Source: Daucus carota subsp. sativus (taxonomy: Eukaryota; Streptophyta; Magnoliopsida; Apiales; Apiaceae). From it: 64,000 nucleotides of DNA. Made by a program: the position numbers and the translations under genes. Positions 1 to 64,000 of the stretch are shown here, one piece after another (positions within the stretch are counted from its first letter, which is position 1; each line of letters opens with the position of its first letter). The stretch is taken from positions 38,872,689 to 38,936,688 of the forward strand of contig NC_030381.2 in the NCBI RefSeq assembly GCF_001625215.2. The letters are read 5' to 3'. A model generated the notes under the pieces. That model worked only from the letters and a program-made list of their open reading frames with translations, did not search any database and was not told the DNA's origin.

Positions 1-1174
1 GTCCAGTTATGACATATCTCTTACTTGGAAAAATTATTTTCCAAGGCAAACAAACAAAAAGCTACCCGGGTTCAATCATGATCCATCTCTTACTTGGAAA
101 AATTATTTTCCAAGGCAAACAAACAAAAAGCTACCCGGGTTCAATCATGATCTATCTCTTACTTGGAAAAATTTTCCAAGGCAAAAATCAAAAACTACCC
201 CGGTTCAATTTTGAGAACCCGAGTACCCCGGTTCAATCATGAGCTATCTTACTTGGAAAAATTATTTTCCAAGGCAAACAAACAAAAAGCTACCCGGGTT
301 CAATCATGATCTATCTCTTACTTGGAAAAATTTTCCAAGGCAAAAATCAAAAACTACCCCGGTTCAATTTTGAGAACCCGAGTACCCCGGTTCAATCATG
401 AGCTATCTTACTTGGAAAAATTATTTTCTAAGGCAAACAAACAAAAAGCTACCCCGGTCCAGTTATGACATATCTCTTACTTGGAAAAATTATTTTCCAA
501 GGCAAACAAACAAAAAGCTACCCGGGTTCAATCATGATCTATCTCTTACTTGGAAAAATTTTCCAAGGCAAAAAGCAAAAAGCTACCCCGGTTCAATTTT
601 GAGAACCCGAGTACCCCGGTTCAATCATGAGCTATCTTATTTGGAAAAATTTTTCTAAGGCAAAAAAAAAAAAAAAAGCAATCACCCGGACTCATGTCAA
701 GCAATCCCGTCCGGACACATGTGGAGCAATCCCGTCCGGACTCATGCCGAGCAATCTAACCAGACTCACCTCTTGTCCGGATCAACCCAGGCCGAGGGAC
801 AAAAAGCAAAATCTCACATCCTACCCTGATCAACCCAGACGGGGGGCAAAAAGCAGAATCCCACCAATTCGTCCAGATCGGTCCGGACAGGGGGGCAAAA
901 GCAAAATTTCACACCATGTCTGGATCCACCTGGATAGGTGAGCAAGATTTCACACCTAGTCCGGGTCAACCCGGGAAGAGGAGCAAAAGCAGGATTCTTC
1001 GCCTAATACCGGATTAACCGGGATAGAGGCGCAAAAAGCAAAAATTCCACCTTGTCCAGGTTAGCCCGGACAGGGGGCAAATGAAAAACTCCACCTTCTC
1101 CGCAATCAGCCCGCACCGGACAATACACTCAACTCCCTCACACAGAAAATCTGTATAAGGGAGTGGGGGGCAAA
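1..1174 (+). mobile_element. LTR retrotransposon, 3' internal non-coding region with tandem repeats (fossil)
   Basis: This is the stretch just before a 3' LTR. It starts with nine copies of a repeat anchored on TTACTTGGAAAAATT, at about 21, 90, 159, 249, 318, 408, 477, 546 and 637, so spaced mostly 69 or 90 bp. From about 680 to 1140 a looser GC-rich repeat follows, with Cs and CCGGAC motifs and GGGGGCAAAA boxes. A purine-rich tract at 1158-1174 (GGGAGTGGGGGGCAAA) directly precedes the LTR and is the likely polypurine tract. Long tandem repeats upstream of the 3' LTR are typical of the Ty3/gypsy Tat-Ogre group, which is the inferred family. No coding domain of the element lies inside the window. 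Confidence 0.65.
21..660. repeat. Tandem repeat, 69/90-bp alternating units
   Basis: Nine units begin with TTACTTGGAAAAATT. The short unit of 69 bp and the long unit of 90-91 bp alternate irregularly (69, 69, 90, 69, 90, 69, 69, 91). The long form carries an extra segment with GAGAACCCGAGTACCCCGG. Short open frames through it repeat the same peptide and are not genes. Confidence 0.85.
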
Positions 1175-2056
1175 TGATAGGGTATAACCCGGATTGGCTT
1201 AATCTGGACCCTGGATTGGCTTAATCCGGACCCGAACACGATATGACCCGGAGATGATCCCGGACCCAGGAGATGGTCCCGGACCCAAACACAACCTATC
1301 CACTCTTCTCCCGGACCGGGACACAAGAGTCCAAGCCGACACCTGAACAAGCCACATTCTAACATGAAAAGGATTGGCTTAACCCGGACTCTGGATTGGC
1401 TTAATCCGGACCCGAGCACGATATGACCCGGATATGGTCCCGGACCCAGGAGATGATCTCAGAACCAGGAGACGATCCCGGACCTTGGAGATGATCTCGG
1501 ACCCCGGAGATGATCCCGGACCCAGACGCAACCTATCCATCCTTCCCCCGGACCGGGACACAAGAGTCCAAGCCGACACCTGAACAAGTTGCAGTCTGAC
1601 ATGACAAGGACAATACCCAATGCCAGCTACTGACACTATGAAGACAAACCTCATAACACTCCAAAATACTATTCCTCAGCTGACGCTTGGACAGGTGTTA
1701 AGCATCCAAGCCCTACAGATGGACAGCAGGATCCAAGGTACACATCCTTAAACCCTAATCCTTGGCCTATAAATAGACCAAGGATGAGAGGCTTAAGGAT
1801 CTTCTTCTCCACACTCTCATATTTCTCACACACTCTAAGTCATCATACACAACAGCCATACACCTTCACCCACCACACATAGATAGCTCATTTCTCGTCT
1901 ATCTATTTTCCGACGCATGTACTCATTCTCACGCCGGAGGCGCCGCGGGGCTCAAACCCCCCTCCGGTGTTGTTTTGCAGACACCCGTCCAGCAGCTACA
2001 CCGCAAGACACCAGTACACAGCGGAGGAAGCACCAGAACGGGATTTGACGTTATCA
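1175..2056 (+). mobile_element. 3' LTR of Ty3/gypsy-like retrotransposon (fossil)
   Basis: The LTR opens with TGATAGGG right after the polypurine tract and closes with TTATCA, so its ends form the inverted pair TGATA/TATCA. U3 contains two related blocks (about 1190-1350 and 1373-1590) built on GATTGGCTTAATCCGGAC and ACGATATGACCCGG. A TATA box (TATAAATAG) lies at about 1768, followed by a CT-rich R/U5 region. No primer binding site follows the right end, as expected for a 3' LTR or solo LTR. The matching 5' LTR would lie left of the window. Confidence 0.7.
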
Positions 2057-2457
2057 CACATCACAATGCAGTTTAGAAGTCTTCTAAATATATTTTTTTA
2101 TTAAGGTGTTTTGTTTATTTATCTAGGTCTTCTAATTTAATACATTATATTTGAGTGCATTACAAGTTAAAAGCATTGTCCCCCGCTTAATTTTATTTAT
2201 TTAAAGGACTGCTACTTAGATATGAATTTATCTATTTGTTCTTCTTTTAATTAGTTCTGCTTTAATATGAATGGTCATCATACTTTCACCAAATTATATC
2301 TCCAAATTAAATACTTTCACCATATTTTTTGTTGCAGCTCTCCGTTCTTGCTCCCAGCTATTTGCCATGTATGAATTTGTGTAAAGTTTTATAGATTGTA
2401 AAGTTCTATTAAGCTGCATTTTGATCATCATACTCGCCCTTTAACTGTTCCAGTGCA

Positions 2458-2620
2458 ATATTAGTTTTCATGCTAGCAGTACTGGTCGGCGATAGAATCT
2501 ATCCATACAACAGGGGAGCTGCTCTGTTTACTGCATTGGTTGTCAGTTATGCACTTACATCTGGGGTTGCCGGCTATACTGCGGCCTCATTCTATTGCCA
2601 GCTGGAAGGGACAAACTGGG
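2458..2620 (+). pseudogene. TM9SF (nonaspanin) exon fragment
   Basis: One open exon-like stretch reads LAVLVGDRIYPYNRG, then ALVVSYALTSG, GYTAASFYCQLEGTNWV, and stops at a GTATGT donor. This matches the conserved membrane region of transmembrane-9 superfamily (EMP70/nonaspanin) proteins, where YPYNRGALFTALVV and YTAASFY.QLEGTNW are hallmarks. Intact proteins have about 590-660 residues and nine membrane spans; only about 50 residues are here and the next expected segment is absent. It is best read as a fragment carried by the CACTA element, but it could be an older broken copy into which the element landed. Confidence 0.75.
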
Positions 2621-2797
2621 TATGTATACATTACCTTAATTACTGTTGTGTGGTTGCTTAGGAACTATTATTTCACTCATAGACTTACGGAGGGGCATGT
2701 AGAAATTTTCTTGTTCTGGCCTTTGATGCTCAAAGTAGAGTAAAGTCAGGGTATGACTGCTATTTGTACTAACCACTGAAGATATGACAAATTGCAG

Positions 2798-3222
2798 GTA
2801 GCCGAGATTGTAGTAGGAAATGGGAATTCAAAGTCAGAGAGAGAAATAGACGGGATGATTAAAGAGATGCATAAAAACAGTTAATTACATGTGGAAAAAA
2901 GTTATCCAGAAATGGCAGAATTGATCCTCTTCTTCCTATTCTTGTCCCTGTTCTCACTAAAGTTGCCTACATCTTGGGCCTCCGCGTCTCTCCTCTCTGG
3001 TATGTGTCATATATATGTCTACAAATCTCTTTCTCTACCACCATTTAATTAATTTATTCCAATAATAGTATAGTTAGTAGCTTTTACAACAATTTAAAAA
3101 GGAACTAGTGACATTTGGATCCAAAAGTTTATTACTTGTTTGCATATTAATCATGGGGAATTTTTTTTGTGTTGGTTACAGGATAACATCGTTCATTACT
3201 AGGTGGTTGAAGCGCAGTTGAT
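2798..3222 (+). pseudogene. Unidentified captured exon pieces
   Basis: Two further exon-like pieces follow the TM9SF fragment. One at 2798-2883 follows an ATTGCAG acceptor, reads VAEIVVGNGNSKSEREID.. and ends in a stop. A second at about 2915-3000 reads IDPLLPILVPVLTKVAYILG.., reaches a TG|GTATGT donor and can join 3182-3222 after TTACAG to give a short basic C-terminus. I do not recognise either protein. They may be ends of two unrelated genes or parts of one. Confidence 0.35.
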
Positions 3223-3785
3223 GAAGGAGAACAATTTTATTTATTTTGACTTCTGTGTTGTATAATGATTTTACTTGTGTAATTAGTGATTTGTATTAAA
3301 CGGAATTAGTGATTTATTGTTGGTTTTATAGAAGTTGATATTATTATTCATTTTTATTACTTGAGAGTAATATAAATTGTGCACTTTGTGTAATTTTATT
3401 GTATATATTGAAAATATTAAGAATATTACAAATAAAATAAAATTTAGAAAAATTATAAATTATAAATTTCATTAATGCATCACTTTGCAAACGCATTTTT
3501 AAAATAACTTCAATAGCACATCTAAAAATGCTATCTATGTAATATTTTCTTATACAAATCCAACTTATATAGCGTTTATTGAAGCGCTATGTAAGTGTTT
3601 GCACTTGGAAAACGCTTACTTTCATAGCACTTGTGGAAACGCTATTGAATTACGATACTAGCATAGCGCTTACGTAAGTGTTATTTAAGTAGATTCTACT
3701 TGCATAGCGCTGGCTTAGATAGCGCTTAAAACAGCTATGCAAGCTAAAAAATGAGCGCTATGTAAGTTAAAATCTGTAGTAGTGT

Positions 3786-4226
3786 TGGTTCATATTACTC
3801 ATATTTTCATCCCCTTTTATATGCTCCATATACTTGGGATGAAGGGAGAAAACAAACACCATAAGGAAAATACAATCTACGAGGTGCATCACTTCAATAG
3901 AATAAAAACTTCCAAATATCATACAGCTCCCAGACTTCAATTACACAAAAGCCTTAAAACTATTCAGCTGGTAAAAGAACCACATTGAAGTTAAAACACT
4001 GAGTGTAGATAAGTAGATAATGAAGTAGTACAACTCTTCCTACTACTACAAAGTAGCTCCAGATTCCAGGTTCGTATTCATCATCTGTACAACAAAGAGT
4101 AAACTTATTGTAAATATAAGATATATTATCAAATGGATGCAACCTACATTAGTCATACTAAGCCTAATCATAGGCATCATGGAGACATGAAAAATCTAAT
4201 CGGCCTGCTTGCAAAAATTGCATACC
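3786..4226. other. 3' flank and 3' UTR of SmD2
   Basis: AT-rich sequence between the CACTA terminus and the SmD2 stop codon on the minus strand. The part nearest the gene (about 3900-4226) is the expected 3' UTR. Short frames on both strands resemble no known family. Nothing else is seen. Confidence 0.5.
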
Positions 4227-5672
4227 TCACTTGGGGTTCCTGAGGACAATGATCACTGAATCTCCTCGCAGGAACATCTTGCTAATAAACCTCTCTTTGT
4301 TGATTGGAAGAGATTTCTTCTTGCCTTTACCAGCCTTTGGAAGCTGAGTGGAACATTATGGCAAACATTAGTTAAATTTTTAATTAAAACAAAAGGGATA
4401 AGAATATAATATACTCTAATACGAAAACAAACCTCTGTCCACATCTCCCTAACATTTTCCAGCACCATGTTGCAGTGCCGATCAAAAGCTCTCACACGGC
4501 CCAGAAGCTTTTTATTGTTACGGCAGTTAATAAGGACCTAATGGGGCACAATATAAATGAAAACTGATCGAAACATAATCTGTGTATATCTTACAAGGTA
4601 AGTGTAAATAAATCGTTGTAATATAAAAAAAGGAGCTTGAAATTGAGCAATAGAAGGATCATACCTGTGTGTTATTTTTGACACTCATCATGAGCACGGA
4701 TAGTGGCCCCGTGTTGAAGTCCTCCTCCTCAGTCTTTGCCTATAAGGGCATATATGCAACTTAAAATTAAGTGTATGAAGAAAATTTAAATATCAATAAA
4801 TAACGTAACTGCAATATACTCTACAGAAGAATAGAAAGGATGTTCTTGCTAATAAAGGAGTATAGAGAAACATCAACAAGATTTGAGGTATAACGAACTC
4901 CAATCATGGATAAAAAATGGATTAAACAAAATGCTGCAAGTCTAATAAATCATAACTAGCGCAACCTGCACCCTTCCATGAAGTATTGACCTTGGTTCTA
5001 TATATTCTTGCTCATATAAAAAGCATACCGGATCTTTAATCTTTTTAAAATTATACTAGTACCTGACAAGGACATCTCAAACTAATAATGATAAATTCAA
5101 AAATTTAATACGAATATACGATTGTATTTCTATTTCAAAAAAATTACTAACATTTATCCTTGGAGGGCACACACTTAGTTACAGGTGGTAAGGCATTATA
5201 GAAAGAATGCAGCAATAGCATAGCGTACATTTTCTCTAAACATAAAGTCATAAAGGAATTACTGTATGCACATTTCGAAACCAAAATAACACTAATCTGG
5301 GCAGATACAGTAAACATAGTAGCAGAACGAAACAAAGTGAGCAAACTTACAGGAACGTCTTCATCCATTGGCCGACTGCAAAGAAAAACACGAAACAAAA
5401 ACAGTCAGTAACCGCAAAAAATTAAGCCGATATAACAAGTCAATTATAAAACATAGGTAACTTAAAAGCATCTGTCATCTACAATTCCAGAATTAAAACA
5501 ACCGTTAACATAACAAAACCACGAAAACTGCATTTGTAAATATCCAGTTGCGAATACATCGGAATTACAATACATGATTAACTACTATAACATATTCTAA
5601 ATTAAAGTAATTAAAACGAATAATTAAAGTAAGCAGTAGCTATAATAGTGAAGCAGAGTGAACATACCTCAT
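4227..5672 (-). CDS. SMD2: Small nuclear ribonucleoprotein Sm D2
   Basis: Core Sm protein of the spliceosomal U1, U2, U4 and U5 snRNPs; it joins the seven-membered Sm ring around the snRNA Sm site. Coding exons (minus strand): 5668-5672, 5351-5375, 4665-4739, 4433-4537, 4227-4343, all with GT-AG borders, giving 108 residues, the usual plant length. The start codon is split from the rest: exon 1 holds only ATGAG, and the second exon continues as SRPMDEDVP. The Sm1 motif lies around [20 protein letters not shown] (residues 18-38) and Sm2 around [16 protein letters not shown] at the C-terminus, with the [14 protein letters not shown] loop between them and a KAGKGKKK basic linker. The upstream leader has AAACCCTAA telo-box motifs, common in plant genes for ribosome and RNA machinery. 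No defect seen. Confidence 0.95.
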
Positions 5673-5880
5673 CTTTAACCGAAGAAAAAGCTCCAAAAAT
5701 CCGAGAAAATCGGTGCGACGAAGCTGAAACCCTAAAAAACAGAGGCGTTAGGGTTTTAGAAAAGAGAGGAATTGTGTATATCAAACTATTAAGAGCCTTT
5801 GAAAAGGCAGAGTAATGAGAAACACATAGACACTATTTGTGTGTGTGAGTGAGTGTGTGTAAAATAGCAGAGTTAGGGTT
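5673..5880 (-). promoter_or_regulatory. SmD2 leader/promoter with telo-boxes
   Basis: Next to the SmD2 start, an AAACCCTAA motif on the + strand at about 5729 and a TTAGGGTTTT motif at about 5747 are telo-boxes in opposite directions; another TTAGGGTTT lies near 5873. A GT/GA repeat (GTGTGTGTGAGTGAGTGTGTGT) lies at about 5839-5860. Telo-boxes are known from promoters of translation and RNA-processing genes in plants. The exact transcription start is not visible. Confidence 0.5.
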
Positions 5881-7073
5881 TGGAACCTGTGTTGGCAGAA
5901 GCAGATCTCGAATGCTTTCAAATTAGCTTCACGCTTCGTTCGGCTCGAATTAGAGACGACATATATCGGGCGGTTCTACATATGTTGTTGGGCTTGAAAT
6001 GTTTTGGGCCTACAAATCACTACGGTCGGCATATAATATTGGACTCAATTTGTTGGGCCAGATTTATTGTCCTTCATTGCATCCATGATTTATGTCGAAA
6101 TTCTAATAATAATATGGAATTCAGTGAATTAATTTAATACTCCTCGTTTTAATTTATATGTCCACTTTTAAAAAAATATTTTGTTTCAAATTAGTTGTCC
6201 ACTTCAACTTTCAAAACAAAATTATGGTTCCAAAGTCAATTATGCTCTACATACTTCTTATTTATATTTCCTAGATCAAACTCATGCCACATATTATGGT
6301 CATTTAATACAATTAATTTGTGAATATCCACTTTTCTTAAACTATGTGATTTTTTGAAAGTGGACATGTAATTTGAAACGGAAGCATAAATTTAGATTTA
6401 TTATTTAAAGATTATTATTATTATTCCTGTTATTATTAGATTATACTCCCTCTTAATCGCTTGACTTTTTTTTAAAAAATTTTGACCGTACACTCATAAA
6501 TATTATCTTTAAAATTTTCTGTTTTTGAATAACATAGTTTACGTTTTTGGTCGTGTTCACTGTGATACTTGTTTTCGTAAACATTATGGTGTGCCAAGGG
6601 ATACTATGTGCCGTAGTTTAATGTCAACATTGAACAATCAGCAATTCAGCATCACTTCGCCAAGATGGACAGTCAGGACACAGGGTTGCATAAGCAGGCG
6701 TAAATATTAAGCATGTAGAATCATCAGCATCCCATGCTTTGTATGCATCGCTAACATATGGTTGGAAAATTCAAAGTAATACTCAAGTAAAAACACAGAA
6801 GAATACTACAAACTGGCGATCAACCATAATATCCTCCCTAATTAACTTTTGACCCTCTAAAATTTCTTTTTACTCGGAGAGCAGGAATATCTCACAGTTT
6901 ATTACAATATGGAAGGGTGAGCCAAGGATTTAAACGGCTTGATGGCACCAAAAGTACTAACGCATGCGCTGCTGATCCTTTGACTACTTTCTTTTTTCCT
7001 CTTCCTTACACCACAAATAACCAGATCCACTTGGCATCAAATTCCAAGTACCTGCTGTAGCAGAATATTGCTT
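5881..7073. other. Intergenic, SmD2 to uL4m
   Basis: AT-rich DNA with a degenerate Stowaway-type element at 6140-6386 and a partial end of another TA-target MITE at about 6429-6530, similar to those at 26236 and 35583. The part closest to 7073 should hold the uL4m 3' UTR. No gene seen. Confidence 0.5.
6140..6386. mobile_element. Stowaway-like MITE, degenerate
   Basis: Ends are inverted (CTCCTCGTTTTAATTTATA.. TGTCCAC and GTGGACATG..TTTGAAACGGAAG) and the element is flanked by TA on both sides (6138-6139, 6387-6388). About 247 bp, no coding. Confidence 0.6.
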
Positions 7074-10000
7074 TTACCGATTAATTGGTGTATGCATCCT
7101 CTCGACTATTGTATTGACAGCATCACGTGACATAACTAGAGTGTCATGCAACAATATGCTATAGACATTCAAACCCTGCAAATTAAAATCACTGATAGAG
7201 CATGAGCACAGGGGTAAAGCTGACAGGAGGCAAATGCACAGAGAGAACAAATAGAAAAACAAATAATGCTAATAGTTCTTCCAATATATACTTTCACACC
7301 AAAGTGCTGCAAGTTTAGGCATGGCCACCAAAAGATGAGATGGGGTACTATAGAATTTATGAAACCGAGGACTTAAAAAATTCTATTGCATGACATAATA
7401 AGCAATAAAATAGATAAAGTAGGACTTACGATTGAAGGCAGAACGTTGACATAATGCAGGTTTTGAGTTGACAGCTTTAATTTTTCATTGATGAGACCTC
7501 CATCCACCAAAAGAAGCTTCTTAGTGTTTTCCATATGCTTCAGATAGTTTACGATGTTCTTAGTCTTATGTGTAGGAACATCCAGATCATCAAATATTGC
7601 TAGCTGTATATTTGGCAAATACTTCTAGTCAGCTTACAAGTATGTTCCAGGAATATCAAAATTAATCATTTACTCCCAGAAATAATTAGGATTAAACAAA
7701 GAGGAAATAGAAACAACCATGTTACATATAAATATAGAATAATAGAATAAATAATGGGAATTGCAACCCTCACCATCCGACTTTAAACCATAACGTGAAC
7801 TTGTGAATGTCCAGGGTTTTTTCCTGAAATCCTTATTGTTTCTTGTAGAATTATAAAGGAATACAAATGCACACATGATTACTGATAGAGAAAGGTAAGT
7901 TTCTAAAACGAAAACAAGTACTCCCTCCGTCCCTTCCATTTCTTTACACTTTCCTTTTTGGGGTGTCCCATCCAATTCTTTACATTTCAAAACTTGCCAA
8001 AAATAGTCAATGGGTCCCACCACTTCTCCCCTTTTCTTTCCTTTTCACACTACTTTTACTCCACTATCTTCTTTTTATATATTAAAAATCAATGGGTCCC
8101 ACCACTTCACCCACTTTTCTTTCTCTTTTCCACTACTTTATTCATATTTCTTAACCTCCGTGCCCAACCCATTCGATAAGAAATGGGAGGGACGGAGGGA
8201 GTAACAAAATTATCCGACAAACAAACAAATTTCACAATACACCAGAAACTAAGACGATAAAGTAAATAGCAAAAAATAAGAAGCAAACAGTAGGTAACAA
8301 ACTACAACTACGAATGGGTTCACACTTACTGAAACAAACCTTGACAATCTTTGTCTCTATCATTCCAAGTAGAATACAATCAATATAATTAAAAGAGAGA
8401 TACTCTATATTCTACAATCATCCCGCATGCAAAAATGTGACTGATAGTGATATTTAATCATCTAATTTCCCCCCTGAAAGTGGCTGACGCATTGTTGCAT
8501 AGCAGGGATATTATATGAATCATAATTTTTAGTTGAGATTATCTGCAGCATTTAACAAAGATATTTTACTGGTCTCAGCTCCTTGCAGAAAAGAGGTAAA
8601 GAATTCAATTTAATTACAATGGTTTTCTACCTGATAGTCTATAACATATCAATGAATGAATGAAATGCCAAAACTGTAAGCTCTGTTCCCAAAAACGTTC
8701 GTTTATAATGTCATAACCATATCGTTTCAGCAGTTAAATGGGACAATAAAGGGTATGGGATCTGAATCTGATCCTTCATATTGATACTGAAAATTTACTC
8801 TAGCAGTCCAGTCCAAATATGATAAGGGCTGATGGTAGCTTGCTTTAAATTTCATTATTTTGATATTTAATGTTTATAAAATTTATAGATTTATTTTAGG
8901 CACTATTTCAGATGTTTCCAAAATAATAATAGAGAATGTACAAATCCTGAGCATTAAGCTTTAATGCCGGATCTCCCCCGTGTTTAATTCCAAATTATAT
9001 CCAAGAATCCTGATATATTAAGGAAAGGGAATTCGACAAATTGAAATTTGAATGACACATGTCTGACTCCTGCACCCGAACTCAGATAACATGGATACTA
9101 ACCACACTTTGGATGCAAGATGCTAGTTTTCCATTTATATGTTCCAAAAATCACACTTTGTACAAGACAGTCGAGGTTGCTAGGTGCAGATAGTGAGGAA
9201 AATTACCTTTCCTTCTGCTGCACGAGCTGTTAATGCTATCTTAAGTCCTAGTCGACGAACTTTCTTGTTTAGCTTAATCTCATGACTTCGTGGCTTTGGA
9301 CCATGCATGGTAGCACCATGTCTCCACTGTTACCCATCAAACAAATCTATCAATTTATGTCCAAGTATTCTTACCCATGTTAATGAAGAGCTAAATAGTA
9401 ATACAATTACCTGAGGTCCACGTCTTGAACCATGCCTTGCTTGACCTGTGCCCTTCTGTGGCCATGGTTTTCTCCCAGTCCCACTGACCTCACTGATGGT
9501 TTTTGTGGAATGAGTTCCCTGGAGAATATTAGACAACATAATTCCAAATTTTTTAGCTACGACTCGAAATTGAGGGCCTAATTAGCGATGCGGAAAGATT
9601 ATGCCTTTAATGCACAAACAAAGACATTGAACTATTAGGTGATAATTATAAACTAAGTGAAAATGAAAGCGAGTGCCTCCAATAATTTTAGCATAACATA
9701 TCACTATTTATGTTTTCCTGGACAACATATAAGTCTCCAGCTAAGTTCCTATAATACAAGCCACAAAAGTTGTGCGGTAATACCTGTTGTCGTTTTGCAA
9801 GCTGCCATCTTACAACCCGGTGAATAATATCCTTTCTAATAGGAACATCAAAAACATCGCCAGCCAAAACCATATAGCCCTTATCTTCATTATTAAAATT
9901 GGTAACGGGAATTACCAAATCCTGATAGAGTCCTGCAATATGATGAATGAATCAAATCAGATAAAATTTGACAAGTCTATGAGACTTAATAGAATTTTAG

Positions 10001-11124
10001 TGAAGGGCTTCGTAAAAAAAAAAGGGTGCTGGTAAAAAACAATAATAACTTCTTAAGGATCAACAAAAAAAATAAAACCCCCCCCCCCCCCCCCCCCCCA
10101 AAGTGCTAGCCTAAACTGCTCAAATTTGGAGATGGCACTACCCAACCACACATAAAACCAGATATTTTAATAAATTCAAAATAGTATCCTAAATCTGCAC
10201 GCGGATAAAAGACTGAAGTACTAGGTAGCAGAGGGAGGGCCTAGGAAAATTCCAAGGCAGTCTTATTCATTTCACTGTTGCTGGATTAGGATATATTTGT
10301 AAATAAAATATATATCATCAATAGGTAAGAAACTACGAGTTCCACAAAAACAAGTAGTCACACAGATGAGAAAAAGGACTCTTACCAAGTTTGTTCACAG
10401 AGTCTCGTCATAATCATATATGCACTGGAGTTTCTACTGGATGATGGTTTATTGATATATTACATGGAAAGAATCTTTCAACATGGTGACAAGCATGTAT
10501 ATATATGTAACAATCACCTTTTAACAAAAACCTTCGACATACCTATCTTACGTTCTGGAGTTAAAACTTGCCCCCTGGATAACAAATCAGAGGGAAATGT
10601 TCCTTCACTTGATTCTGGAGTTAATATTGAAGTTGAAAATTTCCGAAAAGCAAGGAAAGGTTGTCCAGTCTGTATCGACGAAACAATAACATGAATTTGA
10701 TGCGTTCAAGTGCCAATAGGAACCAACATTGTATCAATATTTAACAGAGCAAGAAACTAAAAATCAAATTTTCGAAACAACTCATACACCTACAAACATC
10801 CACATGAGTAATAAATTACACAACAAAGATGAGTAAAAATCTAGACTTTTACACGTACATACACCAAATGAATTATATTTGTAATGAAGATCTCTAAAAA
10901 TTCAAACTTTCGCAAACATATATACACTGTTATACATATAGTGAATCAAATGTACAATAACGATTAGTAAAAATCTGAACTTTAGCTTAAATAACAAATG
11001 TAACAGCAAAATAGAGAGGGAGAGTGAAAATTACGGAGATTGGAGAAGAATCATGGAGGAATGTGGGACGGAGAGACTGACGAGAGAGCAATCGGAGAAG
11101 CTTGAAGCCATTTGAAGAAGCCAT
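7074..11124 (-). CDS. Mitochondrial large-subunit ribosomal protein uL4m
   Basis: Ribosomal protein L4 family, of the form encoded in the nucleus for the mitochondrial ribosome; it lines the peptide exit tunnel and binds 23S-type rRNA. Seven coding exons (minus): 11035-11124, 10543-10669, 9784-9932, 9411-9518, 9207-9326, 7430-7603, 7074-7175, all GT-AG, giving 289 residues. The N-terminus ([20 protein letters not shown]) is rich in R, S and L and lacks acids, like a mitochondrial presequence. The tunnel-loop signature is clear in exons 4-5: [19 protein letters not shown], then [20 protein letters not shown]. The C-terminal Rossmann-like part has DGG and [15 protein letters not shown]. Introns hold a Stowaway MITE (7921-8201) and a 22-base C tract. 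The leader has an AAACCCTAG motif near 11148. A plastid L4 is less likely because of length and presequence. Confidence 0.93.
7921..8201. mobile_element. Stowaway MITE in uL4m intron
   Basis: A 281-bp element with good inverted ends (CTCCCTCCGTCCCTTCCATTT / AAATGGGAGGGACGGAGGGAG) and TA target duplication at 7919-7920 and 8202-8203. It lies in the intron between exons 5 and 6 of uL4m and contains no coding sequence. Confidence 0.9.
10078..10099. repeat. (C)22 homopolymer in uL4m intron
   Basis: Twenty-two consecutive Cs on the + strand, hence a run of Gs in the uL4m pre-mRNA, inside the intron between exons 2 and 3. Length may be affected by assembly. Confidence 0.9.
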
Positions 11125-12274
11125 TTTTGAAGCAAGAGATTTCAGAAACCCTAGAAAACCCCCCCGATATGATTCAATTTAGAGGACCCGAATCATAGAT
11201 ACAGCGTACAGGTGCGGCTGGACACGGGTTAACGACACCAGCCCGACCCTGTTTATGGCTGACCCATACCCACTGTTTAAACTTTAAATTCAAACAAATA
11301 TGAACCCGATTATAATGGGTTGTGCATGAGTTTCCTTTTCTTTTAGACCAATCCGACCAAGCTGATTAAAAAAATTACTATAAACATATATTCATTTTCA
11401 GTATTAAATTGTATATTTTATTCTTAATGATTTATAATTGATTTTCATATATTTTTAATTCATAATAATAATTCATTAAACAAAATTGTTTGAAAAAAAT
11501 ATAGGATTGGAATATGGATATATTTTTAACAGGTTAGATTAAAAAAATTTAGTCAATTTCGTTGGAAAAGATACTGTTTCGTATTGCATATAACAACAAC
11601 AGATTTAAGTTAAAAATAGTAGTATTAAGAAAAATAGGATATGGACTTGAAAAATAAAAAACCTATAATTCACGTATTGTATTAGTTATCCAACTTTATC
11701 TTCTGTAATTTGGTACTTCCATCATAAGAGAGAGTAGCCAATAGTCTCAAACATGTCACTTACACTTGTTTAAATGAAATTGTATATTATATAGTCTGAA
11801 CATTTACCTGGTTTCTGTTTCTAATATCATATTCGGAAATATCGGAGGATAAAATCATTATTTCAAAATTATTAATCAATAATATCTGTTTCGTGAATTG
11901 TCGAATAGATTACATTTTCGATTTTCGATTACATCCCACTAATCTCTAATTAATTTATTTTTTTGATAAAATTTCCGATTAATTCTTGTTTCCGACTCTT
12001 ATTAATTAAGCCTGATCCATACTTTTTACAATACTGATAAAATAAATAATTTGTTCTCATTTTCATACTTTCCCTTTCATTTTTTGATAGATCTCATACT
12101 CCGCCCACCTTCTGGTTCCAAGTTGATGTACTAATCACCAAAGAAAGTAAAATTACCTGAACATAATCAAGAACAATCCCAGCAGTTTCCACATAACAGT
12201 ATACCACATATTCAGATGTTCTGCTTAAGTTTCTTATGATTAAACAAAAACAAGAACCAAAGAAAATAGCCTCG
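11125..12274. other. Intergenic, uL4m promoter and hydrolase 3' flank
   Basis: The part next to 11125 holds the uL4m leader and promoter, with AAACCCTAGAAAACC at about 11148. The rest is AT-rich, and the end near 12274 should be the 3' UTR of the hydrolase. No gene or clear repeat seen. Confidence 0.5.
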
Positions 12275-15160
12275 TTACGCCTGCATTTCGTAGTTATGGT
12301 GCATTTGGCTTCCTTTCCACCCACACAAATATCTTCCACCCAAGCGTTTTTTATGTTGCTTCTGTCCAGTTATACTTCTCGACCATTTTGCAGCTGTTAC
12401 TCTCTCAGTCACAACAGGGCTAGAATTGTGCTGAAAATTCTCAGCCAGCGGTACCATACCATCACCTTCAGACCTCTTGTCCAGCCACGCGGTGATGTCT
12501 TTAAATACAGCCTCAATGTTGTTATCCGGTTCTCCTGATGTCAGACCGTGCCACATTCCTGGGTACAATTTCATGGTCTTGTCAACACTACCCGCTAGCT
12601 CATATAATGCCCGACTTACGTCTGGATCAGTTACTGTATCTGCCTCTCCATGTAGCACAAAAAAGGGTAAAGTCACCTGCCCAAAATCCATTTATCCGGT
12701 ACTCAGAATTTAGAAATACTGGTAATCACTCAGAGTCACAGATGACATTTCAATTTTATTAATTATATCCCTGCTAGACTTAGTTATAGATTCAACACAG
12801 AACACAATAAGAGGCCCCTTGTACATATTTAAAGTAGTTGTGTGGTCTTACAACATAATATGCAACTAATAGAATCGAGTGAAAGAGGATACTAATTAGT
12901 TTTGATAGAATTTGGCGGGCAAATGGATCAGTGAATTATTCTACTAAGAGTGATAAACTGAAGCAAGTACCATGCTTGACAGTGTAGGCCCCTAAACTTA
13001 TCTTCACAATAAGAACTAGCTAGTCGAAATTAGACTCTCACAGAATGCTTGGTTTTCTGTGGTCACATTATTCTTTACAAGTGACATCCGAAAACTACTT
13101 CTACATTATATAGTTGTATCACTGAATGATTATACGGTTGCTTTTGTCAGGTCTCGTCTTCCTAAATGCCTTCTTACCTGATTAACGCCTTCGCTATGTA
13201 TAATTTACTTGCAGTTTTATGAATTACTATTAACTGTACATCTGACAGTAAACTAGATCAACAGAGAATTAAATAAACAAGGACCTGACTTAAGCTATCC
13301 TCAAGGTTCATGCTAGTTCGTAGCATTTCTAGAGCTGTTTTCAGTCGGGGTTTCTCTTGGTAAATTAGTCTATTACCTCGTATCTGCACAATTAAGAGAA
13401 AGAGAGATCAGAAAAGCTGTAGTCTTTTAGTTATTGCAGTTCAGAAAGTTGGTTATCAGTTGAAGAAAACTTACCTCTTCTCGCTTAACAGGGTCCTTGA
13501 AAGATGCTTCAATAACATCCTTTGTGGGAACTATTTTCCACTTGGGTATAATATCTTCGACAGTAGTTAACATGCTTATGACTACTGGATGTGGTTTCAC
13601 CTTCTCAGATATCTGAGGGAAAAAAATGATACTTTAATAGCTAATCAATTCACATTAGCAATGTCATTGATAATTGGGTATTCTGAATAATTTTGTTGTT
13701 AGGCAACATTAACAGGAACAATGTGGTACAAGTCTACAACGCCCACCTTACACATTGGAGCCACAAGAACTGCTCCGTGCCAGAATGCAGGGTCGCTTTT
13801 GTGAATAAGCAGAGCCACAGCCCCGCCCATCGACTCTCCATACAGGAACCTTCTCTTATCTTTGTACTCCTCCTTACCTGATGTCCATGCAAATATTTTT
13901 TCATCATCAATTAAATGCTCCCTCTAGTCTATAGTCCTGACACTATAGTTAGAAATCTAACAAGTAACATTATGTGCCGGATTGAATGGCTATCGGACTC
14001 TAGTGAATAACGTGCATTGAATTAGTTTACCATTTTTATGTAAATTAAATAAGCACCTCCACCATTATATGTTTGTTATCTCATCTGTATTATATGTCTG
14101 CAGACACCGGAAAGTAAAGTACTTAAGCATAATCCTGTCAGAGGCCCTCGGAAAACTATCTGCTGGACCGAGTTTTCGGTAAAGACATACAGGTGGTGAG
14201 TTTTTATATCATTGATCCACATTCTACACTCTATTATCATTGACTGTCAATTACTTTGAGAAAATGAATGAATGAATTTATTTTTTGTTCATAATCACAT
14301 AGCTTGGTCTTGGCTACTAAAAGACGATATGATAAATGAAGTGAAGTTGTTAGGTAACTTACCACAAATAGATTTAAAGAAGTCGCTACAGTCATTGACA
14401 ATGTTTTCAAACTTCTTGATGTAACAACGAGCTCCCATGGATCGTCCATGGCCTTCATAATCAATCCCCACCACAGCATAGCCGTAGTTGGCCAACCTTG
14501 TCCCGCAACCTTAATTATAGAGCATCGAGATGTGATTAGTTGAGCCATAAGACAGTTTATTTTTTATCAGGCAATTGTCAACAAGTGATGGTGTTAGCTA
14601 ACCAACATAACTACCACGCTTAAGTTATACTCCCCCTGTCCTTTGTTTACCTCAGGGCTCGGGGCTGAAAACACATTTTAAAACTCCTATAAAATGTAGT
14701 TTCACAGGTTACTTGAAAAAATTGAATAAAAATTTCAATGTTTAAGTGCTTATACGATAAAGGAAATTCTAAAAGTAACTTATGAAAATATAATTTATAT
14801 ACACCATATAATCCACAAGCAATGCAAAAAAACCCGTAAAACCTGAGAGGGACAGAAGGAGTAACTTATACGATTACAGTACAATAATTTTAGTAAATAC
14901 AACATATTGCAAGACAAGAAATTGCACATTGGATGGAAACATAAATGTGAAGTGAAAAGATGGTAGTTTCACTCTTGTGGGTAACAAATAAAGGCCTCAC
15001 ACCAACCAGTACAGCAATGTCGAAATGAGAAGAGAAAGTAACATCAATGGTGAAATAAATGACATAAGTGCTGGTATTTACTAGGTCGGTGAATTGGTTA
15101 TGAACATTAATACAGTCGAGTCTCAACAAATATATATTTAATCAAAAAATAAAAAAAACA

Positions 15161-15203
<43 letters not shown>

Positions 15204-15637
15204 GCCATTGCTCAAAACAGAACACAGTTAAAAAAAGAACAACACAGAACACTTTAGAATCAAATATAGAATCTCATCTAAAACTTGAATTAAATTCAAA
15301 TTTTAAGCTGAATAACATTTTATTATGAATGATAATAGTATCCACGATGTTTAATAATAAATATTTATTAAAAATAACATGATTCTATGTAAAATAATCG
15401 TGCAAAAAATATATTTATATGATTCTATTCTGGATTTTATTCTGGATTCTGTTCTCGATTCTATAATATTTCATATCAATAATTTGGATGAGTTTAGATG
15501 TTAGATTTCATCTATTAACTTTAATTAGTGTTTAGCTATGTAGTTATAACCTTAACAAATAATTATTTGTGAAAAATGAAGTGTTATGACAGTGTTCTGT
15601 GTTGTTCTTTTTTTAAAGTGTTCTGTGTGGAGTGCAA

Positions 15638-15699
<62 letters not shown>

Positions 15700-16519
15700 T
15701 CCCCTTTCCAATAATAAACTTTTAATTTCAATTAATGATCAATAATCTTGATAAAAAAGATATAATTTCATAGGAAATAAAGATCGAGCATAGTAATCAA
15801 ATGGCACTGCATATGACAATGCAAAACCAATTGACAATTGCAGACCAACAAGAACCAAACCTGGTTGAAAAAAGAGAATTATTGGTATGACTATTAACAA
15901 ACTGATACAGTATTGCATTGCTTAGAGTCCTAGACAAGTGCACTTAAGAAATATTTATATTTTTATCAAGTATTTAAGTCAATTTAATCCTCATTAGTCC
16001 TTACAAGATACTGTAGCAAATTGAGCTGATGAATTGCAAATGTAATTTGAAATGGAAAGACAGGTTATGAAACAAGTGAAACAAAATCACCAAGAAGGAG
16101 AAATTAAATTACCTTTCATGAAATCACTGCACTCCATGCCATATCCTGCACTCTCAGGTCTCATCATACAAAAATCAGATATAATAATATAAATAAGCTG
16201 TGTGTGTGTGTGTGTGTTTAAGTTGATCTAGTGAGAAGAAAGAAAGTGCAGACCATGGCAAAGAAAGACAAGGGCTTTTGGAGAAGAAACAGGCAGCCAT
16301 CTGCAAGTAAAAAGCTTCACTCCTCTGGAATTTCTAACATATTCCTGAACGTACAGCACAAACATTTATAGATCACATTTGTCAAAAGATCAGTACTATA
16401 ACAAACAGGTCTATTTACGACTAATAAGTTAAGACGGATTTCTTGCGCGTCTCAATTCAAGAAAAATTATTATAAAGTGAAAAATAAAAGACCCCCACCT
16501 CATAATATTCCACATCCAT
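12275..16519 (-). CDS. Alpha/beta hydrolase, monoacylglycerol lipase / caffeoylshikimate esterase-like
   Basis: Serine hydrolase (Hydrolase_4 fold) of the plant MAGL group, which hydrolyses monoacylglycerols or related esters; one branch cleaves caffeoyl shikimate in lignin synthesis. Eight coding exons (minus): 16499-16519, 16254-16344, 16113-16145, 14363-14509, 13747-13877, 13475-13612, 13285-13383, 12275-12676, giving 353 residues. Visible motifs: oxyanion HGYG (37-40), EGHGRS in exon 4, nucleophile elbow GESMGG with Ser113, acid in HGEAD (Asp233) and catalytic His263 in GMWHGL. The triad is complete. The protein starts MDVEYYE, without a signal peptide. After the hydrolase fold ends (about residue 285) there is a tail of about 70 residues, basic and without acidic clusters. 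Substrate cannot be told from sequence; the true caffeoylshikimate esterase is usually shorter at the C-terminus. Confidence 0.9.
14630..14861. mobile_element. Stowaway MITE in hydrolase intron
   Basis: Inverted ends CTCCCCCTGTCC.. and ..GGGACAGAAGGAG, flanked by TA (14628-14629, 14862-14863). 232 bp, in the large intron between exons 3 and 4. Confidence 0.8.
15202..15639. mobile_element. (TA)n-bounded inverted-repeat element (Micron-like MITE)
   Basis: A 438-bp element bounded on both sides by long TA tracts (15166-15201 and 15640-15697). Its ends form imperfect inverted repeats of about 60 bp sharing the core AAAAAAAGAACAACACAG and AGAACAC. The interior is AT-rich and non-coding. The arrangement resembles rice Micron elements, which insert in TA microsatellites. 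It sits in the same hydrolase intron as the Stowaway at 14630. Confidence 0.7.
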
Positions 16520-17604
16520 TTCTGACAAGTCTTGAGCCAAGAAAGAGGGCAGAAAGAAGAAGATGCAGTGTCAAGGATGTTTGTAAAAGAAAGAACCCTT
16601 TGTTTGTGAGAATTTAAAAAGAGGTGAGTAGCTGGTAAGAATAAAAAAATTAAAGAGAGAAGAGTGTGAAAATATGGAAAATAAATGCTGATATTGAATG
16701 AAATCTGGACTTTAGGATATGGTGGTTGACAATAGGGCAGTTACAATATTCATAACGTCAAGGACGAAATTTTGAATCAAATCGTATTGTAAGGATCAAG
16801 CAGAGTGTGTAAATGTAAAATGATGGGTACGTAGAGTACATGCAGCACAGCATTGATCATTGATCAAGACAGTGGATCCGTTCTCTTTCTCTACGTTACT
16901 TCACTCCATACGCATGTTATTACATGTATATGTGCATGTCACCAAGAGACCAATCCCGATTTTCTCCCTAAACATGGGGATGCGTGTCAGCATAAGAGTG
17001 AACATGTTTTACGTTCAATAACAAGAAGTAGTGGTTGGGAAGATGAGTGGTATTTGCCTCATTGCTGTCATAATAGTACTTAATTACTGTAATTAAGTTG
17101 TTTACCTACTTGGATTCCTTCGCTTTTAAATTGAACTAGTAGTACTAGTTGAATGGGTTAATTATCAAATTCATGATTGAATTGGATAAATGATATCAAC
17201 TTCATCACTAATCTCCACGGCTTCGATACAATCAAATAGAATGACCCAAGGGTGCCATATTCTACGAACCCAAACTATGTGATTAAATAAATCCTCCTCT
17301 ATCTGTTGCGGGTCGAGAACACGTGACACATTAATAAAAAAGACTGAAGGAAAAAAAATTCTTAAAATTTTAAAAAACTTGGTGATATAAAAATATTCAC
17401 ATAAATAAAATTTATTAAAAAAGAAAACATTTCAATATTATTCAAAAATAATTATAATCTAATAAAAAACGTAAAAATTAATCTTAATTGTTTAGTTAAT
17501 TATATATTAAAATTTAGTTTCATGCATTTATTTAGATAATTATATCTTAAAATTAATTTAATAAAAAGATTGCATACTTTATTTTCATATAAACTTCAAA
17601 TTAT

Positions 17605-17770
17605 GTGCCCGCAAAGGTTGGTTCAGCTGGTTAAAAAAGGATTTGTATCCTATTTATCACATGTTCGACTCCGAAGAGGGGAGAATTTGTGATTATGCCT
17701 CTTAGATCAGAATCTACAGCTGGCATTTACGTTATAGTCAGGCGTTCCCTTTTATGGTCTATTTCAATTT
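17605..17770 (+). mobile_element. tRNA-derived SINE-like element
   Basis: The 5' part looks like a tRNA head: an A-box-like GGTTGGTTCAGCTGGTTA at about 17617 and a B-box-like ATGTTCGACTCC about 40 bp later, the usual RNA polymerase III promoter spacing. It does not fold as a complete tRNA, so it is not a tRNA gene. The 3' limit is uncertain and no target duplication was found. Confidence 0.55.
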
Positions 17771-18180
17771 TCTGCGAGTTAAATGGGTCATTTTTGATTA
17801 AATATATAAAATTCATTCATTTATCATTTAGAAAACCGAATGCTACATTTTAAAACAGATTAGATATTTTAATAACTATATATTTTATTTTTTCAAATTA
17901 TATAATATATAAAAATTTCAGTCAAATTATAATCAATTTCACAAGTAAAAAGTCAAAATAAACAATTATTTAGAGATGGAGAAAATATTATTACATATAA
18001 ATATATTATTAAATAATAGAATTTGAGTTTTTAAATATTTAGTTGAATCAGTTAGATAGCAGAATTTTTATTATCATATTTACTGCGATATCTTGTTTGA
18101 TTTATATAATTTATTTCTCACAGGTCACAACTTCAAATACTTGGCGGAAAAAAAAAGGGTCACAACTTCAAATCATAATA

Positions 18181-18440
18181 CTCCCTCCGTCCCAGTCATT
18201 TGTATACAAATGGTAACGGAGATCAAAAAATTGTGTAAAAAACGAGTAAAGTTAGTTGAAAAATGGGCATAGTGGTGGGATTCGTTTATATTTAATATTC
18301 TAATAGATTTGAGATAGGGATAGAAGGGAGATAGGGGAAGGAAGTAGCTGGTGTAATAGGTTTTATATTATAAAAATTTATTATTTTTGGAATGTATATA
18401 ATTGGTGGGACGTTCCAAAAAAAAATCGTATACAATTCAT
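18181..18440. mobile_element. Stowaway MITE, right end missing
   Basis: Begins after TA with CTCCCTCCGTCCCAGTC and TTTGTATACAAATGG. It shares TTTGTATAC and GGTGGGAC segments with the element at 21235-22105, but the right side stops near TCGTATACAATT without the expected GACGGAGGGAG end. Confidence 0.65.
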
Positions 18441-18493
18441 TGGTAAGTATTTGCAGTTTCTGGGCTACAGACGTTTCATCATTAAGGACACTA

Positions 18494-18759
18494 TCCTTGA
18501 AGCCCAAATCGTATAACTCCTCCAACCCAGCCCACTCTAGTAAGCTAAAAGCAAAACCCTAGAAAACACTCACCTCCTCTTATAACCTATTTCTCCCCAT
18601 TCCTCCGTATCGAATTGCTGACGGCCGCTTCACATTTCCACCAGGTAATCCAATCTCTCCCCACACACAAAATCTGTAAGTATTCATCTACTGCTCTCGC
18701 ATTCAAAATTGGAGAATTGAATTGATTCGTGTTAATTTAATTAACAGAGAAGAGTAAAG
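18494..18759 (+). promoter_or_regulatory. RPL22-A promoter, leader and leader intron
   Basis: This block is conserved with the one ahead of RPL22-B (from 23931). Shared parts are AGCCCAAATCGTATAACTC, a CCCAGCCC site II-like motif, an AACCCTA telo-box at about 18556 and ACGGCCGCTTCACATTTCCA. A 5' UTR intron is inferred from 18645 (CCAG|GTAATC) to 18747 (TTAACAG). Telo-box plus site II is the known signature of plant ribosomal protein promoters. Confidence 0.65.
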
Positions 18760-19832
<1,073 letters not shown>

Positions 19833-20105
19833 ATTGTTTGATTTGGTTCTGTTGTCTCTCTCTTTTTTTTGATGTAGAAGCCTCCTTTCTTGATTTCTCT
19901 TGTTTGAATGATTACTAGATGGAATCTATATATGTTCTTGGATACCTTGCAACATTGTTTACTAATGAGGAACTACTTTACATATTTGTTATTACATGTG
20001 TTGAATTCTTGGGAAGATCATAGGTATCCTGTTGCTTGACTGACTATGGCAGGTTTATGATGGTTTTAGTTCATCACTTTTGCATTTAGCATCAATTTGG
20101 TTATT
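19833..20105 (+). other. RPL22-A 3' UTR and end of duplicated unit
   Basis: Similarity to the region after RPL22-B continues patchily to about 20105, including GATGTAGAAGCCTCCTTTCT and TTGGGAAGAT. After this the two sequences part, which sets the right border of the duplicated unit. Confidence 0.6.
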
Positions 20106-20283
20106 TAGTTCTCAACCCTTGTATAACTTACTACCAAAAAGATTTTGTCTCTGAAAGATTTAGCCGGGTAATTGGAGCCCTGGAGGTTTTCAACAAATAA
20201 TCAGCAACTCCTGAGCTCATTCAGCAAGAATAAGGATTCTGGGAGATTGATATTAGTAATTAATTAGTGTGGATAGTTATATC

Positions 20284-20950
20284 CATAGTTGTCATGTCGG
20301 TCGACTAGTCGCGACTAGTCGACCAAGCGGCACTAAGCGGTGAATGGATGTCGACTCAACATGTCGACTAGGTGAATGTTGATATTTTGGTCGCTTGGTC
20401 GACTAAGCGGTCGACTAGTCGTTGACTAGTCGACTAGTCGAGTTTGGACCACCGACTAGTCGACTGTTTTTTTGCAATTCACTAGTCGACTAGTCGAGTT
20501 TGGACCACGGACTAGTCGACTGATTTCTTGCAATTTGCATTATGCATGATCAATTTTGCATAAATTTTGTTATTTGTTTACTGTACTGCCACATCACATC
20601 AGTATCACATAATTGATATTTATCGATTGTTAGCTTTTTTTTTTTTTGAGAAAATATCGATTGTTAGCTTGATACATATTTTACTTGATCGTGTGTACTT
20701 TGCTTTGTTGTTAACTATTCGCTTTTCCACATTCTCTTTAGGTGTCTGATTTTTAATTCCTTAGAATCCGGAATAAAATTTTATGGAAGGTACATAATAC
20801 AAATATATGTATGTGTTTATATGTATATAATAAATTTTTAATTTATAAGAAATATATATTTTTTAGCGACTAGTCCACGACTAGTCTACGGACTAGTCGA
20901 CTAGCGGGAGGTCTATCGACTCGCCTCGACTCATCGACGTGACAACCATG
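20284..20950. mobile_element. hAT-like non-autonomous element with CTAGTCGAC subrepeats
   Basis: Ends are inverted (CATAGTTGTCATGTCG and CGACGTGACAACCATG) and flanked by the same GTTATATC (20276-20283 and 20951-20958). An 8-bp duplication fits hAT; a 9-bp reading is also possible. Near both ends there are many copies of the palindrome-rich motif CGACTAGTCGAC. No transposase in the 667 bp. Confidence 0.7.
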
Positions 20951-21353
20951 GTTATATCCCAAACAAATCCTATCCTATTGGTCATTTCCTTATGATTTTT
21001 TCATTATGTGAGACACATGTTAAAGATAATTTTTTGTGGTTTTTTTTTATTACAAAACACACAATTTAAGATATAGGTTTGTAACTTATATTTAGATTGT
21101 ATTTTTATATATATTTAAATATCAAACTTTTGTTTAGTAGAATTGTTTTTATAAACATTTAAATATTATAATCATAAATAAAGAAAAGGTAAAATAATTT
21201 ATAAAATTCTATTTTATAGAGTATAAAAATACTACTCTCTCCGTCCGATTTATATGTATACAGTTTTCTTTTTGGATGTCCAACCAATTGTATACATTCC
21301 AAAAGTAGTAAAATTTTACAATATACCTTCTTCCATTATCTCCATTCTATAAA

Positions 21354-21929
21354 AGCATGTCCAACAATGCCCTGTAATAATGTCCTAAGTAAAATTTAAG
21401 ACATTTAACATAAAAATGTGATCCAATAGTGTCCTAGTGGTGCCTTAAAACACCAGGACACACTACATGTGCCTTATTTATAAGGCACTACAACACTTGT
21501 CCTAAACTATTTTAATCTATAAAATATTTACTCTCTCTCTCTTTTTCACACCTTTTCATGTTTGGCTTATATATAGTTGTATTCAAATATATTAATATTT
21601 TAGTATTGGGTTTGTCTAGTGTGTGCCCATGGGCACATTCTAAGCGCAGAGTTTTATAAGTTTGGGAGGTTTTGATTGGTGTGGTTGTTGCATTTGCAGG
21701 GGGTCCACCATTATTAACATGCAAAAGCCAATCAAAACCTCCCAAATTTATAAAACTCCGCGCTTAGCATGTGCCCATGGGTACATACTAGAAAAACCGT
21801 TTAGTATTATGGCATGAGGATAAGGCATATTGTTGGAATAGATGTATGTGTATAGTATCGTAGATCACTGGGACATTATATTTTATTATATATTTAAGAC
21901 TTCTACTAAGACACTGTTGGACTTGCTCT
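21354..21929. mobile_element. Tourist-like MITE nested in Stowaway
   Basis: Inverted ends AGCATGTCCAACAATG and CACTGTTGGACTTGCT resemble common plant PIF/Harbinger MITE termini (GAGCAxxTCCAACA). The exact target duplication could not be fixed. It is interrupted by the MULE-MITE at 21608-21799. Confidence 0.55.
21608..21799. mobile_element. MULE-type fold-back MITE, copy 1
   Basis: 192 bp that is nearly one long inverted repeat: the left arm has TGTGTGCCCATGGGCACATT and GGGAGGTTTTGATTGG, the right arm the inverse. A 9-bp target duplication TTTAGTATT (21599-21607, 21800-21808) points to a Mutator-like element. Same family as 23682-23874. Confidence 0.85.
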
Positions 21930-23330
21930 AATAATATAAACACTATTACACCCACTGTCTTTCTCCCCTATCTCAAATCTATTATTAAATATAAATGGGT
22001 CCCACCATTATACCCATTTTTTATCTAACTTTACTCATTTTTTACATTTTTTTCTTCGTCTCTGTATACCAACCAAATGTATACAAATGACCAGGACGGA
22101 GGGAGTACTTGTCAAGTCTATATAGAGTGAAGATAAATGACGTAAGTGACCCCACTTCATATATATCACTTCTTTTCCACCGCTTGCTCTGTCTCGAAAA
22201 AGATTGATATGCTAAAACATAATCGAACTGATCTAAAACTTGTAATTGTGTTAGTGAACTTAGAAGTCTTGCATTTATATAATTCAAGAAAATAAAATTT
22301 GTATTTAACTAACGGTCATTAATATAATAATAGAATAAAAACTGAACTTGTAACTTATAAAACTCAACTCAATCCCAACTTATATTTACATTTTTAAATT
22401 TATTAAAACTTTTAACTAAGTATACTGAAAGAATAATAAATTTTCATAAGTGGTACTCAACAAAAATTAACTTGCAATCACTCTAAATCACTCTCATCTC
22501 TCTTAATCTCAACCATTCTCTTATCTTTTCTCTTTCAATCTTTTTGATATTTACATATTTTGAATTATAATATAAAAAAATGTTTTTGATGTTGAAATTT
22601 TATGATAACTTCGTGGAGAAGATGAAAATCAGCATCTTCAAAAGTGTGGGCATCTGCTGTATGCAACAACAATATCAAAAATAGCCTAAATCTCTCTCAT
22701 CTCTTAATCTCTCTCCTCTCTATTCTTTCCTATACTCTCTCAATTTCCCTCCTCTCTCAATATATTTCATATCTCTCTCTCTCAATCTAACAATTTTATC
22801 CCGAATGCTATAATATAGTTGTAACATGATTATCTTTTTTATTAGTTTGATAAGTACAAAATTGATTTCAGTTGTTAATTTTTACATTAAAAACTAATTG
22901 AGTATATAAATGTATATGAATGAAAATATGTTATAATTTTATAATTTTTAATTTTGATTACCCAATTACAAGTTGAGAATCAATTCAGTTATCCGATTAT
23001 GAGTTTATATTAGTTTAGTTAGTTAATTATAAGTTTATATTAGTTCAACTAGTCGATGGTTTTTTTTAGTTCAGTAATCCAATTGCATGTTTTGAGTTAG
23101 TTCACTAATATTTTAACCTATTAACCCCCTCAAAAAGACATGTGTTTGGAAGAGCGTAATCTTTTGAGTTTTTTCTCACAAATTCGAGCTTAGAAATTTT
23201 TCTGAAAGAATACCGTAATTTTAAGAAAAATATAAAAAAATAATTTTTCAAATAAAAAATACAAATATATCATTTCCTAAATAATTTTTTCAAAAATGCG
23301 AAGATTATTTTTGAAGCCATATATACGAAG

Positions 23331-23460
23331 ATTTTAATTGGATGGTTGTTGTAAACGCAGGGGGTCCATCATTATTAAAGAGCGTATGCCAATCAAAATC
23401 ATTCAAATTCATACATTTTAGGGCTTAGTATGTGCCCATGACACATCATCGAGAAATCCT
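23331..23460. mobile_element. MULE-type fold-back MITE, degenerate copy 3
   Basis: Shares with copy 1 the segment GCAGGGGGTCCA.CATTATTAA, CCAATCAAAA and GCTTAGTATGTGCCCATG. The left arm is mostly lost and no target duplication is seen. Confidence 0.6.
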
Positions 23461-23681
23461 TAATTAGTTAATTACTTTTAGATACTATAATAATCAATTA
23501 TATCCATTGGCTTATAATAGTATATTATAATTTGATTATTTCATATATTAATTCTCAAATGTTTTATTAAATATTATTGAATTATGATTTACTTAATTTT
23601 TTTATATTTTCTAATATTTTTTTTTAATCTTAGATGTATCTTTTGTTTTTTGAGTAAGATGTATCTTTTGTTAATTCTTAA

Positions 23682-23874
23682 CGGTTTTTCTATGGTGTGC
23701 CCATGGGCACATGCTAAGCGCGGAAAATTTTGTGCTTGGATCATTTTGATTGGCTATTATCTCATGATAATGGTGGACCCTCCTGCAAATACACCAACCA
23801 CACTAATCAAAATCTCTCAAATACAAAAATTTCCGCGCTTAGCATGTGGCCATGGGCACACACTAGCCAAACCG
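23682..23874. mobile_element. MULE-type fold-back MITE, copy 2
   Basis: 193 bp with arms CGGTTTTTCTATGGTGTGCC and its inverse at the right end, GCCCATGGGCACA on each side, and a 9-bp duplication AATTCTTAA (23673-23681, 23875-23883). It ends about 50 bp before the conserved RPL22-B promoter block. Confidence 0.85.
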
Positions 23875-23930
23875 AATTCTTAATTGCTCATTTGTATACT
23901 ATTTTCCTAAAGTTTGTTGACATGTCCTTT

Positions 23931-24174
23931 TTCTTGAGCCCAAATCGTATAACTCTCCCAGCCCGGCCCGACCCAGTAAGCTAGAAGAAAAACCCTAAAT
24001 AACTAAAGTGATATAACCTACTTCGTCCCTTTCACTCGTATCGAGTTGCAGACGGCCGCTTCACATTTCCACCAGGTATTCCAATCTCTCCACACCTACA
24101 CACACAATCTGTAAGTATATATTTGTTAAAATTGAGCTAACTTGTGCTAATTGAACGAGCAGAGAAGAGTAAAG
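23931..24174 (+). promoter_or_regulatory. RPL22-B promoter, leader and leader intron
   Basis: Begins with GAGCCCAAATCGTATAACTC as in copy A, followed by CCCAGCCCGGCCCG site II-like sequence, an AAACCCTAAA telo-box at about 23990 and GACGGCCGCTTCACATTTCC. The inferred leader intron runs from 24076 (CCAG|GTATTC) to 24162 (CGAGCAG). Confidence 0.65.
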
Positions 24175-25581
<1,407 letters not shown>

Positions 25582-26235
25582 ATTGTTTGATTTAGCTCTA
25601 TTGTCTTCTTTATTTTGATGTAGAAGCCTCCTTTCTGGAATTTTCGTGTTTCAATTATTACTGGACAGAGTCTTTATAGGTTCTTGGATATCTTCAATAT
25701 CTTGCAACTTTGTTACTAATGCGGAGCTATTTTGTTTTGTTATTAAGTGTGTGTAGACAATATTGGGAAGATTGTCTATCATTGGGTTTATTGATGGCCT
25801 TGTTTCATCAATTCTGCCATCAATTGGACTAATCAGTTTTGAAACATTATATAACACTGAATCACTGATATATGTTTTCTAAAAACCTATGGCACACCGC
25901 ACATGTCTCCAAATGATTTCTGCGCTGCTGCAGCAAGAATGAGTACCCATCAAGATTTTTATATTTGGAAATAAACTTTCTTGATATTTAGAATCCCTTT
26001 TCCGATATGCCAAAACAGTTAACCTCTGCATCTCAGAGAATTATCCATTAGATGAAATTATTTACGTATAGAGGTTAAGAACATGCCTCAAACCCAACTC
26101 AATTCTAAACGACCGTCTAGATGGATCTTTAACTGAAATATAACTTCGATTGTTCCGGCCAGAATCGGGGTCGATGCTTACAAACGAGAGGCCACGGGAA
26201 TGCGATTTCTGAAAATGGGTGATCAGATAATTTTA

Positions 26236-26449
26236 GTCCCTCGCGCTTTGACTTTTTGACACACTTCTAAATCTTTTGACAGCTTATTTAAAATTGTTAT
26301 TTTTAAAATTTTCTTTTTCTGAATTATAATATTAATCATATATTTATATTGAATTTTTTAAAAAAAAATAATAATTTTAACTATGCGGTCAAAAGATTTA
26401 TAAATATGTGCCAAAAAATCAAACGACTTATATTTCAAAACAGAAAGAG
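26236..26449. mobile_element. TA-target MITE, degenerate
   Basis: Ends GTCCCTCGCGCTTTGAC and CGACTTAT..CAGAAAGAG, flanked by TA. The interior matches the family of 35583-35805 (TTAAAATTTTCTTTTTCTG segment). Confidence 0.55.
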
Positions 26450-26866
26450 TATCATGTTTTATGTCAAGAATAGATTAAAAAAAAACCTTTATCCATTTAA
26501 ATTGATCTTTTATCTCGAGTATTGATCATTGACCATCGCCGTAAAAGAACCGAGAAGTATTGTAAAATTATTTTCTATATTTTCCGTTAACATCTTCAGC
26601 AGCTGACACGTCAATAAAGCTCTCTATTTTAGTAAATCACACAGCGTGCTTGTTCAGGACAGTCACACTCACTCAGTCAAGTCTCGTAGCATTTGGGTCC
26701 AAAACCCTAATTTTGTCTCTTCGGTTAGTGCCTTTTTCATTCAGTACTAATATTATTTGTTGGCATTGCATTCTGAAATTGATATGTTTTTCTGGTAGAA
26801 TGTGATTTGTTTAGTTTGTTTATGCTTATCAAATGAAACCAACGCCTTGCGTTGTGTTCAATTATC

Positions 26867-27073
26867 AAGGGCGTTTGTATGGTAGATGGGAATAACATTT
26901 GGGAATGAGAACGAGGGGTATGAGAGTGAACAATGAGGGTATGAGAGTGAACAAGGGCCGTATTATGAATGATTTACCAATCAAGTGGGAATGAGGTTCT
27001 CATTTCATAAAATGACTAATGCAAACACCAATGCATGAGTTTGAGATTCCGATTCCCGTTAACCAGACACATT
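26867..27073. mobile_element. MITE, GTTTGG family, copy 1
   Basis: Shares GGGAATGxGAA segments and the segment GCATGAG..TGAGATTCCGATT.CGTTAAC with the element at 62054-62281. It lies in the inferred RPB8 leader intron. No clear target duplication. Confidence 0.45.
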
Positions 27074-27561
27074 AATCATGAACCTAACTCCCCTAAGTTC
27101 ATCAAATGATGGATTTTAAATGTCATGAATTATCGTCAATTCCAAACATGTTATTGGGACAAAATAAGTGGCGGAGCCGGAATTACAAACTAACCGGCGG
27201 TGCTAGTATAAATATCTTAATTGGATTTGGGGCTAAAAATATCTTGTTAACTAGTTTTTCTATGATTAGAAAGTAGTTTTCTAATTAATAAATCGGAGAC
27301 TGGGTCACCCCTATCCTGGTTATCCATTACTTTAAAATGAAATTCTACTATACAAACGCAATACTATCTTGCATCTACATATTATGGTGATTAGCTGGGA
27401 AGTTTATATAATAATCAGTGTTACAAACATATTATTTTATATTTTTAACTGTACATCATTATCTTACTAACCTATGTCCTGTCAGGTTGTAATTTTGTTT
27501 ATTTCTAATCTACACATGCTCTCAGGTTACATTTTTTGGGGGAAAATACTTCACTTTAAGA

Positions 27562-30500
27562 ATGGTTCACTTTCACTTTGATGATATTATTAAGGTTGAT
27601 CGCTTGGATGCCGATGGTAAAAAGTACGACAAAGGTATATCTACCACTCTTGAATCCTGATCACTGATTTTGATCTCTATTCTTGTATGCTGCTTACTGT
27701 ATATATTGTGAATTCTGTCTGCTCAAAACAGTGAGATATTTATTACTAATACTTTTGTTTTTTCACATATATTAATCTATGCTCAAGTATTACTAATTTC
27801 TCTTTAGTTTCTCGCATCGAAGCTCGAAGTGAGCAATTGAAAATGCAGCTGCATCTAGATGTGCACTCAGAACTTTGTCCTGTTCGTGTCGGGGATAAGT
27901 TTAGGATCGTGTTGGCTGATACTCTGAATGAAGATGGTTCAGCTGTTACAAGCCTTTTACCTAAGGTAATTGGTTGTTGCACTTCAAAATACCTAGATAT
28001 ATATCATTATAGAACCTTGATTAATTGCTTCTTGGATAAATAATTGTTGAACCTTGACCGCTTACTTCTTGGATACTAGTCACGATACATGTACTTTTTC
28101 CTACTTGAAAAACTTGTTTGTCTGTAGTTAGCATGTCTGATTTCAGGAAGCAAGCGGACCCCTATGGCTTAAAAATACATTTTAAATTGGAAGTCCATAT
28201 TCATGTAGTTGGTAGTTGCTCATACTTGAGGTTACCTCAAATGGCTTTCGTCATATGTTTCCCAAAAATAAGTCCCTGGACACTGCCAGATACCTCACTA
28301 CCTCCAGACTTAGGGTTGTTTACATTCTAACCCCAAAAGTTAGGGCTGTGATTTTGGTATTAACCGAAAACCGAACCGATATTAAAAATTTTCGGTTTGG
28401 TTAACTAAATTAAATATTTCGGTTCATTTTTCGGTAGGCAAAATCCCAAATTTCGGTTTTCCGGTTTTTCTTTTTGGAACTGCGGTTCCCGAATTTCGGT
28501 GTTTCATTTTTTTTTGGTTTTTAACTGCGGTTAACCGATAACCGAGCGGTTAACCGAAATATTAAATTAATTATTAATACCTAATATTCTATACAGAAAC
28601 AAGATGTCGATATAGTCCAGTACTCATTCACTTCAGTTGCACTTTCTGGATAGCTGGTAACGAACAAGTGGTTACAGATAGAGTTGTATTTAAAACTAGA
28701 TTAGCGTGTAGTTGTTTTCATCAACACATACTGCACGATATTTAGGATCTGGTTTTCACCCAACTAGTAAGGGGGAAAGCAGTTGCGTGTTGTTCCTGAT
28801 TTGCGATTTACTTCAGTGAGCCCTTTGTTTTCCTTTTCTAGTTGAGCATACTTGCTATCAGTTTTGCCAGCATCTGATCTAGTTCAGCTTTATGAGCTTC
28901 AACAATTTTAGATTCTTCATGAGGTTGCTCTTTATACAAATTTAGCTGCTCTTCAAGAATTTTAAGCTTTTTATTCTTTCTATTCTTAAATTTCAGATTT
29001 TTAGCAACTGTGGTTAATTTCGGTTTTACAATTCGGTTTTTGGGAATAAACAGAATTTAGTTCGGTTCGGTGTTCGGTAGGCATTTTGCTGACATTTTGG
29101 TTTCGGTTAACCGAATTTTTATTTGGTTCCGTTTGGTTTTTTACTGAATGCACAACCCCAATAAAAGTATCTTTGATTATGCACATAAAACCTAAAGTGA
29201 AAAATGTATATCCCTTCCTTTGTTTGTCGAATATACAGATCGCCCCCTTTTCCTCGTGTTTCCCTAAAAATGCCCTCCCTAGTCCCCAATATATTTTCAG
29301 CTAAGATATTGCTGGATTTAGGAAAAAACCATGCCCTGATACCTTATTCTTGGGTTTTTGATTCAATGATTTTGAAAGATAAAACATAACTAAATCAACG
29401 AAAGTGATCAGCCACTAGGTTTATGTCACCAAACAAATGGCCATCGCTCATTCATACAATATAAATATATATATGCAAAATCGAATCAAGATTTTACTAT
29501 ACCTCTCTTTGGTTCTGATTTTGCTTTTACAAATGGATACAAACCATACAGTGCAAAACTGAATTCAGATGTCAGTACACCTCCCTTCGATTTTGTTTTG
29601 GTTTATACAAATCGATGCAAACCATACTGGTCCAATCAATTCAAATACATGAGCCGTACGATAGAAATGGTGCAGGATTATTAAAATCAGAACTTGTATT
29701 CTTCAAGAGGATACCATCGACAATATAGATAGTGAGAAATATGAATTTTTGTCATTGGTTAGAAAAACAAAGAGATTGTTGGAAAAAGGAAATGGGACTG
29801 ATGTACTCAAAGGTATGGCTTTTTTCCTTTAAGGGGTTACGACTTGGGTACTTGTTGGATGAAAATATAGATAACCCTCAAAATTATGCAATCTGAACCT
29901 TCAATTTGCTGTGGCCACACTCAAATTGGATGATTCTGAACATCTGCAGTTCTTATTTTTTATTTTTGTCTGATTAGAATATTAGACATATTTTACTTGT
30001 TGCTCTGGATCCTAATATCTGTAGTCATATAATCTCCTGCTGGAGTTCGGAACCCCTGAGGGTTCAACTTGAGCTGTGTGACCCCATCTACACTCCAGTA
30101 AAAAGAAAATGTGATATTGGAGTTAATTATAAAACAAGCTCCACATCGTAGTAATTATATGTAAATAACAACCTAATGCAAGTTCATTCTGCTCTAGTAA
30201 TTATCTTGAAATATGGGTGCAACTACTGTTACTCTTTAAAGTTGCTTCCTTTTTTTTTTTGTGCTAGAATAATTTAACTAATTGTAGCTGAATTGATGAC
30301 ATGCACTGAATTTTCAGGGCAAACAGAATTCACTTGCGGATAAATTTGAGTATGTCATGCACGGACTGCTGTATAAGATATCAGATGAGGGATCTGACGC
30401 TAATGCTGAAAAGTATGTATATGTTTATAGATTGTTACATCTTAAAGCATGTAAATCATCGTCACGGAAAGCAGACCCCTTATGTTTGTTACAGTGGCCT

Positions 30501-30801
30501 TGTTAGTTGCACCTAAGTAAGCTAGATTGTTCCGCTCGTAGATGTCTATAATCAGGCTCTGTTTGTATTATAATGTGGCTAGTCATGCCCAATATATGGC
30601 CTCACTGCTGATGTTAAAAAACAATTATGCTTTTGTAAGGATGTTGTATGATCACTTGTTTATTGTTATTTTTTTTCTTTTGGTGTTAGAGTGGCACGTT
30701 TATCATTTGGAGGACTTCAATTGGTGCTGAAGGGCGACGCTGCCAAGATGGAAAGTTTCAAGGTTCATGAGAAATATTTTCTCTGTATGAGGAAGGTTTG
30801 A
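27562..30801 (+). CDS. NRPB8: DNA-directed RNA polymerases I, II and III subunit RPB8 (RPABC3)
   Basis: Shared small subunit of nuclear RNA polymerases. Coding exons 27562-27634, 27808-27965, 30318-30412 and 30690-30801, GT-AG throughout, give 145 residues, the family length (Arabidopsis NRPB8 about 146). Family marks are the start FDDIIKVDRLDADGKKYDKV, QLHLDVHSELCPVRVGDKFR in the first half, LADKFEYVMHGLLYKISD in exon 3, and SFGGLQLVLKGD plus KYFLCMRKV at the end, forming the OB-like fold. Intron 2 is 2.35 kb and carries a hAT-like element at 28341-29160. No frame problem in any exon. Short frames inside introns are not genes. Confidence 0.94.
28341..29160. mobile_element. hAT-like element with captured coding scrap, in RPB8 intron
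   Basis: Ends TAGGGCTGTG and CACAACCCCA are inverted, with similar 8-mers CCAAAAGT and ATAAAAGT outside. Both subterminal regions carry many CGGTTTTCGGTT / AACCGAAAACCG motifs. The middle (about 28830-29000) is different in composition and encodes, on the minus strand, about 55 codons of Lys/Glu/Leu-rich coiled-coil-like peptide. Confidence 0.6.
29480..29640. repeat. Diverged direct repeat in RPB8 intron
   Basis: Two copies of about 80 bp share ATACAAACCATAC.. and ACCTC.CTT.G.TT.TG.TTT. The rest of the intron (29161-30317) shows no other structure. Confidence 0.5.
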
Positions 30802-31377
30802 AAGTATGAAACGGGCGGAGCTGCAGGTCTTTATCAGCGTGTACTTTGGCCCTCCTTGACTGAAGTTAAATACTGCTGTAAATGTAAGAACTTGGATACT
30901 TTCAATGTGGAAATATATTAGGTCTTGGTTTCATCAGGCGTAGCATTATTATCTCACACTGAGCGTAACTATGCTTTGTTATTTCATGTAAAAATTAACT
31001 GAAAGCAGTTTTTCCCTTCGGACAGGGATATTTTCTATAGTTGTCTACTGTATGGTCTGTGCTGTTTGTATTAAGGAACTAGGTACTCATTTGAAACACT
31101 TGCTCCAATGAGCTCTTCCACATCGTTTAAATTGATGCTTATTTAGATAAAATCCGGTTGATTCAAAAAAAATTAATGATATATTGATAAATTTGTTTAT
31201 TGATAGAAATGTGACAACTAAAATGGAACGGAGGGAGTACATAAATTAATGAAAGAAACGAGGGTACCAAAAAACGGATTGCCAAATACAAAGTTGAATT
31301 AAACATGCAACTTGTATGACAAGAAAAATAATCCAAAACTCATACTATAAATTAGAGACAATATAAACATTTGAATC
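30802..31377. other. RPB8 3' UTR and PPR gene promoter
   Basis: Contains the RPB8 3' UTR and, at about 31205-31240, a lone right end of a Stowaway-type element (GGAACGGAGGGAGTAC) without a matching left end. Nothing else seen. Confidence 0.5.
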
Positions 31378-33132
31378 TTGAAGTTTCCCGCCATAATATT
31401 ATATCCACCAGCAACAATGAGCAAGCTGATGATTCAAACCACCCACCCAATTCTAAATTTGAGGCACCCATCTTTCGAATCGTTCATTTGGAACACTCTC
31501 ATTCGAACCCAATCTCAATCCAATTCATCTTGCTCCACTAATGCCATTGCTTCCCCCCTCTCTATCTACTTTAGAATGCGATTTCACAATGTCTCGCCTG
31601 ATTTTCACACATTCCCCTTTCTTCTACCTTCCTTCAATTCCCCTTCCCACTTCTTGTCTGGCCAAAATATCCATTCCCAGATTCTCCGCTTCGGGTTTGG
31701 TTCTGACCCTTTTGTTCAAACTTGTTTGATTAACATGTACTGTTTTTGTGGTCATTTGGGTTGTGCACACCAAGTGTTTGATGAAATTGATGAACCGGAT
31801 TTACTGTCGTGGAATTCGATGGTGAATGCGAATGTGAAGATGGGGTTGGTTGATGTGGCGCGGGGGTTGTTTGATGCAATGCCGGTTAAGAATGTTGTTT
31901 CTTGGAGTTGTATGCTTAATGGGTATGTTAAGTTTGGGAAGTATAAGGAGTGTTTGGCGTTGTTTAGGGAAATGCAGAAGTTGGGGGTGGATTGTGTGAG
32001 GCCTAATGAGTATACGATGTCGGTCTTGTTGTCTGCGTGTGGGAAATTGGGGGCGCTTGAACATGGGAATTGGGTGCATGCTTATATTGAGAGATGTGGG
32101 ATGGTGATTGATGATGTCTTAGGGACTTGTTTGATTAATATGTATGCGAAATGTGGGAGGGTTGATAGGGCGAGATGGGTTTTTGATAATTTGGGTTCGA
32201 GTAAGGATGTGATCACGTGGAGTGCCATGATCTCTGCCTTTGCTATGCATGGGCACTCTGCTGAGTCTCTTGCCTTTTTTTCAAGGATGATGTGTAGTGG
32301 GATTAAACCTAATGCTGTTACGTTCTTGGGTGTACTTTATGCGTGTGTGCATGGTGGATTAGTGAATGAAGGGGAGGCATATTTTGAGAAAATGACTAGG
32401 GAGTTTGGTATTGTCCCTTCAATCAATCACTATGGTTGTATGGTTGATCTTTACGGAAGAGCTGGTCTTATTGACAAAGCATGGAATGTTGTTAATTCAA
32501 TGCCAATGGAGCCAGATGTTCTTGTATGGGGTGCTCTTCTAAGTGGGTCTAGAATAGCTGGGGACATTAAGACATGTGAGATTGCAGGCAAGAAATTGAT
32601 TGAACTAGAACCTACAAATAGCTCAGCCTATGTACTTCTGTCAAATGTGCATGCCAAGTTGGGTAATTGGAAGGATGTCCGGAATGTACGAGATCTTATG
32701 GAGACAAAGGGAGTCAAGAAAGTTCCTGGCTGCAGCTTGGTGGAGCTGGATGGTGTAATACATGAGTTTTTTGTTGGAGATGAGTCTCATCCAGAGACGA
32801 GGGAAATATATATGATGCTTCAGGAGATGATGAGCAGATTAAAACTAGAAGGATATGTGAGCAACACCGGAGAAGTATTACTTGATTTGGATGAAGAAGC
32901 AAAAGAGAAGGCACTTTGGCTTCACAGTGAAAAATTGGCAATTGCATTCGCCATATTAAAGACAAGTGCTGGTACACCTATCCGCATTGTAAAAAACCTA
33001 AGGATATGTAGAGATTGTCATGTTGCCATAAAGATGATATCTAATATATATGGTCGAGAGATTGTTATAAGAGATTGTAACCGCTTTCACCATTTTACAG
33101 AAGGAATATGCTCCTGTGGTGATTATTGGTAA
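31378..33132 (+). CDS. Pentatricopeptide repeat protein, PLS class with E/E+ and DYW domain
   Basis: Organelle RNA-binding protein of the class that directs C-to-U editing of chloroplast or mitochondrial transcripts. A single intronless frame of 584 residues. PPR repeats run from about residue 90 to 400, with clear units such as DLLSWNSMVNANVKMG, NVVSWSCMLNGYVKFGKYKE and DVITWSAMISAFAMHG. The E region follows (AYVLLSNVHAKLGNWKDVRN), with a PG-box KKVPGCSLVELDG. The DYW domain is complete: HSE at 516-518, CRDCH at 544-548, HH near 571, CSCGDYW at the end, so deaminase zinc ligands are all present. The start could be residue 1 or Met14/Met18; the N-terminus is Thr/Ser-rich and short for a transit peptide. 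Target site cannot be told by eye. Confidence 0.95.
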   Translation: MKFPAIILYPPATMSKLMIQTTHPILNLRHPSFESFIWNTLIRTQSQSNSSCSTNAIASPLSIYFRMRFHNVSPDFHTFPFLLPSFNSPSHFLSGQNIHSQILRFGFGSDPFVQTCLINMYCFCGHLGCAHQVFDEIDEPDLLSWNSMVNANVKMGLVDVARGLFDAMPVKNVVSWSCMLNGYVKFGKYKECLALFREMQKLGVDCVRPNEYTMSVLLSACGKLGALEHGNWVHAYIERCGMVIDDVLGTCLINMYAKCGRVDRARWVFDNLGSSKDVITWSAMISAFAMHGHSAESLAFFSRMMCSGIKPNAVTFLGVLYACVHGGLVNEGEAYFEKMTREFGIVPSINHYGCMVDLYGRAGLIDKAWNVVNSMPMEPDVLVWGALLSGSRIAGDIKTCEIAGKKLIELEPTNSSAYVLLSNVHAKLGNWKDVRNVRDLMETKGVKKVPGCSLVELDGVIHEFFVGDESHPETREIYMMLQEMMSRLKLEGYVSNTGEVLLDLDEEAKEKALWLHSEKLAIAFAILKTSAGTPIRIVKNLRICRDCHVAIKMISNIYGREIVIRDCNRFHHFTEGICSCGDYW

Positions 33133-34824
33133 AGTTAAAATTAGAAGGTAGTCTTCAAGTTACAAAAATACCCCTGCAGATGACTTTATAAAAAACTATA
33201 AAATTTATAGTGGTTACATGACTATGTGTCATTAAGTCTAATCTGATCTTCTTAATTACTCATATGCTTATGTGCTTGTGTGTGTGTGTATTAGCTATTT
33301 TTTTCTGCTCTTTACTCTGATTCTAGTATTCTCTACTGTCTTTGATGTCGCCGCTGGCCACTTGTATACAGTTTACTGTTGTCTTTGACCTCTTCATCAA
33401 CTCATTTCTTTGTATAAACAATTGTCAGCTATCTACACTGTGCTTGGTAAATCTGATATGTATTCCAACTTAATATTTTTATAATTGCCTAACAAATTTG
33501 TAGTTAAAATGATTTGGAGCAGAACTTGAACCTGTATATGCATATGCTAGTGTTGCTTTTGATATATCTAAAAAAATCCAACACTGACTCCACATCCATC
33601 ATCTACATTATAAGTCGAATTGTTTGTTACTGAATACTGGTTGCTGCTAACATTGTTTTGTTCCAAGTGCTACATTGTAGGAGGTTCATTGTTGATTGCT
33701 TAGGTGATGAAACAATTAAGAAGTTATTACTTGGCTTACATGCATCTCATGAATTGGTTCTGGACGGGCTTCCTTCTTCAGTTTCACATTTAGTCTAGAG
33801 ATGGATGTATCATAATCCTCTCTCATCTGCACTCTCACATGCTCCCCTGCCAGATACTTAGGCGGTGTTTTTAATTTAATTTTATAAACACTGTTTTCTA
33901 GTGTTATATTTTCTGAAAACTATTTTTGAAAATATTTGTCTTTTGAAATCTGTTTTTATGTAATAGCTTTTTAGTTATGAAGCCAAACATGCACATGAAT
34001 ATTGAGTTCTAAATCACTGTGACTTTGCGGTACATTATTGACATTATGTTGCAAGTATGTGATGCTTGATATCGTAACATCTTGAAATGACTATAGCATA
34101 TAATCACGCTGCTCATGCTATAAACACTTCATTAACCTATATACTTCTCACTTTTAATCCACAAACGCCCCTAAATATGATCATATTTCTCTTCTTGTTT
34201 GTTCTTTGACATACAAGTAATTTTTAATAAAATTCTTATATGGTATCTGCTTTAGATAACTTGAGTTAAGTTTTTTGGCCATCACAATCACAATCTGTTG
34301 TACAGAGTATACATAGTTGCTGAGTGATTGTCTCTGCTGTCCGCTGTTACTAATTACTAATTAGAGTAAAGCTCCAAAATTACCACTTAATACACAACCA
34401 AATGGAATCTTAATATTCTTTGTAGAATAAATCTTATTGATCAAATGATTGCGATAGCATTTTTTGTGAAAAAAATTGGGCCTCGAAGTAAAAGAAATAA
34501 TGACAATGGAATATTTAAAAAATGAAATATTGTATCTTGAATTTCCATTATCTTAAGCTAATTACACCAAAGGCTTCCAAGGGAAATTGCACCCCACTAA
34601 CAGATTCAAGCAAAGTTACATATTCAGGAGAATATTGAACAAAAGAATGAGAAGCACACATTCCACACTTGTTCTGCCAGTGACAACACATATATTAAAG
34701 CAACTCATTATGATGATATCTCCAAAAAATTTAGGATCCCCAAATTAAAGAGTTCATTAACTACAGTTTAGATAAGAACACAGAGAAGCAATATGCTCCA
34801 AGCGTATTTTCACATAATACTTCC
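33133..34824. other. Intergenic, PPR 3' region to PHR2 3' end
   Basis: The PPR and PHR2 genes converge here. A possible inverted-repeat element lies at 33858-34174. The end near 34824 is the PHR2 3' UTR. No other gene seen. Confidence 0.5.
33858..34174. mobile_element. Possible MITE, TTAGGGGCGTTT type
   Basis: Left end TTAGGCGGTGTTTTTAAT and the inverse of the right end TTTAGGGGCGTTTGTGGATT are similar, and TTAxAAGTGAGAAG-like sequence is inside. No firm target duplication. Confidence 0.4.
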
Positions 34825-37800
34825 TCAGGCAACAGCACCTGTACAAGCTGTGACTGGAGCAGCATTCCTCTGTTTGGCGGAACTATACTTTTTAGTAATG
34901 AACCTGAAACAAAGAAATAATAGGTGGATCAGTAATATGATATACAGCAAATAATTAGTCACCAGGGCAACGCTGAGAGCCTACTGAAAATTTTTAAGAT
35001 AGAACGACAAATATCCTCAGATGCCCACAATGAAAGTCAGTAAACTAGTAAATACTCTTTTCTTGGAATGTGCATGTTTCATCTTACCTGAAGAAATCCC
35101 TCCACAACAGCTCATACAATAACCAATTCATTCCAGTATCAGATGACCCACTGCCACCATCTTTCTTGGTTGAAGCAGCAGAAATTGATCTGTAGATAAC
35201 ATAATAATTATAAAACCCATTAATCAACAAGTTTGATTGTCTTATTACTAGAGACAAAGAAGCTAACTTTAAACCTAAGAATACCTGGAAGCAGAACTCT
35301 TAAGCTCGTCGAACATGGCCCGTGGAGAAAGGCAGCCCATAGCTAGCCATGGTGAGATTCTACAGGAGAAGTTTGCACCATAGATGCTATCACTACTACC
35401 GTCCTTGCTTGGCTTGTGAGGTTGTGCCTGGCATTCAGCAGCAAATTTTTTAAGCCTCTGCATTGCTTCAGTCTCACCTCCCACTAGAGAAGCACTAGCA
35501 GCAGGTTTCCCATCCTGCATATCAACAAACAGCATTATATATTGTTGACAGAAGCAGCAGCAAAAAATTTAGAAATCTACTACTCCCTCTTGTCCATTAT
35601 ATAAGTCATTTGACCTTTTACCTGCATCTTTAGGAGGTTTGACCACATATTTAAAATTGGTATTCTTAAAATTTTCTTTTTCTGGATAAATATGTTATAT
35701 TTTTATTCAGGGAAAAAAACAAAAATATTAATTTTTGCTATATGGTCAAAGCACCTAAAGTTACTTGTAAAAAGTCAAACGACTTATATAATGGACCAGA
35801 GGGAGTACTCATTAACATATATGATAATAAACTCATAATTACCAGCCTATAACTTCATTCAATAAAACATCAACTTGTGCAAATAAACTATATAATGCAA
35901 TAATTCTTGATCAAGTAGGCAGATAAGTGCATATAAATGAAAAATAAAAGATTATACATATAACATAATAGTTATCCAAAGGCAGGAAGACAGAAAGATA
36001 AGTGATTATTTTACTTCTGTCACAGATTCTTTAAGGTGGTCTTCCAATTTGTATCAATTGATCAAAATCAACATCGGCAAATGACGATGGCCGTGTCCAA
36101 AGTACACTACTTTAAGTGGCCTAACTAGATAGTCCAATCTAAACTGTCCTATATTTGCATTTTAGAAAATAGTAAGCTTTTCCTCTTCCTCATCAATCTC
36201 AGTACAGTGAGGTCATATGAAAGCAGAGGGAGACAACTCGGATAGATATATATGGAACCAGCACATATAAAATTACTTTATAACATTGGTCCATTATATA
36301 GTTGAACTTCTTTCTGTTTATGCAGAGCTGAAATTATTTTCCAATTTATTCCTTACAGATAATAATAGGCCTCGAAACTGAACTATGTAAACCTCCTTTC
36401 TGCTTTTGCTTAGTGATGGGCAGGTAGCCTATCAACTAATGCAGATACCAGGCAGAGACTGATACGAGTAGACATTGAGGGTTGAAACTTTCAGATCCTA
36501 GTATTTGAAAAGTTTAAGAAGAGGGGTTGAATTCAAGCGGGTTGGAGAAGGGTTGAGAGGGACTGACTTTGAATTATGTGGAGAATAGTTTCCAACACCC
36601 TAAATCGGGGTGGTGCTGAAAATTGAGCTGCTTTGTTCACTGTTCTGATGGGAGCAAGCTTTTATGGAGTGGTCAATGGTGTTTTTAGAAATACTTTTTA
36701 CCTAATTATTATATTTTCCCCTGGGGTACCCATTCTGAGAAACTGTATCTGTCCTTCATTTGACTTTTTTATCCATATAAGGTGAGAGTTGAACCAAACA
36801 AGATAATTGTTCAATCTAACCATTCATCATCAACCCAATCCGATCTGACCCTTCCTTCTTAACTCACTATCCAATAGACCCTAAGGCTTCATTGCTACTG
36901 TTTTCTGATGATTCATTCCTCCATTGTTTGGATCTCCATTCTCTCCTTTCTTTGATAACAATTATATAGCTATAGCTACTCTATTCTTTTTATTATTTCC
37001 ATCCATTTGAAGACACTGCAGACTTACACAGGGCCTCGCCTCTATGGATTATCATTTTATTAGGAGTTCAAAAGGAAGCTTATGCTTATCCTCTCTCCTT
37101 TTTCATGCTTTTCATGTACCAGAGTGTACACCGGATTTAACTTAAAACCTTCTAGCACAAGGCTATAGCGGGTAACAAATTGATGATTAATAAATTACTT
37201 TAAAACTGCTATTATGTTATACATTGCCATATAGGACAAATCTATATCTGTCTCATTGGCTACTTAGTTTAGTTTGACATTTTCTTAGGTTTAGCAACCA
37301 GACCAGTAGCTTTTAGATGAGGTCCAGCAAGATTTTATCTACTATTTTAGCAGTGTAAAGTATAGAGAGGGTTGGCTCTATGTTGGATCAAAATAGTGTC
37401 ATTTTTCTTGGCCACTTGTAGATTCCCATTGCTGTTAAAAGGTTTATTTATACACTATACTAATCAGTAGATGCAGGCATACTGCATACTACTGTTGCGA
37501 GAATGAAGCTGAATGAACCATCACCACATAAAATGTAGGCTTATGGGGCAAGTCCACTTCAGTCGTATGGGGCAAGTCCACTTCAGGCGTATATATAACT
37601 TGGTTTCCATTGACATGAACCGCCTCCTAGATCGTAACATATGGTAAACTTGTCTCGTCTGCTCACACAAGTATATACCATAAGTTGTCTGCTTTCCTAA
37701 AGTTTCAGGCTTTTTACATGTGTGTTGGAAAGACTTACACTTTTTAAGTAATGAACATAATTATATAGTTATCTATATCAAAGGCACACATAAATATCAC

Positions 37801-38802
37801 AATTAACTCATACATTATTCAACAAACAACATTTACCTGCCCCACTGCTGCTGCAGAATTAAGACCCAAATCAGACAGAGACGGAATCTCCCCAGGCTCT
37901 ACATCTCCTGCTTTAGGCAACCCCTTCAACTGATCCAACGCTGCTATTGTCTTCCTAACCTCCAAACCTTGAACTTTCTCCCTGAACCCCCCATAATTAG
38001 TCGGCATTTCCTCCAACTTAAATGGCAAATCCTCAACATGATACAATGTACTTCCCCAGAAGTACTTAACTTCCAACCCCTCATCTTTCATCACATTCTC
38101 AATTTTCCCCTCGGCCTTAACCTCATCATGCGAAACCTCTTGATGCGAATAAACCGCTTCCGCCCCAACCGCCTTAGCCAACTCAGCCAAAACCGACTCC
38201 GGCTTCCCGATCCTCACCACCAAATCCGACCCTTTCGCCTGCAAATTCTTCCTCAAATCCGACACAGACTCAATCAAAAATGTAGCTCGATACGGGCCCG
38301 TCTTATCGAACCCACTACTCGATTTCCCATAATCAGTTGGGTCAAAACAATACACCGGAAGCACAGACATAGACTCATTATTAGCAGCAGTGAGACACTC
38401 ATTGTCATTAACCCTAAGATCATTTCTAAACCAAACAATCGAAGCCCTCCGTAACCCAGCCGCATTCGAAGGCTCAGAAGGGCGTTTAGGGTTCAAGAAC
38501 AGAGTATTCTGTAAAGGGGTCGGAGAGACGGTGGACTTAAAGAACGGCTTCTGAGGAGAGAGAGTGGAGCAAGAACTAGAGAGAGAAGCGTCGTAAAGAG
38601 CAGAGATTTGCGACGGGATTTTGACTCTAGACGGAGAAGACGAGAAAAGGGAAGTGATTTTAGGAGGGAGGAAGAAATGGGTAGGGAGAAGTGAGGAGAG
38701 AGATAGTGTAATTGAAGCAATTGGGAGAGATTTGGGGAGAGAGAGCTGTTGGGTATCATTTTTATCTTCTTGGGTATCTGGGGTTTGTAATTTGGACTCC
38801 AT
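34825..38802 (-). CDS. PHR2: Photolyase-like blue-light receptor PHR2
   Basis: Plant photolyase/cryptochrome-related protein of the PHR2 type. Coding exons (minus): 37837-38802, 35285-35514, 35088-35189, 34825-34903, all GT-AG, give 458 residues (about 447 in Arabidopsis). The first 110 residues are Ser/Pro/Leu-rich, likely a plastid transit peptide. The photolyase N-terminal alpha/beta domain starts at RRASIVWFRNDLRVNDNECL, with VLPVYCFDPTDYGKSSSGFD, FLIESVSDLRKNLQAKGSDL and EVKYFWGSTLYHVEDLPF. The part after VGGETEA.. has ANFSCRISPWLAMGCLSPR and NWLVYELLWRDFFRFITKKY, the start of the FAD-binding region. As in other PHR2 proteins, the long C-terminal FAD domain of true photolyases is absent, so repair activity is doubtful. 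The 2.3-kb first intron holds a Stowaway MITE. Confidence 0.95.
35583..35805. mobile_element. Stowaway MITE in PHR2 intron 1
   Basis: 223 bp with ends CTCCCTCTTGTCCATTATAT and ATATAATGGACCAGAGGGAG, flanked by TA (35581-35582, 35806-35807). The interior has AAAATTTTCTTTTTCTGG, shared with 26236-26449. Confidence 0.9.
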
Positions 38803-41340
38803 TTCTCGAGGGATTGGTGGGTGAAGATGAAGAAAGAAGAAGATAAGCTAATGTATGTCTGAAAGGATGTTTGGTGTGAGTATTGTATGTATATGTTGTG
38901 GCAAAGGGCTAATTGGGCTGCTGGACTAGCTACCTAACCTCTAGTTTTACCAACTTATATCACTTAGTTGCCTTTTTGGGTTGGTGAGAATTTATCAAAA
39001 TTATTTTCCTTCACAGGGTTTATTTATCAACCGGGTTTATTTATGACCTAGAGTCAAAGTGCCGTAAAAATTGTTGTATTGTTAGGAAAAATGCTGGTAA
39101 AAAAAGTGTTGTCGTAAAAATCAGATAACTGTTTGATAATCTTTTTAATATTTGCTTATTTTGAGTTATAATTTTTTTAAAAATGATTTTTTGATGAGGT
39201 TTGATAGTGAAATCTGTAACAGCTTACTGCAAAAGCTAAAAAGCAGTTTTTTCAAAAGAATGGGAGGATCTATTTTTGCTAAAAGCAGTTTTTCCAAAAG
39301 TATGGCAGCGCCTGTTTTTTCTAAAAACAGCTTTTTAAAATTTACCAAACAGTTTTTCACTTGTTTTTCATCAAAAAACTGGTGTTACTGCCTGCAACAG
39401 CAACGCCAAACAGTATCTAAATTAAGGTCCGGAGTGCTATAGAAATCAAAAACCGAAACTAAAAAGATTTATCAAATATTTTTTAGAAATCTGAAAATTT
39501 CTAGTTAAATTAGTGCAGAATAAATAAATTAACAAAAAATTTAAAAATTAACAATAAAGTTTTACAACAGTGATGGTATGTTTTTTTCTCCCCCGAGGAG
39601 TGACGGTATGTTTTAAGAACTAAAAGGTTTTTGTTTTGTCGAGGTTTATATATAAGATTAAAGCGTGGATAAAAAGGTTAGGTGGGTTTTATCGTTGATT
39701 ATCTATTTAAACTTGTTTTGGGCTTGGTATATGAACACGTGATCCTATTTCAAAGTCCTAACTACGTGGTAGATGTGGTTAGTGAAGAACGCGGGTCGTT
39801 GGTCGGATTAGAGGAGAAAACACGACCGAATCTATTTAATTAGTTTATGATTATTCTAACCCATTAATCTAAAAGTATATTTTTAATCTAACATTAATTC
39901 GTTATCACGGTTCACTTTTGAGATAGAAATATAAAATTAAAATCTAACATTAATTTGCAGATATTGAAAATTTGACGTAAATTTTGAAGTTGATTTTTTT
40001 TTGACCGGAGAGCATGACCATAAGTAGACCTATTTTTGACGTAAATTTTGAAGTTGATTTTTTTTAAAGTTATATACTGACTTATATTCTTGTTGTTGTT
40101 TTTTTTATTTTTCAAGATTCTTGGTAGAAGACGGATTTTTCTTTTCAAACATTAAAGTTTTATTGTCTAAATTTTCCCGGTCATCTTGCATGTCCGACAG
40201 ATAGATAATAAGCTTTCTTGAATGAAAGAATTATCACGGTGAATTGTCGGTTCATTTTTGTGAGATTTATTCTCATTTTCAAAAACAAAATTAATAAATG
40301 ATCAAATATAAAATTGATGAGTTGCAGAAAGAGTGTTATAAATGATCAAAAATTATGGGCGACTGCTATTTTAAAGATCATATTCACATCATACCACCCA
40401 TGATTTTAAGCAACAAATTTCATGTATAAAAGCAAGTCCTTAATTAATCGATTTGAGTATACTTCAGTAACTTTTATCACCTGACATGATATTGTTGTTG
40501 AATATTTTAAACTCAGATGAAACTTATATTTATAAAATATATGTATTTATCAATTTTACAAACTTAAATATTAATATATAATTTATATAATATAACGGGT
40601 TGTGTTCTGTTGGGTTGAATAAGGGTTGAGATTTGTTAAAATTTGACCCAGCCTATTCTGATTAAAGAAAAATGAACTCATTAATACTTCGGTTTTGGAT
40701 GGTTCTGACTGATCGGGTTAAAAGGAAGTGGGCTGGGTTGATTTTGCGGATTATTCGGGTTTTTGTTCACCCTGATACTAGGCTACGCACTTAAAAAAAA
40801 GGATCAGTTTTTAGCTACCAGTATTAAAGAAAGGATTATATATATATATATAGGGGCTTATTCCACTACAAACCACACTCTCATACAAACCTAAAAACCA
40901 CTATTTCCACTCCCATTTTTGCTATGAGCACTCCAATCTTTTTATTTTTTATTTTTTTTTGATTTTCAGGGGGGCCCCACTGCTGACATCATCTGCCACG
41001 TCAGCACTGGGTCAGTCCACTGCTAACGTGGCAGATGACGTGGCACTGCCACGTCAGCAGGTGCTGACGTGGCCGATGACGTGGCACTGCCACGTCAGCA
41101 GTGGGTGTGACGGTGTGACCCAGTGCTGACGTGGCAGTGCCACGTCAGCAGTGGGGGGACCCCCTGCGCTGACGTGGCGTGGTGATGTGGCGGGGTGGAA
41201 AGTGTAAGTTTGGGGAAGTTGATGGCAAAGCTGGGGGGGGGGGGATATTGTTAGTTTTTAAGAGTTTGGGGGGATATTTGTTTAGTTTTGAAATTGGTTT
41301 TTAGGTTTTTATGATAAAGTTGGTTTGTATTTGAACAAAC

Positions 41341-41385
<45 letters not shown>

Positions 41386-41954
41386 CATAAATATCTAATT
41401 TCTTCTAAAACTTTTTAATTCTTTTACCCATAAATGTAAAAGTTGTTTTCAATTTAAAAATTGTTTTTAAAAAAACAGGGCCTTATTTTTGAAAAAAGCT
41501 TATTTCCATCTTTTACGGAAGTTGTCAATAATTTTATTATCAAAACTTATCAAAACGATGTGAAATCAAAAAATTATCCAATAATAATATGATTTCGACA
41601 ATAACACTTATTTTACCAATATTTTTTAACAAAGCGGGAATAGACCCCTAATTATCATCGGTATATCTTCGTAATTTTTTTAATTTAATGAGTCTTGTTC
41701 TATGAAAAAAATATTCTAATCATAAAAGTAATGAAATATTACTATTAAATTATAAGATAATATTATATTATAATTTTGAAAAATAATTATCCTCCAATTT
41801 TCACTTCCAACATATAAAGCATACAGAATCGTAAAAGAAACCTCTATGTATTAATATTAAAAATAAAATGAATATTTTTTTTGAATTTTATCCAAAATTT
41901 TACTTGTGAAAAATAAAACAACAAAAAGCAAAATGCAACATACACTTCTGCAAA
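38803..41954. other. Intergenic, PHR2 promoter to methyltransferase gene
   Basis: The left part is the PHR2 leader. A stretch at about 39085-39425 has AAAACTGTTTGG-type repeats in both directions and may be an old hAT-like element with unclear ends. A diverged direct repeat (TTTTTGACGTAAATTTTGAAG) lies at about 39970-40065. The (TA)n-bounded element is at 40853-41342. No gene seen. Confidence 0.45.
40853..41342. mobile_element. (TA)n-bounded element with GC-rich TGACGTGG array
   Basis: Flanked by TA tracts (about 40836-40852 and 41343-41381). Ends are inverted: both carry ACAAACCxAxxxTxxT and AAAACCTAAAAACCA segments. The middle (40973-41195) is unusually GC-rich and made of TGACGTGGCA / TGCCACGTCA units, about nine of them, in opposite directions so that hairpins can form. 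A (G)10 run is at about 41235. Same insertion style as 15202-15639 but unrelated ends. Confidence 0.7.
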
Positions 41955-44207
41955 ATGGAATGTTTGGCGGGTATCGCCCCTGCAAATCTTCTTCTACGCC
42001 CATCACACTTTTGCTCTTACAACACTCGCAAAGCTTTTAGATTAAACGCCAATTTCAACCCGGCCCGGCCCGAGGAAGAAGACCCGTTACTCCGCTTTGC
42101 CACTACTCGTGCTTCACTTCGTTTCAAAGAAACTATTTCTTCAGGCAATTTCAACTGTCCCCTTTCATTCTCATTGCATTCTTTTATATAAAAATTTAAA
42201 ATACTTTTGGTTCAGGCATTTCCTCAAACAGTTGCTAGGCGTTTCTAATTGTAATTTTCACCTCATGTTACTGTAGTAACGTTTAATTGGTACATAGAGA
42301 GTTAACACTGATGTGTAGCAGAATGATTGCATATTCATATTTAATATTCTGATTTTGTTGTTAACTAACAATATACATGTTACTATGTTAGTACTAAATC
42401 ATGAAAAAAAGTTTAAATCTATGTTGCAGAGCCTCTTTTTATCGACACGTATTCGGCCTGTTTCGGTCCTACTGCTGAGTTGGATGCAGAATACCATAGC
42501 AATCACTACTGTCTGGCCACTAAGTTCATCGATGATAAATTGCTTGCTGTGATCAAGAATATAGATGGAGTTAAGCAGGTACACCGTGCTAGTGTTTTCA
42601 GAAAGTAACTGATGTTAGTGGTTAGAATTTCTGTTGGCCCTTATATCTGTGCAATGCAGGTTGTTCTGTTGACAGATGGCATGGATACGCGGGCATATCG
42701 TCTCAACTGGCCCAGTTCTACCATAATTTATGATATATCTCCAGAAAATGTATTCAATCGAGCAGCTCAAAAGCTCAAAGGTAGGTATTGTTCCACAGTA
42801 ATTCTATTTTTTTTTAAAATTTCATAATCGTTGAAGCAAAAGCGGATATGATATGATGTTTGGCAATAATCGAAAAATGTCTCATGATCCTAAATGTTTT
42901 CTCAGCATACATTTTGGTATTGACACTTTGACAGTGTTTTCTTGAGAAACTATCAGATGTCGGGGCAACGATTCCAAAAAACTGTATATTACTTCATGTG
43001 CCAGTGCAGTCATTTAATATGGAACAACTATGCATGAAAGGATTTACTGGTAACCAACCAAGTCTATGGGTATACCAGGTAGCAAAACCTTTTAATTTTG
43101 ACCAATTCTGCGACTCTTTTCACTAAAAAATTAATTGTGCTCAGGATTCTTTATTTTAGGGGTTTCCTGTTGTGAATTTGGTACACTTTAAAGAGATCCT
43201 ATCTCTTGTCAGTAGTTTAGCCATGAAGGGATGCCTGTTTTTGGGAGAATTGCCTGTCTGGTTGGTAAAAACTGAAATCGGGGTGCAGGTCAGTTGATTT
43301 CACAGTGTTTGTGTATGCTGTCTTCATGAGTAGCTCTGGTATAGTAATGACTTTAGATTTTTCTCATATTAGTGGCCCATAAATCAATGGCTGGACAAAC
43401 TTTTCATGACCTACGGTTTCAGAGTGAATATTATTGCCTATGATGAAGTTGCAAGAACCTACAGCAAGCACTTGATTCCAGGAGAGCACACAAGCATCCT
43501 TTTTGTAGCTGAACACTTGCGGTTTTCTGATGATCAGGTTAGGTTTTAGAATATCAGTATGAGTTATATTGTTCGCATGCTGCTCAATTTGGCAAGTCTC
43601 ATGCCTGACATTTTTCTTTGCATAAGTGATCAAAGATCAAGTTGAACAGTCTTATACACAATATTCTAGAATCAGGGTTACTAAATAGTACTAACAGCCT
43701 TTATAAATTCATAGTAAATCAACTAGTTTCAGCTTTTTTACGTGCGAGCACCTACCCTTGTGATTACATTAAGCTTGTTGTAATTGCAGGTAATATCTTT
43801 TTTGCCTTGAAAAGGTAAAACATACTGAGGAAAAAGTTACTGTGAAACCTTAGATAAGGTTTGGGTTGGGCAGCAGTTTACAAGTATATGTAGGAGTTAA
43901 TGATTATGATAGAAATTAAATCAACTTAATAGCAGAAGAGAGAATATTGCTCCTACAATTATATTTTATACTAGTTACTGCCGCCTTTGTACTCGTCATT
44001 ACAAACTTGAACATAACGCTCAAATCATCTGCATAATTGTTAAATAAGATTTCTTTGCAATATTTATATGTATATGCCGACTATTTACATGTACACTTCA
44101 AATTTCTTTGTTGGTCGTATATTTGCATCTCATAGATGGAAACTTGGAGAAACGTATATCAGAGGTTAGAGGAAGAAGCAGATGAAGAAGGTTTCGAGGA
44201 GCTATAA
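41955..44207 (+). CDS. SAM-dependent methyltransferase of the LCMT/PPM1 superfamily, likely plastid
   Basis: Seven coding exons: 41955-42144, 42430-42578, 42660-42780, 42957-43078, 43160-43288, 43373-43537, 44136-44207, giving 315 residues. The first 45 residues lack acids and are rich in Arg, Ser and Asn, suggesting a plastid transit peptide. The SAM-binding motif is VVLLTDGMDTRAYRLNWP (114-131), the DTR form of the leucine carboxyl methyltransferase superfamily. EPLFIDTYSACFGP precedes it, and AMKGCLFLGELPVW, ILFVAEHLRFSDDQ and an acidic EEEADEEGFEEL end are typical of the uncharacterised plant branch. The first intron uses a GC donor (CAG|GCAATT); without it the frame stops early and EPLFIDTYS is lost. 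The acceptor at 42957 was chosen over 42935, which would bring an early stop. The methylated substrate is unknown. Confidence 0.85.
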
Positions 44208-47200
44208 AGATATCTTGTAAGACAGTTTTTTTTTTTGTTTTTTTTGGGAGTGCTTTGTTGTATGTACCTCTTGCATTCTTAAATATTTTTTTTACGTTAC
44301 AACCACATTACACTTCTGCCATTGAGATACTTCAGGAACATCTGTGATCACTGTTCAGATATATGCCTGCATGTGAAAGATGTGAGTCTGCCATGCAAGT
44401 AGAGTACTGTACTATTATAAGTTTACGGAATCATAGAGAAGCCAATAAACCAGCACTTTATATAATGTTTTGTAGGTACCATGAATTTATAATTATATTA
44501 GAGTATAAATTAAAAAATTACAAAGCTCGACAAACCTGTGATTGCATTTTGTATTCATATTGAAAATCTTTTTATGACCAAAATACAATTACTTCTCTTA
44601 TGTGAAGTCTGAGTCATACCAGCGTGTTAAAATGTTATTTCTTGGGTACGACATCCACCCAGATAATTATCGTTTTATTATCTATTAAATGGTTCTGTTA
44701 CCATATCAACTAGCAGGCCATTGATACGAGTAAGCATTGACATGAGTAGGTTAATAGTGGCAATTGATAGACGAGTAATTTAGATTGGCAATTAGGCCGG
44801 AGATTTAGGTTGTGTCCACTTCTTGGATGGAAAGGAATACGGAATGAAATTTGAGGTGATTAGAAAAAATGTCTAAAATCTTCCCTCTTTCGGTCATTCC
44901 ATTCCAAATTATTTTAAGTAAGACCCACATGTTTTGGAAGGAACTCTAATTCCACCTCTTCATCATGTTTCCCAACAATCTTCTTGATGAAAAATTTGGA
45001 CTTACTCATATCCAAGTGAATCCAAGCTTGGAGTTAAAATGTTAAAAAAAATAGCATGTGAAGTCAGAAAGATTATAGGTTTTTCTGAACGCTATTTGTG
45101 CTTTGGCAGAGCCGAGAGACTTTAGATAATTGTACTCTTACGTGACTTGTTTATTTAAATTATGGCGAATATTTACTTTTAAATATGACCGGGGCGTGCA
45201 AACTTTTCTTTAGAGAGAGCACTGGTCAATGAATTAGCTTCGGCCCTTCATGAAAGCAGAAAACAGAAAACAGCAGGAGAAAGTAAATGAAGTGAAATGT
45301 AATAAATTTTAATAATCCAAGTTCTAAACAATAGAGTCAATACTTCTATCAACGTGCTTCCGAATTGGAAGGAAATCATATCATAATTTATTATCAGATT
45401 ACGAGCCTAATTAACGTCCTTTCGAATTGGAAAAAAAAAATCATAAAATTCATTGTCAAATTGCGAGCCTAATTTTTATGGTTCAAGTGTCCTAATTTAA
45501 TTAATAAGGATATATGATTAATATCGAGCATTTGTTTATATTAACTCTGCACTTAGCTCTTTGCCTCTATCCTTCATCCCATTCTTGGACTTAAATTTGA
45601 GACCGAAATTTTATAGTGCACGGACATGAATGCAAATTACGTAATATTTCCTCTATTTTTAGAATTCATAGACTGTTTATTTGGATGGAATAGGATGATG
45701 AGAGAATGAAATGAAATTTGTGTTATATAATTAGGGATGACCAGATTAAATGTCTATATTTTTCATCACTTCAATTATCTCATTCCAAAATATAAGAATT
45801 AAATTTAACTCACATATTCAAGAAAAAATGCTCATTTCAATTGTCATATACACATGTAGGAAGGAATGCTCTAGTTACACTTCACCATCATATTCCATCA
45901 TATTTCCTTGCAATCTTCTAGACTTACTCTTATTTAGTCATTATTGTCGCATAATTTCTTATTTCTTCATACAAGTTGTTTATAATTTTTCATTCAATTA
46001 TATTCTCATTTTATTTCATCCAAATGAACGCAACCTTAAAAGTAAGCGATGCAATCCCTAACCTGACAACTAAATCACATCACACAAAAAGAAAGGTATT
46101 ATGAGCAACACTAGCCCCCGAGTGAGGCAAAATCAAAGAAGTCCAAGACGTGTAAATATGATATAGATCTTCAAGAGCAGAGCCATGAAGAGGTACCACA
46201 CCCGAATAACTGCGAGACCAAATCCCCCAATTTGCAGAAGTAAAAGGTCACAAAGTTACAAACCAAAGTACATTTCTCACGCATAAGCATTAACTTCATC
46301 CCCACCCCTTTAGGCTTTAGCAAAGTGGTCCTCAAGAAATAGTAGAATCGTGTAATAAATATTCCAAGCAAGGCTGCAAGAGGAAGCTACTGTCACTATA
46401 AAGCCACACACAAATTGTACACATCCTGAAGAATTCGAACTTGTATAGATTTGGATGAAGTCACCACCGACTCTAGATCGAGACCTTGCGTGTGAGGTCT
46501 TGCAAGTGTGTAACATGTATCATTGCTTACATACATTACCAAAAAGATTGCACATGGCGATGGCGTTCTGGGAGGACATAGCTTTACACATCTGCTCACC
46601 CTTGTTATCCCGTTTATTCAAATCTTCTCCAACTCGAATCATTTCTTTGTGTACCCATATTCCACCACACTTATGCTCATTTTGACTTTAGAATAATTTC
46701 ATTCCAACAGATTCAATGCAAAACTTATGATCAATAATGATCCTAGCTTCAATTTCTAAGCTTCTTTGAATATCTATGGAGACTTGTGATCAATGATGAT
46801 TATAGCTACGATTTATAACTGGAGAGCATATTTTTGTTTTCGGTGCAATTTGCAGCAGCGTTCAGTGATAGGTTGAGCAGGTCGCTTGCAATTTGATTAA
46901 CTCAACTTATTTAATCTGGTTTTATAAAATTCTAGTCAATTTTAAAAAAATATCTCATCTAATCCAACTTTTCTATCTATAAATTGATTGAGGTTGGGTT
47001 GGTTTAGATTGCTCCCGTCGATATTGATAGCCAATTCATCTAATTTTTCGTTCGATCTCACGTTGATAATGTTATATAGCTGCTTCATTCAAAATCTATA
47101 CTGGATCAAGTTGTTTCAGACTGTTTCGAGTTGATATTACCGATATTCTAAGTAAGTTGTTTATTTAAAATCTATATGGGATTGGATTGATTCGGATTGT

Positions 47201-48610
47201 TATTGTTAGGTTATAATTATTTTTCACCAATAATTTGATATGTAATTCTTAATATCATATTAAGTAACGAGTTTATTTCAAATCTTAAAATGTAACTTAT
47301 ATTAATTGAGATTGTTCGTTTTATATTTTGATATTGTTAAACAACAATTATACACTTAAATATTTTGATATTGTTAAACAACAATTATTCACTTAGATTG
47401 TTCATTGCAGTCATGTTCAAGTATTCAGTGCTTCACAACAAAATCTAACTTACGAATAAGAATTTCACAATAATATTACATTTTAGGTTGATATTTTGAT
47501 ATTGTTAACTAAGGATTGTTTCATTGCAATCATATTTAAATATTGAGCCTTTCATAACAAAACCTAACTTATATTTCGCAATAATATTACATTCCATCAT
47601 AATTATTCAAAGACGATAAGACGACTTAACTTAATTCTTTAATATATTCAAACGATACAAAGAAAAGAAAAGATAATATAAGTCAATAAAAATATTTAAT
47701 TTGCCTATAAAATTTTAATTATAATTAATTTCATATAACTTTTGAATAAGCCCAAAATTTATTCACTTTTCATCAAATAGAATTTGTATTTATTATTAAA
47801 TATAATGTGGGAAAACGAATATTGAAAAAGTCTCATGAATCAGAATTTTTGATTTTTTTAGTTTTAGAGAGGACTATCTTATATTCGATGTAAACGTGAT
47901 ATTTAATATTTGTTTTATATTTCAATCTAAACATTCATTAAAATTTAATTTTGTTAAAAATGATAATTTAAAATAAATTTTAATAATTTATTTAGATTAA
48001 CATATTTTTATAAGTCTATTAAAATAAAATTTTAATGATTAAATCCGTTTTTAAAATAAATTAATCTAAATATGATCGGTAAATATGAGAGAAATACTTC
48101 ATTACATTTTCCACAATATTTTGTTCAATTTGTTCAATTTCATTCTATTCTTTTTAACTAAACAAAATATTAGTAGCGTACATTTTAAGGAAAAAGATAT
48201 TTGTTTATAAAAGTCTTTCAACTTTCAGGTTTACAATAATATTTTAAATATAACAAGCATGCAGTTAAGTTTGTTTAAGCACAAAACATATTTTCAGAGG
48301 CTATTGAATTATTATTTTTTGCCCAAAGAGGCTATTGAATTTAACAAACTCCTCAAATAAACTATTAGCTATCTGCCTGAACTAGCTATAAGGCTAGCTA
48401 CCATGCACTTTCTGAAAGTGTTAGTATGTTTATTGTTTCATCAATTGGTGTAGCAAGACTATGTACTAATATAATGCAACCCTAAACGTAGCTGGTTTTA
48501 GATACAAGATAATTACTAAGACAAGTAAAAAGTGGGCAAGTACTGTATACAATTGAGTTTCCCATTTGCCTTGGATGATGCCTATACTACTTAACATCTG
48601 CAATCTGCAT
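44208..48610. other. Intergenic, no gene recognised
   Basis: AT-rich. Contains a piece of GGAATGAAATTTG-type MITE at about 44820-45010, a fuller one at 45671-46035, and diverged direct repeats at about 47320-47580 (TTGATATTGTTAAACAACAAT and CATTGCAxTCAT..TATT). The stretch 46080-46690 is less AT-rich and has short frames on both strands but no family match. Confidence 0.45.
45671..46035. mobile_element. MITE, GGAATGAAATTTG family
   Basis: Left end GACTGTTTATTTGGATGGAA and the inverse of the right end, GGTTGCGTTCATTTGGATGA, pair imperfectly. It shares AATGAAATTTG with 53117-53411. No clear target duplication. Confidence 0.5.
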
Positions 48611-48688
48611 AAACCATGCATGTCTCGCTTTGAATAAACATGCATGGCCAAACCATGCATGTCTCGCTTTGAATAAACATGCATGGCC
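48611..48688. repeat. Two tandem 39-bp units with CATGCATG palindromes
   Basis: Two identical units (48611-48649, 48650-48688) each hold CCATGCATG at the left and CATGCATGG at the right, so each unit is also an inverted repeat. CATGCA is the RY motif bound by B3 factors. The block lies about 60 bp beyond the MIR164 hairpin, on the 3' side of the likely primary transcript. Confidence 0.85.
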
Positions 48689-48751
48689 ACTTAACACAAC
48701 ACACATGGAAGAATGTGAGATGAGAAGATGAGCATTACTACACATATATAT

Positions 48752-48853
48752 GTGATGAGGAATCCTAGTTGGAGAAGGGGAGCACGTGCAAATAGGCCGG
48801 AGTGGATCGGTTTGCACGTGCCCTGCTTCTCCAACAAGGGACTTGCTCATCCA
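48752..48853 (-). ncRNA. MIR164: MIR164 precursor hairpin
   Basis: The minus strand of 48813-48833 is a 21-mer starting TGGAGAAGCAGGGCACG and ending TGCA, identical to canonical plant miR164. It lies on the 5' arm. The 3' arm (minus strand of 48770-48790) reads TGCACGTGCTCCCCTTCTCC and pairs with it over the whole length, with only two adjacent mismatches and one G-U pair, across a 22-nt loop. The stem continues outward after an internal loop through GGATGAG/CTCATC (48754-48759 with 48846-48851). miR164 directs cleavage of NAC transcription factor mRNAs (CUC1/CUC2, NAC1 and ORE1 types), which act in organ boundaries, lateral roots and ageing. Which MIR164 paralogue this is cannot be told. Confidence 0.95.
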
Positions 48854-48910
48854 TGCAGTTGATGAGATGCCCAGAGATGATAATGAAGAAGGAAGACAAG
48901 GGAGGTTCTG

Positions 48911-48918
48911 TATTTATA
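48911..48918 (-). promoter_or_regulatory. TATA box for MIR164
   Basis: The minus strand reads CCTATAAATACAG, a good TATA box about 60 bp upstream of the hairpin. It would put the transcript start near 48880. The region to about 49300 should hold the rest of the promoter. Confidence 0.6.
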
Positions 48919-51330
48919 GGGCCAAAAGTGAAGCTGAGTGCTCAAGAGTAGTGAGTGACATCATTACCTAGCTAGACTCCTTTAAGTCCAAACTAATCAA
49001 TACACAAGAGTAATACTTTCTACCTCTCCATATAAATGCCATAATACACGTAGTGATGTGTGTGTATTTGATGCAGCGCGAAACTAGGCTTGATATTGGA
49101 TCCATGTTGCGCTAGCTACTTGCTGCTTTTTGTAGCTTACGTATAGGAGCAAGTTTTCTGTGCTTTGGTAAACAAAGACAAACCACAACCCCCTCTTGCA
49201 TTCGCACGCAACGACATTTTCTTACATTGTAATCCCGTGTGTGCACCGCCGGGATTCGATTCATCAAACTTTTTTCATTGTTGCTTTTATTTATACCTAC
49301 AGTGTTGCATCTGCTACATACCCTTTTCTTTTTGTTATGTGTAACTACATACTTTTTGTTAGATGACCAATTCTCTTATCTTTGAAGTATAAACTTGCCT
49401 TCATGTCGTTAATAAATTATGAAAATATCGGAGATCGGAGATTGTATGAGTCGTATCTGAGTTTCCCGTGAATTTTTTAATTGAAAATATGAAAATTTAT
49501 GAGGATCATATTATGTTATAATACTTTTCTTTTTGTATTCTACATTCATACTAATGACAATGCACTAGTTTCTTTTATATTCATACAATTTTTGAAATTA
49601 TTATAATTTAAATCGAATTTTGTGAACACGCGCGATAGATCTGTTCCTCTCCAATTTAAGTTTAAAGAGGCCAAGGAAATTTGTACATCACTAGTGCTAT
49701 TATATATTCTTGTTTTCAAAAGTGGCAGTCATTTTGTATACAAAAATTATTCAGATTCCCTGTTGCGTAAATCTATACATGCACATATGAGTACATAGCT
49801 AATGTGGTTAAGGAGCATGCATAAGAGTTTGTAAATTAGCAGAGAAGAGAGAAAGAAACAAAGGTGATGGGCGTGTGGAGAGGAATTGAAGGTGTAGCTG
49901 GGGAAAAAAAGGAAGACGTAGATGATAGATGGGGTCTGTGCGTGAGAATAAAGGAAGGGATGTTTTTTCTTTATCCGTCATTGCTTTGCGTGTTATCGCC
50001 ACCTTCTTTGGATTACTAGATTCTACTACTCCCCGTACATATCCCCACACTACTACTGTCCCGTTCATCAGCGAACTTTTTCTTTTTCTTAAAATAGATG
50101 GATATTTAAGAGGTGTGATGTGATCAATATACATGTAAATTGTAATTATTGTTATAATTATAAAATTAAATATTAAAATATGATTTATATTTTATTGATA
50201 GTTTTAAAATAACATAATATTTTATATTCGGTCTTTAAATACACAATTTTATTTCTTAACATTATTTTAACTATTAATTTTCCAACTTGCATGATTATGT
50301 GACAATCATAATCATGACTTTTTTAAATGAATTATATGCTCAACCGGTTTCACATAATTTAATTAAAATAAAGTATTTTAATTCTACAGCATTAACATTT
50401 AGGAAAATAATTGGTTCAATTAATAATATATTTAAATAAATAAACAAAAAGAAAGAAATTAAGAATTTTAGCTTTTTAAATAATCTACTAATCACCATCT
50501 AATCCAAACCCTTTTTTTACAGCAAAAACTCTATAAATTAATAATATCAGGACCGGAGAAATTTATTAATTTAGAGAATTATTAATTTATCGATAAATTA
50601 ATGATTATTAATTTAAAGAGTTTTTAGCTGTTTATACTGTACATACCAAACAAAAACCACACTGTATATAAATTAATATACCAAACAAAAAGATAAATTA
50701 GTCTATGCCTCTTAGCTACATTCAAGCCGTTTTGGGATCGTACCATTCAAGCTGTTTTGGGATTAAACTTTTAATTAGTAATTGTATTGGAAATCAATAA
50801 TAACTTTTGAAATATTGTACAGTAAATGTAAATAAGAAAAATAAATGTTTTCAATGTATTCTTAAGCATGACATATATAAATTACATGAATATATTAAGT
50901 ATTCAACCCATATCTCACAAGAAGTGTTGCGAAATCTAAAATGAAAACTGACAACAGACAAGTATTGAATCATATTTCAATAGATGAGTGTATTATATTT
51001 TTTTTTTTCAGTTTTTATGAATTATTATTTATATTTTCTTGAGCCCGAAAATTATAGAAGGATCTACCAAAAAATTAAAATCTTATTATTTTGCATTGGC
51101 TCTAGTTAGGACCAGACAAATGTATTTTTTTAGAAAGCTTATTAATTTACCGAGTATTAATTTAAAGAGTTTCTACCCAATTTCTTATTGAAAGGACCAT
51201 AAATTCCTTTTTCAACAGTTATAAAACAATAGAACTATTAGAATTATAACGAGGTTAAAAAAATTTATTTAAATTTTATTTTTTGCAGAAAGGGGCTAAT
51301 TTTGTTAATTAACAATTTAACATTCAAAAG
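48919..51330. other. MIR164 upstream region and MED28 promoter
   Basis: 48919 to about 49800 is probable MIR164 promoter sequence. 49808-50134 has open frames on both strands with no similarity I recognise. 50525-51180 is bounded by inverted AAACTCTxxAAATTAATA motifs and holds TTTATTAATTTAxxGA repeats, perhaps an old transposon. The rest is AT-rich. Confidence 0.45.
50527..51175. mobile_element. Possible inverted-repeat transposon
   Basis: Left end AAAAACTCTATAAATTAATA and the inverse of the right end, AGAAACTCTTTAAATTAATA, are alike. GGACCGG near the left and GGACCAG near the right also suggest paired ends. No coding sequence and no clear target duplication. Confidence 0.4.
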
Positions 51331-52024
51331 CTGCTAGTTGCAGAGGAGCCCTTCTATTCTACAAGCCTCGTTTCGCTTCACCAAGAGTGTATTAACCAAT
51401 CAGATCTTTCCTGTACCGGTAATCTTCGCATCTTTAAACTCGTTTGCTTTCATGTATTTTCGTGTGTATGCGTGTATGTATATATATATTCTTGATTGGG
51501 TTTTTTTTGAACTGTATAAGTCTGTGGAATTATTAGATAGATTTGAGCTAATATACTGTGACCAATTTGGTTTTAATGTTGTTATAAGATGAATTGATTC
51601 GATTAAGCTGAGCAAGTTATGATCTTGGTGGTATTAGCTTCAATACTTTTTGATAATTTGAAGAATGTCAAATATAAGCAGTTTGAATATGTATAAAGTT
51701 GGGTGATAATTATGACCTTGATATTGAGTTAATAGTGTTACAGACTTACAGTGCATTATGTTTGTCTTTTGCCCGAAAGATAGAATTTTTGTGATAATGT
51801 AAATCATTCTTCTATAATTGTTTTTCCTTGGAGTTTTTTGACAGTCAGTTTGTTTAAGGTTTTGCCGTTTTGTTGATCTAAATTATTATGCAATTAAGAG
51901 TTTAGTAAGTTGTGGTAAAGCTAGTTGTATGTGTAATGCATATGGGTTTTTTGGTAGCAGGTACCGTCAAATTTGGACCCCTTGCGTTTTTCCTGTAACT
52001 TGGTAGTTACTAGAAAGCCTAAGA
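51331..52024 (+). promoter_or_regulatory. MED28 leader with leader intron
   Basis: A leader exon ending at 51418 (TACCG|GTAATC) and an intron to 51960 (TAGCAG) are inferred from splice-like borders. The second leader exon, 51961-52024, runs into the ATG. Confidence 0.45.
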
Positions 52025-54614
52025 ATGGCTGATCGACAGCTATTGGATCAACAGCCACCTGCTGATGCACAGATGCAGTCTCCTCTGCCAGGAGAGGATA
52101 TGATTGCTTGTGTGATGGCTCTCGAGGCTGCTTTGCTTCCATGCTTGCCAGCAAGAGAGCTTCAAGCGATTGACCGTTCGCCCCACCCTTCACATCAGAG
52201 TGAGTGTCTATTTGTTTTGTACATATTCTAATTCATGCTTCCATGGAGACAAAAGCACAATACTTAGTTCTGTTCACTTCTCAATGTGTGACTTCTTTAG
52301 TTATCATTCCTCCATTTTGTTTCTAAATTTCATGACCTTTCCACTAATTTATGTAGTGCGCACATTTTATCAATCGCGAGGCATTTCAATGTATCATCTT
52401 ATTTAATTTTTCTTTATTTCAAGTTTGGAAATTCTGATCCATGAGAAATGTTTTTGGTAACCAAGAATAATGAATCAACAGATCTCACTTGATTGATTAT
52501 TGTGTAACTGTATATCAAAGTGTTAGAAGTATGTCTTTCCCAACTATGCAGGCAACTGACTGAAAACTTTATTTGTTATCATTCCAAGTACAGGTGAATA
52601 AGTATCAAACTAAAGCATAAGAAAACACAACCTAAATTAGTGATATCTAATACTCCCTCCATCTCATTTCTTGTTTGCAAATTTTACATATATTAAGAAA
52701 CATTAAATATGATGTCTTGTTCTCATTTTTATCATCATAATAACATTAATTACACAAGAATATAGCCAAGTGTTCACCCATTTTTTAAAATTTTATAGTC
52801 ATTTGCATGACAATTTTTAAATGTTGTGTGAGCTAATGATAATAGTCAACCTAGAAACTAGTATAAAATTTGTATTGGGTAAAGAAGAGGAAGAGGACAA
52901 GTATTGTGCGATTTTATTTTTTTTTTGACAAAAGAAGACTATTAAAATGAGATGGAGGGAGTATTAAATAGTAAGGATTTTCTTATTGACTATACTAGTA
53001 AGAAAGATGACTTTAAAAGCAGTTTGTAATTTTGTTCCTACAGGCTCTCGATATTTTCTAGAAATCTGAACTTTGAAAGACTTTCAGCTAAGATGATGTA
53101 TTACACAAGAGACTAATGTTGTTTGGTTGGGGTGAATGAATTTTGAAGGAATGGAATGAAATTTGAACTATACTATAAACAATTATTCAGATGTTTCGTT
53201 CCTCCCCCCATACACTTACACCTTATATACCAGAAGTCACACCCCCAATTTGAGAAGGAATACACCATTCTCTCATATACCCAATTTCTTCTCAAATCTC
53301 ATCATTACAATTTCGCACTCATTCACTTTTTTACGAAAATTCCCCTCCTACCTCTAGTAGTTTCTTTTATTTCTACTCATTCTACTCCATTCTCCCCAAC
53401 CAAACACAACATAAGGGATTGATTTTTTTAATACATCATTAATTGGGCCAAGGGAGCTTACGAGCTCGCCTCCAATTCCAAACAGTAGAAGCCAACTCGC
53501 TGAAGTTGAGAAAGACCAAAAACAGAACTATCTGTAGTATAGTATCACTATTTACTGTTCTCTCATAGTTAATAAGAATCAGCTAAATTAATATGTTTCT
53601 CTGTACAGTGTACCCCACTACCAGTATGAACCAAAAGAAAAGCCGGTACCAGATTACAATTTACAGGTGTATTAGTAATGCTAGCATCTGTTTCGACCTT
53701 TGATGGTTTGAGCGGATCTTATATTTGTGAGGATCCTAAGCCCTGTTATAAGTTAGTTCTGTGAGAACCATTGTTGTTGTGCAGTAAGAATGCATTTTTC
53801 TCATGTCATGTGTTCCATATCATTTTTTTTAAAATTGCAACGAGCTTTATTATTGAGTACTATAGTATGTCATAACGAAATCAAGAAAAAAAACCCAATG
53901 ATGCTTACATTATGTTGAACCTGCTGTAGAAACACCGAGGGTAATCATTTACAAAATTACGCAAGCCACAAGTTTGAAGTTTTCAGTCAAATTCAGAACC
54001 TGTCAAAGATTACTAAATTGAGAATTTAAAGCGATCCTATGTATTGTGGTTTAAATGATTGTTAATATGCATGCTGCAACTGGTGTTGTTTCTTAATTAC
54101 ATAAGTACCTGCATGATTTCTAGTTTAATTATGTTGTCAATCGTATTTTTATTTGTACTATGTTCAGACTGGAAAAATCCACTTCTGCCTTTTCTAAATG
54201 AACTAAGAAGGTCGCTATACTTTTTTAAAATTTCAAGTTGAACATTTTTTAATTTGCAATGTTTTATTAGTTGATGTGGAGAGACATGCCAGAGACTTTA
54301 TGGAGGCTGCAAAGAAGCTCCAGCTTTATTTCATAGGTCTGCAGCGGGAGGATCAACCAACCAACGCCGAACTGCTCAAGAAGGTATTTATGGTCAATTT
54401 GTGATGTATGTATTGAATCTCATTCTGGATATCTTTTGTGAAACCAGAGTTTGATTCATTGGTTGTTGGCGTTTGATAGGATATTGCTGTGATGGAAGAA
54501 GAGCTGAAAACGAAGAATGAGCTTATCAAGAAGCAAGAAAAACTGATTCAAGGATGGAGGAAGGAATTACAAGACCAGTTAGAAAAGCACAAAGTTGAGT
54601 TAGAGAGGGTATGA
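52025..54614 (+). CDS. MED28: Mediator complex subunit MED28
   Basis: Head-module subunit of the Mediator complex linking transcription factors to RNA polymerase II. Coding exons 52025-52199, 54271-54383 and 54480-54614, GT-AG, give 140 residues, the usual plant length. After a Gln/Pro-rich start (MADRQLLDQQPPADAQMQS) comes the conserved block MIACVMALEAALLPCLPARE and LQAIDRSPHPSHQ; exon 2 gives IDVERHARDFMEAAKKLQLY and FIGLQREDQPTNAELLKK; the last exon is a Lys/Glu coiled coil ending in QLEKHKVELERV. The Ile codon is split across the first intron. That intron, 2.07 kb, contains a Stowaway (52653-52961) and a Tourist-like MITE (53117-53411). Confidence 0.95.
52653..52961. mobile_element. Stowaway MITE in MED28 intron
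   Basis: 309 bp with ends CTCCCTCCATCTCATTTCTT and ..AAAATGAGATGGAGGGAG, flanked by TA (52651-52652, 52962-52963). Confidence 0.85.
53117..53411. mobile_element. Tourist-like MITE in MED28 intron
   Basis: Inverted ends TGTTGTTTGGTTGGGG and CCCCAACCAAACACAACA, with a TAA target duplication (53114-53116, 53412-53414), as in PIF/Harbinger elements. 295 bp, no coding. Confidence 0.75.
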
Positions 54615-55239
54615 TTTTAATTGGTTAGAAGAGACATGAGATATGTGTTTGGAGTGTTGGACGCACAGTCGCACACCATCTATGTAAACTGTTCTCCTGT
54701 TAGAGATCCTTGAGAGTCGGAAATTAATTAGAAAACCATAACTGTGTAATAATTTTGCAGTAAATTATGATTATAGGAGTAAAAATCTATCCTTGTCAGT
54801 CCCAAGCACTACTAGTCAAGCATGAAAATAATTTTATATATTCATGATTTGTAATTATAATTAGAGATCGCCTTCTAATATTTTTACTGTATGAAAATCT
54901 ATTTTTGTAAGCTGTCTATTCAACAAAAGAACTTCTGTAACCATCACAACATCTGATTTAATTTGTAGTAGCAAGTCAAGTCTGGCATTTCGATGAAAAT
55001 TAGCAAAGCTTGGAAATGCCAGTTTATGAACTAAAATATCAACTCAGCTAAATCCAGTGCTATAATTACAGTAATTCTGCAGAACTAACAATATTAAAGA
55101 AAGTCACAAACCATTACATCATCTACTTGGATTGATAAAAGACCATTTAAATGCCCCATAGCTCAAGTAAACACTTCCCTTCCCCGGGAACTCCCAAGAT
55201 TACTACAATTAATAAAACCACAGCTAAATAAACACCCTT
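54615..55239. other. Convergent 3' regions of MED28 and U2B''
   Basis: Holds the 3' UTRs of the two convergent genes. No other feature seen. Confidence 0.5.
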
Positions 55240-58200
55240 CTATTTCTTGGCGTAGGTGATCGACATTGGGTTCTCGGGCACTATCTTGAATCCTTGGAGT
55301 CCAATCATAGCTTGAGTTGACTGAGCCTCATTTTCATACTCAACAAATGCTATCCCTGGTCTGACTTCCACCATTCTGACTTCCTTAAACCCAGGATACT
55401 GGCAGAAAAGCATTTGAAGCATCATTGGAGTTGTCTGATGGGGAAGATTCTCGATAAACAAAATGCTATTTGGTGGAGCAGGAGCCTCAGGAACAGCAGA
55501 CTTAGCCATGTATGGTATCTGTGACAACTGCAACATAATAGAGAATTAATGACTGCATAGAAGAAATACAAAAACTTATCGCACCTTCATAGGTAATTTG
55601 TAAGTATATACATAATCATTTCATCGATATACGTATACTAACTAGCACCATGTATTTATAAAAAGAAACTAGCAACATGTAAGAGTCAGCTTTTGAATTA
55701 TTCAAAAGCATCCTAAAACAAATTACAAAGGGGTTTTATATCAGAGTGCCCACCATTCTCGCCAAAAACTATCAGGATAACTACCCCATTTCCACGGGGA
55801 CTCATTTTAAACATGACTATATATATCGCTACGTTAAATATTGAAAAATAATTAACTGAAAACTTAATAGAATCCTAATCAGCAGATGTGTGAGCCACAT
55901 GGATTACGAAAAAGAACTAGAACCGAAAATTACAAAGAAATATATAAAAAAAATTGTAGCAAACACATCATCAGTTTTTTTAAAAACTTTTTCATTAATA
56001 TTTTACAAGATTTAACAAAATGATATATATAGTGCTTATAGTGGCTTAAATGAGTCTCCGTGGAGATCAAGTAGTCACTTGATAGTTTTTGATGAGAATA
56101 GTGGGCACTTTAATATAATACCCAATTACAAAGTCCTAGATAACAGGTTGAGACAGATCCACAAATCTATGTTTCCCAAAAGATTTAAAGAAAAGCAGTA
56201 ATAGAACTAAATGATCTGCTAACCTGAGGAGCTGCACCATAAGCACCATTGTAAGCAGGATTCAATCCCATTGCAGCTTGATTTGCATCATGTTCTTTCC
56301 GCTTCTTTCCTATAGAAACAGTGAGATTATATTACTAATCCAAAATAATACACGAAAACAAAACATTAAAAAAGAGAATTGGATCCAAAACAAGTATGCC
56401 ATAAATTTTCTTATACCAACTGTCATTCTACATGCCAAAAACCAACACTTGTATATTCACGTAATATTGTGTCATAATTATGGAACAAGCAATGGCATAT
56501 TTGAAACAGTTTCACAAAATCCTTCTGCCTCCACTGAAAGGTTTACCCGACATTTCCATTTGAGAAGAGCCTAATGGACTTATATTTTTACAAAAAATGA
56601 TCATGATCATATTCATAATCATGTAAGAATACCAATCAGGCATTTCACTACTAGATTCACTAAAACTAGCTACCAGCTACTACCACTCATATACCTCTAG
56701 AATCTTTCAGGCTTCAGCAGATACAGATAAATCCACATTCTGTTAATTTAAAGGCCGAAGAATTACCATATACAAAAAAAAAAAAAAACCTTAGTGACTT
56801 AGTTTGACAAGAAACATCTAGAAATTAGAATACAATTAAAAAATATGTTACTCAAATTTATCGAGTTAAATGTACTTGCAGAGACAATTGTGACTCAAAT
56901 GTATTCGAATTTTTTACCCAAAAAAAGAAAAGAAAAGAAGCATTCAAATTGCTAAAAGATAGCGTTTAAAAACCTGTCCGAATCCCAAATCATGGATTTT
57001 TGTTTATTAGAATATTAACTAACATTTCATTCTCAGAGTATGTAATCAAAGTAGTAAACCTCAATACCAATGCCACACAATGACACAAGTTATAGAAAAC
57101 AATATAAAGACCAATAATGATCTACGTGACAAAACAGTTTCTAAATATGTAACTCAGCACTGTCTACATGCTAAGGCAATATATAGAGGACTTAAAGCCA
57201 TTAAAGAGGAGAACCAATAGACATCTTCTGGATGTCGAACCTTATTTTTCCCATGTTCAATAAGGTAATCCAGGTTCTAGATGACAGCTAGGTGTAACTT
57301 GCATTACTAGAAAAGTTCACGGTGCATTAATTAGTAAGTAGAAAACATTTCCCTGTGGGAATCTGGTTCTATTTCACAACTCATAGGATTCTCAGACACC
57401 AGATTGATATTTCTTTGGAATACCAAATGGTTTCCCTATAGCTGCTTCATATGTTTGGCTCTACCTCATCTGTAAACTTTTAAATTGAGCTTATAACACA
57501 AGCATTTTTTCCCTGAACTATTAAATTTATTTAACATTACAGAGGCTGATTACCTTTATTTCGAAATACGCTTAGTAATATTCTAAAATAAATTTTTAGA
57601 TACTGCCCAGCCAACAAACTCTTCCTTACTGTAGAAAATGGTCACTTCTACATTTACGTGTGTTACCAAAGAAAACATTCCAGTACCGGATTCTGCTATT
57701 TGCAGAATAGTTATGGCCCAAGCATATTTCAATTTGTCAAACTAGTCGTTCGGACATAAACAAAAGCCATAAAGTGATCACTGCAAGCATAAAACACCTC
57801 AACAGCCCTTAAAAAGTAATATTAGAACCCCAAAAATTGAACTAGTATGAATCCACTTATACAACCATATCGACTTCAGGCACTCTGTATTTGATCATAA
57901 TATTGTCAGTAAACATTGATCTGTATTATTCCCCTAAAACTGTGAGGAACAAAAATTGTTACTCTTGAACAGCCAAGTTTCGTTTGTATAAATTTCTATT
58001 GCTATCACTAAAGATGACCATCTAATTAGCAACATCTGGCAACTTACTGTACTGTTAAGCTTAAATCATTCACAGGAAAAGATATTACCTTTCTCCTCGT
58101 GCCTCTTCTTTTTTTCACGTGGCACAAAAGTTCCATCCTTCTTAGCAATAATATCAGATTTCGTCCTTGCATATTGTATCCTCTGCCAGTTGATATATCA

Positions 58201-58557
58201 ATAATTAGCAAAAGTGTAGCCAGAAAAAGTAGTGAGAAAGCTATTTTCCTAGATATAACTAGAACATATAAACATATCATCTATCATAAACTCTACAACA
58301 GTAAGGGAACATAATCGCATGAAGTGCATTCTAGGGTTATGATTCTTAATATATTTTCTTAGTAGTAAACGATTTCTGTGGTTGGTTGAAAGAAATAAAT
58401 GAGGTCAAAAAAACTAAATCTAGTAATTTGTAGTCACAAGCACAATCTTAGTACCCTACAACATTGAACTTAACAAATTAAAATTAAAATGCATTTCCTC
58501 CTCCTACTCGTACCCTTCATAAACCCCATGAAAAATCTGCACATCATATTGTGTAAC

Positions 58558-58589
<32 letters not shown>

Positions 58590-59461
58590 CCGCTCCATCA
58601 TTCTTCTCCACTGATTCTTTTCACAATTGTATTCCATTCTGCCCAACCAATTGAGCCTTACATAGAGTTGTCAATACCTAGTCAGAGAATGAGGGTCAAG
58701 GAGATCTGGTCACAGATATGAGGGTCAAGGGGATTATTATGTTTAAAAGAAAATACTTCCTGATAGTTTATATAACACTCCAATCCCTTCACCGCATACT
58801 ATAGCACTAAAATATCCATACACTGGCTGGCCAAATATCTAGAAGAGTCACTTTTATGTAATCTATGTAATCCAGGAAGACTAAAACATAATATCTTAGT
58901 ATAAAACTTACTTAAGCGTGTGAGCGTGAGTACACATCTCATACATGTATCTACGCAATAACCAGCCAGAAAAGATCATACAACTAACTAAACATTCAAA
59001 CAATAAATTCAATTCAAAAAATCGAAGACAATATTTCTAAATTCCTATACATATTTATATATCAAACCATCGGCTTATCGTGGAAGGGGAAATTCTGCAT
59101 CTTCTGAATGGCTCGAGAAGCCGACGAAGCATCTTCGAAAACAACCCAAGCTTGGCCCTTATGTTTTAGGGTTTTGAAAGCTAGAATCTCCAGTATATTC
59201 CCAAATTGACTGAATATAGCGTGCAGTGATTTCTTCAACTCTGTAAAAAACACATCAAGATTCAACTTAAACGCATCGAGATTCAATTTTTCAAACCTTA
59301 CTACACACACATTGCAAATATACATAACATAATTACACAAATAAATGAAATTAAGCGAAAAAGTCGTGAGTAGTACCGTCAAGTTTGATTTTTTCGTTGA
59401 TATTGTTGATGTAAATTGTATTGTTGACGGGAACTTCGCTGCCTACATTCATCTCCGCCAT
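55240..59461 (-). CDS. U2B'': U2 small nuclear ribonucleoprotein B''
   Basis: Spliceosomal U2 snRNP protein that binds stem-loop IV of U2 snRNA with U2A'. Coding exons (minus): 59377-59461, 59068-59240, 58089-58182, 56224-56309, 55240-55527, GT-AG throughout, give 241 residues (about 232 in Arabidopsis). RRM1 has RNP2 TIYINNI and RNP1 KGQAWVVF, with the following [19 protein letters not shown] typical of the U1A/U2B'' family. The linker is basic ([18 protein letters not shown]). RRM2 has [20 protein letters not shown] and [20 protein letters not shown], ending SITYAKK. The U1A protein is the near relative; the short linker favours U2B''. Introns 2 and 3 are 0.9 and 1.8 kb; intron 2 carries a 30-base C run. 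Confidence 0.95.
58559..58588. repeat. (C)30 homopolymer in U2B'' intron
   Basis: Thirty Cs on the + strand, a G run in the U2B'' pre-mRNA. Flanks (CTCATTC-like and TTCCATTCTGCCCAACCAA) resemble part of the Tourist-like family at 53117-53411, so the tract may have grown inside a degenerate copy. Confidence 0.85.
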
Positions 59462-60320
59462 TGTTTCACAAGCTTTCTTTTGTTTTTGTCAAAATTGAAA
59501 GACCTGAAAGATTAACTGAGTGAGTTTTATTTTGGGGGTTTTGGGTTGTTTTATGGGCCGAGATTTGTGGCCAGACAAGTTGAAATAAGCCCATGGCTAT
59601 AAAAGTACAAGTATTTTGAGTTTTTGACAGTAGAGATGCCCGATCCACTGGATTATGTCAATAATTTTGTCAACTTTGCCGATTAGAATGTATTTTAATC
59701 TCCCTAATTCTCTTGTAATGTATAATTTTATAACTTACTTTTAACTTCTTTGTTTTTAAATAAAATTTTAAATATCATATTTTAAAATTATATTTTATAA
59801 TAATTTTAAAATAAGTATCTAGTTCTCTATCTCAAGTACTTCGTTTGCTATATAAAGTGTATAATTCTCACAGAGTATAATTTACAGAAGAGTGCAAAGA
59901 AGGGAGTAATTAATAATTTTAAAATAAATATCTAGTTCTCCATAAGTACTTGGTTTGCTATATAAAGTACCATGTCTCAGATTTCGTCACTAGAGTTCAC
60001 AAATTGTTATGTACTATTCTCGAACTTTATCGCCTGGCTGAAAGTCCGGATCGTATCAATCCCCTGCAAGCTGCAATTATACCATTCACTCATCAGTTAT
60101 GATCAGTTTTTGAGACGTGCTTAATATTTATACACATTACACATTCATATGCCTAAATCGACCTTTATACACTGACAGGCCAGACTTAAAGTCTAGTAAG
60201 AGCCACATCTTTAATTCATATACAGAGCTATTTCAGAACGAAAATCTATAAAAATTTATTGAATTTTTAATCAATTATACATTAAATGATAAATGAAGTG
60301 GAGTACTGCAAATAGAGCTC
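59462..60320. other. U2B'' promoter and transporter 3' flank
   Basis: Next to U2B'' there are site II-like TGGGCC at about 59552 and GCCCATGG at about 59590. 59740-59970 has a diverged direct repeat (TAATTTTAAAATAAxTATCTAG and GGTTTGCTATATAAAGT). Then comes the 3' flank of the molybdate transporter. No gene seen. Confidence 0.5.
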
Positions 60321-61712
60321 TTAAACATCAGGACTATCTTTAGTTGATACAGAACCAGAGCTCCCCATGATCTTAGAACAATCCATCTCCCTCAACTTGA
60401 GCAACAAAAACAAGACAATCCCACATCCAAATCCCAATGCAGCACTAGACCCTGTCATAGACACAGCAGCACACACCAACATCACAAAAGACTCTTCCTT
60501 TGTGTTCATATCTCTTGATGCCATTGCTAACTCTATCCCAGCAAACAACAATAACACTCCCAATATCCCAATTGGGAACTCTCCTAATATCCTCACAAAT
60601 GAATTCCCAAATACCAGTCCTAATATCAATTTTCCGAGGCCTAGAAACACGACAGAGGCGCCACTACGAGCACCAAATCGATACTGACCAGCTAGGCCTC
60701 CTGCACCGTGGCACACTGGCATTGCACCGAACCAGCAACCAACTAAATTCATAAGTCCAACACTGACTGAGACTTTCGCCACTGAAGCTTCGCGGTCAGG
60801 GAACATATCACCGGACAATTTACAAACAGCAATCACCGAATTTAGTATAGATAATGGAATTTGAGGGATCGCGGCTTTGAAAAATCCGATTTTCCAGTCA
60901 TCCCATGTGATTGTCAGAACATGAAACTTGGATGGACCAAATTTTAAATCTTTAATGATTGAAGGGTCTCTGACAAAACACAAAAATAACCCAATTAGGA
61001 AGACAATCAGAGCAGCTGGAATAGCTGACAATAATTTCAATCTGCGTCTCCTAAAACGATCTGATGAACTCACGGTTTCTCCCGGATGGATAGGTTGCCC
61101 TAATTCACCCGACCCTGTTGACAAAACAAGAAAGCACAGACATGATATCGCTAAAATCAGACCATCAAGACCCAACCAAGAACGAGCCCCTCCAGATTTG
61201 TTAGCAGCAAAGTCTTGATCATAACGGATATACTTAACAGCAGAGAACGCAAAATTGAGTCCTTGCGAAAGCTGCACACCACGGACGACAGGGAGAGGGA
61301 TGTACTTATAGAGCACAGACATGAGTCCCGTGGAGCCGAGGAACAGAAGGGTGACAGCTGTGCAGATACCACCAGTGGCGATCTGCGGTAGAGTCAGGGA
61401 GTCTGAAAGCGCGACAGAGGCAATAGACTTCATGGGCTGGACAGGCATGGGGATGGAAAACAGGAGGCCAGTGGAAATGTTGTAGAGGGCAGTGAAGATG
61501 AGAGTGGTGGAGAGGTCAAGGTGGGAAACAAGAGTGAGAGCTAGGACGATCGGGATATACGTGCCTAAGTCGCCTACAGAGCCACTGATCTCCGAGGAGA
61601 GGCTTGTTTTGAGGCGGAGGGGATTGGTAAGGTGGTGGTACCATCTTCGGGGCTCGTTGTCAGGAAGCAAAGGCGCGGTGATTCTTGGGGATTCTTCTTC
61701 CATGGTTTTCAC
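60321..61712 (-). CDS. MOT2: Molybdate transporter, MOT1/SULTR5 family (MOT2-like)
   Basis: Membrane carrier of the sulfate-transporter-like MOT family that moves molybdate, needed for molybdenum cofactor enzymes such as nitrate reductase. One intronless frame of 463 residues, the family length. It begins MKTMEEESPRITAPLLPDNE (Met4 is an alternative start), then has the family marks ISGSVGDLGTYIPIVLALTL, IFTALYNISTGLLFSIPM, PVQPMKSIASVALSDS and PLPVVRGVQLSQGLNFAFSA, about ten hydrophobic spans, and the second-half mark CHGAGGLAGQYRFGARSG. There is no STAS domain at the C-terminus, as is known for this family. The SxEISGSVGDLGT start, LDLSTTLIF and the LL in the N-tail fit the vacuolar MOT2 branch better than MOT1, but this was judged from memory of the family. 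Confidence 0.9.
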   Translation of the reverse strand: MKTMEEESPRITAPLLPDNEPRRWYHHLTNPLRLKTSLSSEISGSVGDLGTYIPIVLALTLVSHLDLSTTLIFTALYNISTGLLFSIPMPVQPMKSIASVALSDSLTLPQIATGGICTAVTLLFLGSTGLMSVLYKYIPLPVVRGVQLSQGLNFAFSAVKYIRYDQDFAANKSGGARSWLGLDGLILAISCLCFLVLSTGSGELGQPIHPGETVSSSDRFRRRRLKLLSAIPAALIVFLIGLFLCFVRDPSIIKDLKFGPSKFHVLTITWDDWKIGFFKAAIPQIPLSILNSVIAVCKLSGDMFPDREASVAKVSVSVGLMNLVGCWFGAMPVCHGAGGLAGQYRFGARSGASVVFLGLGKLILGLVFGNSFVRILGEFPIGILGVLLLFAGIELAMASRDMNTKEESFVMLVCAAVSMTGSSAALGFGCGIVLFLLLKLREMDCSKIMGSSGSVSTKDSPDV

Positions 61713-64000
61713 CTGTAACTAAAAATTGGTTGACCTGAGAAGCATAAGAGTATATACTGTATATATATGCTAAGCAATATCTACATATGATTGGATCGGA
61801 GATATGGGTGCCTCCTGAGTTGCGTCAGGAGTCAGAATTGGTATAATTTTTTGAGAGAGATGGATTAGCGTGGTCCATTAGATAGAAAGATATCAAGAGC
61901 TGTAATGAACTGATACCGCATCTATCAGTTTCGCCATTTGTATCCTTATAATTAATTATTGTAAAGACAGAAACTTTATAAATGCTCCGGTGTCATCCCT
62001 GCATACAAGTGAAGTGAACGATATAATACCAAAAAAAAAAATACAATGAATTTAAGGGGTGTTTGGATTAAGGTTGGGAATGGGAATCGAGAATGGAAAT
62101 GGAGGGTATGGGAATGAGAATGATAGGAAATCCAGAGGATGAGAAGGATATGATTTAACTACGCAGAAGGATTGAGGTTCCTATTCCATACAACCAAATA
62201 ACCAATCCAAACATTTATGCATGAGATTGAAGTTTCAATTCTCGTTAACGGACTAATTAACTATAAACCAAACACTCACTTGGCATATTCTATTTATTAA
62301 TATAGCATCCACTTTTGAGATCTGAAAGGCTACTTACTATTCATTCTAAAAGTAAAGCATCAAGATTCAAGAACCGAATGCAAAAGCCAGCAAATCTAAA
62401 TTAACAGACTTGCAGACTCATATCCTGGAGCATATGAATAGGACAAGAGGATGATAATTTCATACAAGTTTGCTATTTGCCATACATTTAGCAGATACCT
62501 CCTTCACTGAGAATGTTTCTCTTGATTGTTTGCACTTCACAAACTCCTTCCCTTCTCCTTCTGCGCACACTTCTACAATGACATTGTCTTACTCAGGGTA
62601 TGCAATACTAACCATCTGTCTGTATTGACAAAGGGAAACAAAGGCAACACACACTATTTCTCTGTAAAGATAGTAGGTCGTACACAGTCCTGCTGCAGAG
62701 ATACTTCACTAATCTACCATAATAGCTAAGTAAAGTTTTAGGCTATCAGAGATCCTTCCGTTTGCTGTGCGACTTTTCTGTATCCCTCCAATTCATCACA
62801 ATGAGATTGAGATGTCCTGCATTACTAGGTCCGCTTACAAGACTTATATTAAGACTACAACTGAAGAAAATATATCTGCCCGCCTTGGCTACTTCCACAA
62901 AACTTTGAAACTATATATAATCTGTTTCTTTGCATAACAGGAACCAACAAGTCATTACAAAATTTCACCCTGTGACACTTGGGAGACCTAAACTTTACCA
63001 GATTCCAGCTCTTAACAATGGTCTTCCAGGAAGCAATTAGTGAAACAACCTGCAGCTTACTACAACTATAAGGCATAAGCTAATGCATTCTTACAAAATT
63101 TACTTCAAGATATTCTTGAATACCACTAGATAACAAAAAATTAGAAATGCATTATGTACTTTCGACTACACTCCCCTTGTATTCGAAAACACAAGTAGAT
63201 TAAGAGACTGTTTTTATATGATTAAGCTAATACATGACAGAAAATCATTATCTGCCATCTAGACTTTTATATTGTTCGCCCTTGAGAAATTATCTCCACT
63301 TTTTCGCCTCTCTAGACTCACCTTGGCAATAAAAAGAGGTTCCAAAACTGAGAATTTTCGAACTTAATTGAAATAGATAATATCTCATAGCAACATCCTG
63401 GCTTCTAGACCATAACTCTGCAAGCTTCAATACTCATAACTGTAAACAGCGTAAGTGATAACCTTTCAAAAAACGCCCTCAGTTCCTCAAGATCTTTTAC
63501 AGCAAGAATTAATTAATATTATAAAATTGTGCAACAAACAAAACTAAGAAAAGAATCAAAAATAAGAACTGATCACTTGTAAAATGATTGTAGGCTGCAG
63601 CTTCAATCAGACCTTCTGCTGATCCAGCTTCAGCAAGCACTAACAGTGAACACCCTATCCACACTCAGAGTTGATTGGTGCTCTTTGCAACTCTGGTCCC
63701 TATACCTTTATGAAGTTTTCTCCGCAATCCGGATTGCCCTGAAATTCCTAGTTTAAATGCAAACACTTCTAACTCTAATGATTAAGCAGGTCGAAGATTG
63801 AAATCTTATTTTGTATGTAGGAAAAAAAATTAAGAGAGATTAAGGGTAGAAAGAGAGTGAAGTGAGATATCTTTGTGGTGATTGCTCCATCAGATTCATT
63901 TACTATGTATAGCTCAGGGAGTGAATGCCAAAGAATTGTCAAAACCAGGCGGTGCTGCCAATTGCTCTGATTAGAACTAGTGGAGTGATGACTCTTGTAG
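61713..64000. other. Transporter promoter and unassigned right edge
   Basis: 61713 to about 62040 is the transporter leader/promoter. A MITE lies at 62054-62281. From 62282 to the end I recognise no gene; the sequence is less AT-rich than other spacers and has splice-like signals on the minus strand (for example CTAGGAATTTCAG ahead of a short frame at about 63700-63745), so it may be UTR or intron of a gene that continues right of the window. Confidence 0.4.
62054..62281. mobile_element. MITE, GTTTGG family, copy 2
   Basis: Ends AGGGGTGTTTGGATTA and the inverse of AACCAAACACTCACT pair imperfectly. The interior repeats GGGAATGGGAAT and has GCATGAGATTGAAGTTTC..CTCGTTAAC as in 26867-27073. Confidence 0.5.

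Follow-up and report, generated by a model that had tools for sequence, protein, structure and literature searches.

The question raised by this locus is whether a short inverted repeat lying between protein genes of the carrot genome is a microRNA gene of the MIR164 family and, if it is, on which strand it would be read, from which promoter, and against which messages. An initial annotation of the window, by which we mean the whole 64-kb stretch of DNA analysed here (C1:38872689-38936688), had proposed such a gene. The proposal is supported by the mature sequence, the arm that carries it, the geometry of the duplex, the intergenic place, the paralogues and the NAC targets, and the locus is almost certainly a carrot MIR164 gene, whose minus-strand Pol II transcript would yield a DCL1-cut duplex guiding AGO1 to NAC mRNAs. 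It is an ordinary, well-formed copy, one of six MIR164-like copies found in the genome.

Conservation of miR164 extends across the flowering plants, and the NAC genes act in boundary, root and senescence control. In carrot, two reports place miR164 among the abundant families in small-RNA libraries of two colour types (PMC6405255) and among the families found again in a salt-stress study (PMC10700493). What is already in print is the MIR164 family and its carrot miRNA.

The hairpin and the two strands of its duplex occupy the following positions.

48750-48854, minus strand: MIR164 hairpin, paired foot to foot, at C1:38921438-38921542 (minimum free energy determined over 48740-48865)
48813-48833, minus strand: mature miR164, 5′ arm, 21 nt, exact match
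48768-48788, minus strand: predicted miR164 star, 3′ arm, set by 2-nt 3′ overhangs

The exact 21-nt miR164 of the family reads from 48833 to 48813 in the 5′ arm of the minus-strand hairpin, as the initial annotation had it. It is the single exact copy within the window; the only other match there at up to three mismatches is the opposite arm, on the plus strand, and 100 shuffles of the window gave no match, even at three mismatches. Folding of 48740-48865 on the minus strand, which had been proposed beforehand as a check, returned a stable hairpin: the 126 nt from 48865 to 48740 had a minimum free energy of −55.8 kcal/mol, compared with −28.9 kcal/mol (sd 3.6) for shuffled sequences (z −7.50), and none of 200 shuffles folded as well. 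The hairpin had been placed at 48853-48752; the locus stands, and the computed limits of the paired stem are 48854 and 48750 instead. With the star at 48788-48768, the duplex leaves two of the 21 miRNA bases without a partner, in a symmetric 2×2 internal loop, and includes one G-U pair, in agreement with the two mismatches previously read in the star. As is expected of a MIR164 gene, miRNA and star lie together in the one stem with few mismatches and without a large bulge. The stem goes on beneath the duplex, where its 5′ side spans a further 21 nt, of which 16 are paired (counted by eye), and a paired stem in this position suits base-to-loop processing.

That the genome is carrot is borne out by an exon at C8:28228076, whose product departs from the solved carrot allergen Dau c 1 (2WQL) at 3 of 94 residues, counted by eye on the alignment; another exon, on C7, is nearest to the celery allergen Api g 1, with Dau c 1 second, and one of a latex-protein-like gene on C8 did not point to a species. 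The miR164 pattern was searched for at up to three mismatches in the whole genome (441,086,747 bases in 11 contigs), and all 27 matches were sorted; the same pattern read backwards gave no match genome-wide. By chance, both strands of the genome would be expected to hold 0.0002 exact matches and 7.6 at up to three mismatches with equal bases, or 0.00001 and 1.04, respectively, at the base composition of the window. The exact 21-mer was found at four loci, each time on the 5′ arm of a hairpin (C1:38.92 Mb, the window copy; C1:43.76 Mb; C6:20.44 Mb; and C8:0.53 Mb), and a variant ending in CACATGCT in two further hairpins, at C5:0.43 Mb and C6:14.04 Mb, the latter with position 1 of the miRNA unpaired and no star set. 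The remaining matches are two opposite arms (on C1 and C6, other strand), six sites in NAC genes, six in KIB1-4 genes and seven others, which include two pairs alike by eye (L016 with L027, and L019 with L028).

The copies at C1:43.76 Mb and C6:20.44 Mb share with the window copy an identical miR164 and the same star layout. These two are closely related, aligning at 73% over 287 columns in the region of the hairpin, whereas the window copy aligns with them over only 81-84 columns at the hairpin (BLAST, 3-kb loci), with one further 71-column match to the C1:43.76 Mb locus, far downstream. All three retain both arms; beyond the hairpin, most of the sequence flanking the window copy has drifted away from theirs. 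The C8:0.53 Mb copy (L005), which we take to resemble the MIR164b type, has an identical miR164 but a much longer loop, a different star and five unpaired miRNA bases. With the MIR164 family as a whole (Rfam RF00647, which presumably includes Arabidopsis MIR164A/B/C), the window locus has in common the exact 21-mer on the 5′ arm, the stem, the small loop and the NAC targets; there is no notable difference, except that the window locus alone has a 39-nt tandem repeat in its 3′ flank.

Upstream of the hairpin lie two features of a candidate core promoter.

48911-48918, minus strand: TATA box TATAAATA, core promoter
48884-48890, minus strand: inferred transcription start region, ~30 nt downstream of the TATA box

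The initial annotation had pointed to a TATA box ~60 bp upstream. We found TATAAATA at 48918-48911, with its first base 85 nt upstream of the miRNA 5′ end and ~58 bp upstream of the end of the hairpin as first drawn. Since the window holds 21 occurrences of this 8-mer in 128 kb of strand, one of them beside a hairpin is a weak sign alone. The position, however, recurs: CTATAAATAC lies near −85 in the window copy and near −82 and −90 in the C1:43.76 Mb and C6:20.44 Mb paralogues, and TATAAATAC is retained at −82 to −90 from the miRNA in all three. Upstream of the hairpin, the window copy shares little with the other two beyond CTATAAATAC; those two can be aligned with each other through the promoter stretch, so that the three TATA-bearing loci count as about two independent witnesses. 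Neither TATAAAT nor TATAAAA was found within 100 nt at the remaining three MIR164 loci. The recurring position supports the presence of a core promoter belonging to the window MIR164 itself, as far as sequence can tell, and an independent transcript from a start near 48888 on the minus strand is the natural inference. The start region was placed by the usual TATA-to-start spacing (PMC10533097).

The locus had also been described as lying between two protein genes, which holds loosely, in that ~5 kb and ~3 kb separate it from the closest genes that could be recognised. These genes, and two further features close to the hairpin, are as follows.

42417-43549, plus strand: LCM-like methyltransferase gene (exons); Pfam PF04072, E 4.4e-08, for one of the four exon frames tried, the other three being read by eye
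52007-54404, plus strand: MED28-like gene (exons); Pfam PF11594 at 54207-54401, E 5.8e-06, 27.1 bits, under the cut-off of 29
48765-48854, minus strand: first-ATG frame after the inferred start, 29 codons, through the hairpin; probably not a gene
48611-48688, minus strand: two exact 39-nt tandem copies with palindromic core CATGCATG, downstream of the hairpin

The first exon of the MED28-like gene, at 52007, was read by eye from its likeness and gave no Pfam match, and beyond this gene an RRM gene lies on the minus strand at 55.2-55.5 kb. Farther off, we take 60321-61718 (minus) to be a molybdate transporter-like frame, 37819-38847 (minus) a cryptochrome/photolyase-like frame and 31375-33132 (plus) a PPR protein-like frame, all by eye. 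A protein gene nearer to the hairpin was considered and rejected: none of the 40 stop-to-stop frames of at least 50 residues between 43630 and 52006 reached the Pfam cut-off, and eight of them gave weak, below-cut-off matches to unrelated families.

The 29-codon frame probably runs through the hairpin by chance. The first-ATG frames of the two closest paralogues have 4 and 34 codons and different starts, and the HVLPFSN that the 34-codon frame shares with the 29-codon frame is merely the translation, in one and the same frame, of the conserved star arm; we do not claim a miPEP from the primary transcript, the paralogue frames differing in all but this stretch. The tandem repeat lies ~80 nt downstream of the star, inside the presumed primary transcript, and its copies pair into a second hairpin with a long stem (fold of 48600-48700, z −5.25). 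A dispersed element was rejected as its source, because a genome search with 48560-48740, which skips simple repeats, returned the place in the window and no other.

The strand deserves particular attention, because the antisense strand of the hairpin folds about as well as the sense strand (−62.4 kcal/mol, z −7.33) and because RF00647, the one Rfam match over its gathering score in the window, lies on the plus strand, opposite to the miRNA, at 48770-48835 (70.7 bits against a gathering score of 64), whereas the minus strand scores 48.3 bits, below that threshold. Taken at face value, these values would favour transcription of MIR164 on the plus strand, or on both strands, with a miR164-like RNA arising from the antisense hairpin. 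We consider this very improbable, because the same preference for the strand opposite to the miRNA is seen at all six carrot loci, three of them weakly: the opposite strand scores 60.6 against 46 bits at C1:43.76 Mb and 61.5 against 44.9 bits at C6:20.44 Mb, and at L005, L009 and L012 it alone is matched, at a weak 29-32 bits (E 0.0035 to 0.014), so that among the six the window locus alone passes the gathering score. In the RF00647 consensus, the 3′ arm contains miR164 in reverse complement and the 5′ arm likewise the star; the strand preference is therefore a property of the model, which, read from the printed consensus, looks like a description of the antisense strand of MIR164. Among the papers listed for RF00647 and for strand errors, the titles and abstract openings contain no mention of an antisense RF00647. 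Antisense transcription according to the Rfam strand was accordingly rejected, and the sense direction is taken to be minus, because this strand bears the exact miR164 as well as the TATA box, whose word recurs in the paralogues, and because the paralogues themselves point that way. An annotation made from Rfam alone would misplace the gene in the window, and the other carrot MIR164 copies that Rfam detects, onto the wrong strand.

Two other readings accept or deny the hairpin itself. That it is a chance inverted repeat or part of a protein-coding exon might be suggested by the open frames that cross it on both strands, the longest of 108 codons; a Pfam search of this frame at E 0.1 found nothing, in keeping with the initial description of the open frames as shadows, and the fold (z −7.5), together with the 0.0002 or 0.00001 exact 21-mers expected by chance on both strands of the genome, makes such an origin so remote that it can be practically disregarded. 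More plausible, although still improbable, is a decayed or silent copy in which the hairpin is intact and the locus untranscribed, miR164 being made by the other copies. Four loci encode an identical 21-mer, so published miR164 reads single out none of them, and the case for transcription of the window locus is built from features of its sequence. These features nevertheless argue against decay or silence: its two unpaired miRNA bases are the fewest among the four exact loci, tied with the copy at C6:20.4 Mb, the TATA word is retained, and a long-silent locus would be expected to accumulate mismatches in its arms. For the same reason of identity, 21-nt reads are unassignable to the window locus, and 21-nt star reads are not locus-specific either, because the C6:20.4 Mb copy has the same star; reads from the loop, the primary transcript or the star are the only ones that might help to assign expression to this copy.

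The complementary sites expected of a MIR164 gene were found in NAC genes, into which six of the 27 genome matches at up to three mismatches fall. In each of the six, a NAM domain match precedes the site by ~300 to 820 bases on its strand, and the site sits in an open frame following the end of that domain. The peptide encoded at the site is HVPCFS in four genes, HVSCFS in one and QVPCFS in one. Under a common plant miRNA-target scoring, the pairing penalties are 1, 2, 2, 2, 2 and 3, with positions 10-11 paired in all six. Judged by their sequences, the six sites fit the expected miR164-NAC circuit, in genes that we take to be of the CUC, NAC1 and ORE1 kinds. A transcript made by Pol II would start ~30 nt past the TATA box at 48918-48911 and run on the minus strand; it folds, by computation, into the hairpin 48854-48750, from which DCL1, as in the family generally, would release the 21-nt miR164/miR164* duplex. 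miR164 would then guide AGO1 to the NAC mRNAs, with cutting expected at the site identified downstream of the NAM domain. Most likely, then, the product of this carrot MIR164 locus is a small RNA that cuts back the mRNAs of NAC growth-control genes.

A further set of matches lies in genes for KIB1-4 beta-propeller proteins.

C7:1201853, C7:1208134, C8:773142, 781992, 791752 and 801276: KIB1-4 sites (loci L013, L014 and L023-L026, each at 1501-1521)

The miR164-like sites in these six genes have penalties of 2 (the two genes on C7) and 3 (the four on C8), resembling those of the NAC sites; membership of the family was tested on one C7 and one C8 protein and extended to the other four genes by similarity. 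The site covers the conserved protein motif VSTCPAS[PS]DC. A similarity search gave 32 matches; 30 were retrieved and 28 cover the site, some loci being one gene counted twice. Where the motif differs, penalties run from 4 to 13, and another gene that does have this motif is penalised 5. The chance expectation at up to two and up to three mismatches is 0.39 and 7.6 with equal bases, or 0.04 and 1.04 at the window composition, and the latter values make a chance origin of these sites less likely. The six may descend from one or two chance matches, held since by the protein motif. A second family of targets may have been gained by miR164 in carrot, formed by the two C7 and four C8 KIB1-4 genes through coding sites that pair like those of NAC genes; we regard this as improbable. 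With the NAC genes as the expected targets, naming the locus, its strand and its paralogues lets work on carrot NAC genes pick the right MIR164 copies.
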